The position numbers were made by a program, and so were the translations under genes. The notes under the pieces are model-generated. The model searched no databases and was not told where the DNA came from. It was given only the letters and a program-made list of their open reading frames with translations. From Gammaproteobacteria bacterium Gsub (GTDB lineage Bacteria; Pseudomonadota; Gammaproteobacteria; PS1; Pseudothioglobaceae), in NCBI GenBank assembly GCA_002007405.1, contig JYIN01000004.1:1-64000 (forward strand): DNA of 64,000 nt, written 5' to 3'. How positions within the stretch are numbered: position 1 is the first letter of the stretch; each line of letters opens with the position of its first letter. Shown piece by piece: positions 1 to 64,000 of the stretch.

Positions 1-1141
1 TACCTGATACATTTGCAGTAAAAGTGCCATCAGCACTGTCGCTCACTATTGCGCCAAGCTCAGTATAGACGCCACCCACTTCAATATCCAGTGTTGCAGC
101 GCCGTTTAAGGTAATGGTGGGAATATCATTATCCACTGTAATGACAATGGTGGCCTCTACTCCGCTACCATCATTAGCGGTTGCTTGAATAGCCACAGAG
201 CCATTGTTATTTGCAGTAACAAGACCATTAGCATCAACCATTGCAATAGCAGTATTGGCAGAAGACCAACGAACAGATTGTAATGAGGCGCCAGTATTAG
301 TATTGGCCGTTAATGTAAGTGTGGCATTTATGCCAAGTATATTATTATTACTGTTACTATTAACGGTAATAGTGATAGTATTAACTGGTATATCATCACC
401 ATTTTCACCTGGTGCAATTACAGCAGTGCTATTGTTTGCATGAATCCCAGCCGGCACATTGTTATTGTTTGATAAGATGTTGATTTGATTCTGTATGTTG
501 GTAGTGATGGTACCGCTGAGAAATTCGTCCACTAGCAGTTTCAATTCGTCCACTAGCAGACTCTTATTACCTAATTGAGAAATACCTGCCAAAACTAAAC
601 CAAATTTTCCAGCATCATCATTAGCTGCTGCTTGATTATTTAAATCTGTCGGTACTGTTGCGCTAATATCAACGCCATCTAAACCCAATTCATCAGCAAT
701 GTCTCGATTGTAATATTCAGTATTTTTTAAATCATTGTTGCGATTGGCTACCTGATAAGCAATTTCAGAAATTGGCGAGGTAATGATATTGGTTTGCGTG
801 CCGTCGTAGTTAATGGCAATATTGGTTGTTGTTGCTGTAGTGGGTTGGTTTGTGCTTTCATCAGTATATTGCCCGCCTATGCAGGTAACAATCATAATAC
901 CTCTATATGAAGTATCACTTAATACAACATTAATCAAACCATTTTGATTTGTTGTGCCAACCCCTAGAACGCTATTGTTTGGTTTTTTAATAGTGCATTC
1001 TGCATCTATGGTGGGTGCATTAAAAACGCCAATATTTAAACCATTAGACCCGCCTCCAGTGCCCCCACTTCCACCCCCACCACCGCAAGATGATAGAAGT
1101 AAAATACTTATTAAGAGCACAACTTTCTTGATGTTTTGCAT
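1..1141 (-). CDS. Ig-like repeat surface lipoprotein (partial)
   Basis: About 380 codons are visible, reading left off the window at base 1, so the C-terminus is missing. The start MQNIKKVVLLISILLLSSCG is a lipoprotein signal peptide with lipobox LSSC, followed by a Gly-rich linker, so the protein is probably lipid-anchored in the outer membrane. Residues about 240-335 resemble a bacterial Ig-like group 2 (Big_2) domain (RWSSANTAIAMVDANGLVT). Next comes a stretch like DUF5011 Ig-like domains (PTITLNGAATLDIEVGGVYT). A seven-residue unit containing LLVDE occurs twice in tandem, coded by a 21-bp duplication at 523-560. Such proteins usually mediate surface contact or adhesion, but the specific role is unknown. 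It faces away from the dsr operon. Confidence 0.8.
   Translation of the reverse strand, partial: MQNIKKVVLLISILLLSSCGGGGGSGGTGGGSNGLNIGVFNAPTIDAECTIKKPNNSVLGVGTTNQNGLINVVLSDTSYRGIMIVTCIGGQYTDESTNQPTTATTTNIAINYDGTQTNIITSPISEIAYQVANRNNDLKNTEYYNRDIADELGLDGVDISATVPTDLNNQAAANDDAGKFGLVLAGISQLGNKSLLVDELKLLVDEFLSGTITTNIQNQINILSNNNNVPAGIHANNSTAVIAPGENGDDIPVNTITITVNSNSNNNILGINATLTLTANTNTGASLQSVRWSSANTAIAMVDANGLVTANNNGSVAIQATANDGSGVEATIVITVDNDIPTITLNGAATLDIEVGGVYTELGAIVSDSADGTFTANVSG
523..560. repeat. 21-bp tandem duplication inside the lipoprotein gene
   Basis: AATTCGTCCACTAGCAG occurs at 523-539 and again at 544-560, a period of 21 bp, so the reading frame is kept. It doubles an LLVDE heptad in the protein. 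This is a likely recent slippage or recombination event in a surface gene. Confidence 0.85.
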
Positions 1142-1324
1142 ATTTTGATAAATAAAGTTAGTGGGTTGCATCATGCCTTACTATGCAAAGATCTCTATAT
1201 AAAATAAAGAGACATTATACTAGAGGGTCTAAAAATTTGCGACATTAGTTAAAATTTTATTCTATATCTTAAGGGATAGTTTAAAATACCACTAACAATA
1301 TGCTGTTTTTGTTTTTTGTTTCAG

Positions 1325-1366
1325 TATAATTTGTCCTGTTCATGTCCTTTAATTTAAGTTAAAGGA
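1325..1366 (+). promoter_or_regulatory. dsr operon promoter region with leader palindrome
   Basis: A perfect TATAAT lies at 1325-1330, about 84 bases before dsrA; no convincing -35 box is visible. A perfect 8-bp inverted repeat, TCCTTTAA with TTAAAGGA around a 6-base loop, lies at 1345-1366 just downstream of the expected transcription start. It could be an operator or a 5' mRNA hairpin. The rest of the 272-base gap (1142-1413) is AT-rich with no gene seen. Confidence 0.5.
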
Positions 1367-1413
1367 TTTAATTATTAGAGAATCCAAAAGATTGACTAAA
1401 TAGGAGAGTAAAA

Positions 1414-2718
1414 ATGGCAAAGGAATTATACAACACACCCAACCTTGATGAGTTGGAAAATGGTCCATGGCCTTCATTTGTAACGGGTCTTAAAAGATTA
1501 GCACAAGACGACCATGCTGGCGCTACCATGGTACGCGATGTTTTGGCGACTTTAGAAACCTCGTATGTTACTAAAAAAGGTTATTGGAAGGGCGGCACCG
1601 TTGGTGTTATCGGTTATGGTGGTGGGGTTATCCCACGCTTTAATGAGTTGAAAGATGAAAAAGGCGATTTTAAATTTAAGGATGCAGGTGAGTTTCACAC
1701 TTTAAGAGTTCAGCCCCCAGCAGGCATGCATTACACTTCAAAATTATTAAGGAATATATGTGATATGTTTGTTGATAATGGTGGCTCTGGTTTGATCGGG
1801 ATGCATGGTCAATCAGGTGATATTATGTTTCAAGGTGCAACCGAAAAAACCACCCAGAAAATTTTTAACGCATTAAATGATTATGGTCTTGATATGGGAG
1901 GTGCAGGTCCTGCGGTTCGTACTGGTATGAGTTGTGTGGGTGCGGCGCGTTGTGAGATGTCAAACACTAATGAACAAGCAGCATTGCGTACTTTAGTTAA
2001 TGCCTTTTTAGACGATATGCACCGTCCAGCATTGCCTTATAAGATGAAATTTAAAGTCTCAGGCTGTGCAAACGATTGTATGAACTCAATTGAGCGCTCC
2101 GATTTTGCCACCATTGGCACCTGGAGAGATGACATCAAAATCAATCAAGACGCGTGGAAAGCGATGGTTGCTGACAAAGGTCGCGCCTATGTGGTAGATA
2201 ATATCACTTCGCGTTGTCCAACACAGTGTATGACTCTTAACGAAGATTCATCACTCACCATTGACAATAAAAACTGTGTTAAATGTATGCACTGTTTAAA
2301 TGCCACCTCACCACTCACCCACAAGTATATTAAAGACGCCTCGGAAGGTGCAATCTTAGCAACGGGTGATGATAAAGGAGTTACCATTTGTATGGGCGGT
2401 AAGCGCACCTTAAAAATCGGTGATTTATTTGGTACTGTGGTTGTACCATTTATGAAGTTAGAAACCGAAGAAGACTACGAGGCAATTGAAGAATTGGCCA
2501 GTGAAGTGGTTGATTTTTTTGCTGAGAATGCACTAGAGCATGAAAGAACTGGTGAAATGATTGAGCGCATTGGTATCGTTAACTTTATGGAGGGTATTGG
2601 CTTAGAAGTTAATCCAAACATGGTTGATTCACCGCGTTATATGTCTTATGTTCGGATGGATAAATGGGATGAAGAAGCTGCCAAATGGTTTGAAAACAAA
2701 GCCGAAGCTAGAGCTTAA
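1414..2718 (+). CDS. dsrA: Reverse dissimilatory sulfite reductase alpha subunit
   Basis: DsrA pairs with DsrB to form the cytoplasmic siroheme enzyme that, in sulfur oxidisers, oxidises DsrC-bound sulfur to the sulfite level. The siroheme/[4Fe-4S] cysteines are present as C174-X5-C180 and C218-X3-C222. A ferredoxin insert supplies C268, C272, C288, C291 and C294. The length of 434 residues is normal. A clear AGGAG ribosome site precedes the ATG. As first gene of the dsr cluster, lying 35 bases before dsrB, it is expected to be the most strongly expressed. The oxidative direction is inferred from the neighbouring dsrEFH and dsrL genes. Confidence 0.98.
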   Translation: MAKELYNTPNLDELENGPWPSFVTGLKRLAQDDHAGATMVRDVLATLETSYVTKKGYWKGGTVGVIGYGGGVIPRFNELKDEKGDFKFKDAGEFHTLRVQPPAGMHYTSKLLRNICDMFVDNGGSGLIGMHGQSGDIMFQGATEKTTQKIFNALNDYGLDMGGAGPAVRTGMSCVGAARCEMSNTNEQAALRTLVNAFLDDMHRPALPYKMKFKVSGCANDCMNSIERSDFATIGTWRDDIKINQDAWKAMVADKGRAYVVDNITSRCPTQCMTLNEDSSLTIDNKNCVKCMHCLNATSPLTHKYIKDASEGAILATGDDKGVTICMGGKRTLKIGDLFGTVVVPFMKLETEEDYEAIEELASEVVDFFAENALEHERTGEMIERIGIVNFMEGIGLEVNPNMVDSPRYMSYVRMDKWDEEAAKWFENKAEARA

Positions 2719-2753
2719 TTAATAACACATAATAATAATTTAGGAGAAATATT

Positions 2754-3827
2754 ATGGCTGAAGCACCAAGAATGCCAATTGAGTCTGGCTGTCCAGACCC
2801 CATCCAATATATGCACCCAACGATGCGACGCAACTATGGACAGTGGGCTTATCATGACCGTCCGCGTCCAGGCGTTTTGCACCACACTTCAAAATACAAT
2901 GAAGAGATTTGGACAGTTCGTTGCGGCACGCAAAGGCAAATGGATGTTTACACTATCAAGAAATTGGCAGATATTGCCGATGAATTCGGTGATGGTTATA
3001 TCCGTTTCACCATCCGTTCAAATGTTGAATTTATGGTCGATACTGAGGCAAAAGTTGAGCCGTTAATTAAAGCTTTGCAAGCGGCTGGATTCCCAGTCGG
3101 TGGCACTGGTCCTACGGTATCCATGATTTCACATACCCAAGGTTGGTTGCATTGTGATATTCCCGGCACTGACGCATCAGGTGTAGTTAAAGCGTTGATG
3201 GACGAATTGCACGAGGAGTTTCAAAAAGAAGAAATGCCTAACCGAGTACATATGACCACCTCATGTTGCCAGATTAATTGTGGCGGTCATGGCGATATTG
3301 CAATCAATATTCAACACACCAAACCACCTAAAATCAATCATGATCTGGTTGCCAATGTTTGCGAGCGTCCTACGGTTGTGGCTAGATGTCCAGTGGCTGC
3401 GATTCGTCCAGCAATGGTCAATGGCAAACCAACATTAGAAGTGGATGAGAAAAAATGTATTTGTTGTGGCGCATGTTATCCGCCTTGTCCGCCGATGCAG
3501 ATTAACGATCCAGAGCATTCCAAGCTAGCCATTTGGATTGGTGGCAAACACTCAAATGCCAGAAGTAAGCCTTCTTTTCAGAAGTTGGTGGCTGCTGGTT
3601 TGCCTAACAATCCACCAAGATGGCCAGAAGTAGGTGCGATTGTAAAGCAAATCTTGGCTGTATATAAAGCAGATGCGCGTGATTGGGAAAGAGTTGGTGA
3701 ATGGGTTGAGCGGATTGGATGGCCCTCATTTTTTGAAAAAACTGGGCTACCATTTACTAAATTCCATGTTTCTGATTGGAAAGGTACGCGTCATCAACTC
3801 AATTCTTCTGCTTATATCCATTTCTAA
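2754..3827 (+). CDS. dsrB: Reverse dissimilatory sulfite reductase beta subunit
   Basis: This is the partner subunit of DsrA in the alpha2beta2 sulfite reductase. Siroheme-domain cysteines C171, C172 and C176 and a later C212 match the DsrB pattern. A ferredoxin domain holds C235-X2-C238-X2-C241-X3-C245. The length is 357 residues, usual for DsrB. An AGGAGA ribosome site sits just before the ATG. dsrE follows after 11 bases, consistent with one transcript. Confidence 0.98.
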   Translation: MAEAPRMPIESGCPDPIQYMHPTMRRNYGQWAYHDRPRPGVLHHTSKYNEEIWTVRCGTQRQMDVYTIKKLADIADEFGDGYIRFTIRSNVEFMVDTEAKVEPLIKALQAAGFPVGGTGPTVSMISHTQGWLHCDIPGTDASGVVKALMDELHEEFQKEEMPNRVHMTTSCCQINCGGHGDIAINIQHTKPPKINHDLVANVCERPTVVARCPVAAIRPAMVNGKPTLEVDEKKCICCGACYPPCPPMQINDPEHSKLAIWIGGKHSNARSKPSFQKLVAAGLPNNPPRWPEVGAIVKQILAVYKADARDWERVGEWVERIGWPSFFEKTGLPFTKFHVSDWKGTRHQLNSSAYIHF

Positions 3828-3838
3828 GCACCGCAAAT

Positions 3839-4240
3839 ATGAAGATTTCTATTCAAATTAACGAGGGACCATATCAGCATCAAGCATCTGACACGGCTTA
3901 TCAATTTGCCAAAGCTGCGATTGCCAAAGGGCATGAAATTTTTCGCATATTTTTTTATCATGATGGGGTTAATAATGCCTCGCGTTTTACGGTGCCGCCA
4001 CAAGACGATCGTAATGTGGTCAATCAATGGGCAGAGCTTGGGATTAAAAACGCAAAAGGCGAGTCTGAACTTGTGGTTTGTGTAGCAGCGGCACTTCGCC
4101 GTGGTATGTTAGATGAGTCTGAGGCGGGTAAAAACGGTATTGATGGTAATAACATTCATCCGGCATTCCGTATCTCTGGTCTGGGTCAGCTGATTGAAGC
4201 AGGTATCCAATCAGATCGCTTAGTGGTATTTGGAGATTAG
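3839..4240 (+). CDS. dsrE: Sulfur carrier protein DsrE
   Basis: DsrE is the sulfur-binding subunit of the cytoplasmic DsrE2F2H2 hexamer, which takes sulfane sulfur from TusA/rhodanese and hands it to DsrC. The start MKISIQINEGPYQ is typical of the family; an upstream in-frame start at 3776 would lie inside dsrB and is rejected. Cys81 in LVVCVAAALRRGM corresponds to the active-site cysteine. The presence of dsrE, dsrF and dsrH together marks the oxidative type of Dsr pathway, since sulfate reducers lack this trio. Confidence 0.96.
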   Translation: MKISIQINEGPYQHQASDTAYQFAKAAIAKGHEIFRIFFYHDGVNNASRFTVPPQDDRNVVNQWAELGIKNAKGESELVVCVAAALRRGMLDESEAGKNGIDGNNIHPAFRISGLGQLIEAGIQSDRLVVFGD

Positions 4241-4241
4241 T

Positions 4242-4649
4242 ATGAGTGATGTTAAGAAGTTTATGTATTTAAACCGAAGAGCTCCCTACGGTACGGTGTA
4301 TGCATTAGAGTCTTTGGAGGTAGTGCTAATTGCTGCTGCTTTTGAACAAGAGGTTTGTCTGGCTTTTGTTGATGATGGTGTTTACCAAATTATTGAGGGG
4401 CAAAATACTGATGGTATTGGGATGAAAAATTTTTCTAAAACTTATCATGCGTTAGGTGATTATGATATTAACAAACTTTATGTGTCGGCAGAGTCCCTAT
4501 CAGAAAGAGGTTTGAGTGGAGATGATATTATGTCCTTGGTTTATGAAGACGAAGAAGACGATTGGGCTGAAAAACCCTCGATTAAAATTGTCCCAAATGC
4601 TGAGTTAACAAAAATTATGTCCAATCAAGATGTGGTTCTAAGTTTTTAA
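4242..4649 (+). CDS. dsrF: DsrEFH complex subunit DsrF
   Basis: DsrF is the DsrE/F-fold subunit of the DsrEFH sulfurtransferase complex, homologous to TusC. The GGAG ribosome site that overlaps the end of dsrE selects the ATG at 4242 (MSDVKKFMYLNRRAPYGTVY), one base after the dsrE stop, rather than the in-frame ATG at 4230. It is 135 residues long. The PYGTVYALE segment is characteristic of DsrF/TusC. Confidence 0.95.
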   Translation: MSDVKKFMYLNRRAPYGTVYALESLEVVLIAAAFEQEVCLAFVDDGVYQIIEGQNTDGIGMKNFSKTYHALGDYDINKLYVSAESLSERGLSGDDIMSLVYEDEEDDWAEKPSIKIVPNAELTKIMSNQDVVLSF

Positions 4650-4662
4650 GAGGGTATTAAAT

Positions 4663-4959
4663 ATGTTACACACCGTAAATAAATCATCTTTTGAGCGTAA
4701 TTCGCTGCAGTCTTGTCTTAATATTATTGACGATACAAGCGTTATTTTATTAATTGAAGATGGGGTGATTTCCGCCACGAAGAATGCCAATTCATCAATG
4801 CTTGCTGAACTTGCCGCAGACGGTAGGGTTTATGCACTCAAAGATGATATTGAGGCACGGGGAATTTCAGCAAAAGTCGCAGATAATATCAAACTTGTTG
4901 ATTATGCAGGTTTTGTTGATTTGGTTGAGGAGTATGGAACTTCGGTTTCATGGGTTTAA
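4663..4959 (+). CDS. dsrH: DsrEFH complex subunit DsrH
   Basis: DsrH is the TusB-like third subunit of the DsrEFH hexamer. It is 98 residues long. The conserved N-terminal cysteine is at position 18 (SLQSCLNII), close to the place of the conserved Cys20 in other DsrH proteins. It lies 13 bases after dsrF and 32 before dsrC, and its product is expected to assemble with DsrE and DsrF. Confidence 0.94.
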   Translation: MLHTVNKSSFERNSLQSCLNIIDDTSVILLIEDGVISATKNANSSMLAELAADGRVYALKDDIEARGISAKVADNIKLVDYAGFVDLVEEYGTSVSWV

Positions 4960-4991
4960 TTTTTTAATTTTATTTATAGGAGGTAGAAAAA

Positions 4992-5315
4992 ATGGCTGAT
5001 ATTTTAGGTGCACCAGTGGATGAAGAGGGTTTTTTAGTCAATCTTAAAGATTGGAATAAGGATATTGCGATTGCAATGGCAAAAGCTGACGATATTGAAT
5101 TATCCCAAGAACACTGGGATGTGATTGATTTTCTGCGTAACTACTTTGAGGAATATCAAATCGCGCCAGCGGTCCGAGTACTAACCAAGGCAATTGGCAA
5201 GCAATTCGGTAAAGAAAAAGGCAATTCTAAGTATTTGTATTCTTTATTCCCATACGGTCCTGGTAAGCAAGGGTGTCGCTTTGCTGGTCTTCCAAAACCC
5301 ACTGGCTGTATTTGA
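4992..5315 (+). CDS. dsrC: DsrC sulfur-trafficking protein
   Basis: DsrC is the small carrier that presents sulfur as a persulfide or trisulfide to DsrAB and is recycled by DsrK. The C-terminal arm CRFAGLPKPTGCI has both redox cysteines, C95 and the penultimate C106, ten residues apart. This identifies true DsrC rather than a TusE-like paralogue. It is 107 residues long. A strong AGGAGG ribosome site precedes the ATG, the best in the cluster, which suits an abundant carrier. An 81-base gap follows before dsrM. Confidence 0.97.
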   Translation: MADILGAPVDEEGFLVNLKDWNKDIAIAMAKADDIELSQEHWDVIDFLRNYFEEYQIAPAVRVLTKAIGKQFGKEKGNSKYLYSLFPYGPGKQGCRFAGLPKPTGCI

Positions 5316-5396
5316 TTCTAAGATGGGTTTTTAATACATGCCCATTTTTTAACTTAGAAAAACGCCGTGAAATAGGAACGATTAAAAGAGAGCAAT

Positions 5397-6167
5397 ATGT
5401 CTGCAATAAGTATTTTTTTTACCGCTTTATTCTATCTATCTTTATTTGTATTCTTAATTGGAATGGCGAGAAAAATCTACCAATATTGGCTGACCCCAAC
5501 CCCCCTTAAAATTCCAATCGCACCGGCCCCATTAACACAAACTGGGGTAGCCATGCGTATCGTTCGCGAAGTTGTTTTGTTTGAAAGCTTGTTTAAATCT
5601 AATAAATGGACTTGGATTTTTGGTTGGTTGTTCCATGTGGGTTTATTGTTGGTTTTAATTCGCCATCTGCGTTATTTTTGGCCGGGTGATTTGCCTGAGA
5701 TTTTTCTACTCACCCAACCTTTTAAGTATGCCGCATTCGCCATGGTAATCGGTTTGGTTGGGTTAATAGGGCGGCGTATTTTTGTTGAGCGGATTCGCTA
5801 TATTTCCGCACCTTCGGATTATTTAATGCTTATTTTGTTATTGGTTATTGGTGTGAGTGGGGTGGTTATGACTTTTACTAACAATCATACTGACATTATT
5901 ATGGTTAAAGAATTTGCCTCAGGTCTTTTGATTTTAAATTGGTCTAATCTACCGACTGAAGTGTATTTTTTATTACATATTTTTTTAGCCTTTATATTAC
6001 TACTAATTTTTCCAATCTCAAAATTATTGCATGTGCCGGGGGTATTTTTTAGCCCAACGCTGAATCAAGTAGACGATTCGCGTAAAAAACGCCACATTTC
6101 ACCTTGGGCACTCAAACAAGAGCAGGGGCACGCAGTGAGATTAGAACAAGCACTCGGCAAAGATTAA
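5397..6167 (+). CDS. dsrM: DsrM membrane cytochrome b subunit
   Basis: DsrM is the NarI-like diheme cytochrome b of the DsrMKJOP transmembrane complex and links DsrK to the quinone pool. Several hydrophobic helices are visible across its 256 residues, including an N-terminal one and clusters near residues 75-95, 105-125, 140-160 and 190-210, with histidines suited to heme ligation (for example WLFHVG and LLHIFLA). It is 26 bases upstream of dsrK. Confidence 0.93.
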   Translation: MSAISIFFTALFYLSLFVFLIGMARKIYQYWLTPTPLKIPIAPAPLTQTGVAMRIVREVVLFESLFKSNKWTWIFGWLFHVGLLLVLIRHLRYFWPGDLPEIFLLTQPFKYAAFAMVIGLVGLIGRRIFVERIRYISAPSDYLMLILLLVIGVSGVVMTFTNNHTDIIMVKEFASGLLILNWSNLPTEVYFLLHIFLAFILLLIFPISKLLHVPGVFFSPTLNQVDDSRKKRHISPWALKQEQGHAVRLEQALGKD

Positions 6168-6193
6168 CCAAGGATTAAAGAGGACAAACCAAC

Positions 6194-7759
6194 ATGGTAG
6201 AAAAATTTGACATTCCAACTCTACCCACTTACATAGAGATTCCCGATATTGAAAAGGGCGCTATGAAAGGCGATGGTCCGTTTAAATCTTCTGCAGAATT
6301 TCAAAATCCACTTGGTTTTCCGGGTGAGAAAGTTGCTGATTGGCAAACTGTGGCAATTGCAAAAATGGCAGAATTAAAGTCCAAATATCGCTCGGTGCAA
6401 GTGTTTTTAGATGCTTGTGTGAAGTGCGGCGCTTGCACTGATAAGTGTCATTATTTTTTAGGCTCCAAGGATCCGAAAAATATGCCCGTTGCCCGTCAAG
6501 ATTTATTTCGTAGTGTGTATCGTCGCCATTTTACTTTTGCAGGTAAATATTTTCCTAAATTAGTCGGTGCTAAAGATTTAGACGAGACTATGTTAGATGA
6601 TTGGTATAACTATTTTCACCAATGTTCACAATGCCGTCGTTGTTCGGTATTTTGCCCGTATGGCATTGACACTGCTGAGATCTCTATGGCAGCACGCGAG
6701 GTTTTAGATACGGTTGGCGTTGGTCAAAAATATTGCAATCAGATTCTGGGTAAAGCCACTACAGTTGGCAATAACCTAGGTCTGCCAGAGCCTGCCTTGC
6801 GTGATACTTTGCTTGATTTAGAAGAAGAAATTGAAGAGGAGACTGGTATTGCAATTAAATACCCGTTAGATGTGAAGGGTGCTGAGGTCCTGCTTGTTAC
6901 TCCTTCAGCTGATTTTTTTGCCGAGCCACATATTGATGGTTTGATTGGCTATGGCAAAGTTTTTCACCAAGATGGCGTGCGTTGGACGATGAGCTCGTTC
7001 GCTTCTGAGGGGGCAAACTTTGGAATGTTTATCGGTTCTTATGATGTGATGCGTAAAGCTGCTTTGCGTATTCGTAAGGCGGCACTTGATTTAGAAGTAT
7101 CTAGGATAATGGTCGGTGAGTGTGGTCATGCTTGGCGTGTAGCGTATGGTTTTTGGAATACTTTAACAGGGGTTGGTGCGGGTGCGACTGATGTGTTTGG
7201 CTTGAAATTACAAAACCAGCTAGATCCGCGCTATTCGCAGCCACAACACATTATTGAATATACCCACGATTTAATTAAGCGTGGCAAATTAGAGTTTGAT
7301 AAATCTGTAAATGACCATCGCACTGTAACCTTCCATGACTCTTGTAATATTGCCCGTGCTAGTAATATGGGCGGGATTCCAAATGGGCAGTTTATCCTTC
7401 CGCGGGAAGTGATTAAAGCAGTTTGTAATAATTTTGTGGATATGGCACGAGACACAATTATGGAATCAACTTTTTGTTGTGGCGGTGGTGGTGGCTTATT
7501 AACTGACGATTTGATGGAAATTCGGGTTAAGGGTGCGATGCCAAGAATGCAGGCTTTAAAAGCAGTAGAAGGGTCTGACAATGTTGATACTCTGGTTGCC
7601 ATTTGTGCAATTTGTAAATCACAATTTAGCAAAGTTCTACCAAAATTTGATTTTGATCCATATATGATTGTGAGTGTACATCAATTAGTAGGCGAGGCAC
7701 TTATTATGGACAAACCACAAATAGAAGAAGATTTGTCTGCCACAGAAGTGGTTGGGTAA
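6194..7759 (+). CDS. dsrK: DsrK, HdrD-like iron-sulfur subunit
   Basis: DsrK is the cytoplasmic-side catalytic subunit of DsrMKJOP, related to heterodisulfide reductase HdrD, and is thought to act on DsrC disulfide/trisulfide. Two ferredoxin motifs are present (CVKCGACTDKCHYF near residue 75 and CSQCRRCSVFCPYG near 150). They are followed by CCG-type domains, including the run FCCGGGGGLLTDDL and the late CAICKSQ. The length is 521 residues, within the normal range. Confidence 0.96.
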   Translation: MVEKFDIPTLPTYIEIPDIEKGAMKGDGPFKSSAEFQNPLGFPGEKVADWQTVAIAKMAELKSKYRSVQVFLDACVKCGACTDKCHYFLGSKDPKNMPVARQDLFRSVYRRHFTFAGKYFPKLVGAKDLDETMLDDWYNYFHQCSQCRRCSVFCPYGIDTAEISMAAREVLDTVGVGQKYCNQILGKATTVGNNLGLPEPALRDTLLDLEEEIEEETGIAIKYPLDVKGAEVLLVTPSADFFAEPHIDGLIGYGKVFHQDGVRWTMSSFASEGANFGMFIGSYDVMRKAALRIRKAALDLEVSRIMVGECGHAWRVAYGFWNTLTGVGAGATDVFGLKLQNQLDPRYSQPQHIIEYTHDLIKRGKLEFDKSVNDHRTVTFHDSCNIARASNMGGIPNGQFILPREVIKAVCNNFVDMARDTIMESTFCCGGGGGLLTDDLMEIRVKGAMPRMQALKAVEGSDNVDTLVAICAICKSQFSKVLPKFDFDPYMIVSVHQLVGEALIMDKPQIEEDLSATEVVG

Positions 7760-7792
7760 GTGCAATAATAATATTAAATAAGGAGATTTGAA

Positions 7793-9763
7793 ATGCAAAA
7801 AAATCCATACGGACAAAATTACAAAGGCGATAATCACACCTTTAGAATGTTTAAAGATGAAGGCGATGAATTGGGTTCGGTGCCATGGAACCAAAAGATT
7901 TTTCAAAATGACACTTCTTACAAATGCCCAACTTATATTGTCCAAACCCCACCTTGTCAAGGCTCATGTCCGTCTGGACATAATATTCGTGGCTGGTTAG
8001 ATATTGTGCGTGGCATTGAAAAGCCCCCAGGCGATATGTCTTGGCAAGAATATGCATTTCAAAGAGCTGCAGACGCTAATCCATTCCCATCAATTATGGG
8101 GCGTGTATGCCCCGCACCTTGTGAAGATGGCTGTAATCGTAACGAAGTAGAGGATACTGTTGGCATCAATGCGGTTGAGCAATTTATTGGTGACAATGCA
8201 AAAAAAGAAGGTTATAAATTTAAAATTGAAGCCAAAGATACAGGCAAAAAAGTTGCCATTATTGGTGGCGGTTGTGGCGGTTTAGCTGCTGCATTAGAAT
8301 TACGCAAACAAGGTCATAGTGTAACTGTATTTGAAAAATACGAAAAATTGGGCGGAATGATGATGTATGGCATTCCCGATTATCGGGTGCCGCGTGATAT
8401 TTTACAGTATGAAATTGAGCGTATTTTAGCAACTGGTATTGAGACTAAGATGAATACCAAAGTCGGTGTTGATATAACAGTTGAAGCATTAGAAAAAGAT
8501 TATGATGCAGTGCTGTTTGCAATTGGGGCAATGAATGGTCGTTCCTTGCCTGTTCCAGGTGGTGATGCTGTTAACTGTGTATCGGGTGTGGCTTTTCTTG
8601 AGGCTTACAATCAAGGTCGTTTACAGCATATTACTGGCAAAGTGATTTGTATCGGTGGTGGTGATACTTCAATTGATGTTGTCTCAGTCGCCCGCCGTCT
8701 GGGTAATATTAAAAACACTGCTGATAAAGACCGCCCTGAACGCATTATTTTTAGCGATACCGCACATGATGTGGTTGATACTTCTAAACGGCTTGGCGCT
8801 GATGTGTTATTAACTGCCCGCTCTACGATTGAAAACATGCCAGCAGCACAAGGAGAAATTGATGATGCCAATCGTGAAGGTGTGGAAATCCAGGGGCAAT
8901 TACAACCCATTGAAGTGATACAAGGCAAAAACAATCGTGCCACAGCACTGCGCATGATTCGTTTAGAAGAAGACGGCTCAACCCCAATTGAAGGCTCTGA
9001 GATAGAGATTGAGTGTGAGCTTATTGTTTCAGCCATTGGTCAATCGGTTGATAGCGAAGGCATTGATAAATCATTCTTCAATGAGCGTGGTTTTATTGAT
9101 GCCGATAGAAATTATCAAGTGCCTGACAAACCGGGTTTCTTTGTCTGTGGCGATGTTGTTCGCCCCCATCTTCTAACCACTGCCATTGGTCAAGCAGGCA
9201 TTGTTGCCCAGAGTATTGGCGACTATCTATCAGGTAAGGAGCAACATGCACGACCTAAGGTTGATGTGCATTATTTTGATTTAATGGAGAAACTTGCTGA
9301 GTGGGATTTAGCACCAAGCGATGATTATAAATTAGATGGTTCTCCTGCTGAGGCGACAGACAGTGCAAATTATGCAGTGCATAATTACGAAGACCGCTCG
9401 TTTGTCTCAATTATTCCACACACTGAATTGTTCTTAGGTCATTTTGACAAAGAAGAGCGTAATGTGCGCAGTCATAAACTGGTAAATGTTGATAATGTTC
9501 TAGGCAACTTTGATGAGCGTTTGGTCGGTTATAATGAAGAAGAGGCACAAAAAGAAGCGGCGCGTTGCATGTCTTGTGGTTTGTGTTTTGAGTGTGATAA
9601 TTGTGTGATGTATTGTCCACAAGATGCAGTTTTTAAGGTGAAAAAAGATAAATCAACTTTAGGTCGTTATGTTGATACCGACTACACTAAATGTATTGGT
9701 TGCCATATCTGTGCTGATGTTTGTCCAACTGGCTATATTCAAATGGGACTGGGCAGCGATTAA
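7793..9763 (+). CDS. dsrL: DsrL iron-sulfur flavoprotein oxidoreductase
   Basis: DsrL is a cytoplasmic NAD(P)H:acceptor oxidoreductase essential for oxidation of stored sulfur, taking electrons released by DsrAB. The 656 residues show an N-terminal GltD-like cysteine region (CQGSCPSGHNIRGW, CPAPCEDGCNR), an FAD-binding GGGCGG motif near residue 155, and a second nucleotide-binding GGGDTS motif near 290. A C-terminal ferredoxin domain carries two cysteine clusters (CMSCGLCFECDNCVMYCP and CIGCHICADVCP). An AGGAG ribosome site precedes the ATG. The paralogue gltD lies in this window at 45604-47037. Confidence 0.96.
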   Translation: MQKNPYGQNYKGDNHTFRMFKDEGDELGSVPWNQKIFQNDTSYKCPTYIVQTPPCQGSCPSGHNIRGWLDIVRGIEKPPGDMSWQEYAFQRAADANPFPSIMGRVCPAPCEDGCNRNEVEDTVGINAVEQFIGDNAKKEGYKFKIEAKDTGKKVAIIGGGCGGLAAALELRKQGHSVTVFEKYEKLGGMMMYGIPDYRVPRDILQYEIERILATGIETKMNTKVGVDITVEALEKDYDAVLFAIGAMNGRSLPVPGGDAVNCVSGVAFLEAYNQGRLQHITGKVICIGGGDTSIDVVSVARRLGNIKNTADKDRPERIIFSDTAHDVVDTSKRLGADVLLTARSTIENMPAAQGEIDDANREGVEIQGQLQPIEVIQGKNNRATALRMIRLEEDGSTPIEGSEIEIECELIVSAIGQSVDSEGIDKSFFNERGFIDADRNYQVPDKPGFFVCGDVVRPHLLTTAIGQAGIVAQSIGDYLSGKEQHARPKVDVHYFDLMEKLAEWDLAPSDDYKLDGSPAEATDSANYAVHNYEDRSFVSIIPHTELFLGHFDKEERNVRSHKLVNVDNVLGNFDERLVGYNEEEAQKEAARCMSCGLCFECDNCVMYCPQDAVFKVKKDKSTLGRYVDTDYTKCIGCHICADVCPTGYIQMGLGSD

Positions 9764-9787
9764 TCAATCTTTTTTAGCAGAAAAAAC

Positions 9788-10180
9788 ATGTACCATTGGC
9801 CGATTATTTTTTTGAATTTATTGCTCGCTACCACGCTTGCATACGCTACTGAGCAGACCAGTCTTGGTGATGAGGCAAGGATGATTCAAGCCAGCGGTAA
9901 AAAACACCACGGCAGTGAATCATTGATTCGCAAAATGCACCCTGAATTTTTACTACATAAGCGTGATAGAACATCCCGAGAGGGGGTACGCACTAAAAAA
10001 CATTCATTGAAAAACTGCGTTTATTGCCACGCCAACAAAGATAAAAAAACCAATCAATATTATTCGGTGAATAAATCAGGGCAATTTTGCTCAGTTTGTC
10101 ACCAAAAAGTCAGTGTGAGTATTGATTGTTTTGCCTGCCATCGTAACACACCGAGCAAGGGAGCCAATAATGCACAATAA
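9788..10180 (+). CDS. dsrJ: DsrJ triheme cytochrome c
   Basis: DsrJ is the periplasmic triheme c-type cytochrome of the DsrMKJOP complex. Three CXXCH heme-binding motifs are visible (CVYCH, CSVCH and CFACH). An N-terminal hydrophobic segment (IIFLNLLLATTLA) acts as signal or anchor. It is 130 residues long. Its 3' end overlaps dsrO by 11 bases. It needs the Ccm cytochrome c maturation system, parts of which lie at 29891-32970. Confidence 0.95.
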   Translation: MYHWPIIFLNLLLATTLAYATEQTSLGDEARMIQASGKKHHGSESLIRKMHPEFLLHKRDRTSREGVRTKKHSLKNCVYCHANKDKKTNQYYSVNKSGQFCSVCHQKVSVSIDCFACHRNTPSKGANNAQ

Positions 10181-10898
10181 ATTAAATCGGCGTGATTTTA
10201 TCAAAACCACCAGCATAACAAGCTTAAGTGTTGCAACTATAGCCAGTGGTATTACTTTAACCACTTTTGCACAGAGAAAAAACCCAGTAACCAACGCCAA
10301 GCGCTGGGGCATGCTTGTTGATACTAACAAACTTACAGAAACCGATATTGATAGTATGGTTGACGCCTGTCAAAAAGAGCAAGGCTGGGGTGGCGAAAAA
10401 TATTCAATTGGCAATCAAAAACCAACCTGGATTAGAAAGCTCAAAGTCAAAGACAAAGCCACTGGCAAAATAAGCAACTTACCATTAATGTGCCAGCATT
10501 GTGAGCACCCCCCTTGCGTTGATGTTTGCCCAACCAACGCCAGTATGAGGCGCGAAGATGGTATTGTGCTGGTTGATAAACATCTTTGTATTGGTTGTCG
10601 TTATTGTATGATGGCTTGTCCGTATGATGCGCGTTCGTTTGTGCATGAGAATCTAACCGAGCAAAAAGAACACATGCCACGAGGTAAAGGCACTGTTGAA
10701 TCTTGCACACTTTGTGTGCACAAAGTTGATAATGGTGAGCAGCCAGCTTGTGTTGTACGCGTTAATAGTGAGGCGGTTATTTTTGGTGATTTGTATGATC
10801 CCAATAGCAAGATTAACCAAACCTTAAAAAAAATCCAGAGCACACAAATAAGAGCAGACTTAAATTTAAATACTGGTGTGCGTTATAGTGGCATTTGA
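10170..10898 (+). CDS. dsrO: DsrO periplasmic ferredoxin-like subunit
   Basis: DsrO is the periplasmic iron-sulfur subunit that passes electrons between DsrJ and DsrP. The start at 10170 (MHNKLNRRDFIKTT) gives a twin-arginine signal RRDFIK followed by a hydrophobic stretch; the earlier in-frame ATG at 10122 lies deep in dsrJ and spoils this signal. Ferredoxin clusters are CQHCEHPPCVDVCP, CIGCRYCMMACP and CTLC. It is 242 residues long. Confidence 0.95.
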   Translation: MHNKLNRRDFIKTTSITSLSVATIASGITLTTFAQRKNPVTNAKRWGMLVDTNKLTETDIDSMVDACQKEQGWGGEKYSIGNQKPTWIRKLKVKDKATGKISNLPLMCQHCEHPPCVDVCPTNASMRREDGIVLVDKHLCIGCRYCMMACPYDARSFVHENLTEQKEHMPRGKGTVESCTLCVHKVDNGEQPACVVRVNSEAVIFGDLYDPNSKINQTLKKIQSTQIRADLNLNTGVRYSGI

Positions 10899-10911
10899 TA
10901 GTGGGGATTTT

Positions 10912-12111
10912 ATGAATATTCGTTACCAACAAATACAAGGAAACAGTTTGGGTTTTTATACACTGATTGCAGGGTTGGGCGTGTTTATTTTGGCAGCACT
11001 TGGTGCATTTTACTATATGGAATATCAAGGGCATTGGGTAACAGGCATGAACAATCGCATTGTTTGGGGGATGCCACATGTATTTGCTTTATTTTTAATC
11101 GTGGCAGCTAGCGGGGCGCTTAATGTTGCCTCAATTGCCTCAATTTTTAACAAAAAAATATATCAGTCATTGTCGCGTTTGTCAGGTTTAGTTGCTTTGG
11201 CGTTATTGGCAGGTGGGTTGATGGTACTGGTGCTGGATTTAGGTCGTCCAGATCGCCTTATTGTGGCAATGACAAAATACAATTTTAAATCTATTTTTGC
11301 TTGGAATATTATTTTATACAATGGCTTTTTTGTGATTGTTGGTGTGTATTTATGGATGATGTTTGAGCGCCGCATGAATAAATTTAGCACTAAAGTTGGT
11401 TTAATAGCATTTTCTTGGCGTCTTATCTTAACCACTGGAACTGGCTCTATTTTTGGCTTGCTGGTTGCCCGCCATACTTATGATGCGATGATTATGGCAC
11501 CTCAGTTTATCGTTATGTCTTTTTCTTTTGGCTTGGCGTTTTATTTATTGATATTGATGGCAAGTTATAAATGGACTAACCGAGAATTGGGTGATGTTAT
11601 TATCAATCGTCTGCGCAGTTTGTTGGGTGTTTTTGTTGCCGCTGTTTTGTATTTTGTGGCAGTATTCCATATTGGTAATATATATCTTGCCGAGAACAAT
11701 AATGTGGCAACGCTGTTATTTTCCACCGATAGCATCTATACTAATTTATTCTGGTATGGGCAAATCATACTAGGCTCCATCGTGCCTTTGGCGTTGATTT
11801 ATCATCCAGTATTTAAGCAGAGTAATTCAATGTTGGGTTTGGCATCAGTGTTGGTTATTGTTGGTGGTTTAGTTCAAATGTATGTTTTAATTATTGGTGG
11901 ACAGGCTTATCCGTTGGAAATATTTTTAGATAAGGAAATTCTTGAAGGTTATGGCGGTGTTATTGTTTATACACCATCATTAGCTGAGACGACACTTGGT
12001 GTTGGCGGTGTTGCCCTAGCTTTGATTGCGATAGTTTTTTTGCTGAAATTTTTACCATTTTTGCCTGAGAGTCTGTCTAATAAAGTAGCTGACCCACATT
12101 ATAAGCGCTAA
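10912..12111 (+). CDS. dsrP: DsrP NrfD-family membrane subunit
   Basis: DsrP is the polytopic quinone-interacting subunit of DsrMKJOP, of the NrfD/PsrC family. Its 399 residues are mostly hydrophobic, with about ten predicted helices. The chosen ATG (MNIRYQQIQGNS) follows a GGGG stretch at 10903-10906, and the earlier in-frame ATG at 10876 lies inside dsrO. It lies 13 bases after dsrO and 15 before dsrN. Confidence 0.93.
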   Translation: MNIRYQQIQGNSLGFYTLIAGLGVFILAALGAFYYMEYQGHWVTGMNNRIVWGMPHVFALFLIVAASGALNVASIASIFNKKIYQSLSRLSGLVALALLAGGLMVLVLDLGRPDRLIVAMTKYNFKSIFAWNIILYNGFFVIVGVYLWMMFERRMNKFSTKVGLIAFSWRLILTTGTGSIFGLLVARHTYDAMIMAPQFIVMSFSFGLAFYLLILMASYKWTNRELGDVIINRLRSLLGVFVAAVLYFVAVFHIGNIYLAENNNVATLLFSTDSIYTNLFWYGQIILGSIVPLALIYHPVFKQSNSMLGLASVLVIVGGLVQMYVLIIGGQAYPLEIFLDKEILEGYGGVIVYTPSLAETTLGVGGVALALIAIVFLLKFLPFLPESLSNKVADPHYKR

Positions 12112-12126
12112 ACCACAACAGGACAA

Positions 12127-13470
12127 ATGATGTCCATCTATCTCTCTGCTGCCCACAAATCCTCAGGAAAAACCATTGTCAGTCTGGGGCTGTGTGCGGC
12201 TTTTAAGCAACAATCTTTTAGCGTCCAAACTTTTAAAAAAGGTCCTGATTATATTGATTCTATTTGGCTTTCTCAAGCCAGTGGAAATCCTTGTTATAAC
12301 CTTGATTTTTATAACATGAGTAATGCTGAAATCACAACCCTATATCAACACCAAAGCCAGCATAGTGATATTACAATTATTGAGGGAAATAAAGGGCTAT
12401 ATGATGGTATCAGCCCTAAAGGTGGTGATGCGAATGCTGATTTGGCGAAATTGTTGAATGTTGGGGTTATTTTAGTAATTGACACCAGTGGCATTACCCG
12501 CGGCATTGCACCACTGCTAAATGGTTATCAGGCGTTTGATACCAAAGTGAATATCATTGGGGTGATTCTTAATAAAGTGGCAGGCAGCCGCCACCAATCA
12601 AAACTCATTCAAGCTGTTGAATATTACAGCGATATTCCAGTATTGGGAGCAGTACGGCGTTCAGCAGAATTGGTCATTGATGAACGCCATCTAGGGCTTG
12701 TGCCTGCAAACGAAATGGCAAAGTCACAAATCTTTATTGACACCGCAGCTAAGCATATTAGCGAGCAAGTGGATTTAAATAAAATTATCACTAGCAAGGC
12801 TTCTAAACGCTTATCAAAAAAACTAAAACCACCTCTACAAAAAGGCATTACTGTGGCAGTGGCAAAGGATAGGGCTTTTGGTTTTTATTATCCAGATGAT
12901 CTGGATAAATTTGCCGCATTGGGTGTTGAGATTAAATATTTTGATACCTTTAAAGCCTCTCGTTTGCCTAAATGTGACGGCTTATTTATCGGTGGTGGCT
13001 TTCCAGAAATGCACTTGCCAGCACTCAGTGCTAATCGCACTCTGTTAAAAGATATTAAAACTCAAATACAAAACGGCTTGGCAACTTATGCTGAATGTGC
13101 TGGTTTGATGTATTTAACCAATAGTATTGACAAATATCCTATGGCTAGGGTGATTGATGCCACAACTTATACAACTCGTAAGCCTGTTGGTCGTGGTTAT
13201 GTTAAGCTTGAGCCTACTAGCAAACATCCGTGGCATGGCATGCCCAAATTGATTTATGCACACGAGTTTCATTATTCAAAACTCAGCAATATTCACCCTA
13301 ATACACACTATGGTTTTAAGGTTTTGCGGGGCGTGGGTGTGGATAATAAGTTTGATGGTATTATTCAACACAATTTGTTAGCGTCTTATACCCATCTGCG
13401 TAATGTTGTAGGCAATGCCTGGGTTGTGCAGTTTGTTGATTTTATAAAAAGGTCTAAAAATAAATCATGA
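12127..13470 (+). CDS. dsrN: DsrN siroheme amidase (CobB/CbiA-like)
   Basis: DsrN resembles cobyrinic acid a,c-diamide synthase and is thought to amidate siroheme to the siroamide used by DsrAB. An N-terminal P-loop AAHKSSGKT begins at residue 7. The C-terminal half holds a glutamine amidotransferase domain with the catalytic cysteine in ATYAECAGLMYL. It is 447 residues long; ATG 12130 is an equally possible start. Its last bases overlap dsrR by 4. In another context this family makes cobalamin, but the Dsr position argues for the siroheme role. Confidence 0.9.
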   Translation: MMSIYLSAAHKSSGKTIVSLGLCAAFKQQSFSVQTFKKGPDYIDSIWLSQASGNPCYNLDFYNMSNAEITTLYQHQSQHSDITIIEGNKGLYDGISPKGGDANADLAKLLNVGVILVIDTSGITRGIAPLLNGYQAFDTKVNIIGVILNKVAGSRHQSKLIQAVEYYSDIPVLGAVRRSAELVIDERHLGLVPANEMAKSQIFIDTAAKHISEQVDLNKIITSKASKRLSKKLKPPLQKGITVAVAKDRAFGFYYPDDLDKFAALGVEIKYFDTFKASRLPKCDGLFIGGGFPEMHLPALSANRTLLKDIKTQIQNGLATYAECAGLMYLTNSIDKYPMARVIDATTYTTRKPVGRGYVKLEPTSKHPWHGMPKLIYAHEFHYSKLSNIHPNTHYGFKVLRGVGVDNKFDGIIQHNLLASYTHLRNVVGNAWVVQFVDFIKRSKNKS

Positions 13471-13811
13471 TTACAATTACTGCCAGTGCTGCTGAAGAAA
13501 TCAAACTGTCTATGCAAAACCCAGACACAAAAGGCATGCCTATTCGTTTTGCAGTTGAGAAAACTGATGAAGGGTTGCAGTATTTAATGGGTTTTGACGA
13601 ACGCACGGACAGTGATATTCATTTGGAATCAGGCGGTATTGAGTATATATTTGCCTATTCACAAAAATCTTTATTGGATGGCATGGTGGTGGATTTTGAT
13701 GAAATTGATATTACAAATGGTTACGGTTTTATTTTTATGAATCCGAACGACCCCAACTACGAGCCACCACAAGAAACCATAGCCCCTGATAAATCAAGTG
13801 CACCGCAGTAA
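13467..13811 (+). CDS. dsrR: DsrR A-type-scaffold-like protein
   Basis: DsrR has the IscA/A-type fold but lacks the three Fe-S cysteines: no cysteine at all is present in its 114 residues. That absence is the family's hallmark. In Allochromatium it is needed for post-transcriptional control or maturation of the Dsr system. The start overlaps the dsrN stop. It is the last gene of the cluster; no dsrS follows. Its 3' end overlaps the convergent tsaE by 18 bases. Confidence 0.88.
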   Translation: MITITASAAEEIKLSMQNPDTKGMPIRFAVEKTDEGLQYLMGFDERTDSDIHLESGGIEYIFAYSQKSLLDGMVVDFDEIDITNGYGFIFMNPNDPNYEPPQETIAPDKSSAPQ

Positions 13812-14258
13812 TTTTTTACCTATTTTTGTATGTACGGTGATTAGCATTTTTCTTTGTTTATTAAAACCACTGAGTGTAATCTTCATATCTGCTGGGGGAA
13901 TTACCCCCTTGCCAAGTTTTGCCCATTCAATCAGTTGAATAGGGTTATCATCAAGGTAATCACGAATACCGATGTAGTCTAAATCTGTGGGACTACTGAG
14001 CCGATAACAATCAAAATGATGAATGTTAATCAGTGCATTTTTGTAACTTTCTACTATGGAATAAGTGGGACTTTTTACCTGATTAAAGCCAAAATTTTGG
14101 ATAAATCCTCTAGCTAGGGTAGTTTTTCCAGTGCCAAGATCACCCTCAAGGTAGATCACCACAGCACTATTTATGTTTTGTGTGCATCGGGCTAATTTTT
14201 GTCCAAATTGCTGCGTTTCTGCCTCGTTTTTTAAAATCAAAATCAAAATAATTGCCAC
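13794..14258 (-). CDS. tsaE: tRNA t6A biosynthesis ATPase TsaE
   Basis: TsaE is the small ATPase of the TsaBCDE complex that makes threonylcarbamoyl-adenosine at position 37 of ANN-decoding tRNAs. The Walker A motif GDLGTGKTTLARG is near residue 39 and the family's SPTYSIVESY segment follows. It is 154 residues long, normal for TsaE. The N-terminus overlaps the end of the exchanger gene by 16 bases, so the two are probably cotranscribed. Confidence 0.93.
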   Translation of the reverse strand: MAIILILILKNEAETQQFGQKLARCTQNINSAVVIYLEGDLGTGKTTLARGFIQNFGFNQVKSPTYSIVESYKNALINIHHFDCYRLSSPTDLDYIGIRDYLDDNPIQLIEWAKLGKGVIPPADMKITLSGFNKQRKMLITVHTKIGKKLLRCT

Positions 14259-15196
14259 ATATAAAAACCAAATACAACGACCAAAATACCCCCCTCAAAA
14301 CGATTGATAATGTGTTTTTTGCCGAATTTATAAGAAACGATAAACAGCAACACGGTAAGCAACAACATGAGCGGATAATCTCTATTTATCACCAGACTTG
14401 GAATAGCAGAGGGATGAATCAATCCAGGAATTGCTAATACTGCAATGGTGTTAAAGAGATTAGAGCCAATCACATTACCAATGACCATTTTAAATTGTTT
14501 TTTCAAAACATTACTGATAGAAACAGCTAACTCTGGCAGACTGGTGCCTAAGGCAATGACAGTTAGCCCAATTATCAAGTCAGATACTTGGAAAAATTTT
14601 GCAATTTTAATACCACCATATACCACCATTTTTGCACTAGAAATCAAAATCACCAAACTCAGCAATAATATTGCCCAAGTTTTAAATGTTTGACCCTTAT
14701 CAATTGTGTGTTTGAGCGCATCAAATTCATGCGAATGTTGTTTTTTTGCGGCTTTTAAAGTGTAGGTTAAAAACAAAATCAACAAAGATAGCAAAACCAG
14801 ACCATCAAATACGCCAAGGTGCTTATTCCACAGTAGCACGCCAGCAACTAAGGTAGTGAACATTAAAAATAGCCACTCTTTTTGCAATATGTCTTTTGGA
14901 ACTTTAATTGGCGCGATAATAGCGCTAACACCCAGTACCAAAGCAATATTAAAAATATTAGAACCAATTGCATTACCGATACTAAGCCCAGTATTGCCTT
15001 CCCACGCCGCCAATCCAGATACCAGTATTTCGGGCGCAGAAGTGCCAAAACCGAAGATAATCAACCCAATAATAAGCGGTGATATTTTAAAAATATTGGC
15101 AATTTTTGCACCATTTTTGGTGAATTCGTCTGCACTCCAAATTAAAAGCAAAAATCCTGATAATAAGGTAAGGATTGGTAGTAGAATATCTATCAT
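14243..15196 (-). CDS. Na+/Ca2+ exchanger family protein (YrbG/CaxA-like)
   Basis: This is an inner-membrane antiporter with about ten hydrophobic helices in 317 residues. The two alpha repeats of the cation/Ca2+ exchanger superfamily are visible: GFGTSAPEILVS with SIGNAIGSNIFNI in the first half, and ALGTSLPELAVS with VIGNVIGSNLFNT in the second. It probably exports Ca2+ in exchange for Na+. It starts only 19 bases from the divergent gene at 15216. Confidence 0.9.
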   Translation of the reverse strand: MIDILLPILTLLSGFLLLIWSADEFTKNGAKIANIFKISPLIIGLIIFGFGTSAPEILVSGLAAWEGNTGLSIGNAIGSNIFNIALVLGVSAIIAPIKVPKDILQKEWLFLMFTTLVAGVLLWNKHLGVFDGLVLLSLLILFLTYTLKAAKKQHSHEFDALKHTIDKGQTFKTWAILLLSLVILISSAKMVVYGGIKIAKFFQVSDLIIGLTVIALGTSLPELAVSISNVLKKQFKMVIGNVIGSNLFNTIAVLAIPGLIHPSAIPSLVINRDYPLMLLLTVLLFIVSYKFGKKHIINRFEGGILVVVFGFYMWQLF

Positions 15197-15215
15197 TTTT
15201 ATATTATAAAGTGAT

Positions 15216-15809
15216 ATGAGCCAAACACAGTTTTTAATTGGTCGTAGCGGGCTGGATTTGCAAGATGACTTTTATCCTGACGACCTGCCGTCAGAATGGC
15301 GTTTTGATTATTATTCCACTCTTTTCAGGGCACTATCTTTGCCGATTGACACAGATGAGGATTTAGAGGAAATTTTTGAAGAAATAAAAACCTCAGAAGA
15401 AGAGTTTGAGTTGGTTATATCCATTGAGAAGGCACAACTCACAGACCCCAAACAACTATCAGCTTTGTTGCCTAGTGTGGCATCGTATCAGAGATTTTTT
15501 ACCTTGTTTTGTCAGCTTGATAAGCCACCCACTCAGGTGGTGATGGATTTATTGCATGGCTACCAGCTTTGTTTTCAATCTCCTAAGCCACTTAAATTGG
15601 ATTTAAAACAGGTAAAAGTTATGGGGGAATATTTATCTTTTAATCAGCATCCCGTTTTATACAATTCTGCCACTTGGGATGAAAAACAAATGCGCACTTA
15701 TCTTCAAGAAATATCCAGTATAAATACCAAAGCTATTTTAATTTGTGAGTTTGCAGAAAGTGAAACTCTAAATAAAATTCGCCTTGTTTCTGAATTATTA
15801 GGATTTTGA
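15216..15809 (+). CDS. DUF72/YecE-like protein
   Basis: The start of this 197-residue protein (LIGRSGLDLQDDFYPDDLP) resembles the conserved beginning of DUF72/YecE proteins, where a glycine-rich strand is followed by an FYP..LP segment and a YY pair. It is shorter than the usual 240-290 residues and the rest is divergent, so a reduced or distant member is likely. No function is known. Its stop overlaps the TTG start of hemD (TTGA), so the two are translationally coupled. Confidence 0.55.
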   Translation: MSQTQFLIGRSGLDLQDDFYPDDLPSEWRFDYYSTLFRALSLPIDTDEDLEEIFEEIKTSEEEFELVISIEKAQLTDPKQLSALLPSVASYQRFFTLFCQLDKPPTQVVMDLLHGYQLCFQSPKPLKLDLKQVKVMGEYLSFNQHPVLYNSATWDEKQMRTYLQEISSINTKAILICEFAESETLNKIRLVSELLGF

Positions 15810-16525
15810 ATATTTTATTAACCCGAGCACTCAATCAAGTTAAACCATTGGCAGATTTGTTAGACGATGGCACCCATAAAGTATTTTTATTCCCCACTTT
15901 AAAGACTATTAAATTAACAAATACTACGCTTAAAAATCATTATGATGTGGCTATTTTCATTAGTGCCAATGCAGTTGAATACGGTTTATCAATATTGAAT
16001 CATCTCAAGTTTGAGCAGATTTTTGCCGTCGGTCCTGTTACCGCAAAAGCGCTCAGCAAACATAAGTTTGAAGTTGTTGCTTTTCCTCGAAAAAACGCCT
16101 CCAGTGAGGCATTATTAGCGATCCCAGAGGTGCATAAATTGGTTGATAAAAACATTTTAATTTTTCGCGGAAAAGGTGGCAGAGAAACCTTAAAAGAAGG
16201 TTTGCAAAAGAATAACAGCGTTGAATATATTGAAGTTTATCAACGCATAAAATGTGATATAACCCCCCAACATCACATTACACTTACCAAATTTCTTCAA
16301 CAAGACACAGGCGTTATTATTACTACCAGTGTTGAAAATTTAGACAATATGATGAGCATAATCGCCCAAATTAACGCCCAAGCAACACACCTAATTAAAC
16401 GCTACCCATTGGTAGTGTTGAGCAAGAGAATCAAAACCTATGCACAATCTATTGGTTTTCGCCAAATTAAAGTCGCGATAGAAACCAGCGATTATGGTCT
16501 GCTTCAAGCCGTTAAATCAATGTAA
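15806..16525 (+). CDS. hemD: Uroporphyrinogen-III synthase
   Basis: HemD cyclises hydroxymethylbilane to uroporphyrinogen III, the common precursor of heme and siroheme, the latter being the DsrAB cofactor. It is 239 residues long with the start MNILLTRALNQVKPLADLL, the SANAVEYG segment, FAVGPVTAKAL and the late TTSVENLDNM element typical of this poorly conserved family. It begins with TTG overlapping the previous stop. hemC is not adjacent. Confidence 0.88.
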   Translation: MNILLTRALNQVKPLADLLDDGTHKVFLFPTLKTIKLTNTTLKNHYDVAIFISANAVEYGLSILNHLKFEQIFAVGPVTAKALSKHKFEVVAFPRKNASSEALLAIPEVHKLVDKNILIFRGKGGRETLKEGLQKNNSVEYIEVYQRIKCDITPQHHITLTKFLQQDTGVIITTSVENLDNMMSIIAQINAQATHLIKRYPLVVLSKRIKTYAQSIGFRQIKVAIETSDYGLLQAVKSM

Positions 16526-16639
16526 TAACTGGTGGGTTATTTTCTCAAAGTTTGTTTGGTTAGAAACAAACAAAACTTGTTGTTATCAACAATCTACTTT
16601 ATTTTGCTGCAAAGTTGGATAGCAAAACATAAGGTATAA

Positions 16640-16777
16640 ATGGAAACTTGGGCTACGGCGAGTATTGCAACTCTAGCAGTTTTTGATACATGTAGAGCAG
16701 TTGAGCGCAGTATAATAATTAGTCAAACGCAGGTTTTAGAAAAAGCAGGTGGAAAATTTAGAGATTGGAAGTTTTAA
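16640..16777 (+). pseudogene. moaC: moaC remnant (C-terminal third only)
   Basis: The 45-residue frame starting METWATASIATLAVFDTCRA aligns without gaps with the C-terminal third of MoaC, whose usual text runs MEALTA-SVAALTVYDMCKAVDR..LLEKSGGKSG. The first two-thirds of the roughly 160-residue protein, including the substrate-binding histidine region, are missing, and no MoaC-like frame is found in 16526-16639. A TAA precedes the ATG in frame. An AAGG lies 5 bases upstream, so the peptide might still be translated. It ends 2 bases before moaA. Confidence 0.8.
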
Positions 16778-16779
16778 TT

Positions 16780-17775
16780 ATGAATATGTTAATTGACCCA
16801 TTTAATCGCCATATAACTTATCTCCGAGTCTCAGTAACAGATCATTGCAACCTCCGCTGCCTGTATTGTCGGGAAGAAGACCATAAAATATTCACTAAGC
16901 GGTCTGAAGTGCTATCATTTGAAGAAATTGAAAGAATTGTGCGTATTTTTTCTGAATTAGGGGTTAAAAAAGTCAGGCTAACTGGTGGGGAACCCTTGCT
17001 TAGAAAAGGTATTTTATACTTGACTAAGTTACTTGGAGAAATACCGGGCTTACAAGATATCGCACTATCAACCAATGCGCATTTATTGTCATCGTTTGCA
17101 CCAGCCTTAAAAAAACACGGCGTTAATCAAGTGAATGTTTCTCTTGATTCACTTGATGATCGGCGTTTTAGGGATATTACTCGTGGCGGTGATTTAACGA
17201 CCACTGTTAAAGGTATTGATGCTGCGATTGAGTCTGGTATGAAGCCAGTGAAACTCAATATGGTGGTAATGAGGGGTGTTAATGATGATGAAATCGAGGC
17301 AATGGTTGAATTTTCAATTCATCGGGGCATTGATATTCGTTTTATTGAAACTATGCCTGTTGGATTTGCTGGGATTGAATCAGTTAATCATCATTATTCG
17401 GAACAGGAAATACTTGATAGAATTTATAAAAAATATGGTGATAGATTGATGAATGCCACTAGAAACAAAACCGATGGACCTGCAAAAGCATTATTCATTA
17501 GAGGTACAAACACCAATTTAGCAACTATTTCTGCTGTTTCCAATAATTTTTGTAATGATTGCAACCGTGTTAGATTAACCACTAAAGGTGATTTGATTTT
17601 ATGTTTAGGACAGGAAGATTCTGTCTCACTTCGTGATGCAGTTCGTTCAAGTATGAGTGATGATGAAATGAAAGAGATCATCATTAATGCAATTAACAAA
17701 AAACCAGAAAAACATTTTTTTGATTCTGTGATTGATAATATCAGTCATCGACAAATGGTAGAAATTGGCGGATGA
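16780..17775 (+). CDS. moaA: GTP 3',8-cyclase MoaA
   Basis: This radical SAM enzyme performs the first step of molybdenum cofactor synthesis. CNLRCLYC near residue 25 binds the SAM cluster, and the C-terminal CNDCNRVRLTTKGDLILC binds the second [4Fe-4S] cluster; GGEPL is also seen. It is 331 residues long from ATG 16780; the longer frame from TTG 16765 would start inside the moaC relic. MoaA needs MoaC to finish cPMP, and only a fragment of moaC is here. It overlaps moaD by 4 bases. Confidence 0.96.
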   Translation: MNMLIDPFNRHITYLRVSVTDHCNLRCLYCREEDHKIFTKRSEVLSFEEIERIVRIFSELGVKKVRLTGGEPLLRKGILYLTKLLGEIPGLQDIALSTNAHLLSSFAPALKKHGVNQVNVSLDSLDDRRFRDITRGGDLTTTVKGIDAAIESGMKPVKLNMVVMRGVNDDEIEAMVEFSIHRGIDIRFIETMPVGFAGIESVNHHYSEQEILDRIYKKYGDRLMNATRNKTDGPAKALFIRGTNTNLATISAVSNNFCNDCNRVRLTTKGDLILCLGQEDSVSLRDAVRSSMSDDEMKEIIINAINKKPEKHFFDSVIDNISHRQMVEIGG

Positions 17776-18008
17776 GAATTTTATACTTTGCCTCACTTAG
17801 GGAGAATATAAAAACTTCAAGTGAGGATATTAAACTACAGCCTAACATAACGGTTGCACAACTTCGTAAAAAATTGTCCAAAAAACATGGTGAACATTAT
17901 TTTCCAGAGAATATCCTTTGTGCGGTTAATCAAGAAATTGCCAAAGATTCAAAACTTTTAAATGATGCTGATGAAGTAGCTTTTTATCCACCTGTTACTG
18001 GAGGATAG
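17772..18008 (+). CDS. moaD: Molybdopterin synthase small subunit MoaD
   Basis: MoaD is the ubiquitin-like sulfur carrier of molybdopterin synthase. It has 78 residues ending in the required Gly-Gly (PPVTGG), which is thiocarboxylated. The ATGA overlap with moaA implies translational coupling. Its partner moaE is not in this window. Confidence 0.94.
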   Translation: MRILYFASLRENIKTSSEDIKLQPNITVAQLRKKLSKKHGEHYFPENILCAVNQEIAKDSKLLNDADEVAFYPPVTGG

Positions 18009-18019
18009 GCAAAGGTAAG

Positions 18020-18550
18020 ATGAATAAGACAAAAATTAGGGTAGGATTTATCACTATTTCAGATAGAGCAGCATGTGGAAAGTATGAAGATATTAGTGGT
18101 CCTGCTATGCAAAAATGGATAAAAAATGCACTGCTATCACCCTATGAATTTGATAGTATCATTATTGAGGATGAACAGTCTCTAATTGAACAAACTATCA
18201 TTGATTTTGCAGATAATAGAAGTTGTGATCTTATTCTTACTACTGGTGGCACTGGACCCACAACCCGTGATTTAACTCCTGAAGCCACACATGCAGTTTG
18301 TGAGCGGATTTTTGATGGATTTGCTGAACAAATGCGTAATGTATCGTTAAAAACAGTACCAACGGCAATTTTATCGCGTCAAACAGCAGGCACTCGTGGT
18401 AAGAGTTTGATTATCAATTTACCCGGTAAACCTGATGCGATTGAGGTGTGTTTGGGTGCAGTATTTTTAGCAGTACCAAAATGTTTAGAACTTTTGAGTG
18501 ATTCAAATATCCAGATTGATTTAGATTTTATTGAACAAGACTTCCAATAA
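18020..18550 (+). CDS. mog: Molybdopterin adenylyltransferase (Mog/MoaB family)
   Basis: The 176-residue protein has the MoCF-domain motifs ILTTGGTGPTTRDLTPEA and INLPGKPDAIEVCL and the start VGFITISDRAACG. These fit Mog, which adenylates molybdopterin before metal insertion. The C-terminus SPGKP-type loop and length favour Mog over MoaB, but the two are similar. It follows moaD by 11 bases. Confidence 0.9.
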   Translation: MNKTKIRVGFITISDRAACGKYEDISGPAMQKWIKNALLSPYEFDSIIIEDEQSLIEQTIIDFADNRSCDLILTTGGTGPTTRDLTPEATHAVCERIFDGFAEQMRNVSLKTVPTAILSRQTAGTRGKSLIINLPGKPDAIEVCLGAVFLAVPKCLELLSDSNIQIDLDFIEQDFQ

Positions 18551-18869
18551 ATATCTTGATATTTTCACCATGAATGTAGAGATAATTTTAGGGTTAGTAT
18601 GCTAATAATTATCTGCTTGCTGGTCAAACTTTTATTAAATTCTGAGTTGTTAGTGGCTAATTTAACTGGAACACACGCGCTTTATCTTCGTCATCGTTGA
18701 TAACTGCCTTTCAATAATAAAGGGTGTGTTTTTTAATCCTAAAAACCAATAATTGTTGATTTTTCGGTATTTTCCTGTGAGATAAAAGTGCAATATATTT
18801 CCAGATTTATACCTGATTTTTGAGATTTTGGACAACTCTGCCAGCATAATTTGGTGGGTTTCAATTCGG
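18551..18869. other. Intergenic region before metH
   Basis: This is 319 bases of AT-rich sequence. I see no gene-like frame with recognisable similarity, and no cobalamin riboswitch elements were recognised although metH uses cobalamin. A promoter box follows at 18870. Confidence 0.5.
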
Positions 18870-18875
18870 TATAAT
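18870..18875 (+). promoter_or_regulatory. metH -10 box close to the start codon
   Basis: GGTATAAT places a perfect TATAAT at 18870-18875, only 8 bases before the metH ATG. Transcription from it would begin at or next to the start codon, giving a nearly leaderless mRNA. No ribosome site is visible before the ATG, which agrees. No convincing -35 box is seen. Confidence 0.45.
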
Positions 18876-18883
18876 GCCCACTT

Positions 18884-21800
18884 ATGAATACAAAGCGGTT
18901 ATTGCAATCACTTTTAAAAAAGCGGATTTTAGTATTAGATGGTGCTATGGGTACTATGATTCAAAAGCATAAACTTAGCGAGCAGGACTATCGTGGCAGC
19001 CGTTTTAAAGATTGGCATATCTTAGTGCAAGGCAACAACGATCTGCTCTCATTAACACAGCCAAAAATCATTAAAGATATTCATCGTGTCTATCTTGATG
19101 CGGGTGCTGATATTATTGAAACCAATACTTTTAACGCCACGCGTACCTCAATGGCGGATTATCAAATGCAAGATTTGGCGTATGAAATCAATCTTGCCAG
19201 TGCCAAACTCGCCAAAACTGTTGGTGATGAATTTTCAAGTGCTAAGAAACCGCGTTTTGTTGCTGGAGTAATTGGACCTACCTCGCGGACTTGCTCGCTC
19301 TCACCTGATGTTAATGACCCTAGCTTTAGAAACATTACTTTTGATGAATTAGTTGAAGTTTATTTAGAGTCTGCCCGTGGTTTGATTGAGGGTGGTGTAG
19401 ATATTATTTTAATTGAAACTATTTTTGATACACTTAATGCCAAAGCTGCTGTTTTTGCCGTGCAACAAGTGTTTGAAGACATGGATACGGAATTACCAAT
19501 TATGATTTCAGGCACAATCACCGACACCTCAGGTCGCACTCTATCGGGTCAAGTAACGGAGGCTTTTTATAATTCACTGCGTCATGCAGAGCCTATTTCT
19601 ATTGGGCTTAATTGTGCCTTAGGCCCTGATTTATTGCGTCAATATGTGGCAGAGATGTCGCGTCTGGCAAATTGTTTTGTTTCCGCACACCCGAATGCAG
19701 GTTTGCCGAATGAATTTGGCGAATACGATTTAGGAGTCGCCGCTATGAGTGAGCAGCTCAGTGAATGGGCATCTTCGGGTTTGGTGAATATTCTAGGTGG
19801 CTGTTGTGGCTCTACTCCTGCACACATTAAGGCGATTGCCACCGCAGTTGCAGGCCTGTCACCTAGGAAAATTCCAAATATTGAGCCCGAGTGTCGGCTA
19901 TCGGGCCTAGAGGCCTTGAATATCGGCAAGGATTCACTGTTTGTTAATGTTGGTGAGCGTGCTAATATTACTGGCTCTAAAAAATTCAAACGCCTTATTT
20001 TGAACGAGGAATATGAAGAAGCATTGGATATTTGCCGACTACAAGTGGAAGATGGTGCCCAGATGATTGATATTAACATGGATGAAGGCATGCTTGATGG
20101 CAAGGCCGCTATGGTGCGTTTTATCAACCTCATCGCCTCTGATCCAGATATTGCCAAAGTGCCGATTATGTTAGATTCTTCCAAATGGGAAATTATTGAA
20201 GCCGGGTTAAAATGCACACAAGGCAAGCCAGTGGTTAATTCAATTTCACTTAAAGAAGGCAAGGAAAATTTTATTAAATACGCCCATCTTTGCAAGCGTT
20301 ATGGTGCTGCAATTATCGTTATGGCGTTTGATGAAGATGGACAAGCCGATACAAAAGCACGCAAAATTGAGGTTTGCACCAACGCTTATCATATTTTGGT
20401 AGATGAGGTCGGCTTTCCAGCAGAAGACATTATTTTTGACCCTAACATTTTTGCCGTGGCAACTGGCATTGAGGCACATAATAATTATGGCGTAGATTTT
20501 ATTGAAGCCACACACATGATTAGCAAAAATCTACCTTATGCCAAAATATCGGGTGGCGTCTCTAATGTGTCATTCTCATTTAGAGGCAATAATTTAGTGC
20601 GTGAGGCAATTCATTCGGTATTTTTATATCACGCAATAAAGGCGGGGATGACGATGGGAATCGTTAATGCTGGGCAATTAGTAGTTTATGATGAGATTGA
20701 TTCTGATCTGCGGAAAACAGTGGAGGCTGTAGTGCTTAATACGGATCAAAATGCAGCTGAGCATTTGGTGGAAATTGCTGGCAAATTCTCTAACCAACCA
20801 GAGCAAAAAGACAATACAAAAGCGCTAGAATGGCGCACTTGGTCGGTTGAAAAACGCTTGGAACATTCACTCATCAAAGGTATTACCAAATTTATTGAAG
20901 AAGACACCCAAGCCGCATTAGACAAACTACAGCGTCCTATTTTTGTGATTGAGGGCCCTTTGATGGATGGCATGAATGTAGTGGGCGATTTATTTGCTGC
21001 TGGCAAAATGTTCTTGCCACAAGTGGTAAAATCTGCTCGGGTGATGAAAAAATCTGTTGCCTATCTCAATCCATTTTTAGAGGCCGAAAAACAAAATCAT
21101 GCCCCAGCCTCACAGGGGAAAATCCTCATGGCAACGGTTAAAGGTGATGTTCATGATATTGGTAAAAATATTGTTGGTGTGGTGCTGGCTTGTAACAATT
21201 ATCAAATTATTGACCTTGGCGTTATGGTAGCGAGTGAGACTATTCTTGCTACAGCAAAAAAAGAAAAAGTTGATATCATTGGTTTGTCAGGATTAATTAC
21301 GCCGTCACTTGATGAAATGGTATTTGTTGCCCGCGAGATGGCGCGCCAAAACTTTACTCTACCCCTGCTCATCGGTGGTGCCACCACTTCAAAAGCACAT
21401 ACTGCGGTGAAAATTGATCCTGAATATGACCGAGGTGTATTTTATGTTCAAGATGCTTCTAAATCTGTTGGTATTGCCAGCGCCTTATTATCAAACGAGG
21501 GCAAACCAAAACTTCTGTTAGAAACCAAAACCGACTACGAGAAAATCCGAAAACGCCGCGCCAATAAAGGCAAAAGCAAACTCATCTCATTAGAAAAAGC
21601 CCGTGCCAACAAACCAAAACTTAAATTTGATATTATCAGCAAACCCAAACAACTGGGAATCCAAGTATTTAAAAATTACGATTTAAAAGAGCTTTCTAAG
21701 TTTATTGATTGGACACCTTTTTTCCGCACTTGGGAATTGGCTGGAAAATTTCCTGATATTTTAGCTGACGAAGTAGTCGGTGAGACTGCCACCCAATTAT

Positions 21801-22540
21801 TAACTGATGCCCAAATAATGATTAAAAAAGTCATTGCTGAAGAATTACTTCAAGCCAATGCAGTGGTGGGCATTTTCCCGGCTAACGCTGTCAATGAAGA
21901 TATTCAACTGTATGACAATAATGGCAAAACCATAATGGTGCTCAATCATCTACGCCAGCAATTAGATAAAAAAGGCAATACTCCCAATTTCTGTTTAAGT
22001 GATTTTATTGCCCCGAAAGACAGCGGTATTAAAGACTATATGGGCGCGTTTGCACTAACTGCTGGCATTAACATTGATTCCGTGGTTGAGGTTTATGAGT
22101 CCCAGCACGACGATTACAACGCGATTATGATAAAAGCCGTAGCAGACCGTTTAGCAGAGGCTTTTGCTGAGATGATGCACTACAAATTGCGGGTAGAAAT
22201 TTGGGGTTATAGCCATGAAAATTTTAATAATCAAAACTTGATTGCAGAAAAATACCGTGGCATTCGTCCCGCCCCCGGTTATCCTGCCTGTCCTGAGCAC
22301 AGTGAAAAAGAAAAACTTTGGGCATTGCTTGAGGTAGAAAAACACACAAACATAACACTGACTACTTCTTACGCTATGCTTCCAACAGCTAGTGTCAGTG
22401 GTTGGTATTTTGCCCACCCTGATGCTAGATATTTTGGTGTGGCAAAAATCAATCAACAACAAGTAGAAAATTACGCCAAACGCAAAGGCATCTCAATTAA
22501 GCAAGCACAAAAGCTACTTGCGCCTAATTTAGAGGTCTAA
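18884..22540 (+). CDS. metH: Cobalamin-dependent methionine synthase
   Basis: MetH transfers a methyl group from methyltetrahydrofolate to homocysteine by way of cobalamin. All four modules are present in 1218 residues: homocysteine-binding domain (start to about 330, zinc ligands GLNC near 243 and GGCC near 306-307), pterin-binding domain (about 350-640), cobalamin domain with DVHDIG near residue 755, and the C-terminal SAM-dependent activation domain ending in a [12 protein letters not shown] segment. It stands alone, followed by a strong terminator. Confidence 0.97.
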
Positions 22541-22589
22541 ACACAATGAATCTCTTTATTATCCTGTCAAAAAATATATTAAACTAGGG

Positions 22590-22632
22590 AGGTCTTGGCA
22601 TAATGATAAATGGTCATGCCAAGACCTTTTTT
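22590..22632 (+). terminator. metH intrinsic terminator
   Basis: AGGTCTTGGCA at 22590-22600 pairs perfectly with TGCCAAGACCT at 22617-22627 and is followed by TTTTT, a classic rho-independent terminator 50 bases after metH. Confidence 0.93.
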
Positions 22633-22646
22633 ATAAGAATAAAACC

Positions 22647-22829
22647 ATGTTATTATTAAGCGAAGTGATGATTTCCCACACTGATTTAGAGTCGTTTGAG
22701 GCATTGGTGGCAGTGGTTAAAAATATTGCCCAATCTAGTGATGAGCGGTTTTTTCGGATTGATGTTAAGCCTGATTATGGGGATACACCTGAGAATTGGG
22801 AAGATCGTTTAGAGGCAGCATTTTATTAA
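22647..22829 (+). CDS. Small unrecognised protein (60 aa)
   Basis: A 60-residue acidic frame (MLLLSEVMISHTDLESFEALV...) begins just after the metH terminator and ends 11 bases before the next gene, whose AAGGAG ribosome site follows the stop. The placement and codon use suggest a genuine gene cotranscribed with the next one. I do not recognise a family; there is no signal peptide and no cysteine. Confidence 0.5.
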   Translation: MLLLSEVMISHTDLESFEALVAVVKNIAQSSDERFFRIDVKPDYGDTPENWEDRLEAAFY

Positions 22830-22840
22830 AGGAGCGGTTG

Positions 22841-23557
22841 ATGGGTTTTAAATATTTGAATAAAGGTCAAGATATTTTTGACGGCGATGATAGTGAAGAT
22901 GTATATGCTAATGAAGCACAACTCAAGGCACGATTAGAATATTTCCAGACCCAACTTAGGCAAATGAATGAGGCAACACCCATACCAGAGAGGATCAAAG
23001 TTTTATTAGAAATTGGGCGGATTCAGATTGAGCGTTATCAAGGTTCAGATGCTTGGGATAAGGCTTTTACTGCTTTTAATCTAGCACAAGAAGAGGAGTT
23101 GTGGGAGTTGGCAGTAGAGGCTTGCGATGTTTTATTTTTATCCTCAGGACCTGATTCTTTAGTAGCGTTGGGGCATGCTTTATGGTTGGGGGTAACTTTT
23201 CCAATTGACCCAGAAATTACAGTGGCAATGTTGCAACATTTGGTTGAAGAATCACCCGAAGGAGCGGATACATGTGCGGTAGCAGCAGCGGTAGCGCACT
23301 ACATTACCTCAATTCGTTGTAGTGCAGATGATGATTTAACTTTTTTTAGCGCACAAATGTTGGCAAGTGTGGCAGATAAACATTCACATGTAAGTGATCA
23401 ATCCACTTTTGATGTATGGTATAAAGCATTGGAGCTTGATAAACCAGAGGTTTTTTTGCAGAAATTATCAAATGCAATCAACCAACTAGTCAATGAAAAA
23501 TGGTGGATTGACCGAGATAAAATCAGAGCAAAGTTAGATCGTGAAACCAAGAGTTAA
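22841..23557 (+). CDS. Unrecognised helical repeat-like protein
   Basis: This 238-residue acidic protein has no signal peptide or membrane segment. The AAGGAG ribosome site upstream selects ATG 22841 (MGFKYLNKGQDIFDGDD); the in-frame ATG at 22796 lies within the previous gene. The middle (ERIKVLLEIGRIQIERYQGSDAWDKAFTAF split by short loops) looks like tetratricopeptide-type helix pairs. The 3' end overlaps trpF by 17 bases, implying cotranscription with tryptophan synthesis, but the function is unknown. Confidence 0.7.
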   Translation: MGFKYLNKGQDIFDGDDSEDVYANEAQLKARLEYFQTQLRQMNEATPIPERIKVLLEIGRIQIERYQGSDAWDKAFTAFNLAQEEELWELAVEACDVLFLSSGPDSLVALGHALWLGVTFPIDPEITVAMLQHLVEESPEGADTCAVAAAVAHYITSIRCSADDDLTFFSAQMLASVADKHSHVSDQSTFDVWYKALELDKPEVFLQKLSNAINQLVNEKWWIDRDKIRAKLDRETKS

Positions 23558-24152
23558 GGTTTGTGGCTTTACCCAAGCCGATAATGCGCGCCAAGCCGCA
23601 TTACTTGGCATTGATGCGGTTGGATTGGTATTTTACGAAAAATCCGCACGCAATGTGGACATTAGAAATGCAATAAAAATCATCAATGCCTTACCACCGT
23701 TTATTAACCGCGTAGGCTTGTTTGTGAATGCGAGCACTGATTTTATTGATACAGTTTTATCCACTGTGCCACTTGATACTTTGCAATTCCATGGCGACGA
23801 GCTGCCCGCTCAATGCGCCCAATATACGATGCCTTTTATCAAAGCTATACGCGTTAATCAAAATTGTAACCTTAAAAAAATGGCAGATGATTATCATCAG
23901 GCGAGTGGTTTGTTATTGGATACTCTTAATAAAAATATCTATGGTGGCACTGGCGAGCGATTTGATTGGTCTTTGGCAAAAGTTATGCTTGATTTGCCAA
24001 TTATCTTAGCAGGCGGGCTAAACCCTGAGACTGTGGAGGCAGCCATTAAACAGGTTAATCCTTATGCAGTAGATGTATCCAGCGGCGTTGAAAGCACTAA
24101 AGGGATTAAAGATATTGATAAAATCAAGCAGTTTTTAAGCAAAATTGGATAA
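23541..24152 (+). CDS. trpF: Phosphoribosylanthranilate isomerase
   Basis: TrpF catalyses the third step of the tryptophan branch (Amadori rearrangement of phosphoribosylanthranilate). It is 203 residues long and begins with GTG. The catalytic cysteine is in VKVCGFT, with FHGDE, the phosphate-binding LAGGLNPE segment and VDVSSGVES at the end. It overlaps the upstream gene by 17 bases. trpB lies on the same strand about 3.1 kb downstream, separated by the restriction-modification insertion. Confidence 0.95.
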   Translation: MKPRVKVCGFTQADNARQAALLGIDAVGLVFYEKSARNVDIRNAIKIINALPPFINRVGLFVNASTDFIDTVLSTVPLDTLQFHGDELPAQCAQYTMPFIKAIRVNQNCNLKKMADDYHQASGLLLDTLNKNIYGGTGERFDWSLAKVMLDLPIILAGGLNPETVEAAIKQVNPYAVDVSSGVESTKGIKDIDKIKQFLSKIG

Positions 24153-24213
24153 TTTCCTTAGGAAAACTAAGCCTATAAGCAACAACACCACGGTCTAAAA
24201 AATAGGGGAATCA

Positions 24214-24276
24214 TATACCTAAATCCGCAAAATTTATCGGCAGCGTTTCGCTGTCCGATAGAATGATTAGTTATGC
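24214..24276 (-). other. attC-like recombination site after the nuclease gene
   Basis: Read on the minus strand, GCATAAC (24276-24270) contains the TAA stop of the nuclease gene, as the R'' box does in many integron cassettes. It is followed by a spacer and the arms TATCGGACAGCG and CGCTGCCGATA around a 3-base loop (24260-24235). The pairing is perfect except for one unpaired base (the A after TATCGG), the extrahelical base typical of attC L boxes. A weak R' core (TTTAGGT, against GTTRRRY) lies at 24222-24216. It could instead be an ordinary terminator hairpin for this gene. Confidence 0.5.
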
Positions 24277-24906
24277 GTTTTTCTTATAGGCACTTCTTAT
24301 AATCTGCTCCAATATTCCGTCATTAAGCAAATATTTATCAAATTGCCTTATATTGTCATCTTTAATATGAAGTTGTCCTTCATTGCCATGATTTCCTCTG
24401 TGTTGACCTTTTGAATAAAGCGGATGATTAAGCACATCTTTACTGGGCATAACCCAAGTTAATATTTTGTCTCTAAATACTGCTACCCAAATAAAAGCAT
24501 CACAACATTTTGGCTTTAATTGCTGGAAATTCATTAAAAATTGTTGCTTAGTATTACTTGATAATGCTTTCATATATAAAGGCTCTTTAGAGTTTGCATC
24601 TACTGCTCTACTTGCCTTAACCTCTATTTTAATAGTATCTAGCATCAAATCATATTCTCCAGAATATTCTTTATCTTTTTCCTTATTAGGTTTTGATAAC
24701 TTAGGGCGTGCACCTATTAAATAGGTAATAGAAAAATTACTGAATGCCGCATTAGATAATGTAAAGACCCATAAATGAGGGTTTTGATTGATATACTCTT
24801 GCCTTATTTCTAAATATTGTTGAAACGACAGGTGATTGTCGTTAATAAAATGTTGCAATAAATATTCGTATTCATTAAATGGGAATACAGACTTATCTTT
24901 TTCCAC
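24271..24906 (-). CDS. Type II restriction endonuclease-like protein
   Basis: This 211-residue protein carries a PD-(D/E)xK nuclease signature: GEYD at 83-86 followed by IEVKAS at 94-99, giving D86, E95 and K97 as the likely metal and catalytic residues. It lies directly after an adenine methyltransferase gene on the same strand, 55 bases downstream, the normal layout of a type II restriction-modification pair. The recognition site cannot be inferred. Its stop codon lies inside the attC-like site. Codon use is rich in Lys and Asn, unlike the flanking trp genes. Confidence 0.78.
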   Translation of the reverse strand: MEKDKSVFPFNEYEYLLQHFINDNHLSFQQYLEIRQEYINQNPHLWVFTLSNAAFSNFSITYLIGARPKLSKPNKEKDKEYSGEYDLMLDTIKIEVKASRAVDANSKEPLYMKALSSNTKQQFLMNFQQLKPKCCDAFIWVAVFRDKILTWVMPSKDVLNHPLYSKGQHRGNHGNEGQLHIKDDNIRQFDKYLLNDGILEQIIRSAYKKNA

Positions 24907-24961
24907 TAAAGTGATAATTTTGGATAATTATTCTTCTCCGCCAAGAAAATTATCCAGTATT

Positions 24962-26542
24962 TTAAGTTTTAATTCTAAAAGTTCCATTATTTTTTTCTAT
25001 GTTTAAATATTTGTGAAAATCTTGTTCAGAGTAATGATTACTTTCTTTAAAGAAATGACTAAATATGGGTAATTTTTCTAAATCAGACCTTAAAACTTTA
25101 TGCGTTCTAAATAATTTTTTAAATAGCCAATTTATAATTTCTGTATTTAACAAAAATACTAATTGCTCCTCGCTTATTGCTAATCTATCATCAGCAAATA
25201 AACTATGCTTATCAAGGATAAGAAAATTAGCACTATTTAAAAAATAGCGTTGCTTATAATCAAGTGCAAAAATTAAGTTAGAGTTAATAAAACGATAAAC
25301 TATTTTTTTTTCAGCAAGAAATAGTTTTTTATTTGCCGTTTGTTGCAATTTTGAAAAATCATCCAAAATATAAAATTGTGCCTCTTTTATGCTTCCCCTC
25401 TCAATTTCTGTTCCTTTGTAAATGGGCTTATACCCATCATTTTTTTGTGTAACTAAATGTTTATCATTGTTACCAGTAACAATGCCCAAAGCCCATTTTG
25501 CTTTGCCCGATAGTGTTTGATGTGGATATGAATATAAATGAGAAATAACTCTTTCATCATTATCAGTAGCATCAAAATTTATAATATAGTTGGGATTTTT
25601 AATAAAACTTTTTTGTTTTCTTTTATATTTACCATTTTCTGTTCTACACTTAATGCTATTTAGGCGATTATTATTTTTAATGACAAAACTATATGCTTTG
25701 GTTTGCAATCCTGTAAATGGTTTATTATGGTCTATCAATTGAACAAGCGCCTTTTTTAATACCTCTTCTCTAACGGACTTAAAAGCAGTAATATTAAAAA
25801 AAGAATCAGGCAATAATACGCCCAACATACCATTTTTTTGTATTATTTTCAAACAAATTAAGACAAACAATGCTGATGAATCTACTTTAATACCATTGTT
25901 AAAATTATTTGCATAATTATTTTTTTGTTGATTGTTGAACTTATAGCCCCATGGTGGGTTAGTGAAAATAAAATCATATTTTTGAGTATGTTGTTGTTCT
26001 AATAAGTTAATAACTTTAATATTTTTTGGATATTGCCCAGTCATTTGATAAAAACGCATATTAGCAATTTTAATAGCAGTCTCATCAACATCAAAACCGT
26101 AAATATTATCAGGATTAAACCCTTTTTCTAATGCCTTCATCAAAAAATTACCCGTTCCACAACAAGGGTCTAAAAATGTATCGGTTGTTTTTAGGGTAGG
26201 CAAAACTAAAAACATGTCATCAATTACATTATTTGGTGTGTAATAAATTCCTTTTTTATTTTTTTCAGCAATACTTAATGATTGTTCGTATTGAATTGAA
26301 CCCTGGTTAGCATCAACAATATTATCAGCATTGAAAATAATATCAGGTTTATCAAAATGCTGTTTGTTTGCTCGTTTATTAAGTTTGCTTTTTCCTAAAA
26401 CATTTTTTTTAAAATTCTGGTAACTTTCTGTTGTAATAAAGCCGTTTTTATCAACTGATAAATCATCAGTTTTCAACCAATTTTTTAGTGTTGCACTAGA
26501 TATGTTTAATTCATTTATAACACTGTTAAATTCTATGCTCAT
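24962..26542 (-). CDS. N6-adenine DNA methyltransferase (type II, Eco57I/TaqI-like)
   Basis: The enzyme methylates adenine in the recognition site to protect host DNA. Numbered from ATG 26542, motif I DPCCGTG is at about 125-131 and motif IV NPPW at 195-198. A C-terminal region of about 200 residues resembles TaqI-type target recognition domains, and the first 30 residues (LNISSATLKNWLKTDDL) look like a DNA-binding helix-turn-helix. An in-frame start at 26638 would read through the attC-like hairpin, so the shorter form (526 residues) is preferred. No ribosome site is visible; a TATAAT box ends 6 bases before the ATG. Confidence 0.88.
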   Translation of the reverse strand: MSIEFNSVINELNISSATLKNWLKTDDLSVDKNGFITTESYQNFKKNVLGKSKLNKRANKQHFDKPDIIFNADNIVDANQGSIQYEQSLSIAEKNKKGIYYTPNNVIDDMFLVLPTLKTTDTFLDPCCGTGNFLMKALEKGFNPDNIYGFDVDETAIKIANMRFYQMTGQYPKNIKVINLLEQQHTQKYDFIFTNPPWGYKFNNQQKNNYANNFNNGIKVDSSALFVLICLKIIQKNGMLGVLLPDSFFNITAFKSVREEVLKKALVQLIDHNKPFTGLQTKAYSFVIKNNNRLNSIKCRTENGKYKRKQKSFIKNPNYIINFDATDNDERVISHLYSYPHQTLSGKAKWALGIVTGNNDKHLVTQKNDGYKPIYKGTEIERGSIKEAQFYILDDFSKLQQTANKKLFLAEKKIVYRFINSNLIFALDYKQRYFLNSANFLILDKHSLFADDRLAISEEQLVFLLNTEIINWLFKKLFRTHKVLRSDLEKLPIFSHFFKESNHYSEQDFHKYLNIEKNNGTFRIKT

Positions 26543-26548
26543 AACACG

Positions 26549-26554
26549 ATTATA
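26549..26554 (-). promoter_or_regulatory. Methylase promoter -10 box, leaderless arrangement
   Basis: On the minus strand GGGTATAAT ends 6 bases before the methylase ATG at 26542, so transcription would start near the A of the start codon. This promoter would lie inside the cassette-like unit, just after its GTTATGTC boundary, so the unit could express itself wherever it lands. Confidence 0.45.
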
Positions 26555-26566
26555 CCCAGTGTGATT

Positions 26567-26612
26567 GACATAACGCTTGAATTTACCTGCCGCATTAGCG
26601 CTCAGGTGCAGC
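26567..26612 (-). other. attC-like right end upstream of the methylase
   Basis: On the minus strand AATTCAAGCGTTATGTC (ending at 26567) closely follows the usual right end of integron attC sites, with core GTTATGT at 26574-26568. It is preceded by a hairpin whose arms ACCTG and CAGGT (plus inner CGC/GCG) enclose a 4-base loop at 26585-26607. The far-left R'' box was not found, so the site may be partial. In a cassette array this would be the junction at which the restriction-modification cassette begins. Confidence 0.5.
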
Positions 26613-26851
26613 AAAAGATATGGGGTCCGCAGCAACATTTTTAACGATACTATTTATTAGTAACGACATGGACCATTGTGCTGGTAGGTTAGCTAACTGT
26701 ATTTTAAAAGAAAAACAAAAAAGAAACATTTATCACAAAATCACTGCTGTTGATTGTCTTAATCATATTGCACAATAAACAACAATTTAAAAACTCTCTA
26801 ATTCCTAAGCAGACTAAGTAATGTCATACTAAGTTTTTGGAGTTTGTGGAT

Positions 26852-27191
26852 TTAGGTATAGCCCCCAAAAATAGTTCTTACCAATTGAGTAAAAACCTCC
26901 AAAGGGCTCTTATACCCCAAACACCTTAGGTCTGTTATTCATCAAATTGAACACCCTAACCATCTTATTGGTTAATTTAATGGCTTTATTTTTATCTTTT
27001 GTCTGCCACATGAGAGTCCGTAGGCTTTCGTGTGGTGGTATCCTTTTACCTGTATTATGCCTTAACTCAAGGCTCATTGTTGATACACTTTTGTTGATTG
27101 TTTTGGTAAGGCTTATTGATCAATTTTGTTGTTTTTTCATTAGCTAAATATGGTATCTTTTTGGTTTAGATAAATAGGTATATTTTTGCAT
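26852..27191 (-). pseudogene. IS30-family transposase remnant
   Basis: On the minus strand the N-terminal text MQKYTYLSKPKRYHI, then after stops SISLTKTINKSVSTMSLELR and NTGKR, matches the IS30 helix-turn-helix start. The C-terminal text NNRPK and, one frame over, CLGYKSPLEVFTQLVRTIF matches the IS30 end. The catalytic core is deleted and at least two stops and one frameshift are present, so it is inactive. The rest of the gap (26639-26851 and 27192-27281) shows no recognised gene. Confidence 0.82.
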
Positions 27192-27281
27192 TATCACTTT
27201 ATTAGTTGTCAGTTAGAAAAATCAACTCCTCTATTTGTTTTAAATCGTATTTGAATACATTAAATCAACTTTTTCAAGAAT

Positions 27282-28487
27282 ATGAATAATTACAATTTAC
27301 CAGATGATAGCGGTCATTTCGCACAATATGGCGGCATTTTCATCGCTGAAACCTTGATGATAGCAGTAAGCGAACTCAAAGAAGCCTACGAAAAATACCA
27401 AGACGATAGTGATTTTATTGCCGAATTTAAACACGACCTCAAACATTATGTCGGGCGTGAGACACCACTTTATCATGCCCAAAACCTTAGCCAAAAAATC
27501 TCAGGCGCACAAATTTATCTCAAACGCGAAGATTTAAACCACACTGGCGCACACAAAATTAATAACACTATTGGTCAGGCATTATTGGCAAAACGCATGG
27601 GCAAAACTCGTATTATTGCAGAGACTGGCGCTGGGCAACATGGCGTTGCCACAGCCACAGTGGCTGCGCGTTTGGGCTTGGAATGTGTGGTATATATGGG
27701 TGAGATTGATATGGCGCGTCAGGCGTTGAATGTGTTTCGCATGAAATTACTTGGTGCTAGTGTTATCCCCGTCAAATCTGGGTCAAAAACCTTAAAGGAT
27801 GCGCTTAACGAGGCAATGCGTGATTGGGTAACGAATATTGACAATACTTTTTATATTATTGGCACGGTAGCAGGTCCGCATCCGTATCCGATGATGGTGC
27901 GGGATTTTCAAAGTGTGATTGGCAAAGAGGCAAAAAGGCAATTTTCTAATCAGGCTGGCGGTTTGCCCGATGCTTTAGTCGCTTGTGTTGGTGGCGGTTC
28001 GAATGCAATTGGTTTGTTCTATCCATTTATTGATGATAAATCAGTGGCAATTTATGGTGTTGAGGCAGCAGGCTATGGCTTGGAAAAAGGTCCTACTGCC
28101 CATGCTGCCCCGCTTTGTGCTGGCTCTGTGGGCGTTTTGCATGGTAATCGCACTTATTTAATGGAAGATAAAAACGGTCAAATTATTGAAGGACATTCCA
28201 TTTCAGCAGGTTTGGATTACCCTGGTGTGGGTCCAGAACATGCTTATTTAAAAGATTCAGGTAGGGCAAACTATGTTGCCGTTACTGACGAAGAGGCCTT
28301 AGATGGATTTCATACTTTGACTAGGGTAGAGGGCATTTTACCCGCATTAGAATCCGCCCATGCAGTAGCATACGGTATGAAACTTGCCAAACAATTGGGC
28401 AAGAGCAAAAATATTATTATCAATCTTTCAGGCAGAGGTGATAAAGATATTCATACCGTAAGAGAGATTGAGGGCAATGGGCTTTAA
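27282..28487 (+). CDS. trpB: Tryptophan synthase beta subunit
   Basis: TrpB joins indole and serine to tryptophan using pyridoxal phosphate. The PLP lysine is in [13 protein letters not shown] near residue 90; EYMG-type segment and the GGGSNA phosphate-binding loop near 235 follow. It is 401 residues long. No trpA follows, although trpB and trpA are adjacent in most bacteria; trpA must be elsewhere or absent. No clear ribosome site is seen. Confidence 0.97.
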
Positions 28488-28626
28488 TGCCAGATTTTTA
28501 CTGGATTTTTTTATCTAGAGACCAGGTAAAAACATAAATTTTTGTCTATATTTACAACGCTCCACTTGTATGGACAAGTATTTTTATTTTTTATCAGTGT
28601 TTATAGGATTCTGGCTTAGATTTGGG

Positions 28627-28827
28627 TTATTTTGCGCCTAATTTTTTGACCAAAAGGGCGGTTGGGCAAAATCCTGTAAAGGCAGATTGAAAGGACATAA
28701 AACCAACAAAAGCCGTGAGCCATAACCAATTTTCGCTCACCACAACAGGGCTAATACTTGCTCCAAGTAGTAATGAAACCATAACAATAGCACCCATAAT
28801 TGCCATAACTGCGTTATTAACTGTCAT
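28627..28827 (-). CDS. DUF2892 small membrane protein
   Basis: This 66-residue protein has two hydrophobic segments and the conserved tail FTGFCPTALLVKKLG of the DUF2892 (YgaP C-terminal-like) family. It is an inner-membrane protein of unknown role, often found in sulfur-metabolising bacteria, sometimes near rhodaneses. A GGAGAATAA stretch upstream of the ATG serves as ribosome site. The 139 bases between it and trpB hold no gene; ACTTGT-ATGG-ACAAGT at 28564-28579 is a weak hairpin. Confidence 0.82.
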   Translation of the reverse strand: MTVNNAVMAIMGAIVMVSLLLGASISPVVVSENWLWLTAFVGFMSFQSAFTGFCPTALLVKKLGAK

Positions 28828-28879
28828 AATTATTCTCCGTCTATCCGTTTAAAATTAAGATAATAGCACACAACGCGGG

Positions 28880-28885
28880 TATAAT
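28880..28885 (+). promoter_or_regulatory. tRNA-Leu promoter -10 box
   Basis: GGGTATAAT with TATAAT at 28880-28885 lies 39 bases upstream of the tRNA-Leu gene, in the same GGTATAAT form seen before metH, rplS and the glnK leader. Confidence 0.55.
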
Positions 28886-28924
28886 CTCAAACTTTTTTAG
28901 CCCCAATAAGAATTGAGCAAAAAT

Positions 28925-29009
28925 GCGGGAGTGGTGGAATTGGTAGACACGCTGGATTTAGGTTCCAGTGCCGTAAGGTGTGAGAGTTCGAGTCTCTCCT
29001 TCCGCACCA
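28925..29009 (+). tRNA. tRNA-Leu (anticodon TAG)
   Basis: It is an 85-nt class II tRNA with encoded CCA. The acceptor arms GCGGGAG and CTTCCGC pair. The anticodon stem CTGGA/TCCAG encloses TTTAGGT, giving anticodon TAG, which reads CUN leucine codons. The long variable arm (TGCCGTAAGGTGTGA region) is typical of tRNA-Leu, and the T loop TTCGAGT is intact. Confidence 0.97.
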
Positions 29010-29087
29010 AAATTGAGGATTAAAAAATCACCAATTCGGTAAAATCTTATTTTGTTAACCATCCATAATTATGCAAATCTCAATATT

Positions 29088-29888
29088 ATGCAAACCGTTA
29101 TCCAGCATAGTTTAGATACTAATATTGCCAAGCAAATTTCTGTTGATTTTCAAATCTATAATGCCCATATTCGCCATCAAGTTTGCGTTGATTTAAACGC
29201 CTTGCGACAACAATATCAAACTGATTTTAACGCTGTGCCTAAAATTGATTTTGCCCAAGTAAAATTGTTCATTTTTGATATGGATTCAACTTTAATCAAT
29301 ATTGAATGTATTGATGAAATTGCTGATTTTGCCAATCTTAAGCCACAAATTGCGGCGTTAACACGGCGTGCTATGTGTGGTGAGTTGGATTTTAATATTT
29401 CTTTAATTGAACGCACGGCTTTGTTAAAAGGTTTAGATATTGGCATCTTAGAGCGGGTATATACTGAGCGCTTGGCACTTAATCCCGGCGGCAGGGCATT
29501 GATTGAATTTTTTAAGAATAGGGGGGTTAAAACCGCGGTGGTTTCTGGCGGTTTTGATTTTTTTAGTAATCGTTTGGCAGCAGAAATTGGGCTCAATTAT
29601 GCACGCGCTAATAAGTTAGGCATTAAAAATTCTCAATTAACTGGTAAGGTTGAGGGTGATATTATCAACGCCCACGCCAAAGCAAAATTTGTTATTGAGC
29701 TGTGTGAAATATGCAAAATATCAACTGGTCAAGCTATGGTTGCTGGTGATGGTGCGAATGATTTAGAGATGATGTCAATTGCTGGCGTTTCAGTTGCTTA
29801 TCACGCAAAACCAGTGGTAGTTAAAAACGCAGATATTGTCATTAACTTTGGTGGTTTAGATAAAATAATAGATTTTTTTGTCGGGTAA
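29088..29888 (+). CDS. serB: Phosphoserine phosphatase
   Basis: SerB performs the last step of serine synthesis. The HAD motif DMDST (nucleophile Asp in LFIFDMDSTLI) is near residue 65, VSGGFD carries the second motif, and GDGANDLEM the metal-binding aspartates. From ATG 29088 (MQTVIQHSLD) the length is 266 residues; a TTG start at 29052 is possible but less likely. It ends 2 bases before ccmF. Confidence 0.95.
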   Translation: MQTVIQHSLDTNIAKQISVDFQIYNAHIRHQVCVDLNALRQQYQTDFNAVPKIDFAQVKLFIFDMDSTLINIECIDEIADFANLKPQIAALTRRAMCGELDFNISLIERTALLKGLDIGILERVYTERLALNPGGRALIEFFKNRGVKTAVVSGGFDFFSNRLAAEIGLNYARANKLGIKNSQLTGKVEGDIINAHAKAKFVIELCEICKISTGQAMVAGDGANDLEMMSIAGVSVAYHAKPVVVKNADIVINFGGLDKIIDFFVG

Positions 29889-29890
29889 AT

Positions 29891-31795
29891 ATGTGGGTTG
29901 AAATTGGACATTTTGCATTAATTTTGGCTTTGGTATTCGCCTTGTTACAGGTATTTTTACCAGTGATAGGCTTGACTATGGGCAATTTTACTTTATCAAA
30001 GATTTGCCGACCTGTGCTATGGATGCATTTTTTTTGGGTTATCATCGCCTTTTCTATTTTGATGAATGCCTTTATTGTTGATGATTTTTCTCTTAAATAT
30101 GTTGCTAACAATTCCAACACCGAGCTGCCTACTATTTTTAAAATATCAGCAGTTTGGGGGGCACATGAAGGCTCACTATTATTATGGGCATTGATATTGG
30201 TGGCTTGGAGTGTGGCAGTTTCACTATTTTCAAAGCGCTTGCCTGACGAAGTTCTAACGCCCATTTTGATTATTCTGGGGGTTATCAGCGTGGGGTTTTT
30301 GCTGTTTTTATTATTTACCTCAAACCCCTTTGAACGCTTGGATATTATCCCCACTCAGGGGCGTGAGCTTAACCCATTATTACAAGATTTTGGATTGATT
30401 ATCCACCCCCCTATGCTGTATATGGGTTATGTGGGCATGGCAGTGCCGTTTGCTTTTGTTTTATCAGCGTTGATTCGCGGGCAGCTTGACTCCACTTGGT
30501 TGCGGTGGTCACGCCCTTGGACTTTGGTGGCGTGGGCATTTTTAACGATTGGTATCACTTTGGGTAGCTGGTGGGCGTATTATGAGCTGGGTTGGGGCGG
30601 TTGGTGGTTTTGGGACCCAGTAGAAAATGCCTCATTTATGCCGTGGTTAGTGGCAACGGCTTTGGTGCATTCTTTGAGTGTGAGTGAAAAACGCGCATCC
30701 TTTAAACATTGGACAGTACTATTGGCAATTACAGGGTTTTCTTTGAGTTTATTAGGCACTTTTTTGGTGCGCTCAGGGATTTTAACCTCAGTACATTCAT
30801 TTGCCTCTGACCCAGCACGCGGTTTGTTTGTTTTGATTTTTTTAGTGATTGTGGTTGGTGGTTCGTTGGGTTTATATGCTTGGCGTGCAAATTTGATGCG
30901 TGGTGGCAATGCTTTTGCATTTTTATCAAGAGAAAGCGCGCTACTGGTTAATAATATTTTATTAGTGGCAGCAATGCTGAGTGTATTTTTGGGCACATTG
31001 TATCCACTTTTGCTAGATTCATTGGGTCTAGGGAAAATCTCAGTTGGGGCACCTTATTTTGATGCAGTATTTGTGCCAATTATGATACCAGCGGTGTTGG
31101 CAATGGCAGTCGCCCCGTTTTTGCGTTGGAAAAAAGACCAAACCCGACGCCTGAGTGGTGTGTTGAAAAATGCTTGGATTGGTGCAGTATTATCGTTGTT
31201 AGTTGCCCTATTTTTAATTGCCAATATTTGGGTTGTGTTGGCGGTATTTTTGTTTGTTTGGGTAGTGCTCCATTCACTTTTGCTATTATGGCAAAGACTG
31301 GGTAAGAAAGGCAGCATAAATTTAGCATTTATTGGCATGATTCTAGCACATATTGGCATCGGTGTTTTTTTGTTGGGGGCGACAGTGGTAACTCAATATG
31401 GTGTTGAGAAAGACATAAAAATGGCACTTAATGAAACCCATACAATTCAAGGCTATGATTTTGTTTTTAAAGGTGCAGATAACTTTGCGTTTAGTAACTA
31501 CAAAGGTCATAAAGGTAGAGTTGAGGTTTTTTTTGATAATGAAAAAATCACCACACTCAGACCTGAAAAACGCCAATATATTACTGGCATGCCGATGACT
31601 GAGGCAGCAATTGATCCAAGTTTGAGGCAGGATTTATATGTATCTCTTGGTGAATCGTTAGGCGACGGGGCTTGGAGTTTACGCCTGTATTATAAACCAT
31701 TAGTGCGCCTGATTTGGCTAGGCGGTATTTTGATTGCCTTGGGGGCTTTGCTGGCTGCTTTTGACAGTAGGTATCGCTTCAGGAGAGATTTATGA
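29891..31795 (+). CDS. ccmF: Cytochrome c maturation heme lyase CcmF
   Basis: CcmF attaches heme to apocytochromes c in the periplasm. Many membrane helices are visible in 634 residues, and the heme-handling WWD motif (GWGGWWFWDPVENASFMPWL) lies near residue 235. It is needed to assemble c-type cytochromes such as DsrJ. It overlaps ccmI by 4 bases; ccmG and ccmH, normally in between, are missing here. Confidence 0.96.
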   Translation: MWVEIGHFALILALVFALLQVFLPVIGLTMGNFTLSKICRPVLWMHFFWVIIAFSILMNAFIVDDFSLKYVANNSNTELPTIFKISAVWGAHEGSLLLWALILVAWSVAVSLFSKRLPDEVLTPILIILGVISVGFLLFLLFTSNPFERLDIIPTQGRELNPLLQDFGLIIHPPMLYMGYVGMAVPFAFVLSALIRGQLDSTWLRWSRPWTLVAWAFLTIGITLGSWWAYYELGWGGWWFWDPVENASFMPWLVATALVHSLSVSEKRASFKHWTVLLAITGFSLSLLGTFLVRSGILTSVHSFASDPARGLFVLIFLVIVVGGSLGLYAWRANLMRGGNAFAFLSRESALLVNNILLVAAMLSVFLGTLYPLLLDSLGLGKISVGAPYFDAVFVPIMIPAVLAMAVAPFLRWKKDQTRRLSGVLKNAWIGAVLSLLVALFLIANIWVVLAVFLFVWVVLHSLLLLWQRLGKKGSINLAFIGMILAHIGIGVFLLGATVVTQYGVEKDIKMALNETHTIQGYDFVFKGADNFAFSNYKGHKGRVEVFFDNEKITTLRPEKRQYITGMPMTEAAIDPSLRQDLYVSLGESLGDGAWSLRLYYKPLVRLIWLGGILIALGALLAAFDSRYRFRRDL

Positions 31796-32970
31796 TTTAT
31801 TTTTGGTTTGCTTTTATGCTTAGTATTTCGGTAGTTTATTTGCTTTGGTTTTTGTATCGTCCGTCGCGTAATAAACCTTTGAATCTTGAGCAATCCAATA
31901 TTGAATTGGGTAAGCAAAAACGCTTGGAATTGCAATCTGATTTAGAGCAAGGCTTGATTGATGCGGCTGATTTTAATCAAGCCAATGATGAAATTGCCCA
32001 AACCTTAGCGTTAGAGCTTAGCCAACATAATCATAATACTAGATTTAACACGCCTCCCTCATTTTGGTTAAGCGGTTTAATTATTGTGTTTTTATTGGCA
32101 CTGTCTTTGGGCATCTATCAAATATTATCGCCCAAACCCCAGCCCCCAACAATACAGACCCAAATTATGTCGTTAAGCTTAGAAGACAGTGTTATCAAAT
32201 TGCAAAATCGTTTATTAGAAAATCCTAATGATGCCAAAGCGTGGCAAATATTAGGCTTGGCTTATTTTGAGCTTGGAAAATTAGACAAATCATTAAATGC
32301 CTACGAAAAAGCCTATCAACTTGAGCCTAAAAACCCTAGGTTATTAACCGAATATGCTTCCACACTAGCAATTAAAAATGACAATAATTTCTCTGGTCGT
32401 TCAATTGAACTTATCAAACAAGCTTTAGAAATTGAGCCAAACGCCCCCGATGCTCTATATATGGCAGGGTTATTTGCCGTGTCTGAGCACGATTTTCCTC
32501 TGGCAAAAAAACTCTGGCAACGCGCCCTAAGTGTATTATCAACTGACAGTCCAGATAGGGCAGTATTGCTTGAAGTTTTGGCACAATTAGAGACCTTAAC
32601 CATTGAAGATCAGGGTAAATCCAGTAAAACCGAAACCAAACATTTTGTGCGGGTGAAGGTTGATTTTTCTGACAAAATCTTAGCAACTCGTGGCGATGAT
32701 TTTATTATGATTTATGCTAAACCAGTGCATGGCAGACCTATGCCCATTGCCATTCAAAAAATCAAGCTTAAAAATTTTAACACCAGCATCACCCTAACGG
32801 ACGCACACTCAATCATTCCAAGTCGCAAACTATCTCAAGCGAATCAAATAATCATCACTGCCCGTCTAAGCAAATCAGGCGCTGCCATCAAACAAGCAGA
32901 TGACATCCAAATCAGCAGTGAGGCAGTCAATATCATTGATAATCCAACGGTTTATTTGCAATTTAATTGA
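31792..32970 (+). CDS. ccmI: Cytochrome c biogenesis factor CcmI
   Basis: CcmI is the apocytochrome chaperone of the Ccm system. The 392-residue protein starts with one membrane helix (about 1-22), a coiled region, and a second helix near 90-110 (FWLSGLIIVFLLALSLG). Periplasmic tetratricopeptide repeats follow (NPNDAKAWQILGLAYFELGKL is split over residues about 142-165 and onward). A C-terminal beta-rich domain follows. The gene overlaps ccmF. Confidence 0.9.
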   Translation: MIYFWFAFMLSISVVYLLWFLYRPSRNKPLNLEQSNIELGKQKRLELQSDLEQGLIDAADFNQANDEIAQTLALELSQHNHNTRFNTPPSFWLSGLIIVFLLALSLGIYQILSPKPQPPTIQTQIMSLSLEDSVIKLQNRLLENPNDAKAWQILGLAYFELGKLDKSLNAYEKAYQLEPKNPRLLTEYASTLAIKNDNNFSGRSIELIKQALEIEPNAPDALYMAGLFAVSEHDFPLAKKLWQRALSVLSTDSPDRAVLLEVLAQLETLTIEDQGKSSKTETKHFVRVKVDFSDKILATRGDDFIMIYAKPVHGRPMPIAIQKIKLKNFNTSITLTDAHSIIPSRKLSQANQIIITARLSKSGAAIKQADDIQISSEAVNIIDNPTVYLQFN

Positions 32971-33039
32971 TAAAGAAAAAGAAAATTTCATGCCAATAAA
33001 TAAGCCAACAATTTTAAAAATAATCCACTTTATAAATTT

Positions 33040-34161
33040 ATGGATACATTAGAGCTTGCAAAAAAATTAATCAAAATCAACTCAGTTACCCCTGATGACA
33101 AAGGTGCTCAAAATTTGCTGATAGCACGGTTGCAGGCTATGGGGTTTTTTGTGGAAAAAATGCGTTTCGGAGGGGTGGATAATTTTTGGGCAAAACACGG
33201 CGAGGGTGCCCCAGTGTTTGTGTTTGCGGGGCATACGGATGTGGTGCCTGCTGGCAAAGGCTGGGACAGCCCAGCGTTTCAGCCTGAGATTAGAGAGGGG
33301 CTACTGTATGGTCGCGGAGCGGCGGATATGAAAGGCTCTTTGGCGGCAATGGTGGTTGCAACCGAGCGTTTTGTGAGGGATTATCCAGATCATAGGGGAT
33401 TGATTGGGTTTTTAATCACCGCTGATGAAGAAGGTGAGGCAATAGATGGCACGATTAAAGTAGCAGAACATTTAAAGAATAGCGGGCAAAAGGTGGATTA
33501 TTGTTTGCTCGGTGAGCCATCTTCGGCTAAAGAACTGGGTGACACTATTAAAAATGGTCGTCGCGGATCGCTTAATGGGAATTTAAAAATTATCGGCAAA
33601 CAAGGGCATATTGCCTACCCACATTTGGCGAAAAATCCCATTCACTTAGCACTGCCTGCCTTGCAAGATTTGTATAGCGAAGTGTGGGACGAGGGCAATC
33701 AATATTTTCCAGCCACCCACTTTGAAATTTCCAATATTCATTCGGGTGAAGGGGTTACAAATGTGATTCCGGGCATGGTTGAGGTGGCATTTAATTTTCG
33801 CTACTCAACACAGCACGCCCACCAAGATTTGCAAAATCGGCTGGGTGCAATTTTAGATAAACATGGTTTGGATTATGAAATTGATTGGAGACATTCTGGT
33901 GCTCCATTTTTAACGCCCAGAGGGGTGCTGGTGGATTCGTGTGCTGCTGCAATTAAAACCGTAGCCGGGATTGAATGTGAGTTATCAACCTCAGGTGGCA
34001 CCTCAGATGGGCGTTTTATTGCCCCAATTTTGGATGCCGAAGTAGTTGAGTTAGGACCTTTGAACGCTACTATTCATCAAGTTAATGAATGCGTCTCGGT
34101 GCAAGATTTAGAAGATTTAACTGCTATTTATTATCAAGTTTTAAAAAATATTCTCCGCTAG
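33040..34161 (+). CDS. dapE: Succinyl-diaminopimelate desuccinylase
   Basis: DapE hydrolyses N-succinyl-LL-diaminopimelate in lysine and peptidoglycan synthesis. The zinc-peptidase motifs are FAGHTDVVPAG near residue 65, GRGAADMKG near 97 and TADEEGEA near 133, all with the metal and catalytic residues. It is 373 residues long, normal for the family. Confidence 0.96.
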   Translation: MDTLELAKKLIKINSVTPDDKGAQNLLIARLQAMGFFVEKMRFGGVDNFWAKHGEGAPVFVFAGHTDVVPAGKGWDSPAFQPEIREGLLYGRGAADMKGSLAAMVVATERFVRDYPDHRGLIGFLITADEEGEAIDGTIKVAEHLKNSGQKVDYCLLGEPSSAKELGDTIKNGRRGSLNGNLKIIGKQGHIAYPHLAKNPIHLALPALQDLYSEVWDEGNQYFPATHFEISNIHSGEGVTNVIPGMVEVAFNFRYSTQHAHQDLQNRLGAILDKHGLDYEIDWRHSGAPFLTPRGVLVDSCAAAIKTVAGIECELSTSGGTSDGRFIAPILDAEVVELGPLNATIHQVNECVSVQDLEDLTAIYYQVLKNILR

Positions 34162-34255
34162 AAAAATCTATTTTGCTAGAGAAAATCAAGGGGTATTATT
34201 TGAATCTGCAATGTCTGATAAGTTATGTGGGTTGGGGTTTATTTTTATTTGTTAG

Positions 34256-34603
34256 TCAAATATCTTGTAAAAAATTCACTAGATTTTGTTGTTGTGGCAC
34301 AGATAATTTATCAAATAAAGTATTCATTCTAGCTTTAAGAATTTTTGTTTGGCTTTTATTATCTAGAAAATCCGTTGTTATTTTTGGTCTATCTCCCATT
34401 GCTAAATATTCAAACGATACCCCTAAAATTTTTGCCAATCTTGATAGATGCGCAGTAGATGGATTGGCGATACCGCGCTCCCATTGTCCGCAAACCCCTC
34501 TTGATAAGTGCATCATATTTGACACTTCTGATTGAGATAACCCCGTTTTTTGTCTTGAAGATTTTATCCTCATTCCCATTGAATGAGTATTAATTTTATT
34601 CAT
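34256..34603 (-). CDS. Cro/C1-type HTH transcriptional regulator
   Basis: This 115-residue protein has a helix-turn-helix at about 10-65 (MRIKSSRQKTGLSQSEVSNM, then GVCGQWERGIANPS), the XRE signature. A longer C-terminal helix region may dimerise. It is divergent from the lipoprotein gene at 34715. A palindrome at 34655-34681 between them is a candidate operator, suggesting that it controls itself and its neighbour. Confidence 0.9.
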   Translation of the reverse strand: MNKINTHSMGMRIKSSRQKTGLSQSEVSNMMHLSRGVCGQWERGIANPSTAHLSRLAKILGVSFEYLAMGDRPKITTDFLDNKSQTKILKARMNTLFDKLSVPQQQNLVNFLQDI

Positions 34604-34654
34604 GATGTAAATTATTATTAGTATTTTAAATTATTTATGTTAAAATTACTTCCC

Positions 34655-34681
34655 ACAATGAGTAATATCAATATTCATTGT
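34655..34681. promoter_or_regulatory. Palindrome between regulator and lipoprotein genes
   Basis: ACAATGA at 34655-34661 pairs with TCATTGT at 34675-34681, with a further inner AATAT/ATATT match. It sits in the 111-base divergent intergenic region and could be the binding site of the HTH regulator. No poly-T follows, so a terminator is unlikely. Confidence 0.45.
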
Positions 34682-34714
34682 TGTTTTTTAAAACTATAAA
34701 TAAAGGAGAGTAAC

Positions 34715-35941
34715 ATGCAGAACAAAGTAATAAAATTAGCCATAGTTGCGACTATAAGTGCATTTATAATCGGTTGTAGTAGTGGTGGTAGTGGTTCAAG
34801 CCCTACAGCACAAGGCAGATTCAAAGATGCCAATACTGACGGTTTAACTTACACAGGGGCATTTCCAGGAGTTACCAAAGATGGCGGTAGATTTAACTAT
34901 CGATCAGGTAGCGTAATTGAGTTTTCTATCGGTGATATTGTATTAGGCACAGCCACTGGTAAAGTTATTATTACCCCCGTTGATTTAGTTCCTGGCGGTA
35001 GTTTGACTTCAAACAAAGTAGTGAAAATTTCCCAATTATTGCAATCGTTAGACCGTGATAGTAACCTTGATAATGGCATCGATATTCACTCTGACACAGC
35101 AGAGGCGATGAGCACAGATACGGCTGAAGTGAATGCTATTATTACAGCGCTTGATGACACTGCTACTGCTAATATTGATACAGAAGTAGGTAATCTAATC
35201 AATAATATTGCTAAGACGGCTGATAGCAGTGGCACTTATACTGCGGTTACAAGGACAGCTGCAATCCAACATGTAAAAGAGACCTTACAATGTGCTTATT
35301 CAGGCGGGTATCAAGGCTCGGGTGAAAACAGTGATATAGATATAGAGGGGGGGCTTGTGATTGAGAGTGATGGTGACGCAGTAGTAATTATTGTTGACGG
35401 TGCTGATATAACTACAAATTCGGCAACAATTAATTTTAATACAAAAACATTCACATTTACCAGTAGTGTTGCAGATGTTACTCGCGGTACGGAGACAGGC
35501 ACTATTACCATTACCGCAACACTTGACGATATTAATCGTATCACAGGTGAGATAACGGATGTCGATAACACTACTTATACTTTTTCTGCATCACGAGTAG
35601 GTGGCAGTGTTGACGCTAGATACCGTTTTGTCGGTACAATAATAGGCAGTAGTAATGGTTTTTTTACCCTTGATATTGATGATAACGATAAGGTAACAGG
35701 CAAAGGTTATATCCCTATTGATGATGAACTTTTTGACCTAACAGGGTCTATTGATCGTAGCACCAGCACTCCAACTGCTAATATCACTGCTGTTTTTGAG
35801 GATGAGGAAAGTGATGACATTACGGCTACGGCAACCATTGATTTTAATGCAAAAACAATTATGGGCAGGTATGTGAGTGATAGTAATACTGGTTCGTTTA
35901 GTGCTGAAGGCTGTGAATTAAACACAGTGAAAGAAAATTGA
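34715..35941 (+). CDS. Surface lipoprotein of unknown function
   Basis: The 408-residue protein has a lipoprotein signal ending in lipobox IIGC at residue 21, then a Ser/Gly linker. Residues about 45-85 (RSGSVIEFSIGDIVLGTATG) resemble a module common at the start of secreted adhesin-like lipoproteins of marine gammaproteobacteria. The rest is beta-rich with many Thr and Asp residues and repeated TATIDFNAKT-like strands. An AGGAGAG ribosome site precedes the ATG. The function is unknown; outer-membrane anchoring is inferred. Confidence 0.75.
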   Translation: MQNKVIKLAIVATISAFIIGCSSGGSGSSPTAQGRFKDANTDGLTYTGAFPGVTKDGGRFNYRSGSVIEFSIGDIVLGTATGKVIITPVDLVPGGSLTSNKVVKISQLLQSLDRDSNLDNGIDIHSDTAEAMSTDTAEVNAIITALDDTATANIDTEVGNLINNIAKTADSSGTYTAVTRTAAIQHVKETLQCAYSGGYQGSGENSDIDIEGGLVIESDGDAVVIIVDGADITTNSATINFNTKTFTFTSSVADVTRGTETGTITITATLDDINRITGEITDVDNTTYTFSASRVGGSVDARYRFVGTIIGSSNGFFTLDIDDNDKVTGKGYIPIDDELFDLTGSIDRSTSTPTANITAVFEDEESDDITATATIDFNAKTIMGRYVSDSNTGSFSAEGCELNTVKEN

Positions 35942-35957
35942 GCGTTGCCAGAGATAA

Positions 35958-36116
35958 CATCATACTATAGCACTCGACGGAAGTAGTAGCGTTAGTGGCG
36001 CTCAATGTTCATCCTTAGTGAAGACGCATACTGTTGCTGTTGACGGCAATCATTGTAGTTCTGAAAGATTTAGCTGTTTTATTGATGAGGGTGATATAGA
36101 CATAGAGGTGGTTTAA
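35958..36116 (+). pseudogene. Possible decayed tail of a secreted protein
   Basis: A 52-codon open frame without a start codon (HHTIALDGSSSVSGAQCSSL onward, ending DEGDIDIEVV) has three Cys-Ser pairs or similar and the composition of a secreted protein. It lies in another frame 17 bases after the lipoprotein stop and may be a frameshifted or duplicated C-terminal fragment. No family is recognised. The rest of the 395-base gap to trmD holds only the terminator at 36224. Confidence 0.3.
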
Positions 36117-36223
36117 ATTATAATATTGATTTAGTAGGAACGGGTTTTGCATTTTCTATCACGCCCCCTTTTTCTTGTTATCTTACAGTTACACAATAAT
36201 AACTAAGGTTCGTTTTTAAAACC

Positions 36224-36250
36224 AAAAACCCGCGCTGGTCGCGGGTTTTT
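36224..36250 (+). terminator. Intrinsic terminator upstream of trmD
   Basis: AAAAACCCGCG pairs with CGCGGGTTTTT around a CTGGT loop, a strong rho-independent terminator ending transcription from the lipoprotein side. The A-rich left arm makes it potentially bidirectional. Confidence 0.93.
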
Positions 36251-36336
36251 TATTGGGTAAATTTTGGTTGTAAAATAAGGGGAAATTTAGCGCTATTTAA
36301 TGGAAAATAGTGGCTGTATTTGCAAAAACTAATTTT

Positions 36337-37011
36337 ATGATTTTTGATATTATTACCTTATTTCCACAGATGTTTTCAGCAATTAGGGATGAAGGAGTGG
36401 TTGCCCGGGGGATAAAAAAATCGCTACTCTCAATTAACACTTGGCAGCTAAGAGATTTTGCTGATAATAAATATCGCAGCGTGGATGGTGCGCCGTATGG
36501 CGGCGGTGCGGGCATGGTTATGCAGGTTAAGCCAATTCGGGATTGTATTGCTAAAATCAAGCAAAAAAAACCTCAAAGCACAGTCATTTACCTGTCGCCA
36601 CAAGGGGAGAAACTCACTCATAAATTGGCACTGGAATTGGCAAATCTTAACTCTGTAATATTATTATGTGGGCGTTATGAGGGGGTTGATGAGCGGGTGG
36701 TTGAGCATGATGTTGATAGAGAAGTTTCAATCGGTGATTATGTTATAAGCGGTGGAGAATTAGCGGCAATGGTGCTAATTGATACTGTTGCTCGTCAAAT
36801 CCCGAAAGTTTTGGGTAACAGTGCCTCATTGAATGATTCTTTTGCCCAGGGCTTATTGGATCACCCCCACTACACTCGCCCCGAGATTATTGACGGGCAA
36901 TCTGTGCCTGAGGTTCTACTCAGTGGTCATCAAGCAAATATTGATGCGTGGCGCAAACAACAAGCACTTAAAATAAGCCAGCAAAAATGCCCATATTTAT
37001 TAAAAAAATAG
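36337..37011 (+). CDS. trmD: tRNA (guanine37-N1)-methyltransferase
   Basis: TrmD methylates G37 of tRNAs to prevent frameshifting. The start MIFDIITLFPQMF matches family N-termini, so ATG 36337 is preferred to the GTG at 36310. The trefoil-knot SAM site LLCGRYEGVDERV and YVISGGELAAM are present. It is 224 residues long. The usual rpsP-rimM-trmD-rplS operon is broken: rplS lies about 10 kb away at 47150. Confidence 0.96.
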   Translation: MIFDIITLFPQMFSAIRDEGVVARGIKKSLLSINTWQLRDFADNKYRSVDGAPYGGGAGMVMQVKPIRDCIAKIKQKKPQSTVIYLSPQGEKLTHKLALELANLNSVILLCGRYEGVDERVVEHDVDREVSIGDYVISGGELAAMVLIDTVARQIPKVLGNSASLNDSFAQGLLDHPHYTRPEIIDGQSVPEVLLSGHQANIDAWRKQQALKISQQKCPYLLKK

Positions 37012-37068
37012 TATCTATTACTTTATAATCAAGCGGGTTCAACAAGGTTTTAATTATTAAGGAGAGTT

Positions 37069-37407
37069 ATGAAATTTATAACAGCCATTCTCAGACCACA
37101 TCAATTAGATGATGTTAGGCAAGCTTTATCGCAAGCAGGTGTGGCAGGCATTACTGTTACTGAAGTGAAGGGGTTTGGGCGTCAAAAAGGGCATACGGAA
37201 ATGTATCGTGGGGCGGAGTATAAAGTTGATTTTCTACCAAAAGTTAAATTAGAAATTGCTATTCCAGCATCAAAATTAGACACGGTTATTGAGACGATTG
37301 TTGGGGTCGCTAATTCTGGAAAAGTAGGTGATGGCAAAATTTTTGTTACCAATTTAGAAAAAGTAGTTCGGATTCGCACCGGCGAAATCGACCAAGCTGC
37401 TTTATAA
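37069..37407 (+). CDS. glnK: PII nitrogen regulatory protein (first copy)
   Basis: This 112-residue PII protein senses ATP/ADP and 2-oxoglutarate and plugs AmtB when nitrogen is plentiful. Tyr51 in the T loop (RGAEYKVDF), the uridylylation site, and the C-terminal VRIRTGE signature are present. It lies 13 bases before amtB, so GlnK is a better name than GlnB. An AAGGAGAG ribosome site is strong; a TATAAT at 37024-37029 may be its -10 box. Confidence 0.94.
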   Translation: MKFITAILRPHQLDDVRQALSQAGVAGITVTEVKGFGRQKGHTEMYRGAEYKVDFLPKVKLEIAIPASKLDTVIETIVGVANSGKVGDGKIFVTNLEKVVRIRTGEIDQAAL

Positions 37408-37420
37408 GGGAAAAGCACAG

Positions 37421-38695
37421 ATGAAAAAAATAGTAACTTTACTGGCTTTAATACCAATAAATGTATTCGCTGAGGGCGTTAATGGTGCTAATACAGCGTG
37501 GATTTTAACTTCAACAGCCTTAGTTTTATTTATGACTCTACCCGGACTGGCGTTATTTTATGGTGGTTTGGTTCGTGCTAAAAACATCTTATCGGTGTTG
37601 ATGCAATGCTTTTCCATAGCAGGCATTGTCTCTATATTATGGCTAGTTGCTGGATATAGTATTGCTTTTTCTGAGGGCGGTGCGTATTTTGGCGATTTAT
37701 CCAAATTTATGTTTTCTGGTGTCGTTGAGGATTCGCTTATTGGCGATATTCCCGAATCTTTATTTGCTTTATTTCAAATGACCTTTGCTATTATTACCCC
37801 AGCACTGATTGTGGGCGGGTTTGCAGAGCGCATGAAATTTTCTGCCGTACTGTTATTTAGTGCAATCTGGCTGTTGGTAGTTTATGCACCCATTACCCAT
37901 TGGGTATGGGGTGGCGGTTGGTTGGGCAAAATGGGACTGCTTGATTTTGCTGGTGGTACAGTTGTGCATATTACTGCAGGGGTTGGTGCTTTAGTGGCAG
38001 CGATGGTGCTTGGGGTTAGGCGTGGATTCCCTCAAAAACCCATGCCTCCCCACAATATGACCATGACCATCACTGGGGCGGGGATGTTGTGGGTGGGTTG
38101 GTTTGGCTTTAATGGCGGCTCGGCACTAGCGGCTAATGGTGATGCGGCAATGGCAATATTAGTAACCCATATCTCAGCAGCGGCAGGGGCAATGACTTGG
38201 ATGTTTTATGAATGGATTAAATTTGGCAAACCTACTGCACTGGGCACGGTAACTGGTATGGTCGCAGGACTTGGCACAATTACCCCTGCCTCTGGTTTTG
38301 TGGGTCCTGCGGGAGCATTGGTAATGGGTATTGCTGCGGGTATTATTTGTTTTAATGCGGTGATTATTATCAAACAAAAATTTAGAATTGATGATTCCTT
38401 AGATGTTTTCCCTGTGCATGGTGTAGGTGGAATTTTAGGCACAATGCTTGCGGGTGTATTTGCCTCAAGTGGGTTGGGCTTGTTTAGTGGGCAAGGTTTG
38501 GCGCAGGGGGTAAGTATTACTTCACAAATTGGGGTGCAAGCAATAGGCGTTATTACAACGGTTATCTACACTGCAGTTGCTAGCTATATTATTCTTAAAG
38601 TAGTGGGTTTGATAACAGATTTGCGCCTTAGTGAAGAACAAGAGCAACAGGGCTTGGATATTGTCTCTCATGAAGAAAAAGGTTACGATCTTTAA
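37421..38695 (+). CDS. amtB: Ammonium transporter AmtB (first copy)
   Basis: This inner-membrane trimeric ammonium channel has 424 residues. A cleavable signal peptide (MKKIVTLLALIPINVFAEG) is followed by about eleven helices. Conserved segments include FYGGLVRAKN, the GGTVVHITAG histidine region and the late VFPVHGVGGILGT with the second pore histidine. It is coupled to glnK upstream and 6 bases from dapA downstream. Confidence 0.95.
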   Translation: MKKIVTLLALIPINVFAEGVNGANTAWILTSTALVLFMTLPGLALFYGGLVRAKNILSVLMQCFSIAGIVSILWLVAGYSIAFSEGGAYFGDLSKFMFSGVVEDSLIGDIPESLFALFQMTFAIITPALIVGGFAERMKFSAVLLFSAIWLLVVYAPITHWVWGGGWLGKMGLLDFAGGTVVHITAGVGALVAAMVLGVRRGFPQKPMPPHNMTMTITGAGMLWVGWFGFNGGSALAANGDAAMAILVTHISAAAGAMTWMFYEWIKFGKPTALGTVTGMVAGLGTITPASGFVGPAGALVMGIAAGIICFNAVIIIKQKFRIDDSLDVFPVHGVGGILGTMLAGVFASSGLGLFSGQGLAQGVSITSQIGVQAIGVITTVIYTAVASYIILKVVGLITDLRLSEEQEQQGLDIVSHEEKGYDL

Positions 38696-38701
38696 TCATA
38701 A

Positions 38702-39604
38702 ATGCGACTTAATCACTCATTAACTGGTCCCATGGTGGCTTTAATTACCCCCATGTTTGAAGACGGTTCTTTGGATTTTGAGTCTTTAAAAAACTTGGTT
38801 GATTGGCATCTACAATCTGGCACTCAAGCGATTGTTTCTATGGGAACTACGGGTGAGAGTGCGACCCTAAATCAAACAGAACATATCCAAGTAATGCAAA
38901 AAACTATTGAATTTTCCAAAGAACGGATTGCAATTATTGCTGGCACTGGGGCAAATTCTACCGCTGAGGCGATTGAGCTGACTCAAGCCGCTAAAGATAT
39001 GGGCGCACGAGCAGCACTTCTGGTAACCCCTTATTATAATAAACCGACCCAAGAGGGGTTATATCAACACTATAAAACCATTGCCGAGGCGGTTGATATT
39101 GACCAAATTTTATACAATGTGCCCACACGCACAGCAGTGGATTTATCGGTGGAAACAACACTTCGCCTGTCTATGATTAAAAATATTATCGGTATTAAAG
39201 ACGCAACTGGCGATTTATCAGTGGCAGCGGCACTCATCAATCAATGTCAGGATAATTTTCTACTCTATAGTGGTGACGACGCTACTGCAGTTGAATTTAT
39301 TTTAATGGGTGGTCATGGCGGTATTTCGGTAACGAGCAATATTGTTCCTAAATTTATAGCCAATGCTTATAATAGCGCTATGGATGGTAATCGATATTTG
39401 GCAGAGAAAATCAACACAAAATTACACAATTTGCATCAGCATTTATTCATTGAATCTAACCCCATTCCGGTTAAGTGGGCGCTATATAAAATGCACAAAT
39501 GTAGAGGTGGTATTCGTCTGCCATTAACCAAATTATCAACCAAGGCACAAGCCATATTAGAGCAAGATTTATTATCGTTAGGGATTATTAACCATGTTTG
39601 TTAA
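38702..39604 (+). CDS. dapA: 4-hydroxy-tetrahydrodipicolinate synthase
   Basis: DapA condenses pyruvate with aspartate semialdehyde, the first committed step to diaminopimelate and lysine. Family motifs GTTGESATL near residue 45, YYNKPTQEGLYQH with the catalytic tyrosine near 110-130, YNVPTRTA and the Schiff-base lysine in IIGIKDATGD near 165 are all present. It is 300 residues long. Its end overlaps bamC by 11 bases, an arrangement also found in E. coli (dapA-bamC). Confidence 0.96.
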   Translation: MRLNHSLTGPMVALITPMFEDGSLDFESLKNLVDWHLQSGTQAIVSMGTTGESATLNQTEHIQVMQKTIEFSKERIAIIAGTGANSTAEAIELTQAAKDMGARAALLVTPYYNKPTQEGLYQHYKTIAEAVDIDQILYNVPTRTAVDLSVETTLRLSMIKNIIGIKDATGDLSVAAALINQCQDNFLLYSGDDATAVEFILMGGHGGISVTSNIVPKFIANAYNSAMDGNRYLAEKINTKLHNLHQHLFIESNPIPVKWALYKMHKCRGGIRLPLTKLSTKAQAILEQDLLSLGIINHVC

Positions 39605-40724
39605 ATTATTAGTAATTTTTGCACTCTTGTCTTTAACAGGCTGCCTGTCATCTACTGGCAATAAAGGCGAGAAAACAAAAAAATTAGGAGAACTGAATAT
39701 TAAATATTATTCAAATAAAACGGTTTCTTCGTTAGAAATTCCACCTGATTTGACTAAGCCTGACTCTGAAGATGCGTTCAGATTAAGTAAATATGTAACC
39801 AATATTAAAGAAGAAATTATTAGTTTTTCCGATAAAGACAAGGCTAAAAAAAAACCAAATATATTTAAAAAACCAACCAATATTGAGGTCAAAAAATCAG
39901 CCAATCGCCGTTGGTTGGTAGTTGATAAAAAACCAGAAGAAGTATGGAATCTATCTAGGAATTTCCTCAAGTCAAACGGATTTGCAATTAAAAAAACCAA
40001 TAAAAAAATCGGCTTGATGGAAACCGATTTTTTAGAAAATCGCCCTGATGTTCCCAGTCAATCTTTGGGTATTATCCGTGCTTTTTTGCAAAGAACTCTA
40101 AAAGCTAGATACGCCTTACCGATTATTGATAAATATCGTGTTCGTATTGAGCCGATTAATGGTGGTGCCCAATCTGAGGTGCATTTGTCGCTTACTTCTA
40201 TGGAAGAAGTTATTACTGACAAAGGCGGTGATACTGAGAATACCATTTGGCAACCTAGGGCCAGAGATGAAGAATTAGAAACCGAAATGTTATACCGATT
40301 GATGATTTATTTGGGTAGTGATGATGCCAGTGCTAAAGAAAAAATTATAAGCGCCACAATTGAGAAAAAAGTAAATGTTAAAATTGTTAAAGACATTACT
40401 GGCTATACTAAACTAGTGTTTTCACTCAATCAATATGATACTTGGAGCAGTGTCGGCTGGGCACTTGACCAACTTAATGTTGATATTGAGGATAAAGATG
40501 TTAAAGAGGGCAGTTTTTATGTTAATGTTGCTAGAGATAAAGACAAAGGCATACTTTCTCGCCTGTTTGGCGAAGATGCGATTAAAAAATCTTTCCAAAT
40601 TATTGTTAGGGCGATTGACAATAAAACCACACAAGTGCGTTTTAATGATTTGAGTGGCGAAAATAAGCCAGCAACTATTGATTTTAGTAATAAATTTTTA
40701 GCCAATATTGCCAAGCAATTTTAA
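39594..40724 (+). CDS. bamC: Outer-membrane assembly lipoprotein BamC
   Basis: BamC is a lipoprotein of the Bam complex that inserts beta-barrel proteins. The 376-residue protein has lipobox LTGC at about residue 17, an unstructured N-terminal stretch containing LEIPPDLTKPD (the conserved BamD-binding region), and two helix-grip domains thereafter. It overlaps dapA and lies 9 bases before the ligase gene. Confidence 0.9.
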   Translation: MFVKLLVIFALLSLTGCLSSTGNKGEKTKKLGELNIKYYSNKTVSSLEIPPDLTKPDSEDAFRLSKYVTNIKEEIISFSDKDKAKKKPNIFKKPTNIEVKKSANRRWLVVDKKPEEVWNLSRNFLKSNGFAIKKTNKKIGLMETDFLENRPDVPSQSLGIIRAFLQRTLKARYALPIIDKYRVRIEPINGGAQSEVHLSLTSMEEVITDKGGDTENTIWQPRARDEELETEMLYRLMIYLGSDDASAKEKIISATIEKKVNVKIVKDITGYTKLVFSLNQYDTWSSVGWALDQLNVDIEDKDVKEGSFYVNVARDKDKGILSRLFGEDAIKKSFQIIVRAIDNKTTQVRFNDLSGENKPATIDFSNKFLANIAKQF

Positions 40725-40733
40725 AAAAATTAA

Positions 40734-42629
40734 GTGAATGCATCAAAAGCATTGATTAAAAAAATCATCCAGCATGAGGTTTTATTGGATGATTTATCAG
40801 ATGCTGAGTTGGTTGATTTTTGCCAAACTGCCAATCTTGCCTATCGTTCTGGCAATCCTATAATCAGTGATGCGGACTATGATTTTATCTATTTAGATGC
40901 ACTAAAAAAACGCCTACCACAACACCCCTTGTTGCACACCGTTGAGCCAGAAGGTTCAGGTTTTTCAGAAGAAAAAGTGTTATTGCCAGAGGTGATGTTA
41001 TCAACCGATAAGGCCTATTCTTGGGCTGAGGTCAGCAAATGGATAGAGCGTGTAGAAAAATCAGCCACTGAGATTGGTTTAGACTTAAACACCGTTCACA
41101 TAAAAGCAACCCCTAAACTTGATGGTTTTGCTGGGTTTGATGATGGTTTTAACCTTTATACCCGGGGTGATGGCAAAAAAGGTAGCAATATATCCCGTGT
41201 ATTTGAACGCGGCTTACAAATTTATAATGCCTCTGAACGCGGTCAAGGTGCGGGCGAAATTATGGTTAAAAAAAGTTATTTTGCACAACATTTGGCATCT
41301 AGTTTTGAGCATCCGCGTAACTTTCAGGCCAGTTTAATCAAAGAAAAAATTTTGGACAACAAAGCTCAGCAGGCAATTAAAGCGAAAGCGGCTTTGTTTG
41401 TGCCGTTTGCCCAGTTACCCAGTTGGTCGGGCATTATTTCTATGTTGGTTGTTCAATTTGAACAGATTGTAGCTGATGTATTGTTGATGGTGGATTTTGA
41501 TGTAGATGGCGTGGTGTTTGAAGTTATAAATAAGCCCCTAAAAACACACATGGGCGCCAATCGCAAATTTCACCGTTGGCAAATTGCTTTTAAAGAAAAC
41601 AAAGACCGTGCCCAAGTCAAGGTGCTACGCGTTATTGCACAAGTAGGGCGTACTGGGAAAATTACCCCAGTGGCTGAGTTAAAACCAACCGTATTAAGCG
41701 GCGCCACTATTAAGCATGCAAGCGGACATCATTACGGATTGGTTAAAAAACAAAAGTTGGGTGCGGGCAGTGTGATTGAGTTGATACGCTCGGGCTTGGT
41801 AATCCCTAAGATTAACAAAGTGTTAAAACCAGCCAAAGTAAATATTCCAAAAACCTGCCCTAGTTGTGGTGCATCATTAGTATGGGACAATGATTTTTTG
41901 CTATGTGTTAATCACGATAAATGTCGTGCACAAGTGATTGGTAGAATGGAGCATTTTTTTAAAATTTTGGCTAATAATGACGGTTTTGGTATTGCCACGA
42001 TTGAAAAAATGTATGCTCATGGGATACATAAAGTATCGCAAATTTATGCACTCAATAAGCAAGATTTACGCGCCATGGGGTTTGGCGATAAAACTTGTGA
42101 TAATTTAATCAACCAACTCAGGAGATCCCATATTGAACAAGTGGAAGATTGGCGTTTTTTGGCGGCTTTTGGAGTCAATAGACTGGGTTTGGGTAATTGT
42201 GAAAATTTATTAAAATCGTATCCACTGGCTGAGGTCCCCCACCTTAATTTAGCACAAATTGCCAATATTGATGGTTTTGCACAGCTGAGTGCAGCGACGA
42301 TTATTGATGACCTTAAAAATATTCACAATGAGTTTGAATTATTAACCAAGTATAATTTTAATTTAGAAATAACCCCCATAGAAACAAAACTCACAGCCTC
42401 TGGACACCCTTTGTTTGGTAAAAAAATAGTATTTACTGGGAAGATGAAAGACTCTAGAGATGCCATGAAAAAGCACGCCAAATCTCTTGGCATTCAAATC
42501 TCAAACAGTGTGAGTGCTAAAACTAATTATTTGGTGATTGGCGAAAAAGTTGGGCAAAAAAAAATACAAAATGCTAAAAAATTAGGTATTGAAATAATCA
42601 CTGAGGCACAATATTTATCAATGATTTGA
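40734..42629 (+). CDS. ligA: Divergent NAD+-dependent DNA ligase
   Basis: The enzyme seals nicks in DNA using NAD+. The catalytic lysine motif KLDG is at about 127-130, followed by TRGDGKKG; VDGVVFEV and WQIAFK are further nucleotidyltransferase motifs. A four-cysteine zinc finger begins CPSC near residue 378, helix-hairpin-helix repeats follow, and a BRCT domain starts near 560 (GKKIVFTGKMK). At 631 residues it is slightly short. The usual NPRNAAAGSLRQ segment is replaced by HPRNFQASLIKEK, so it may be a second or atypical ligase. It begins with GTG. Confidence 0.85.
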   Translation: MNASKALIKKIIQHEVLLDDLSDAELVDFCQTANLAYRSGNPIISDADYDFIYLDALKKRLPQHPLLHTVEPEGSGFSEEKVLLPEVMLSTDKAYSWAEVSKWIERVEKSATEIGLDLNTVHIKATPKLDGFAGFDDGFNLYTRGDGKKGSNISRVFERGLQIYNASERGQGAGEIMVKKSYFAQHLASSFEHPRNFQASLIKEKILDNKAQQAIKAKAALFVPFAQLPSWSGIISMLVVQFEQIVADVLLMVDFDVDGVVFEVINKPLKTHMGANRKFHRWQIAFKENKDRAQVKVLRVIAQVGRTGKITPVAELKPTVLSGATIKHASGHHYGLVKKQKLGAGSVIELIRSGLVIPKINKVLKPAKVNIPKTCPSCGASLVWDNDFLLCVNHDKCRAQVIGRMEHFFKILANNDGFGIATIEKMYAHGIHKVSQIYALNKQDLRAMGFGDKTCDNLINQLRRSHIEQVEDWRFLAAFGVNRLGLGNCENLLKSYPLAEVPHLNLAQIANIDGFAQLSAATIIDDLKNIHNEFELLTKYNFNLEITPIETKLTASGHPLFGKKIVFTGKMKDSRDAMKKHAKSLGIQISNSVSAKTNYLVIGEKVGQKKIQNAKKLGIEIITEAQYLSMI

Positions 42630-42649
42630 TAAAAAGGTTTGAAAAAATG

Positions 42650-42678
42650 TTGTATAAGAATTTTATCTCGGGTATAAT
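42650..42678 (+). promoter_or_regulatory. Promoter of the second glnK leader
   Basis: TTGTAT (42650-42655) and TATAAT (42673-42678) are separated by 17 bases, one of the best promoter matches in the window. A perfect TTGACA also lies at 42710-42715, without an equally good -10 box. Both lie within the 287-base gap before glnK at 42917. Confidence 0.7.
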
Positions 42679-42683
42679 CCCCC

Positions 42684-42780
42684 ACAAGTTAAATCCTAAA
42701 GACGGGAATTTGACATAGGACATTGGCGTTTATTTGATATTTTTCCTTATAATAGGGGGGTTCAAATAGGCGTTTTTTTT
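42684..42780 (+). ncRNA. Candidate short leader RNA or small RNA
   Basis: From the expected start of the promoter at 42650-42678 to a T8 run the transcript would be about 97 nt with no open frame of note. Inside it, TCCTA and TAGGA flank a loop (42694-42718), and the 3' end is a terminator hairpin. No known RNA family is recognised. It may be an independent small RNA or the first part of a glnK leader. Confidence 0.4.
42727..42780 (+). terminator. First terminator in the glnK leader
   Basis: CGTTTATTTGA at 42727-42737 pairs with TCAAATAGGCG at 42762-42772 (two G-T pairs) and is followed by eight T. The loop is unusually long at 24 bases. Confidence 0.6.
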
Positions 42781-42844
42781 CGCTAGTTTCAAGACGGAAC
42801 ATACAAAATTTAAACTTCAGCATAAGAGGTTTATAAAGGTATAG

Positions 42845-43264
<420 letters not shown>

Positions 43265-43279
43265 ATGGAGGATATTATT

Positions 43280-44491
43280 ATGGAAAATACAATTTTAGAA
43301 ATTCAATTTGCCTTAGATACTTTTTATTTTTTAGTAATGGGTGCCTTGGTAATGTGGATGGCAGCGGGTTTTTCAATGTTAGAATCGGGTTTAGTACGCA
43401 GCAAAAATACGGCGGAAATTCTAACTAAGAATATTGGCTTGTTTGCAATTGCTTGTAGTGCATATATGATTATAGGTTACGAAATTATGTATGGTGGCGG
43501 AATTTTGCTAGACAAAATCAGTGGCACGGGTGAAAAATATTCAAATGCAGCTGATTTCTTCTTTCAAGTAGTTTTTGTAGCAACGGCGATGAGCATTGTC
43601 TCTGGTGCGGTGGCTGAGCGGATGAAACTATTTTCATTTTTTGCTTTTACACTCATATTTACTGGCATTATTTACCCAATAGAAGGAGCATGGACTTGGG
43701 GAGATGAGGCAGTTTTTGGACTGTTTAAACTCAGCAATTTAGGCTTTGCTGATTTTGCAGGCTCGGGTATTGTGCATATGGCAGGGGCAGCAGCAGCACT
43801 CGCAGCTGTTATTGTGCTAGGTGCTCGTCAAGGCAAATATAATACAGATGGCTCATCAAATGCAATCCCTGGTGCAAATATGCCACTGGCAACCTTAGGC
43901 ACATTTATTCTATGGATGGGTTGGTTTGGTTTTAATGGTGGCTCAGTGCTAGCTATGGCAAATATTGATAGTGCCAATGCTGTGGCAATGGTATTTTTAA
44001 ACACTAATGCTGCGGCAACAGGCGGTGTGATTGCTGCCCTACTTTTGGTGAAATTGCTTTGGGGAAAGGCTGATTTAACAATGACACTCAACGGTGCTTT
44101 GGCAGGCTTAGTGGCAATCACCGCAGGACCTGATACGCCAAGCGCCTTAGTGGCGACTCTAATCGGTGCTGTAGGTGGCATATTGGCTGTGTTTTCAATC
44201 AATATTTTAGATAAATTTTTTAAGATTGATGATCCAGTGGGCGCAATTTCTGTGCATGGTGTGGTTGGTTTGTGGGGTTTATTGGCTGTGCCACTTACCA
44301 ATTCAAATGTTTCTTTTAGCGGACAATTAATAGGCGCGGCAACCATTTTTGTTTGGGTGTTTGCAACCTCACTGCTGCTTTGGTTGGTGCTCAAACTTGT
44401 CATTGGGGTTAGAATTTCGACAGAAGAAGAATTTTCAGGGGCAGATATTACCGAATGTGGTTTAGAAGCTTATCCTGAATTTACCAAGTAA
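43280..44491 (+). CDS. amtB: Ammonium transporter AmtB (second copy)
   Basis: This 403-residue channel is clearly different from the first copy (start MENTILEIQFALDTFYFLVM, no cleavable signal, MLESGLVRSKN). Pore motifs GSGIVHMAGAAAAL and ISVHGVVGLWGL carry the twin histidines. The ribosome site GGAGG at 43268-43272 lies just after an in-frame ATG at 43265, so the true start is ATG 43280. A hairpin at 44501-44531 (TCAAAAGCAA/TTGCTTTTGA) followed by AATTTTTT may partly end transcription after it. Confidence 0.94.
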   Translation: MENTILEIQFALDTFYFLVMGALVMWMAAGFSMLESGLVRSKNTAEILTKNIGLFAIACSAYMIIGYEIMYGGGILLDKISGTGEKYSNAADFFFQVVFVATAMSIVSGAVAERMKLFSFFAFTLIFTGIIYPIEGAWTWGDEAVFGLFKLSNLGFADFAGSGIVHMAGAAAALAAVIVLGARQGKYNTDGSSNAIPGANMPLATLGTFILWMGWFGFNGGSVLAMANIDSANAVAMVFLNTNAAATGGVIAALLLVKLLWGKADLTMTLNGALAGLVAITAGPDTPSALVATLIGAVGGILAVFSINILDKFFKIDDPVGAISVHGVVGLWGLLAVPLTNSNVSFSGQLIGAATIFVWVFATSLLLWLVLKLVIGVRISTEEEFSGADITECGLEAYPEFTK

Positions 44492-44562
44492 CACAAAAAA
44501 TCAAAAGCAAGATTTTATGATTTGCTTTTGAGATAATTTTTTAATAACAAAAAGGAAAAAAT

Positions 44563-45228
44563 ATGAAAAACAAGACAACAAAAATACTATTATCACTATC
44601 TTTAATCTCAACATTTGGTTCAACACCATTGGCCAAAGAGGCTACTCAGTCTCCCATCAGTGCGAATATTAGTGTTGTAAGTGATTATGTTTGGCGCGGA
44701 TTAACCCAAACTGATGGTGAGGGTGCGATTCAAGGAGGTTTCGATTATACCCATGAAAACGGCTTTGCTGCGGGGGTTTGGGGGTCTAATGTTGATTTTG
44801 CCACGAATCCTGATACTTCGGCAGAATTTGATTTTTACGCTACTTACAGTGGCGAGGTTGATAAATTTGGCTACGAAGTTGGTTATATTGCTTATCGCTA
44901 CCCTAGTGAATCCAGTATTAATTTTGAAGAGCTCTATCTTGGTGTTTCTTACATGGATTTTGGTCTGACTTATTATGCAGGTTTGGGCGATTTTAGTGAT
45001 GGTGCCAAGGTGTTGGATTATGCTGAACTCTCTTACAACACTACTTTATCTGAGGTTGATTTTTCCATATTGTATGGTGATTATGAAGATTCTTACACCG
45101 TTTATGGTTTTGGCATCGGAAAATCTTTTGGTGGCGTGGATTTTGCCATTAACTATACTAACACAAACCCTGATGACAGCGGCAGTGGTGAAACCAACAC
45201 AGTTTTTAGTATTGGCAAGGCGTTTTAA
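44563..45228 (+). CDS. Outer-membrane beta-barrel protein (TIGR02001/Gcw_chp family)
   Basis: This 221-residue protein has a signal peptide (about residues 1-25). The segments ISVVSDYVWRGLTQTDGEGA and IQGGFDYTHENGFAAGVW are the N-terminal signature of the TIGR02001 family. Alternating hydrophobic strands and a terminal Phe fit an outer-membrane barrel. The family often accompanies ammonium transporter genes, as here, so a role in ammonium or other small-solute passage is possible but unproven. Confidence 0.82.
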   Translation: MKNKTTKILLSLSLISTFGSTPLAKEATQSPISANISVVSDYVWRGLTQTDGEGAIQGGFDYTHENGFAAGVWGSNVDFATNPDTSAEFDFYATYSGEVDKFGYEVGYIAYRYPSESSINFEELYLGVSYMDFGLTYYAGLGDFSDGAKVLDYAELSYNTTLSEVDFSILYGDYEDSYTVYGFGIGKSFGGVDFAINYTNTNPDDSGSGETNTVFSIGKAF

Positions 45229-45253
45229 GCTGGGTGAGCAAAACTTGCATACA

Positions 45254-45278
45254 AGAGAAGGGGTATCTTCTCTTTTTT
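45254..45278 (+). terminator. Intrinsic terminator after the outer-membrane protein gene
   Basis: AGAGAAG and CTTCTCT pair around GGGTAT and are followed by TTTTT, 25 bases after the stop codon. Confidence 0.88.
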
Positions 45279-45280
45279 GC

Positions 45281-45372
45281 ATTTATAACTTTGTATTTAT
45301 AACTTTGTATTTATAACTTTGTATTTATAACTTTGTATTTATAACTTTGTATTTATAACTTTGTATTTATAA
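45281..45372. repeat. 14-bp tandem repeat, 6.6 copies
   Basis: The unit ATTTATAACTTTGT is repeated six times exactly (45281-45364), followed by ATTTATAA. It starts 2 bases after a terminator T run and ends at an IS1595-type relic. Exact identity of all copies suggests recent expansion. It is noncoding, and 14 is not a multiple of three. Confidence 0.97.
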
Positions 45373-45548
45373 TGAGAACCATCGACAAACACCCACGCTT
45401 TTTTAGTTATAAACTTTTTACAGAGCGTAAATTTAGAGGAATAGATAAAAAATAAATTTAAAATACACCTGAAAGAATGTGAATTTAGGTTTAATAATTG
45501 GAAAAAAATCTCGTGGAGATTTTGCCAAATTTATTAATCGTCAGTTAA
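45372..45548 (+). pseudogene. IS1595 (ISXO2-like) transposase C-terminal relic
   Basis: The text HLKECEFRFNN near the end is the conserved C-terminal signature of ISXO2-like transposases, and FTERKFRGIDKK upstream matches the preceding segment. The two parts are in different frames, broken at a run of six A near 45445-45453. The N-terminal two-thirds is absent. A short hairpin (GCGCAA/TTGCGC, 45576-45594) follows in the remaining gap before gltD. Confidence 0.75.
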
Positions 45549-45603
45549 AAAGGGTAGTGATTATTCCATTTGAGTGCGCAAGGAGTGTTTGCGCTTAGGA
45601 GGT

Positions 45604-47037
45604 TTATGAGAGATAAGCATTGACTTGAGTCGCTGCTTCGCGCCCCTCGTGTATTGCCCATACCACCAATGATTGACCTCGGCGACAATCTCCAGCAGTA
45701 AAAATACCCACTTGTGAGGTGGTATATTGTCCGTATTCGGCTTTGTAATTACTGCTCTCGTCTAGCTCAATACTAGCATCATCACTCAAATAATGCTCAG
45801 GAGAGACAAAACCCATTGATAATAACACCAATTGTGCATCCCAAGTTTTTTCACTACCTGCAATCTTAACCAACTGACCTTTTTTAAAATCAACATCAAT
45901 AGTATTGACACCACTTACTTTTCCGTTGGCCTTTTTAGCGAAAGATTGAGTCATTAAATGGTATTGTCGCGGGTCTTTACCAAATACTTTGGCAGTTTCC
46001 TCATGACCATAATCAACCCGATAAATCAGCGGCCATAGTGGCCAAGGATTATTATCTGCACGGTTTTTGGGCGGTTTATTCATAATCTCAAAATTAACAA
46101 TTGACCTTGCCCCTTGACGCAATGCAGTGCCAATACAATCTGTGCCAGTATCACCACCGCCAATCACAATCACATCTTTGTTTTTAGCAGACAAATCAGA
46201 GTTATCAGCATGCCCGTTGAGCAATAAACTCTGGGTATTTTTAGTTAAATATTCCATTGCCAAATGCACACCTTCAGCAGTGCGATTATCCACTGTCAAA
46301 TCACGCGCTTTGGTGCTGCCTGTAGCGAATATTAACGCATCAAAATCTTTTTGTAATTCAGAGCTGGTAATATCCTTGCCAATATTGGTCTCAGTAATAA
46401 ATTCAATACCCGAATTTTTTAATAAATTCACTCGGCGATTAACGATGCCTTTATCAAGTTTCATATTTGGAATACCATACATTAACAAACCACCTGGGCG
46501 CTCATCACGCTCAAATACTGTAATACTATGTCCCATTTTGTTCAGTTCATCTGCTGCTGCTAAACCCGCAGGACCAGAGCCAACAATGGCAACTTTTTTC
46601 CCAGTTTTATGTTCAACAACATAAGGCTTAATCCAGCCCTGTTCAAAACCATAATCAACAATTGCTTGCTCAATATTTTTAATGGTAACTGCTGGGCTAT
46701 TGATGCCCAATACACACGAACCTTCGCAGGGTGCAGGGCAAACTCTACCGGTAAATTCTGGAAAATTATTGGTTTTATGCAAACGAATAAGTGCTTCTTG
46801 CCATTTATTTTTATAAACTAAATCATTCCACTCAGGAATAAGATTATAAAGCGGACAGCCATTTTCTGATTGGCAAAAAGGCACTCCACAATCCATACAT
46901 CGCGCGCCTTGTTCTTGTAAATGAGCCACATGATGTTTAGGAGAAAAAATTTCAGCATAGTCTTTAATACGCAATTCGATAGGGCGATAAGACTCAATTT
47001 TTCTATCAAATTCTCTAAAGCCAGTAACTTTTCCCAT
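45604..47037 (-). CDS. gltD: Glutamate synthase small subunit
   Basis: GltD is the FAD- and NADPH-binding subunit that feeds electrons to GltB for glutamate synthesis from glutamine and 2-oxoglutarate. The N-terminal cysteines CMDCGVPFCQSENGCP and CPAPCEGSC, the FAD loop GSGPAGLAAA and the NADPH loop GGGDTGTDC are present. From ATG 47037 (MGKVTGFREFDRK) it has 477 residues. gltB is not adjacent, which is unusual. It completes the ammonium assimilation route suggested by the two amtB genes. Confidence 0.95.
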   Translation of the reverse strand: MGKVTGFREFDRKIESYRPIELRIKDYAEIFSPKHHVAHLQEQGARCMDCGVPFCQSENGCPLYNLIPEWNDLVYKNKWQEALIRLHKTNNFPEFTGRVCPAPCEGSCVLGINSPAVTIKNIEQAIVDYGFEQGWIKPYVVEHKTGKKVAIVGSGPAGLAAADELNKMGHSITVFERDERPGGLLMYGIPNMKLDKGIVNRRVNLLKNSGIEFITETNIGKDITSSELQKDFDALIFATGSTKARDLTVDNRTAEGVHLAMEYLTKNTQSLLLNGHADNSDLSAKNKDVIVIGGGDTGTDCIGTALRQGARSIVNFEIMNKPPKNRADNNPWPLWPLIYRVDYGHEETAKVFGKDPRQYHLMTQSFAKKANGKVSGVNTIDVDFKKGQLVKIAGSEKTWDAQLVLLSMGFVSPEHYLSDDASIELDESSNYKAEYGQYTTSQVGIFTAGDCRRGQSLVVWAIHEGREAATQVNAYLS

Positions 47038-47084
47038 AGCACAAAACCACTTTATAAAGCGCATAATTATGCCACATATTAACC

Positions 47085-47112
47085 TTGTCTATCAAAAAGA
47101 TAACGGTATAAT
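47085..47112 (+). promoter_or_regulatory. rplS promoter
   Basis: TTGTCT at 47085-47090 and TATAAT (in CGGTATAAT) at 47107-47112 are 16 bases apart and lie 37 bases before the rplS start. Confidence 0.65.
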
Positions 47113-47149
47113 ACCCATTTTTTTCAAGTTTTAATAAAAAGGCATAATT

Positions 47150-47542
47150 GTGAATTTAATTGAACAAATTGAAGATGCGCAACTCAAAGCGGATATTCCC
47201 GAATTTTCAGCTGGTGATACGGTTGTTGTCCAAGTTAGGGTGCGTGAGAGTGGGCGCGAAAGATTGCAAGCTTTTGAAGGTGTCGTCATCGCCAAGAAAA
47301 ACCGCGGGATTGGCTCTGCATTTACCGTTAGAAAAATCTCCCATGGTGAAGGGGTTGAGCGGGTTTTCCAAACTCATTCAGCAATGATTGATTCCATTAA
47401 AGTTAAACGCCGTGGCAAGGTTCGGCAAGCAAAATTGTATTATCTCCGTGAATTGGCTGGTAAGAAGGCTAGAATTAAAGAAAAATTACAACTTAAAAAA
47501 CCTCCCACAACAGGCAAGAATCAAACCAAAGACCAGTCATAA
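47150..47542 (+). CDS. rplS: 50S ribosomal protein L19
   Basis: L19 lies at the 30S-50S interface. Family text [33 protein letters not shown] and the GVERVF segment are seen. It is 130 residues long with a Lys-rich C-terminal extension, and begins with GTG. It has its own promoter because it is separated from trmD, its usual operon partner, by about 10 kb. Confidence 0.97.
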
Positions 47543-47572
47543 AGTTACACCTTATCGTTTTTATAGGCTTGG

Positions 47573-48985
47573 CTAAAATGGAAATTTATTGCCCTCCATA
47601 TTGGGTAATTTCATTGCGGATAAAGCAGACATTTTGTCATCTTTGCCCTGCATGTCTGCCATTTTTGACATCATTTTTTGCATTTTTCCACCCCCCATTT
47701 TCTTCATCTGTTTTTGCATTTTTTCAAACTGTTTAAGCAGCTTGTTGACCTCTTGTGCACTGGTGCCAGAGCCTTTGGCAATACGATTTTTACGCGATCC
47801 TTTGATGAGTTTTGCATGGATGCGTTCTTTTGGAGTCATAGAATTGATGATTGCCACCATTTTTCTACTCTCAATACTGCCCATTACCTGATTTTTGACA
47901 CTGCTTGGGATTTGCCCTACGCCAGGCAATTTTCCCATTAACGCCTCCATGCCACCCATTTGTTCTACCTGCAAAAGTTGTTCACGCATATCAACTAAAT
48001 CAAACCGCCCTTTTGCCATTTTTTTAACTGTTTTGGCGGCTTTTTTCTTATCCACTTTACGCTCAATTTGCTCAACCAAAGACACTACATCGCCCATACC
48101 CAATAAGCGTGAAGCCACGCGTTCAGGGTGAAAAGGCTCCAACGCATCAATTTTTTCACCAACACCTAGAAACTTAATTGGCTTGCCAGTAATATGGCGC
48201 ACAGAAAGTGCTGCACCGCCTCTAGCATCACCGTCAGTTTTGGTTAAAATCACACCTGTAAGTGGCAATGTCTCAGCAAAGATTTTGGCAGTATGGGCTG
48301 CATCTTGACCAGTCATGGCATCAACCACAAATAAAGTTTCAATAGGGTTTGACTTTTTCTGCAAAGTTTGAATCTCACTCATCATTTGAGTATCAATATG
48401 CAAACGACCTGCGGTATCTACTAATAAAACATCGTAGAATTGTTGTTGTGCATGCTTTTTCGCGCGAGCAACAATACTGGCAGGCTTAGTATCTACAGTG
48501 GCTGGGAAAAAATCTACCTCAACTTGTTTAGCAAGAATCTCTAATTGTTCAATAGCTGCAGGACGGTAAATATCACAGCTTACCAGTAGAACTTTTTTAT
48601 TCTCCCTTTCTTTTAGATAACGCGCTAATTTGGCAACTGAGGTGGTTTTGCCTGCACCTTGTAAGCCTGCCACCATGACTACGGCTGGAGGCTGGGTTTT
48701 TAAATTTAGGGTTTTGTTTTCAGCACCAATAATCTGTGTGAGCTCGGTTTCAACTAACTTAATAAAAGCCTGTGCAGGGTTTAGCCCCTCACCAACTTTC
48801 AGCCCTAAGGCTTTGGTTTCGACTTGGTCTAAAAATGTTTTAATCACCTCTAAGGCAACATCGGCCTCTAATAAGGCGCGGCGTACGGCACGGATGGATT
48901 CTTTAATATTAGCCTCAGATAACTTGTGCTTGCCGCGTAAAACTTTAAAACTGTTATTCAGACGGTCGGTTAAATTGTCAAACAT
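47573..48985 (-). CDS. ffh: Signal recognition particle protein Ffh
   Basis: Ffh targets membrane proteins to the translocon with 4.5S RNA and FtsY. The NG domain shows GLQGAGKTTSVAKLA near residue 105, DTAGRLHID near 190 and TKTDGDARGG near 250. The methionine-rich M domain runs from about 330 (many Met residues near the end). It is 470 residues long. It is convergent with rplS, with 30 bases between the stops. Confidence 0.97.
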   Translation of the reverse strand: MFDNLTDRLNNSFKVLRGKHKLSEANIKESIRAVRRALLEADVALEVIKTFLDQVETKALGLKVGEGLNPAQAFIKLVETELTQIIGAENKTLNLKTQPPAVVMVAGLQGAGKTTSVAKLARYLKERENKKVLLVSCDIYRPAAIEQLEILAKQVEVDFFPATVDTKPASIVARAKKHAQQQFYDVLLVDTAGRLHIDTQMMSEIQTLQKKSNPIETLFVVDAMTGQDAAHTAKIFAETLPLTGVILTKTDGDARGGAALSVRHITGKPIKFLGVGEKIDALEPFHPERVASRLLGMGDVVSLVEQIERKVDKKKAAKTVKKMAKGRFDLVDMREQLLQVEQMGGMEALMGKLPGVGQIPSSVKNQVMGSIESRKMVAIINSMTPKERIHAKLIKGSRKNRIAKGSGTSAQEVNKLLKQFEKMQKQMKKMGGGKMQKMMSKMADMQGKDDKMSALSAMKLPNMEGNKFPF

Positions 48986-49046
48986 TTTTCTACGATTTTG
49001 ATTAAAAATATCGTATTATAGTGTTTTTATAATACAAAAGTTAATA

Positions 49047-49832
49047 ATGCTTCTATCCTACCTTGCTATTAGTGCTTATTTGAGTGCAGCATTGCTATTA
49101 GCGCGCTATTTCACCCAAGATGATGTTGGGCATAAACATAAACAAAGTATATCACTTTTGGTGGGGTTTGCCATTATTACCCAAGCACTGAGTTTTAGTA
49201 ATTTTTACCATAACGAGGGAATTGCCCTTGGTCTAGCAAACAGTGCCTCTGTTATTGCTTGGTTGATTGCAGTTTTATTATTTTTATCCTCATTTTCTAA
49301 ACCTGTGCACGCTTTAGGTATTTTGGTTTATCCATTGGTTGCCATTGCCTTAATCTTTGGGATTATATTGCCAGATACAAACGCCAAAGTTATCCCGCTG
49401 AGTTTAGCTTCACATGTGTTTTTATCAATTTCCGCTTATGCACTACTGGCACTTTGCGTGTGTCAATCGATTTTATTAACCATTGCGCAACGCCATCTAC
49501 ATACCCACAAAAACAATGGTTTTATTAATAAACTACCGCCATTACAAACTATGGAACATTTATTATTTCAAAGTTTAAGAGTGGGTTTTTATCTATTGAC
49601 TTTATCACTTATAACTGGGGTTATTTTTATTGATGATTTCTTTGCCCAGCATCTAGTCCATAAAACTGCACTGTCTTTGGTGGCTTGGATAATTTTTGTA
49701 GTATTGGTATTCGGCAGAAAACTTTTTGGCTGGCGTGGAAAACAAGCCATCAGTACCATACAAATTGGCTTCGGCTTACTACTGCTTGCCTACTTCGGGT
49801 CTAAGTTTGTGTTGGAAAGGTTGCTGAGTTAA
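49047..49832 (+). CDS. CcsA-type cytochrome c assembly membrane protein (YpjD-like)
   Basis: This 261-residue inner-membrane protein has about eight helices and the CcsA/ResC-type segments, including conserved histidines in SLASHVFLSISAYALLAL and the trailing HKTALSLVAWIIF. YpjD proteins commonly lie next to and divergent from ffh, as here. The exact role, possibly heme handling, is not established. Confidence 0.85.
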   Translation: MLLSYLAISAYLSAALLLARYFTQDDVGHKHKQSISLLVGFAIITQALSFSNFYHNEGIALGLANSASVIAWLIAVLLFLSSFSKPVHALGILVYPLVAIALIFGIILPDTNAKVIPLSLASHVFLSISAYALLALCVCQSILLTIAQRHLHTHKNNGFINKLPPLQTMEHLLFQSLRVGFYLLTLSLITGVIFIDDFFAQHLVHKTALSLVAWIIFVVLVFGRKLFGWRGKQAISTIQIGFGLLLLAYFGSKFVLERLLS

Positions 49833-49865
49833 TCAATGGGGCATCTACATCATTATATAAAGATC

Positions 49866-51650
49866 TCAATCAATATGTAACACTGCCAAAAATGCTGCCT
49901 GTGGAATATCAACCTTGCCAACACTACGCATGCGTTTTTTGCTTTTTTTTTGCTTTTCTAATAACTTTCGCTTGCGGGTAATATCACCGCCGTAGCATTT
50001 GGCAGTGACATTTTTGCGCAGTGCCTTTATATTGGAACGGGAGATGATTTTGGCACCGATGCAGGCTTGGATTGTTACATCAAACATTTGTCTAGGGATT
50101 AATTCTTTCATTTTTTCCGCCAATTCCCGTCCTTTATACACTGAATCATCACGATGAATAATCAGTGCTAGGGCATCAACCACCTCGCCATTAATCATAA
50201 TATCAAGGCGAATTAAATCAGTAGCTTGGTAACGATCAAACTGGTAATCCATTGAAGCAAAACCATGTGAGACAGACTTTAGTTTATCAAAAAAATCAAG
50301 CACCACCTCGTTGAGTGGCAACTCATAAGTAATAACCACTTGACGCCCCATATAGGTGATGTTTTTCTGCACTCCACGCCTGGAGGTGCATAGTTTAATC
50401 ACTGCACCGACATACTCATCAATCACCAAAATATTAGCAGTAATAATTGGCTCTCTAAATTCGGCAATGTTTTGGGCGGTAGGCATTTTAGAAGGGGTAT
50501 CTACGCGGTGAGTCTTGCCCTTAGTGTCTAAAATTTCATAAATAACTGTTGGGGCTGTGGTAATTAAATCAAGGGTGTATTCGCGTTCTAGACGCTGCTT
50601 AACAATTTCCATGTGTAACAAACCCAAGAATCCGATACGAAAACCAAATCCTAGGGCGCCTGAATTTTCAGGCTCGTATTGCAAAGCCGAATCGTTTAAG
50701 CATAATTTTGCCAAAGCATCTCTAAATTTTTCATAATCTTCACCAGAAACAGGAAACAACCCAGCAAATACCCGAGGCTGGACTGGCTTAAAACCCTCTA
50801 AAGGCTCGGCAACAGGATTTTTAGCACTGGTGATGGTATCACCCACGGGGGCACCGTCAATATTTTTAATACTGGCAATTAAAAAACCTACCTCTCCTGC
50901 TTTTAGGCACTGAGTTTTGGTGCGTTTTGGGGTAAAAACACCCACTTCATCAACTGTATATTCTGTGTTATTAGAAAATATTTTAATCCGAGTTTTGGCT
51001 TTGATTTCACCATCAATCACCCGAATCAGCGACACAACGCCCAAATAATTATCAAACCATGAATCAATAATTAATGCCTTAATCGGTGCATCAATATTGC
51101 CTTTTGGGGGTGGAATTTTATTAATAATCTGTTCTAAAATAGCCTCAATGCCAATTCCTAATTTAGCACTGGCATGGGGGGCATCATGTGCTTCAACGCC
51201 AATTACATCTTCAATCTCATCTACCACGCGGTCGGGGTCGGCTGCGGATAAATCAATTTTATTAAGCACTGGCACTACCTCTAAACCTTGTTCAATGGCA
51301 GTGTAACAATTCGCCACCGTTTGCGCCTCAACCCCTTGCGTGCTATCCACAATTAACAAAGCCCCCTCACAAGCCGAGAGTGAACGCGATACTTCATAAG
51401 AAAAATCCATATGTCCTGGAGTATCAATAAAATTGAGTTGGTAAGTTTGCCCGTTCTTTGCCCGATAATCTAAGGTTACGCTTTGTGATTTTATGGTAAT
51501 GCCGCGTTCTTTTTCAATATCCATAGAATCCAGCACTTGCGCTGACATTTCTCGCTCGCTCAAACCACCACAAAACTGAATAAAACGGTCTGCAATAGTA
51601 GATTTTCCGTGGTCAATATGGGCAATAATTGAAAAATTACGAATATTCAA
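49866..51650 (-). CDS. lepA: Elongation factor 4 (LepA)
   Basis: LepA is a ribosome-associated GTPase that acts on mis-translocated or stalled ribosomes. GTP-binding motifs HIDHGKST at about residue 12, the DTPGHMDF motif near 76 and NKID near 130 are intact, and the LepA-specific C-terminal domain ends QAAFLAVL. It is 594 residues long. lepB, usually next in the operon, is missing; rnc and era lie 4 kb away. Confidence 0.97.
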
Positions 51651-51693
51651 GGTGTGTTAAAATAAAAATTTTAATCAACCGATTATACAGTCA

Positions 51694-52143
51694 ATGAATA
51701 AGATTGAGCCGATTACCTGCACTGCAACTGATAATTTAGAAATCAATATTCCTGATACCCAAGGGCGTAATATTGTGTTGTATTTCTACCCTAAAGACGC
51801 AACCCCGGGCTGCACTACTGAGGGGCTTGACTTTAGTGCCAATTATCAAAGTTTTTTAGATGCCAATACCTTGATTTATGGGGTGAGTCGTGACAACCTT
51901 AAATCCCATCAAAAATTTAGGTCTAAACACAATTTTCCCTTTGAGTTGATTGCTGATGAAACTGGGGTTTTGTGTAAATTGTTTGGTGTTTGGCAATTAA
52001 AAAAATTTATGGGCCGCGAATTTATGGGGATTGTGCGCTCAACCTTTTTGATTGATGCTCAGGGTAATATTGTCAAACACTGGGATAAGGTCAAGGTTAA
52101 AGGGCATGTTGAAGAGGTTTTGAGCGCGGTGTTAGCATTATGA
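51694..52143 (+). CDS. bcp: Peroxiredoxin of the Bcp/PrxQ type
   Basis: It reduces peroxides using thioredoxin. The peroxidatic cysteine is in [16 protein letters not shown] near residue 48. The usual resolving cysteine five residues later is absent (Gly-Leu follows), so it is a 1-Cys or alternative form. It is 149 residues long. The gene overlaps ubiG by 4 bases (ATGA). Confidence 0.93.
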
Positions 52144-52835
52144 ATGTAGATTTTGACGAGGTTGATAAATTCTCTGCCTTGGCCTCTCGTTGGTGGGACA
52201 AAAACTCCGAATTTAAACCACTACATGACATTAACCCGTTGCGTCTCAATTATATTAAAGAGCAATGTGGCGGATCACTTGAGGGTAAAAAAATCCTTGA
52301 TGTCGGCTGTGGTGGCGGTATTTTGGCAGAAAGTTTGGCCTTAGAAGGCGCTCAAGTGATTGGTATTGATATGGGGCAGGCGGCGTTAGAAGTGGCGAAG
52401 CTGCATTTGTTGGAATCAGGTTTGGATATTGATTATCAAAAAATTCCTGTTGAAGAATTTGCCAAACACCATAAAGGAGAGTTTGATCTCATTACCTGCC
52501 TTGAAATCTTAGAACATGTCCCCGACCCAAGTGCCATTGTTAAAGCCTGTGCAAAATTAGCAAAATCCAATGGATCGTTATTTTTCTCAACCCTTAATCG
52601 CAACTTAAAATCTTATCTATTTGCCATTATTGGTGCAGAATACATTCTAAAACTCTTACCTCAAGGCACTCATGACTTTGATAAATTTATCCAACCTGCG
52701 GAGTTGGACGAGTGGGCAAGGGCTGCCCAACTGCAATTAAAAAACATGATTGGCATGATTTATAACCCACTTACTAAAACCTACAAATTAGCCCCTGATG
52801 TCAGTGTCAATTATTTATCACATTATCAAAAATGA
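52140..52835 (+). CDS. ubiG: Ubiquinone biosynthesis O-methyltransferase
   Basis: UbiG performs both O-methylations in ubiquinone synthesis, the quinone used by DsrMKJOP and respiration. SAM-binding motif [11 protein letters not shown] near residue 58, GIDMG, and the membrane-binding C-terminal region are typical. It starts [20 protein letters not shown], the usual UbiG N-terminus. It is 231 residues long. Confidence 0.95.
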
Positions 52836-53134
52836 AAAAAATATTCATACTATTATTTAGCATTTCACTATCGGTACAAGCATTTTCGCCAAATGAAATG
52901 CTGGTCGTCATTGGTGCGGTTAAATATTACAATCAAAATTGCGCAGGGCTAAACTATCATGGCATTGCTAAAATGAACAAAGGGCTTAAATATTTTGATA
53001 TGGATAAGACTCCAGTGCCAGTTTTAGAGCAACATGCCCTAGCAATATCAGGCTACAAAACAGCACAAAAATTTGGCTGTGAAGGCACTAAAATTGAGGC
53101 TTATAAAGCAGGGTTTGGGCAATATATCAATTAA
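52832..53134 (+). CDS. Small periplasmic protein of unknown function
   Basis: This 100-residue protein has a signal peptide ([17 protein letters not shown]) and two cysteines in the mature part (NCAG and FGCEG), possibly a disulfide pair. It overlaps ubiG by 4 bases and converges with acpS. I do not recognise a family. Confidence 0.7.
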
Positions 53135-53511
53135 ACTGTTTCTAAAACTACAAAAGCCACCGCATTATATTTTTCATCTGCGAGGCTGAGATGCGCCTGT
53201 TTAATATTTTTAGCTAACAAATACAGGCGCAATTTTTCACTAAGAATAAAATAAGGCTTACCCTGTTCATTGTTATCCACACTCAAATCTTGAAACCCAG
53301 ATATTTTGCCAATGCCAGTGCCAAGTGCTTTAGCAAAAGCTTCTTTGGCAGCAAAACGCTTGGCACAATAAGCCACACTATTACCTCTATTGGCAAATAA
53401 TGCCCGCTCATGCGTAGACAATATACGCCGAATAAAGCGTTCTTGGTTTTTGCTTAAAATACTTGCAACCCGTTCAATACTCACAATATCAGTGCCAATG
53501 CCGTAAATCAT
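53131..53511 (-). CDS. acpS: Holo-acyl-carrier-protein synthase
   Basis: AcpS transfers phosphopantetheine from CoA to acyl carrier protein. [12 protein letters not shown] at the start and [15 protein letters not shown] near residue 70 carry the metal and catalytic residues. It is 126 residues long. It overlaps pdxJ by 4 bases, as last gene of the rnc-era-recO-pdxJ-acpS group. Confidence 0.95.
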
Positions 53512-54233
53512 AATCGTGCCTCTAACATTAGATTTTTCATCTCACTTACAGCATCCTGAAGCCCGACAAAAATTGCCCTAGCAATAATTGAATGACCAAT
53601 ATTAAGCTCAACAATTTCAGGTAATTCGGCAATTATTTTGGTATTTTCCAGCGTCAGCCCATGTCCAGCATTGACTTTCAAACCAAGTGAATGGGCATAA
53701 TTTGCCATCTTTTTAATGCGTTCAAATTCTGCTATTTTGGCAGCTCCTTTTGCATTGGCATAATGCCCAGTATGTATTTCAATCACTGGTGCGCCACAAT
53801 TCTTAGCACAATCAATTTGTTCTTTTTCAGCATCAATAAATAGCGATACAACTATGTTTGACCGCGCCAATTCTGTGCAAATATCACATATTCTAGGCAT
53901 TTGTGCGACAACATCAAGCCCACCTTCAGTTGTAAGTTCTTCACGCTTTTCTGGCACCAAACAACAATCTTGCGGTTTAATTCGACTGGCAATATTGACC
54001 ATTTCATCAGTAGCTGCCATTTCCAAATTCATCTTGGTATTTAGTTTTATGCGTAAAATCTCAACATCCCTATCTTGAATATGACGCCTATCTTCACGCA
54101 AATGCACAGTAATACCGTCTGCTCCTGCTTGTTCGCATAATAATGCTGCGGCACTCAGCGAAGGATACGGTGTGCCCCGCGTTTGTCGTAGGGAGGCAAT
54201 GTGGTCAATATTAACGCCTAGACGAATACTCAT
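53508..54233 (-). CDS. pdxJ: Pyridoxine 5'-phosphate synthase
   Basis: PdxJ closes the vitamin B6 ring from deoxyxylulose phosphate and amino-phosphohydroxyacetone. Family segments are [17 protein letters not shown] at the start, [16 protein letters not shown] near residue 35, CLVPE and AGHGLTLEN near 195. It is 241 residues long. Its product cofactor serves enzymes such as TrpB. Confidence 0.97.
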
Positions 54234-54254
54234 AATTTATGTAAAGATATCTTG

Positions 54255-54947
54255 TTATTGTTTGCTAAAAAATAATTCCCGACTTTTCAGTGGTTTGTCG
54301 CCTAAAAGGTGGTTTAAACGCTGCCTATTTAAATCCCGACAATTGCGTAATTGCTCTAAATCCGGCATATTATCAACACTACCAAGTAATAATTGCCCAA
54401 TCAATTTACCTGATATTTTACCAGCAGGATTACGAACAAAACCAAGTTGATGTTGATATTCATAATGGCTATTGGTATCGATATTATGCTGCTTAATATC
54501 TTGCGAACAGTCAAGGGCATAACCCAATTCTGCTAACAGGTTATGCTCAAATAGCCGAAGTAACCAATAGCTTGTTTGCTTATCTATAGCAACGATTTTA
54601 TTGACAAACTGCTGATAAATATTAAATAATTTTGGATGCGGGTCTTGTTCAGATAATAACCTTGCTATCAATTCATTGACATACATTGCTAATATTAGCG
54701 TCTCGCCAGTCATATTTCTAGGTTGGTCGTTTACTTCCCAATGGGTAAGTGTTTTTAAATTTGTCCTACCAGAAAACGAAATATTGAGTTGTTGAAACAT
54801 TTGAATATTGGTCTTAGAAGAGCGAATTCCCTTACCTACTAAGCAAATTTTTCCGTGTGCCTTAGTCAAAAAATCCAATAATAGAGAATTATTTTTAAAC
54901 GCTCGGCGGTGAATTAAAAAGGCAGGAATTAATTCAGCCCTAATCAT
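54255..54947 (-). CDS. recO: DNA repair protein RecO
   Basis: RecO loads RecA with RecR in the RecFOR gap-repair pathway. It has 230 residues with an N-terminal OB-fold (AFLIHRRAFKNNSLLLDFLT, then HGKICLVGKG) and a helical C-terminal domain with FEHNLLAELGYALD. No zinc-binding cysteines are evident, as in many proteobacterial RecO. It overlaps era by 8 bases. Confidence 0.93.
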   Translation of the reverse strand: MIRAELIPAFLIHRRAFKNNSLLLDFLTKAHGKICLVGKGIRSSKTNIQMFQQLNISFSGRTNLKTLTHWEVNDQPRNMTGETLILAMYVNELIARLLSEQDPHPKLFNIYQQFVNKIVAIDKQTSYWLLRLFEHNLLAELGYALDCSQDIKQHNIDTNSHYEYQHQLGFVRNPAGKISGKLIGQLLLGSVDNMPDLEQLRNCRDLNRQRLNHLLGDKPLKSRELFFSKQ

Positions 54948-55824
54948 AACCTAATGAGATTAGGGCACGCCTATCATTCGACCAGCCACTGGCAGTTTTA
55001 ACCCACAACTGCAAAAATACTTTTTTATCTAAAAAATGCTCAATACTTTGTCGCGCTTCAGTACCAATTAATTTTAGCATCTCGCCCCTATGCCCGATAA
55101 CGATGCTTTTTTGTGAGGCTCTATTCACATAAATACAAGCTGCAATGCGCACTAGATTACCCTCTAATTTGTATCGTTCAACCTCAACGGTCAAATCATG
55201 GGGTAGCTCATTTTGCAAATGACGCATGAGTTTTTCACGAATAAACTCAGAGATTATAAATTTTTCACTGCGATCGGTAATAAAATCAGCAGCAAAAATC
55301 ATTGCTTGTTTAGGCAAATATTTTAAAATTAAAGCCTGTAAGGATTGGCAATCTTGCTTGTTGAATGCCGACAGTGGAAATAATTCTCTAGCTTGATATT
55401 TTTGTCCGACTTTGTTTAAAAAAGGTAGGATGCAATCCATCGACTTAAATTTGTCAATTTTATTGACGCATAAAATCACTACTACTTGTGTCTTTGATAC
55501 ATGCTCTAATACGCGTGCGTCTTCCTTGCCCCATTTGCCAGCTTCTACTAGCCATAAAACTATGTCCACTTCTTTAATACTGGCACTTGCTGCTCGATTC
55601 ATATAAGCATTGATGGCTTTTTTATTGCCAATGTGGATGCCTGGCGTATCCACAAACACCATTTGATAATCAGCACTTGTGGCAATCGCATGAATACAAT
55701 GGCGGGTGGTTTGCGGACGATGTGAAGTAATTGATAATTTTTGCCCAACTAAAGCATTGACTAGGGTTGATTTACCTACATTTGGGCGCCCGACAACTGC
55801 AATAAATCCAGCTTTGAAACTCAT
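54940..55824 (-). CDS. era: GTPase Era
   Basis: Era is a 16S rRNA-binding GTPase for 30S subunit maturation. The G domain has GRPNVGKSTLVNAL near residue 12, DTPGI near 58 and VNKID near 120; a C-terminal KH domain contains the VIGHRGEML loop. It is 294 residues long and overlaps rnc by 4 bases. Confidence 0.97.
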   Translation of the reverse strand: MSFKAGFIAVVGRPNVGKSTLVNALVGQKLSITSHRPQTTRHCIHAIATSADYQMVFVDTPGIHIGNKKAINAYMNRAASASIKEVDIVLWLVEAGKWGKEDARVLEHVSKTQVVVILCVNKIDKFKSMDCILPFLNKVGQKYQARELFPLSAFNKQDCQSLQALILKYLPKQAMIFAADFITDRSEKFIISEFIREKLMRHLQNELPHDLTVEVERYKLEGNLVRIAACIYVNRASQKSIVIGHRGEMLKLIGTEARQSIEHFLDKKVFLQLWVKTASGWSNDRRALISLGYD

Positions 55825-56507
55825 AAGGCTTTAAGTCTTTCTAACAAGACTTGGGCACAATTTTGCTCTGCTTTTTTAATGCTTTTGGCTTTTTGTGTGA
55901 TTTGTATTTTTTGTTCCACCAAAAAACAATTAACTGTAAAAACGGCATTATGGTCTCTACCTTGGGTTTTAGTTAGTTCGTATTTCGGTAATTTTTGGTT
56001 ATGTTTTTGTAGATATTCTTGCAGTTGGGTTTTGGCATCTTTTAGAGAATCGTCTAAGTTAATATCGGCTAACAATGTTTGGTATAAACCCAAAATAACT
56101 TGGCTAACCCTCTTAAAACCTGCCTCTAAAAATACTGCACCGAAAATAGCCTCAAGTACATCAGCGTGAATTGATCTGCGCCCAGAACCAGCGCTTTTTA
56201 ACTCCCCCTTACCCAAAATAAACGCCTCTGATAAACCCAATTCAGCACTAATTTGTGATAGCGTCTCACCTTTGACTAAAAATGATCTTAGGCGTGATAA
56301 TTTGCCTTCGTCAATGTGGGGAAAACGCCGATACAATTCATAAGAAATTACCACTCCTAGAACGCTATCACCTAGAAATTCTAAACGCTCATTATTATTT
56401 TTGCTTGCACTACGATGGGTTAGTGCTAATTTTAATAGGGCAATATCCTTAAATTGATAATTGATATTTTGTTGTAACTTTTCTACATGTTTTGTATTCG
56501 GTCTCAT
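55821..56507 (-). CDS. rnc: Ribonuclease III
   Basis: RNase III cleaves double-stranded RNA in rRNA and mRNA processing. The catalytic signature NERLEFLGDSVLG near residue 40 and the late FEAVFLE-like acidic residues (LEAIFGAVFLEAG) are present, and a double-stranded RNA-binding domain fills the last 70 residues. ATG 56507 (MRPNTKHVEK, 228 residues) is preferred to a TTG nine bases upstream. It heads the rnc-era-recO-pdxJ-acpS group. Confidence 0.96.
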   Translation of the reverse strand: MRPNTKHVEKLQQNINYQFKDIALLKLALTHRSASKNNNERLEFLGDSVLGVVISYELYRRFPHIDEGKLSRLRSFLVKGETLSQISAELGLSEAFILGKGELKSAGSGRRSIHADVLEAIFGAVFLEAGFKRVSQVILGLYQTLLADINLDDSLKDAKTQLQEYLQKHNQKLPKYELTKTQGRDHNAVFTVNCFLVEQKIQITQKAKSIKKAEQNCAQVLLERLKAL

Positions 56508-56556
56508 AGCACCCAATCAGTTTATAATTGATATTTATTATAAAGATAAGTTTTTT

Positions 56557-57228
56557 ATGTTTTGGCAAGAAGATATCAATAAAGAAGATTTTACCCTCTC
56601 GGATGATGTGCAAGACTGTGTGTTTAGCATACGCTCTAAAATTTTGCCTATTGACCACGCTTATATTTTGTCTCAAGCGTTGTGCAAACATCTGCCCTGG
56701 TTGGTTGAGGTAAATGCCGGCATTCATGATATTAGTGTGGCAGATGGTAATGGCTGGGAACAAGACCATGAATCTGGATTTTATTACCCTTCTAAACGCT
56801 CAAAACTTAGCATTAGAATACCCAAAGAAAAGCTTGAAGCCGTGCAATCATTGGTTGGAAAAACACTTGATTTGGGTAAATATCAAATACAAATTAGCAA
56901 ACAACTAAATTCCAAACTCATGAGCGATATACAAATTCTATTTGCAAAATATGTCGCTTGTGATGTGCAAATGCAGGAGGCGGATTTTTTAAAAACTTGC
57001 CACCGACAATTACAGGCCTTAGGCATTAAGCCTAAAAAAATGATGGCAGGCCTTGAGCGCAATATCAAAACCCCCCACAATGTTATTAATACGCGCTCAC
57101 TTATGGTGGCTGATTTGCAAAAATCTGAATCAATTACCTTACAAAAAAAAGGGATTGGCAAATACCGCTTACTTGGCTGTGGGCTGTTCGTGCCACAAAA
57201 GAGTATTAAAAGTGTTGATGCACTTTAA
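56557..57228 (+). CDS. Orphan Cas6/Cmx6-like RNA endonuclease family protein
   Basis: This 223-residue protein matches from memory the type I-MYXAN Cas6/Cmx6 family: IDHAYILSQALCKHLPWL near residue 35, KLSIRIPKEKLEAVQSLVGK near 90, FLKTCHRQLQALGI near 145, and the Gly-rich end GIGKYRLLGCGLFVPQK. Cas6 proteins cut CRISPR precursor RNA, but no CRISPR array or other cas gene exists in this window, so it may have another RNA target. The ATG at 56557 gives the family's N-terminus; longer in-frame text (from 56461) overlaps rnc. It is divergent from rnc by 49 bases. Confidence 0.68.
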   Translation: MFWQEDINKEDFTLSDDVQDCVFSIRSKILPIDHAYILSQALCKHLPWLVEVNAGIHDISVADGNGWEQDHESGFYYPSKRSKLSIRIPKEKLEAVQSLVGKTLDLGKYQIQISKQLNSKLMSDIQILFAKYVACDVQMQEADFLKTCHRQLQALGIKPKKMMAGLERNIKTPHNVINTRSLMVADLQKSESITLQKKGIGKYRLLGCGLFVPQKSIKSVDAL

Positions 57229-57299
57229 TGTAAAAATCATTTGATTTAAACAAAATTTAAGACTACAATTGACCTATCTATGACCACACTGAATAAATT

Positions 57300-58328
57300 A
57301 TGTCTATTTTATATTTAATTTTTTCTCTGTTATTGTTACCAGTGTTTGCTGAGTCAGCCATCAAACCAGGGGAATTTCTAGGCAGTAAAACAGTTGAATC
57401 GTTACCTAATTGGTTTAAGACCAGTTTTCTAGATTTCTCTGAAGACCTCTCAGAAGCACTTGATGAAAATCGCCATGTAATGATTTATTTCCATCAAAAT
57501 GGTTGCCCTTATTGCGCCAAATTGGTTGAGGATAATTTTCATAACAGTCATATTGTGGATAAATTAAAAAAACACTTTGATGTGATTCAAATCAATATGT
57601 GGGGCAATCGAGAGCTTACCGATTGGCGTGGTAAGGAGCTTGACGAAAAAGAATTTGCCAGTTTTATGCAAGTTCAATTCACCCCAACTTTGGTTTTTTT
57701 AAACTCAAAAGGCGACACTGTGCTCAGGCTAAACGGCTATCAATCAACTAGAAAAATGCATGCGGTGCTTGACTATGTCTCAGGCAAACATTATTTAAAC
57801 AAAAGTTTTGCCAACTACACCATTCGTAACAAACAAAATAAAATTGGCGACCTCAATAAAAACCCCTTATTTGAACCTCCCCCACATGTATTGGTGCGTA
57901 GCAAAACTTTGCCAGCACAAAAATATCTAGCAGTGTTTTTTGAAGAGCCAAATTGTGCAAGTTGCGATACTTTTCACCGTGGTTTAATGCGTTTAGAAGA
58001 AAGTAAAAATCTACTCAAACCAATGCAAGTTGTCCAACTCAACGCTTTGTCAGATGAAGGAATAATAACCCCCTCAGGGGTGCATACAACAGCGGCAAAA
58101 TGGTATGATGCACTTGGTCTTACCGACAAACCTGCCATTGTGTTTTTTGACAAAATAGGGAATGAAATTATCAGAAAGGATGGTTTTTTTAAAGCCTTTC
58201 ATTTTCATAGCATTATGCACTATGTTCTCTCAGGTGCTTATCAAAGGCAGCCAAATTTTCAACGCTATATTGAACATCGTTCAGACGAGCTACGCAAACA
58301 AGGGATTACGGTTGATATTTGGAAATAA
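57300..58328 (+). CDS. Two-domain periplasmic thioredoxin (SoxW-like)
   Basis: The 342-residue protein has a signal peptide (about 1-18) and two thioredoxin-like domains. The first has the redox motif GCPYC near residue 68; the second carries CASC near 222. SoxW-type thioredoxins reduce periplasmic partners in sulfur oxidation, which would suit this organism, but sox genes are not adjacent. It is convergent with thyA, 6 bases apart. Confidence 0.75.
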   Translation: MSILYLIFSLLLLPVFAESAIKPGEFLGSKTVESLPNWFKTSFLDFSEDLSEALDENRHVMIYFHQNGCPYCAKLVEDNFHNSHIVDKLKKHFDVIQINMWGNRELTDWRGKELDEKEFASFMQVQFTPTLVFLNSKGDTVLRLNGYQSTRKMHAVLDYVSGKHYLNKSFANYTIRNKQNKIGDLNKNPLFEPPPHVLVRSKTLPAQKYLAVFFEEPNCASCDTFHRGLMRLEESKNLLKPMQVVQLNALSDEGIITPSGVHTTAAKWYDALGLTDKPAIVFFDKIGNEIIRKDGFFKAFHFHSIMHYVLSGAYQRQPNFQRYIEHRSDELRKQGITVDIWK

Positions 58329-58334
58329 GCGTCT

Positions 58335-59129
58335 TTAAATAGCAACAGGTGCTTTAATCGGGTCGTCAGGGTTATAATTGACAAACTCAAAATCCTTATA
58401 GGTGTAGTCAAAAATGCTCTTAGGTTTATGTGTAATTTTAAGTGATGGTAAGGGTTTTGGGCTACGCGAGAGTTGAGTTTCAATCTGTTTAGTGTGATTA
58501 TTATAAATATGACAATCACCCCCAGACCAAATAAAATCCCCCACTGCTAAATCGCATTGTTGTGCTACCATATGTGTTAGCAGGGCGTAAGAGGCAATAT
58601 TAAACGGCACCCCGAGAAAAATATCAGCACTACGCTGATACAGATGGCAAGATAATTTTTCTGCTGCCACATAAAATTGAAAAAAAGCATGACAAGGTGG
58701 CAATGCCATTTTAGTTAATTCCCCAACATTCCAAGCAGAAACGACAATTCTGCGAGAGTTTGGATTGTGTTTAATCTGTTCAATGGCCTGGGTTATTTGG
58801 TCAATGCTCTCACCTTTAGTATTTTTCCAAGCGCGCCATTGGGCGCCATACACAGGCCCCAAATCGCCATTTTCATCAGCCCATTCATTCCAAATCCGCA
58901 CCCCATTATCACGCAAATATTGGATATTGGTGTTGCCACTTAAAAACCACAATAACTCATGAACCACTGAGGGCAGGTGCAAGCGTTTGGTGGTCAGGAG
59001 TGGAAAACCCATAGATAGATTAAAACGCATTTGATGTCCAAAAATACTGATTGTGCCGGTATTCGTTCTGTCGGTTTTTACCACACCTGTGGTTTTAACC
59101 AAATTAAGCAAATCAAGATATTGTTGCAT
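58335..59129 (-). CDS. thyA: Thymidylate synthase
   Basis: ThyA makes dTMP from dUMP using methylenetetrahydrofolate. The catalytic cysteine is in [13 protein letters not shown] near residue 146; RRIVVSAWN and DCHIYNNH are typical. It is 264 residues long, the usual bacterial size. Its start overlaps the end of lgt by 17 bases. Confidence 0.98.
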
Positions 59130-59904
59130 GTTGTTCTCGTTTAGAATAAGCCTTCTTTAACAAAAATAGACCTAATAAAATCATAGGAAAACTCAATAAT
59201 TGCCCCATGGTTAGCCAACCAAATGCTAGATAACCCAATTGTTCATCAGGCAGGCGAATAAACTCAATAATAAACCTAAATAGACCATAAAAAATCAAAA
59301 ACAGTGCTGATACTGACATAGTCGGTGGGGATTTTTTACTAAATATCCAAAGAATAATAAACAAGATTAACCCCTCTAAAAATCCTTCATATAATTGTGA
59401 GGGATAACGACTAACGCCTTCGTCGGAAATCAACATTCCAAATGGAGAGGTCGTTACTTTACCCCAAAGTTCGTTGTTGATAAAATTGCCTAAGCGACCA
59501 AAACCTAAGCCCAGAGGCACTAACGGTGCGACAAAATCCATCGTAGTAAAAAATGTTTTGCGATATTTTCGATTAAATAAAAACATTGCCAGCAATACGC
59601 CCAAAAACCCTCCATGAAAGGACATTCCACCATTTTGAATAGCAAAAATGCTAATTGGATCGTTTAGAAAAAAAGGCAGATTGTAAAATAATACATAACC
59701 CATTCTACCGCCTATCACCGCACCTAATGCACCGAAAAAAACCATATCTTCAATTTGCTTTTTGCTCCAATCAGGGCTTTGTTTGGCACGGTAATTTGCC
59801 AGTAAATAAACCGTTAAAAACGCCAGTAAATACATCAATCCATACCAATGAATTTTAATAAAACCAAAATCAAGTGCGACGGGGTTAATTTGCGGGTATG
59901 TCAT
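59113..59904 (-). CDS. lgt: Prolipoprotein diacylglyceryl transferase
   Basis: Lgt attaches diacylglycerol to lipobox cysteines, a step needed by the lipoproteins at 1-1141, 34715 and 39594. It is an inner-membrane protein of 263 residues with about seven helices and the signature [13 protein letters not shown] near residue 138; [10 protein letters not shown] near 66 is also typical. lgt-thyA order is common in gammaproteobacteria. Confidence 0.97.
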
Positions 59905-59936
59905 TGAAAATTATGATATTTTTTGTAATTATTTAT

Positions 59937-60013
59937 TGGTGCGCTCGAGGTGATTCGAACACCCGACATTTGGCTTCGGAGGCCAATACTCTATCCAGCT
60001 GAGTTACGAGCGC
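59937..60013 (-). tRNA. tRNA-Arg (anticodon CCG)
   Basis: On the minus strand the 77-nt gene has acceptor arms GCGCTCG and CGAGCGC, an encoded CCA, and anticodon arm TTGGC-CTCCGAA-GCCAA, giving CCG, which reads CGG arginine codons. It ends the arsR side of a group and lies 24 bases after the regulator gene. Confidence 0.96.
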
Positions 60014-60037
60014 ATGGTGGGGGAGCACTTAGATACC

Positions 60038-60340
60038 TCAAGAGCAAAAAACAGTTTGCATATTGGCAACCAACTTCAAAATTTTAGTATCTTTAACCTT
60101 GCATAAAATCTTATTACCATCACGCCGAGATTCTATAATGTCTTTGGTTCTAAGAATATCAATATGCTGTGAAATATTAGATTGTGAAGAACCCACTTGT
60201 TTTACGATTTCAAGCACTGGCAATTCTTCATCTTTTAGTGCACATAAAATCTTTAAACGCAATGGATGTGCCATTGCTTTTAAAGCTTTGGTTGCTTTTT
60301 CAATATCTTCTTTTTTTTCTAGCAAAGTGATGCCACTCAT
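60038..60340 (-). CDS. ArsR/SmtB-family transcriptional regulator
   Basis: This 100-residue winged-helix repressor contains ALKAMAHPLRLKILCALKD near residue 20 and the DNA-recognition stretch SSQSNISQHIDILRTKDII near 50. The classical metal-binding CxC of ArsR is absent (only one Cys in CALKDEE and one near the end), so the signal may be redox or reactive sulfur instead. It follows the MlaC-like gene by 31 bases on the same strand. Confidence 0.88.
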   Translation of the reverse strand: MSGITLLEKKEDIEKATKALKAMAHPLRLKILCALKDEELPVLEIVKQVGSSQSNISQHIDILRTKDIIESRRDGNKILCKVKDTKILKLVANMQTVFCS

Positions 60341-60371
60341 TATTAAATCCTCATCTTCGGATAAATTTTAC

Positions 60372-60941
60372 TTAAATCCTGTCTAACATACCATAAATAC
60401 CATGTCTTTTGACTTGAATTAACACCATTTTTTGATAATAGTTAATTAAACTATCATTATTCAAAACAATATCAAAAATCTGCCACTTACCATTTTGACT
60501 TTGGTGGAATAATAAATCAATATAAAAACCAAAGGAATAATAGCCACCCACTTGGAGTCTGACAATAATGTTATTGTTTATGACTGGTCTGGCAGAAATA
60601 AAACGCAAGGTGGTTGAATGAGTTTGACCTAACTTTGTTAATAAGGTGGTAGTGATATTATTTTTTAATTTATTGGAAAAAAATGCAGCTTCATCAGCAC
60701 CGAAATGGGTATTGATGGCTAATAAAACTTCTTTAGCAATATAGTCAAAATCAAACAATGGGGCGATTTCCTTATCAACCAAAAGGCTTGCTGTTTGTGG
60801 CGAATAAGTCGCCATGGTTAATTTGTTAAATTTAACAATAGCTGATTGTATCGCCTGCACTGGGTTTTGGGTTATTGTGTTGGCAAAAGTAACTGGTGTT
60901 AATAGAATAAAAATCAACAAAATTATGCTCAATTTTTTCAT
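60372..60941 (-). CDS. MlaC/Ttg2D-like periplasmic phospholipid carrier
   Basis: It carries phospholipids across the periplasm in Mla-type systems. The 189-residue protein has a signal peptide (MKKLSIILLIFILLTPVTFA) and the family text PLFDFDYIAKEVL; the C-terminal part ends in a helix. GGAGAAAG at 60950-60943 selects ATG 60941 over the overlapping ATG at 60953. Other mla genes are not here. Cotranscription with arsR is likely. Confidence 0.78.
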   Translation of the reverse strand: MKKLSIILLIFILLTPVTFANTITQNPVQAIQSAIVKFNKLTMATYSPQTASLLVDKEIAPLFDFDYIAKEVLLAINTHFGADEAAFFSNKLKNNITTTLLTKLGQTHSTTLRFISARPVINNNIIVRLQVGGYYSFGFYIDLLFHQSQNGKWQIFDIVLNNDSLINYYQKMVLIQVKRHGIYGMLDRI

Positions 60942-61019
60942 TTCTTTCTCCATTATTTAAAAATTTTAAAATAAAACCAAGTAAAATCTAAGAAGAGAAT
61001 TAGATTTATCAGTATTATA

Positions 61020-61054
61020 TTTAAACTTTTTACAACATTTAAACTTTTTACAAC
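61020..61054. repeat. Short direct repeat before ctp
   Basis: TTTAAACTTTTTACAAC occurs at 61020-61036 and 61038-61054, a tandem pair with an 18-bp period, ending 16 bases before the ctp ATG. Confidence 0.9.
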
Positions 61055-61070
61055 TAAACAACATAATATT

Positions 61071-62414
61071 ATGACTTTTTTTAGCTTTCTTAAATATCCA
61101 GTATTTTTTACACTTTTTTATGCGTTTTTTAATTTTTCGCCTGTTTATGCAAAAACCGATACAAAAAAACAAGAAGTCAATAGCTTCTACCAAGATTTGG
61201 AATCATTCACCAAAATATTGGGTAATATTAAACGACTGTATGTTGATGAAACAAACAACACAGAATTGTTTGAAGATGCTATTAAAGGCATGGTTGGCGG
61301 TCTTGACCCACACTCCAGCTACCTAAAACCAAAAGAACAAAAAAAACTACTTGAAAATACTTCAGGTAAATTTGGTGGCTTAGGGATTATGATTAATGCA
61401 AAAGAAGATTTGATTGAAGTGATTTCTCCAATTGACGATACGCCTGCTTATCGTGCTGGAATTCAAGCAGGTGATTTGATTATCAAAATTGGAGATAAGC
61501 CAGTGCGTGGTATGACCTTAGAAGAAGGCGTAGATCTTATGCGTGGCAAGCCCAATACCAAAGTTGAGCTCACTATTTTGCGTAAAAATAAAAAACCTTT
61601 TAAAGTTGATATTACCCGTCAAATTATCACTATTGTTTCTGTCAAAGGTTATTTGTTAGAAAAAGATATGGGTTATATTCGTATTTCTAGTTTTCAAATA
61701 CCAACTGCTAATTTACTCAAACAAACTTTTGATAAATTAACCAAAAAAAATGAACAACCTTTAAAATCGTTAATTCTTGATTTAAGAAATAACCCTGGTG
61801 GTCTTCTCAATGCCGCCATTGATGTGTCAAATTTATTTATTGATGAAAAAGGTTTGGTAGTCTATACCAAGGGTCGTATTCCCAGCTCTAATACCAAATT
61901 TAAAACCGAACTTGGCGACATTATGCACGGCGCACCTATGGTTGTGCTGATTAACGAAGGCTCAGCATCAGCATCAGAAATTGTCTCAGGCGCCTTGCAA
62001 GATCATAAGCGTGCGGTTATTATGGGCAAAACATCATTTGGAAAAGCCTCTGTGCAAACCATCATTGACCTCAAAGATGGTCACGGACTAAAAATTACCA
62101 CTGCCCGTTATTACACGCCATTGGGGCGCTCTATCCAAGCCAAAGGTATTGAGCCGGATATTGTTTTAAAAAATATTGACCTTGAGAATGAAAAAGAAGA
62201 TAACATATTTGGTAGCACTACAGAAAAAGATCTAGAAGGGCATTTGGTAACCGAAGATCTTACCGAATTGTCGCCTAAAGACATTTTAAAATCACAAGAA
62301 AATAAAAAGATTGAAATAGATAAAAAAATCATTGAAAAACTTAAAAAAGACTATTTTGTCCATGAAGCAAGCAACTTACTTAAAGCACTCACCGTCTTAG
62401 AGAAAGGCAAATAG
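61071..62414 (+). CDS. ctpA: C-terminal processing protease (S41)
   Basis: This periplasmic serine protease has 447 residues, an N-terminal hydrophobic signal (FFSFLKYPVFFTLFYAF), a PDZ domain near 95-180 (FGGLGIMINAKEDLIEVISP) and the S41 catalytic core with Ser in EGSASASEIVSGAL and Lys in GKTSFGKASVQ. It trims or degrades periplasmic proteins. No clear ribosome site is visible before the ATG. Confidence 0.93.
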   Translation: MTFFSFLKYPVFFTLFYAFFNFSPVYAKTDTKKQEVNSFYQDLESFTKILGNIKRLYVDETNNTELFEDAIKGMVGGLDPHSSYLKPKEQKKLLENTSGKFGGLGIMINAKEDLIEVISPIDDTPAYRAGIQAGDLIIKIGDKPVRGMTLEEGVDLMRGKPNTKVELTILRKNKKPFKVDITRQIITIVSVKGYLLEKDMGYIRISSFQIPTANLLKQTFDKLTKKNEQPLKSLILDLRNNPGGLLNAAIDVSNLFIDEKGLVVYTKGRIPSSNTKFKTELGDIMHGAPMVVLINEGSASASEIVSGALQDHKRAVIMGKTSFGKASVQTIIDLKDGHGLKITTARYYTPLGRSIQAKGIEPDIVLKNIDLENEKEDNIFGSTTEKDLEGHLVTEDLTELSPKDILKSQENKKIEIDKKIIEKLKKDYFVHEASNLLKALTVLEKGK

Positions 62415-62433
62415 AGGCAAACCTTAAATAAAT

Positions 62434-63198
62434 ATGGCAATCATTCTCTCAGTTGCAAATCAAAAAGGTGGGGTCGGCAAAACCACCACATCTGTTAATT
62501 TAAGTGCTGCCCTAAGAAGTATTAAAAAACGCGTCCTACTCATTGATATTGACCCTCAAGGCAATGCAACTATGGGCTGCGGGATTGATAAATACAATTT
62601 AGAAAACTCGGTTTGTGAATTATTATTAGACGAATGTAGCATCAGTGCAGCAACTGTGCATGCGCCGAATGTTGAGGTAGATGTCTTGCCCTCTAACACC
62701 AACCTAATTGCCGCTGAAGTGCAGCTGCTTAATCGTGAAGATTCCGAATACAAATTAAAGGCGGCAATCTCTAAAATTACCAACCAATACGATTATATTG
62801 TTATTGATTGCCCACCTTCGCTAAATATGCTCACCATCAATGCCTTCACTGCCTCAAGTGGGATTATTATCCCAATGCAATGTGAGTATTATGCCTTAGA
62901 AGGGCTGAGTGCGTTGATGCAAACTATCGAAAAAATCCAGTCCACCACCAATCCTAATTTAGAAATTACTGGACTTATTCGCACCATGTTTGATAACCGA
63001 AACAATCTATCCAATGAAGTATCTATCCAACTGCTTAAATATTTTTCTCACAAAGTTTTTAAAACCATTATTCCTAGAAATGTAAAATTAGCAGAAGCCC
63101 CTAGTTTTGGGCAAGCGGCGATTAACTATGCTAGGGCATCTAAAGGGGCAATTTCATACATTTCTTTAGCCAGTGAAGTGCTGAGAAAAACCCAATAA
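62434..63198 (+). CDS. parA: Chromosome partitioning ATPase ParA (Soj)
   Basis: ParA drives separation of replicated origins with ParB and parS. The deviant Walker A KGGVGKTTTSVNL near residue 11 and the DIDPQG and IDCPPSLNMLT motifs are intact. It is 254 residues long. It is 19 bases after ctp and 15 before parB. parA-parB often lies near the replication origin. Confidence 0.96.
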   Translation: MAIILSVANQKGGVGKTTTSVNLSAALRSIKKRVLLIDIDPQGNATMGCGIDKYNLENSVCELLLDECSISAATVHAPNVEVDVLPSNTNLIAAEVQLLNREDSEYKLKAAISKITNQYDYIVIDCPPSLNMLTINAFTASSGIIIPMQCEYYALEGLSALMQTIEKIQSTTNPNLEITGLIRTMFDNRNNLSNEVSIQLLKYFSHKVFKTIIPRNVKLAEAPSFGQAAINYARASKGAISYISLASEVLRKTQ

Positions 63199-63213
63199 AT
63201 CAAGGTCTTAAAC

Positions 63214-64000
63214 ATGGCAAAAACCTCAAAACTCGGTCGCGGATTGGATGTGTTGTTAAGGCAAGTATCTGCCACAGATGAGTCATCCAATTCTCAGAAC
63301 AATCTACAGATGTTGAGCATTGACAGTTTGCAACGCGGTAAGTTTCAGCCTAGAGACGATATTGATTCCCACACCCTTAACGATCTTGCTAATTCAATCA
63401 TCTCACAAGGTGTTATTCAACCCTTAGTTGCACGCAAAATTGGGTTTGAGAAATATGAAATTATCGCTGGTGAGAGGCGTTGGCGTGCTTCTAAAATTGC
63501 TGGGCTTAATAAGGTGCCAGTTATTGTTCGTGAAATTAACGACCAGTTGGCATTAGCGGTTAGTCTCATTGAGAATATCCAACGCGAATCACTCACCCCG
63601 CTTGAAGAAGCAAAAGCATTACAACAACTGGTTGAAGACTTCCAAATGACCCATGAGAAAATCTCCCATGTGGTGGGTCGATCGCGCTCAACGGTTAGCA
63701 ATCTAATCCGCTTATTGCAACTCAACCACTCCGTCAAACAACTACTCAGCCGTGGTAAATTAGAAATGGGTCATGCGCGTGCACTACTATCCTTGCCAGA
63801 AGATCTGCAATTAGAGGCTGCCAATCAGGTTGTGAAAAAATCTTTATCAGTTCGTCAAATCGAGGACTTAGTTAAAAAAATGCTAAATCCAAAACCCAAA
63901 AAACCCACTCTAAACATTAGCCCAAAAATTGCAAAATTAGCCAACTTTTTACAGCAAAAATTAAACGCCAAAACCGAAATCAAAACCAGCGGCGAAAAAG
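63214..64000 (+). CDS. parB: Chromosome partitioning protein ParB (partial)
   Basis: ParB binds parS sites and spreads as a CTP-dependent clamp. The start MAKTSKLGRGLDVLL and the ParB/Srx domain (GVIQPLVARKIG, GERRWRASKIAG, NIQRESLTPLEEA) are visible, followed by a helix-turn-helix (VVGRSRSTVSNLIRLLQL) and GHARALL. The C-terminus is cut by the window end; about 262 codons are seen. Confidence 0.95.
   Translation, partial: MAKTSKLGRGLDVLLRQVSATDESSNSQNNLQMLSIDSLQRGKFQPRDDIDSHTLNDLANSIISQGVIQPLVARKIGFEKYEIIAGERRWRASKIAGLNKVPVIVREINDQLALAVSLIENIQRESLTPLEEAKALQQLVEDFQMTHEKISHVVGRSRSTVSNLIRLLQLNHSVKQLLSRGKLEMGHARALLSLPEDLQLEAANQVVKKSLSVRQIEDLVKKMLNPKPKKPTLNISPKIAKLANFLQQKLNAKTEIKTSGEK

Follow-up and report, generated by a model that had tools for sequence, protein, structure and literature searches.

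How did a restriction-modification (R-M) gene pair come to lie between trpF (23541-24152, plus strand) and trpB (27282-28487, plus strand), and in the direction opposite to both? The question is raised by a window, that is the whole stretch of 64 kb analysed here, of a genome designated G000, whose contigs carry C-numbers. On the minus strand of this window a methyltransferase gene and a restriction endonuclease gene were confirmed to stand side by side between trpF and trpB. An earlier note on the same DNA had read them as an integron gene cassette that expresses itself on orphan attC sites, and had proposed a search for two flanking attC matches, for further copies of the cassette and of its attC family, and for an intact trpF-trpB junction in relatives. 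The analysis supports the cassette reading, and it is very likely that this cassette was carried to the trpF-trpB junction by transposition, inside an element bounded by inverted repeats.

By gene content, the pair is a predicted type II R-M system (Table 1). The methyltransferase is of the N6-adenine type with a TaqI-like C-terminal domain, according to Pfam, and is intact in all three copies found, namely those of the window and of the genomes G012 and G066. Its dN/dS values among these copies are 0.11-0.13, and the value for the nuclease is 0.12 between the window and G012; selection has therefore kept both genes for most of their history. Comparison with the G012 homologue revealed a nonsense codon in the nuclease of the window, TAA at codon 20 (24930-24928). 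Homologues of the nuclease start at an ATG equivalent to 24987, and the premature TAA sits before a GTG at 24906, from which the protein could be restarted. Because the methyltransferase is well kept and the start of the nuclease is damaged, the system may today act mainly as a methyltransferase. A structure model of the nuclease (AlphaFold, two sequences) had a mean pLDDT of 36.6, too poor for use. Searches with the methylase returned no close relative in a plasmid collection and no match in a genome-contig collection.

Table 1. Features of the R-M locus and of the element that carries it (positions in the 64-kb window).
Feature	Position	Strand	Evidence
Left piece of transposase-type relic repeat (insertion target)	24162-24205	.	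Copies of 88-93% identity at C10:55286 and C11:68907; alignment of the joined flanks runs across the junction
Target-site duplication AAAAATAG, left copy	24198-24205	.	Exact match to 26867-26874; single copy in uninterrupted repeats
Left terminal inverted repeat GGGAATCATATACCTAAATCCGCAAA	24206-24231	+	Recurs inverted at 26843-26866; also ends the IS1595-type element on C10
attC that closes the R-M cassette; has R'' (GCATAAC), L'', L' and the extrahelical base, but its R' gave way to the inverted repeat	24216-24276	-	Covariance 20.5 bits, E 0.0071 (64 kb), E 0.00045 (4 kb); hairpin z -3.6
Predicted type II restriction endonuclease; frame open for 211 aa from the GTG at 24906	24271-24906	-	PADLOC REase_II PDLC03414, 277.5 bits; 75% aa identity to G012
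Predicted type II adenine DNA methyltransferase, 526 aa, ATG at 26542	24962-26542	-	Pfam N6_Mtase and TaqI_C; PADLOC MTase_II PDLC03356, 512 bits; dN/dS ~0.12 vs two homologues
TATAAT as a possible -10 element; no -35 to match	26549-26554	-	Sequence inspection; promoter scan
attC remainder (3' part) from the cassette that once preceded the pair; R' box GTTATGT kept, R'' degenerate or missing	26567-26623	-	Covariance 34.8 bits, E 6.7e-7 (64 kb)
Right terminal inverted repeat	26843-26866	-	Imperfect inverted form of GGGAATCATATACCTAAATCCGCAAA
Target-site duplication AAAAATAG, right copy	26867-26874	.	Exact match to left copy
Right piece of transposase-type relic repeat	26867-27200	.	Aligned to C11

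The cassette reading was examined with an attC covariance model made from six sites, none of them in the window; G012 and the other contigs of G000 supplied three each. Over the 64 kb of the window, and up to an E value of 10, this model gave two matches, which lie on the minus strand on either side of the pair, as had been predicted. The nuclease stop TAA lies within GCATAAC on the minus strand and is followed by arms, TATCGGACAGCG and CGCTGCCGATA, that pair except for one base, just as the earlier note described; none of 200 shuffles folds as well. Both flanking sites are incomplete. Of the layout proposed after the nuclease, R'', L'', L' and the extrahelical base were recovered, but R' is missing; likewise, the right end of an attC announced upstream of the methylase ATG is there, as AATTCAAGCGTTATGTC with its R' box, but a proper R'' is not, and the fold of this second site is no better than that of shuffles. 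The cassette starts at this R' box, with GTTATGTC and the L' half just 5' of the methylase. In an alignment of 29 sites, taken from the window and three relatives, both-side changes were found in 10 of 17 pairs and the observed covariation score was reached by none of 500 shuffles, a score which is biased towards structure because the alignment was fitted to structure. A scan for the R''/R' pattern was too noisy to be used as an attC detector, and an Rfam search returned tRNAs and chance matches only.

The absence of an integrase, noticed earlier in the window, was borne out for the whole of G000, in which no match to IntI (TIGR02249) above the cut-off and no complete integron, with IntI and attI, were found. 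The genome holds 13 attC matches, seven on C13, two each on C5 and C6, one on C9 and the 26567-26623 site of the window, the weaker site at 24216-24276 being left out of this count. The C13 array (L144 3138-11541) includes two type II R-M pairs that each end in an attC, and after its last attC come a third methyltransferase and a neighbouring ORF for which PADLOC gave no match. It also contains two genes read as sulfotransferase-like and dioxygenase-like. As a CALIN is defined by two or more attC sites with no integrase close by, this array of seven is one.

What surrounds the cassette is of another kind. The stretch from 24206 to 26866 is an element of 2,661 bp that carries the fragment of a cassette array and has terminal inverted repeats and an 8-bp target duplication, as for a member of the IS1595 family, in which target duplications are 8 bp long. 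When the flanks of the window are joined with one copy of AAAAATAG, they align through the junction with uninterrupted repeats on C11 (89% over 134 aligned positions) and C10 (90% over 62). From the exact duplication and the match of the joined flanks to uninterrupted copies it follows that the element transposed into an old transposase-type relic. The last move of the pair into the trpF-trpB junction was very probably a transposition and not a cassette integration. An IS1595-type element with the same end motif lies at C10 28879-33716 (L163 1880-6717) and contains degenerate pieces of an IS1595 transposase, a methyltransferase of 724 aa and a specificity-like gene, with a small ORF ahead of its right end. 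No IS1595 transposase was detected inside 24206-26866, matches to PF12762 in G000 are confined to C7, C10 and C1, and no element combining these exact ends with an intact transposase was seen in that genome.

Some further observations concern elements of this type. The one at C7 63338-66957 (L164 1339-4958) is bounded by 34-nt inverted repeats (94%) and contains an intact IS1595 transposase of 308 aa as well as a DNA methyltransferase region; it is probably an active R-M transposon. A small conserved ORF (MTTLKQIEKALKEV...) recurs just inside the inverted-repeat end of the window and C10 type in three genomes (L157 426-452, L158 162-184 and L163 6687-6717). In the window element, an open stretch of 58 codons on the plus strand (26602-26775), which separates the attC part from the right inverted repeat, is possibly a gene remnant; its motif AKDMGSAA may be DgkA-like, and no Pfam match was obtained for it.

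The following course of events is proposed. The pair would once have been moved through attC recombination by an integron integrase of the lineage, which is absent from G000. A fragment of an array, consisting of the R-M cassette with most of its attC, preceded by the 3' part of another attC, would then have been caught between IS1595-type inverted repeats. The resulting non-autonomous element would have transposed into the old transposase relic between trpF and trpB, duplicating 8 bp. Points against this course are the incompleteness of both attC sites in the window, one of them with an E value of only 0.0071, a copy in G066 with no clear attC, and the failure to find these ends together with an intact transposase in G000.

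Could an integrase have delivered the cassette directly? In such a case an orphan cassette would have been placed at an attG-like site between trpF and trpB, and the inverted repeats would be a coincidence. Loot et al. (2024; cited in PMC12444791) reportedly described cassette insertion at attG sites in E. coli experiments, and single cassettes at scattered chromosomal sites are indeed common in the family under study, as a natural pattern. Sites matching attC were found in 21 of 60 sampled family genomes, belonging to 6 of 11 genera, and IntI above the cut-off in six of the 60, all attC-positive. Among 89 attC matches in eleven genomes, 39 are single and 50 have a neighbour on the same strand within 4 kb; the cassettes of the family are scattered over the chromosomes, often singly. 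The pfkB-mfd junction in genus g5 (L142 3953-4859 and relatives) looks like a site of repeated cassette insertion, putatively at a GTT-like sequence: an attC abuts the mfd stop in three genomes (G022, G015 and G056), a degenerate remnant is present in two (G042 and G075), and in G051 the site is empty, pfkB and mfd overlapping. However, this route is very improbable for the window copy in view of the exact 8-bp duplication, the repeats at both ends, which stand in inverted order and match those of another element, and the uninterrupted copies of the target. Moreover, its attC sites lose their outer halves at, or close to, the ends of the element and not at a G^TT point.

Two side observations on the cassettes of the family may be added. 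On inspection of 82 cassette ORFs, neither toxin-antitoxin nor R-M genes were evidently over-represented in single cassettes. A HicAB-type cassette beside an attC recurs in five genomes (L141, L202, L214, L217 and L228).

Outside the window, the attC family was found again in G000 (C13 and other contigs) and in relatives, and the cassette itself in relatives. In G012, which belongs to the same family, a homologous pair with 74-75% amino acid identity is part of an attC array, adjoining canonical attC sites such as ATATAAC...GAATTCAAGCGTTATGT, and an IntI of 414 bits is encoded on the same contig, 6-7 kb away. In G066, of another genus, the methylase and a decayed nuclease are located at the pfkB-mfd junction, where no clear attC is left; this nuclease has a stop in the same part as that of the window, the remainder being lost.

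These copies bear on the idea that the pair is no cassette at all, being the passenger of an IS1595-type transposon with attC-like hairpins that are terminators or chance. Two other IS1595-type elements of G000 do carry DNA methyltransferase genes, and the idea is nonetheless still less probable than integration at an attG-like site. The covariance model has just these two matches in 64 kb, at the places and on the strand expected, no terminator-like site was called at the hairpins, the G012 pair stands in an attC array with no such inverted repeats nearby, and the R'' GCATAAC overlaps the nuclease stop in the window and in G012 alike. As for a decaying chromosomal R-M locus with no mobile history in the lineage, the nonsense codon of the window nuclease and the decayed nuclease of G066 would suit it, but it is hardly credible because the contexts differ, the cassette occupying three chromosomal contexts in three genera, and because trpF and trpB, intact as a junction in relatives as had been anticipated, abut in 19 of the 22 family genomes that have trpF. 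A TrpF search of genome contigs gave thiotrophic symbionts of Bathymodiolus and PS1-type MAGs as relatives. In several Bathymodiolus symbionts (L057, L058, L060 and L061), Fic-type or other genes, named by reading, lie between trpF and trpB; the junction therefore accepts insertions.

The transposed cassette, then, is the preferred reading. The notion of a self-expressing unit needs correction. A promoter inside the unit had been suggested from the TATAAT (26554-26549), which does end six bases ahead of the methylase ATG, but a promoter scan of the region gave 16 promoter-like sites against 15.3 in shuffles, and the TATAAT is not among the 16. The proposed internal promoter is not better than chance, and expression of the pair is presumed. 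The attC sites in a genome with no IntI are confirmed, but the cassette is not a bare orphan, as it lies within the inverted-repeat element.

Parts of this arrangement have precedents. Clusters of attC sites with no integrase and single attC sites are recognised as CALIN and SALIN (PMC9024848; PMC12690207). The cassettes of G000, borne by attC sites in a genome with no IntI, resemble them, and the C13 array is a CALIN in the plain sense; at the window locus, in contrast, the fragment is enclosed in an inverted-repeat element and each of its attC sites is truncated. Phage-defence genes, including R-M genes, have been described on integron cassettes (PMC12444791 and works cited there: Getz, 2025; Kieffer, 2025). 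Type II R-M genes are the cargo here too, but in an integrase-less genome among relatives of SUP05 and Bathymodiolus symbionts. Class 1 integrons of Acinetobacter flanked by MITEs (PMC10969869) similarly show cassette DNA bounded by the inverted repeats of transposable elements; those are whole integrons with their cassettes, whereas the present case is one integrase-less cassette fragment between IS1595-type ends. In comparison with IS1595 transposons that carry passenger genes, the window element shares its ends with the C10 element and has the 8-bp duplication, but it has no transposase. The open literature yielded no description of an R-M cassette fragment that stands alone between ends of the IS1595 type in a genome with no integrase.

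For the biology of the family, a tentative picture can be drawn, which we consider possible but somewhat less than an even bet: cassettes are scattered, many of them as singles or pairs, through genomes that mostly have no integrase, and IS1595-type transposons may serve as a second vehicle that keeps them moving once the integrase has gone. In this family, moreover, the insertion of cassettes outside arrays can be followed on natural data, including the recurrent pfkB-mfd site, occupied and empty within one genus. The locus between trpF and trpB shows one way in which a defence cassette survives the loss of its integrase, namely capture between the ends of a transposon.
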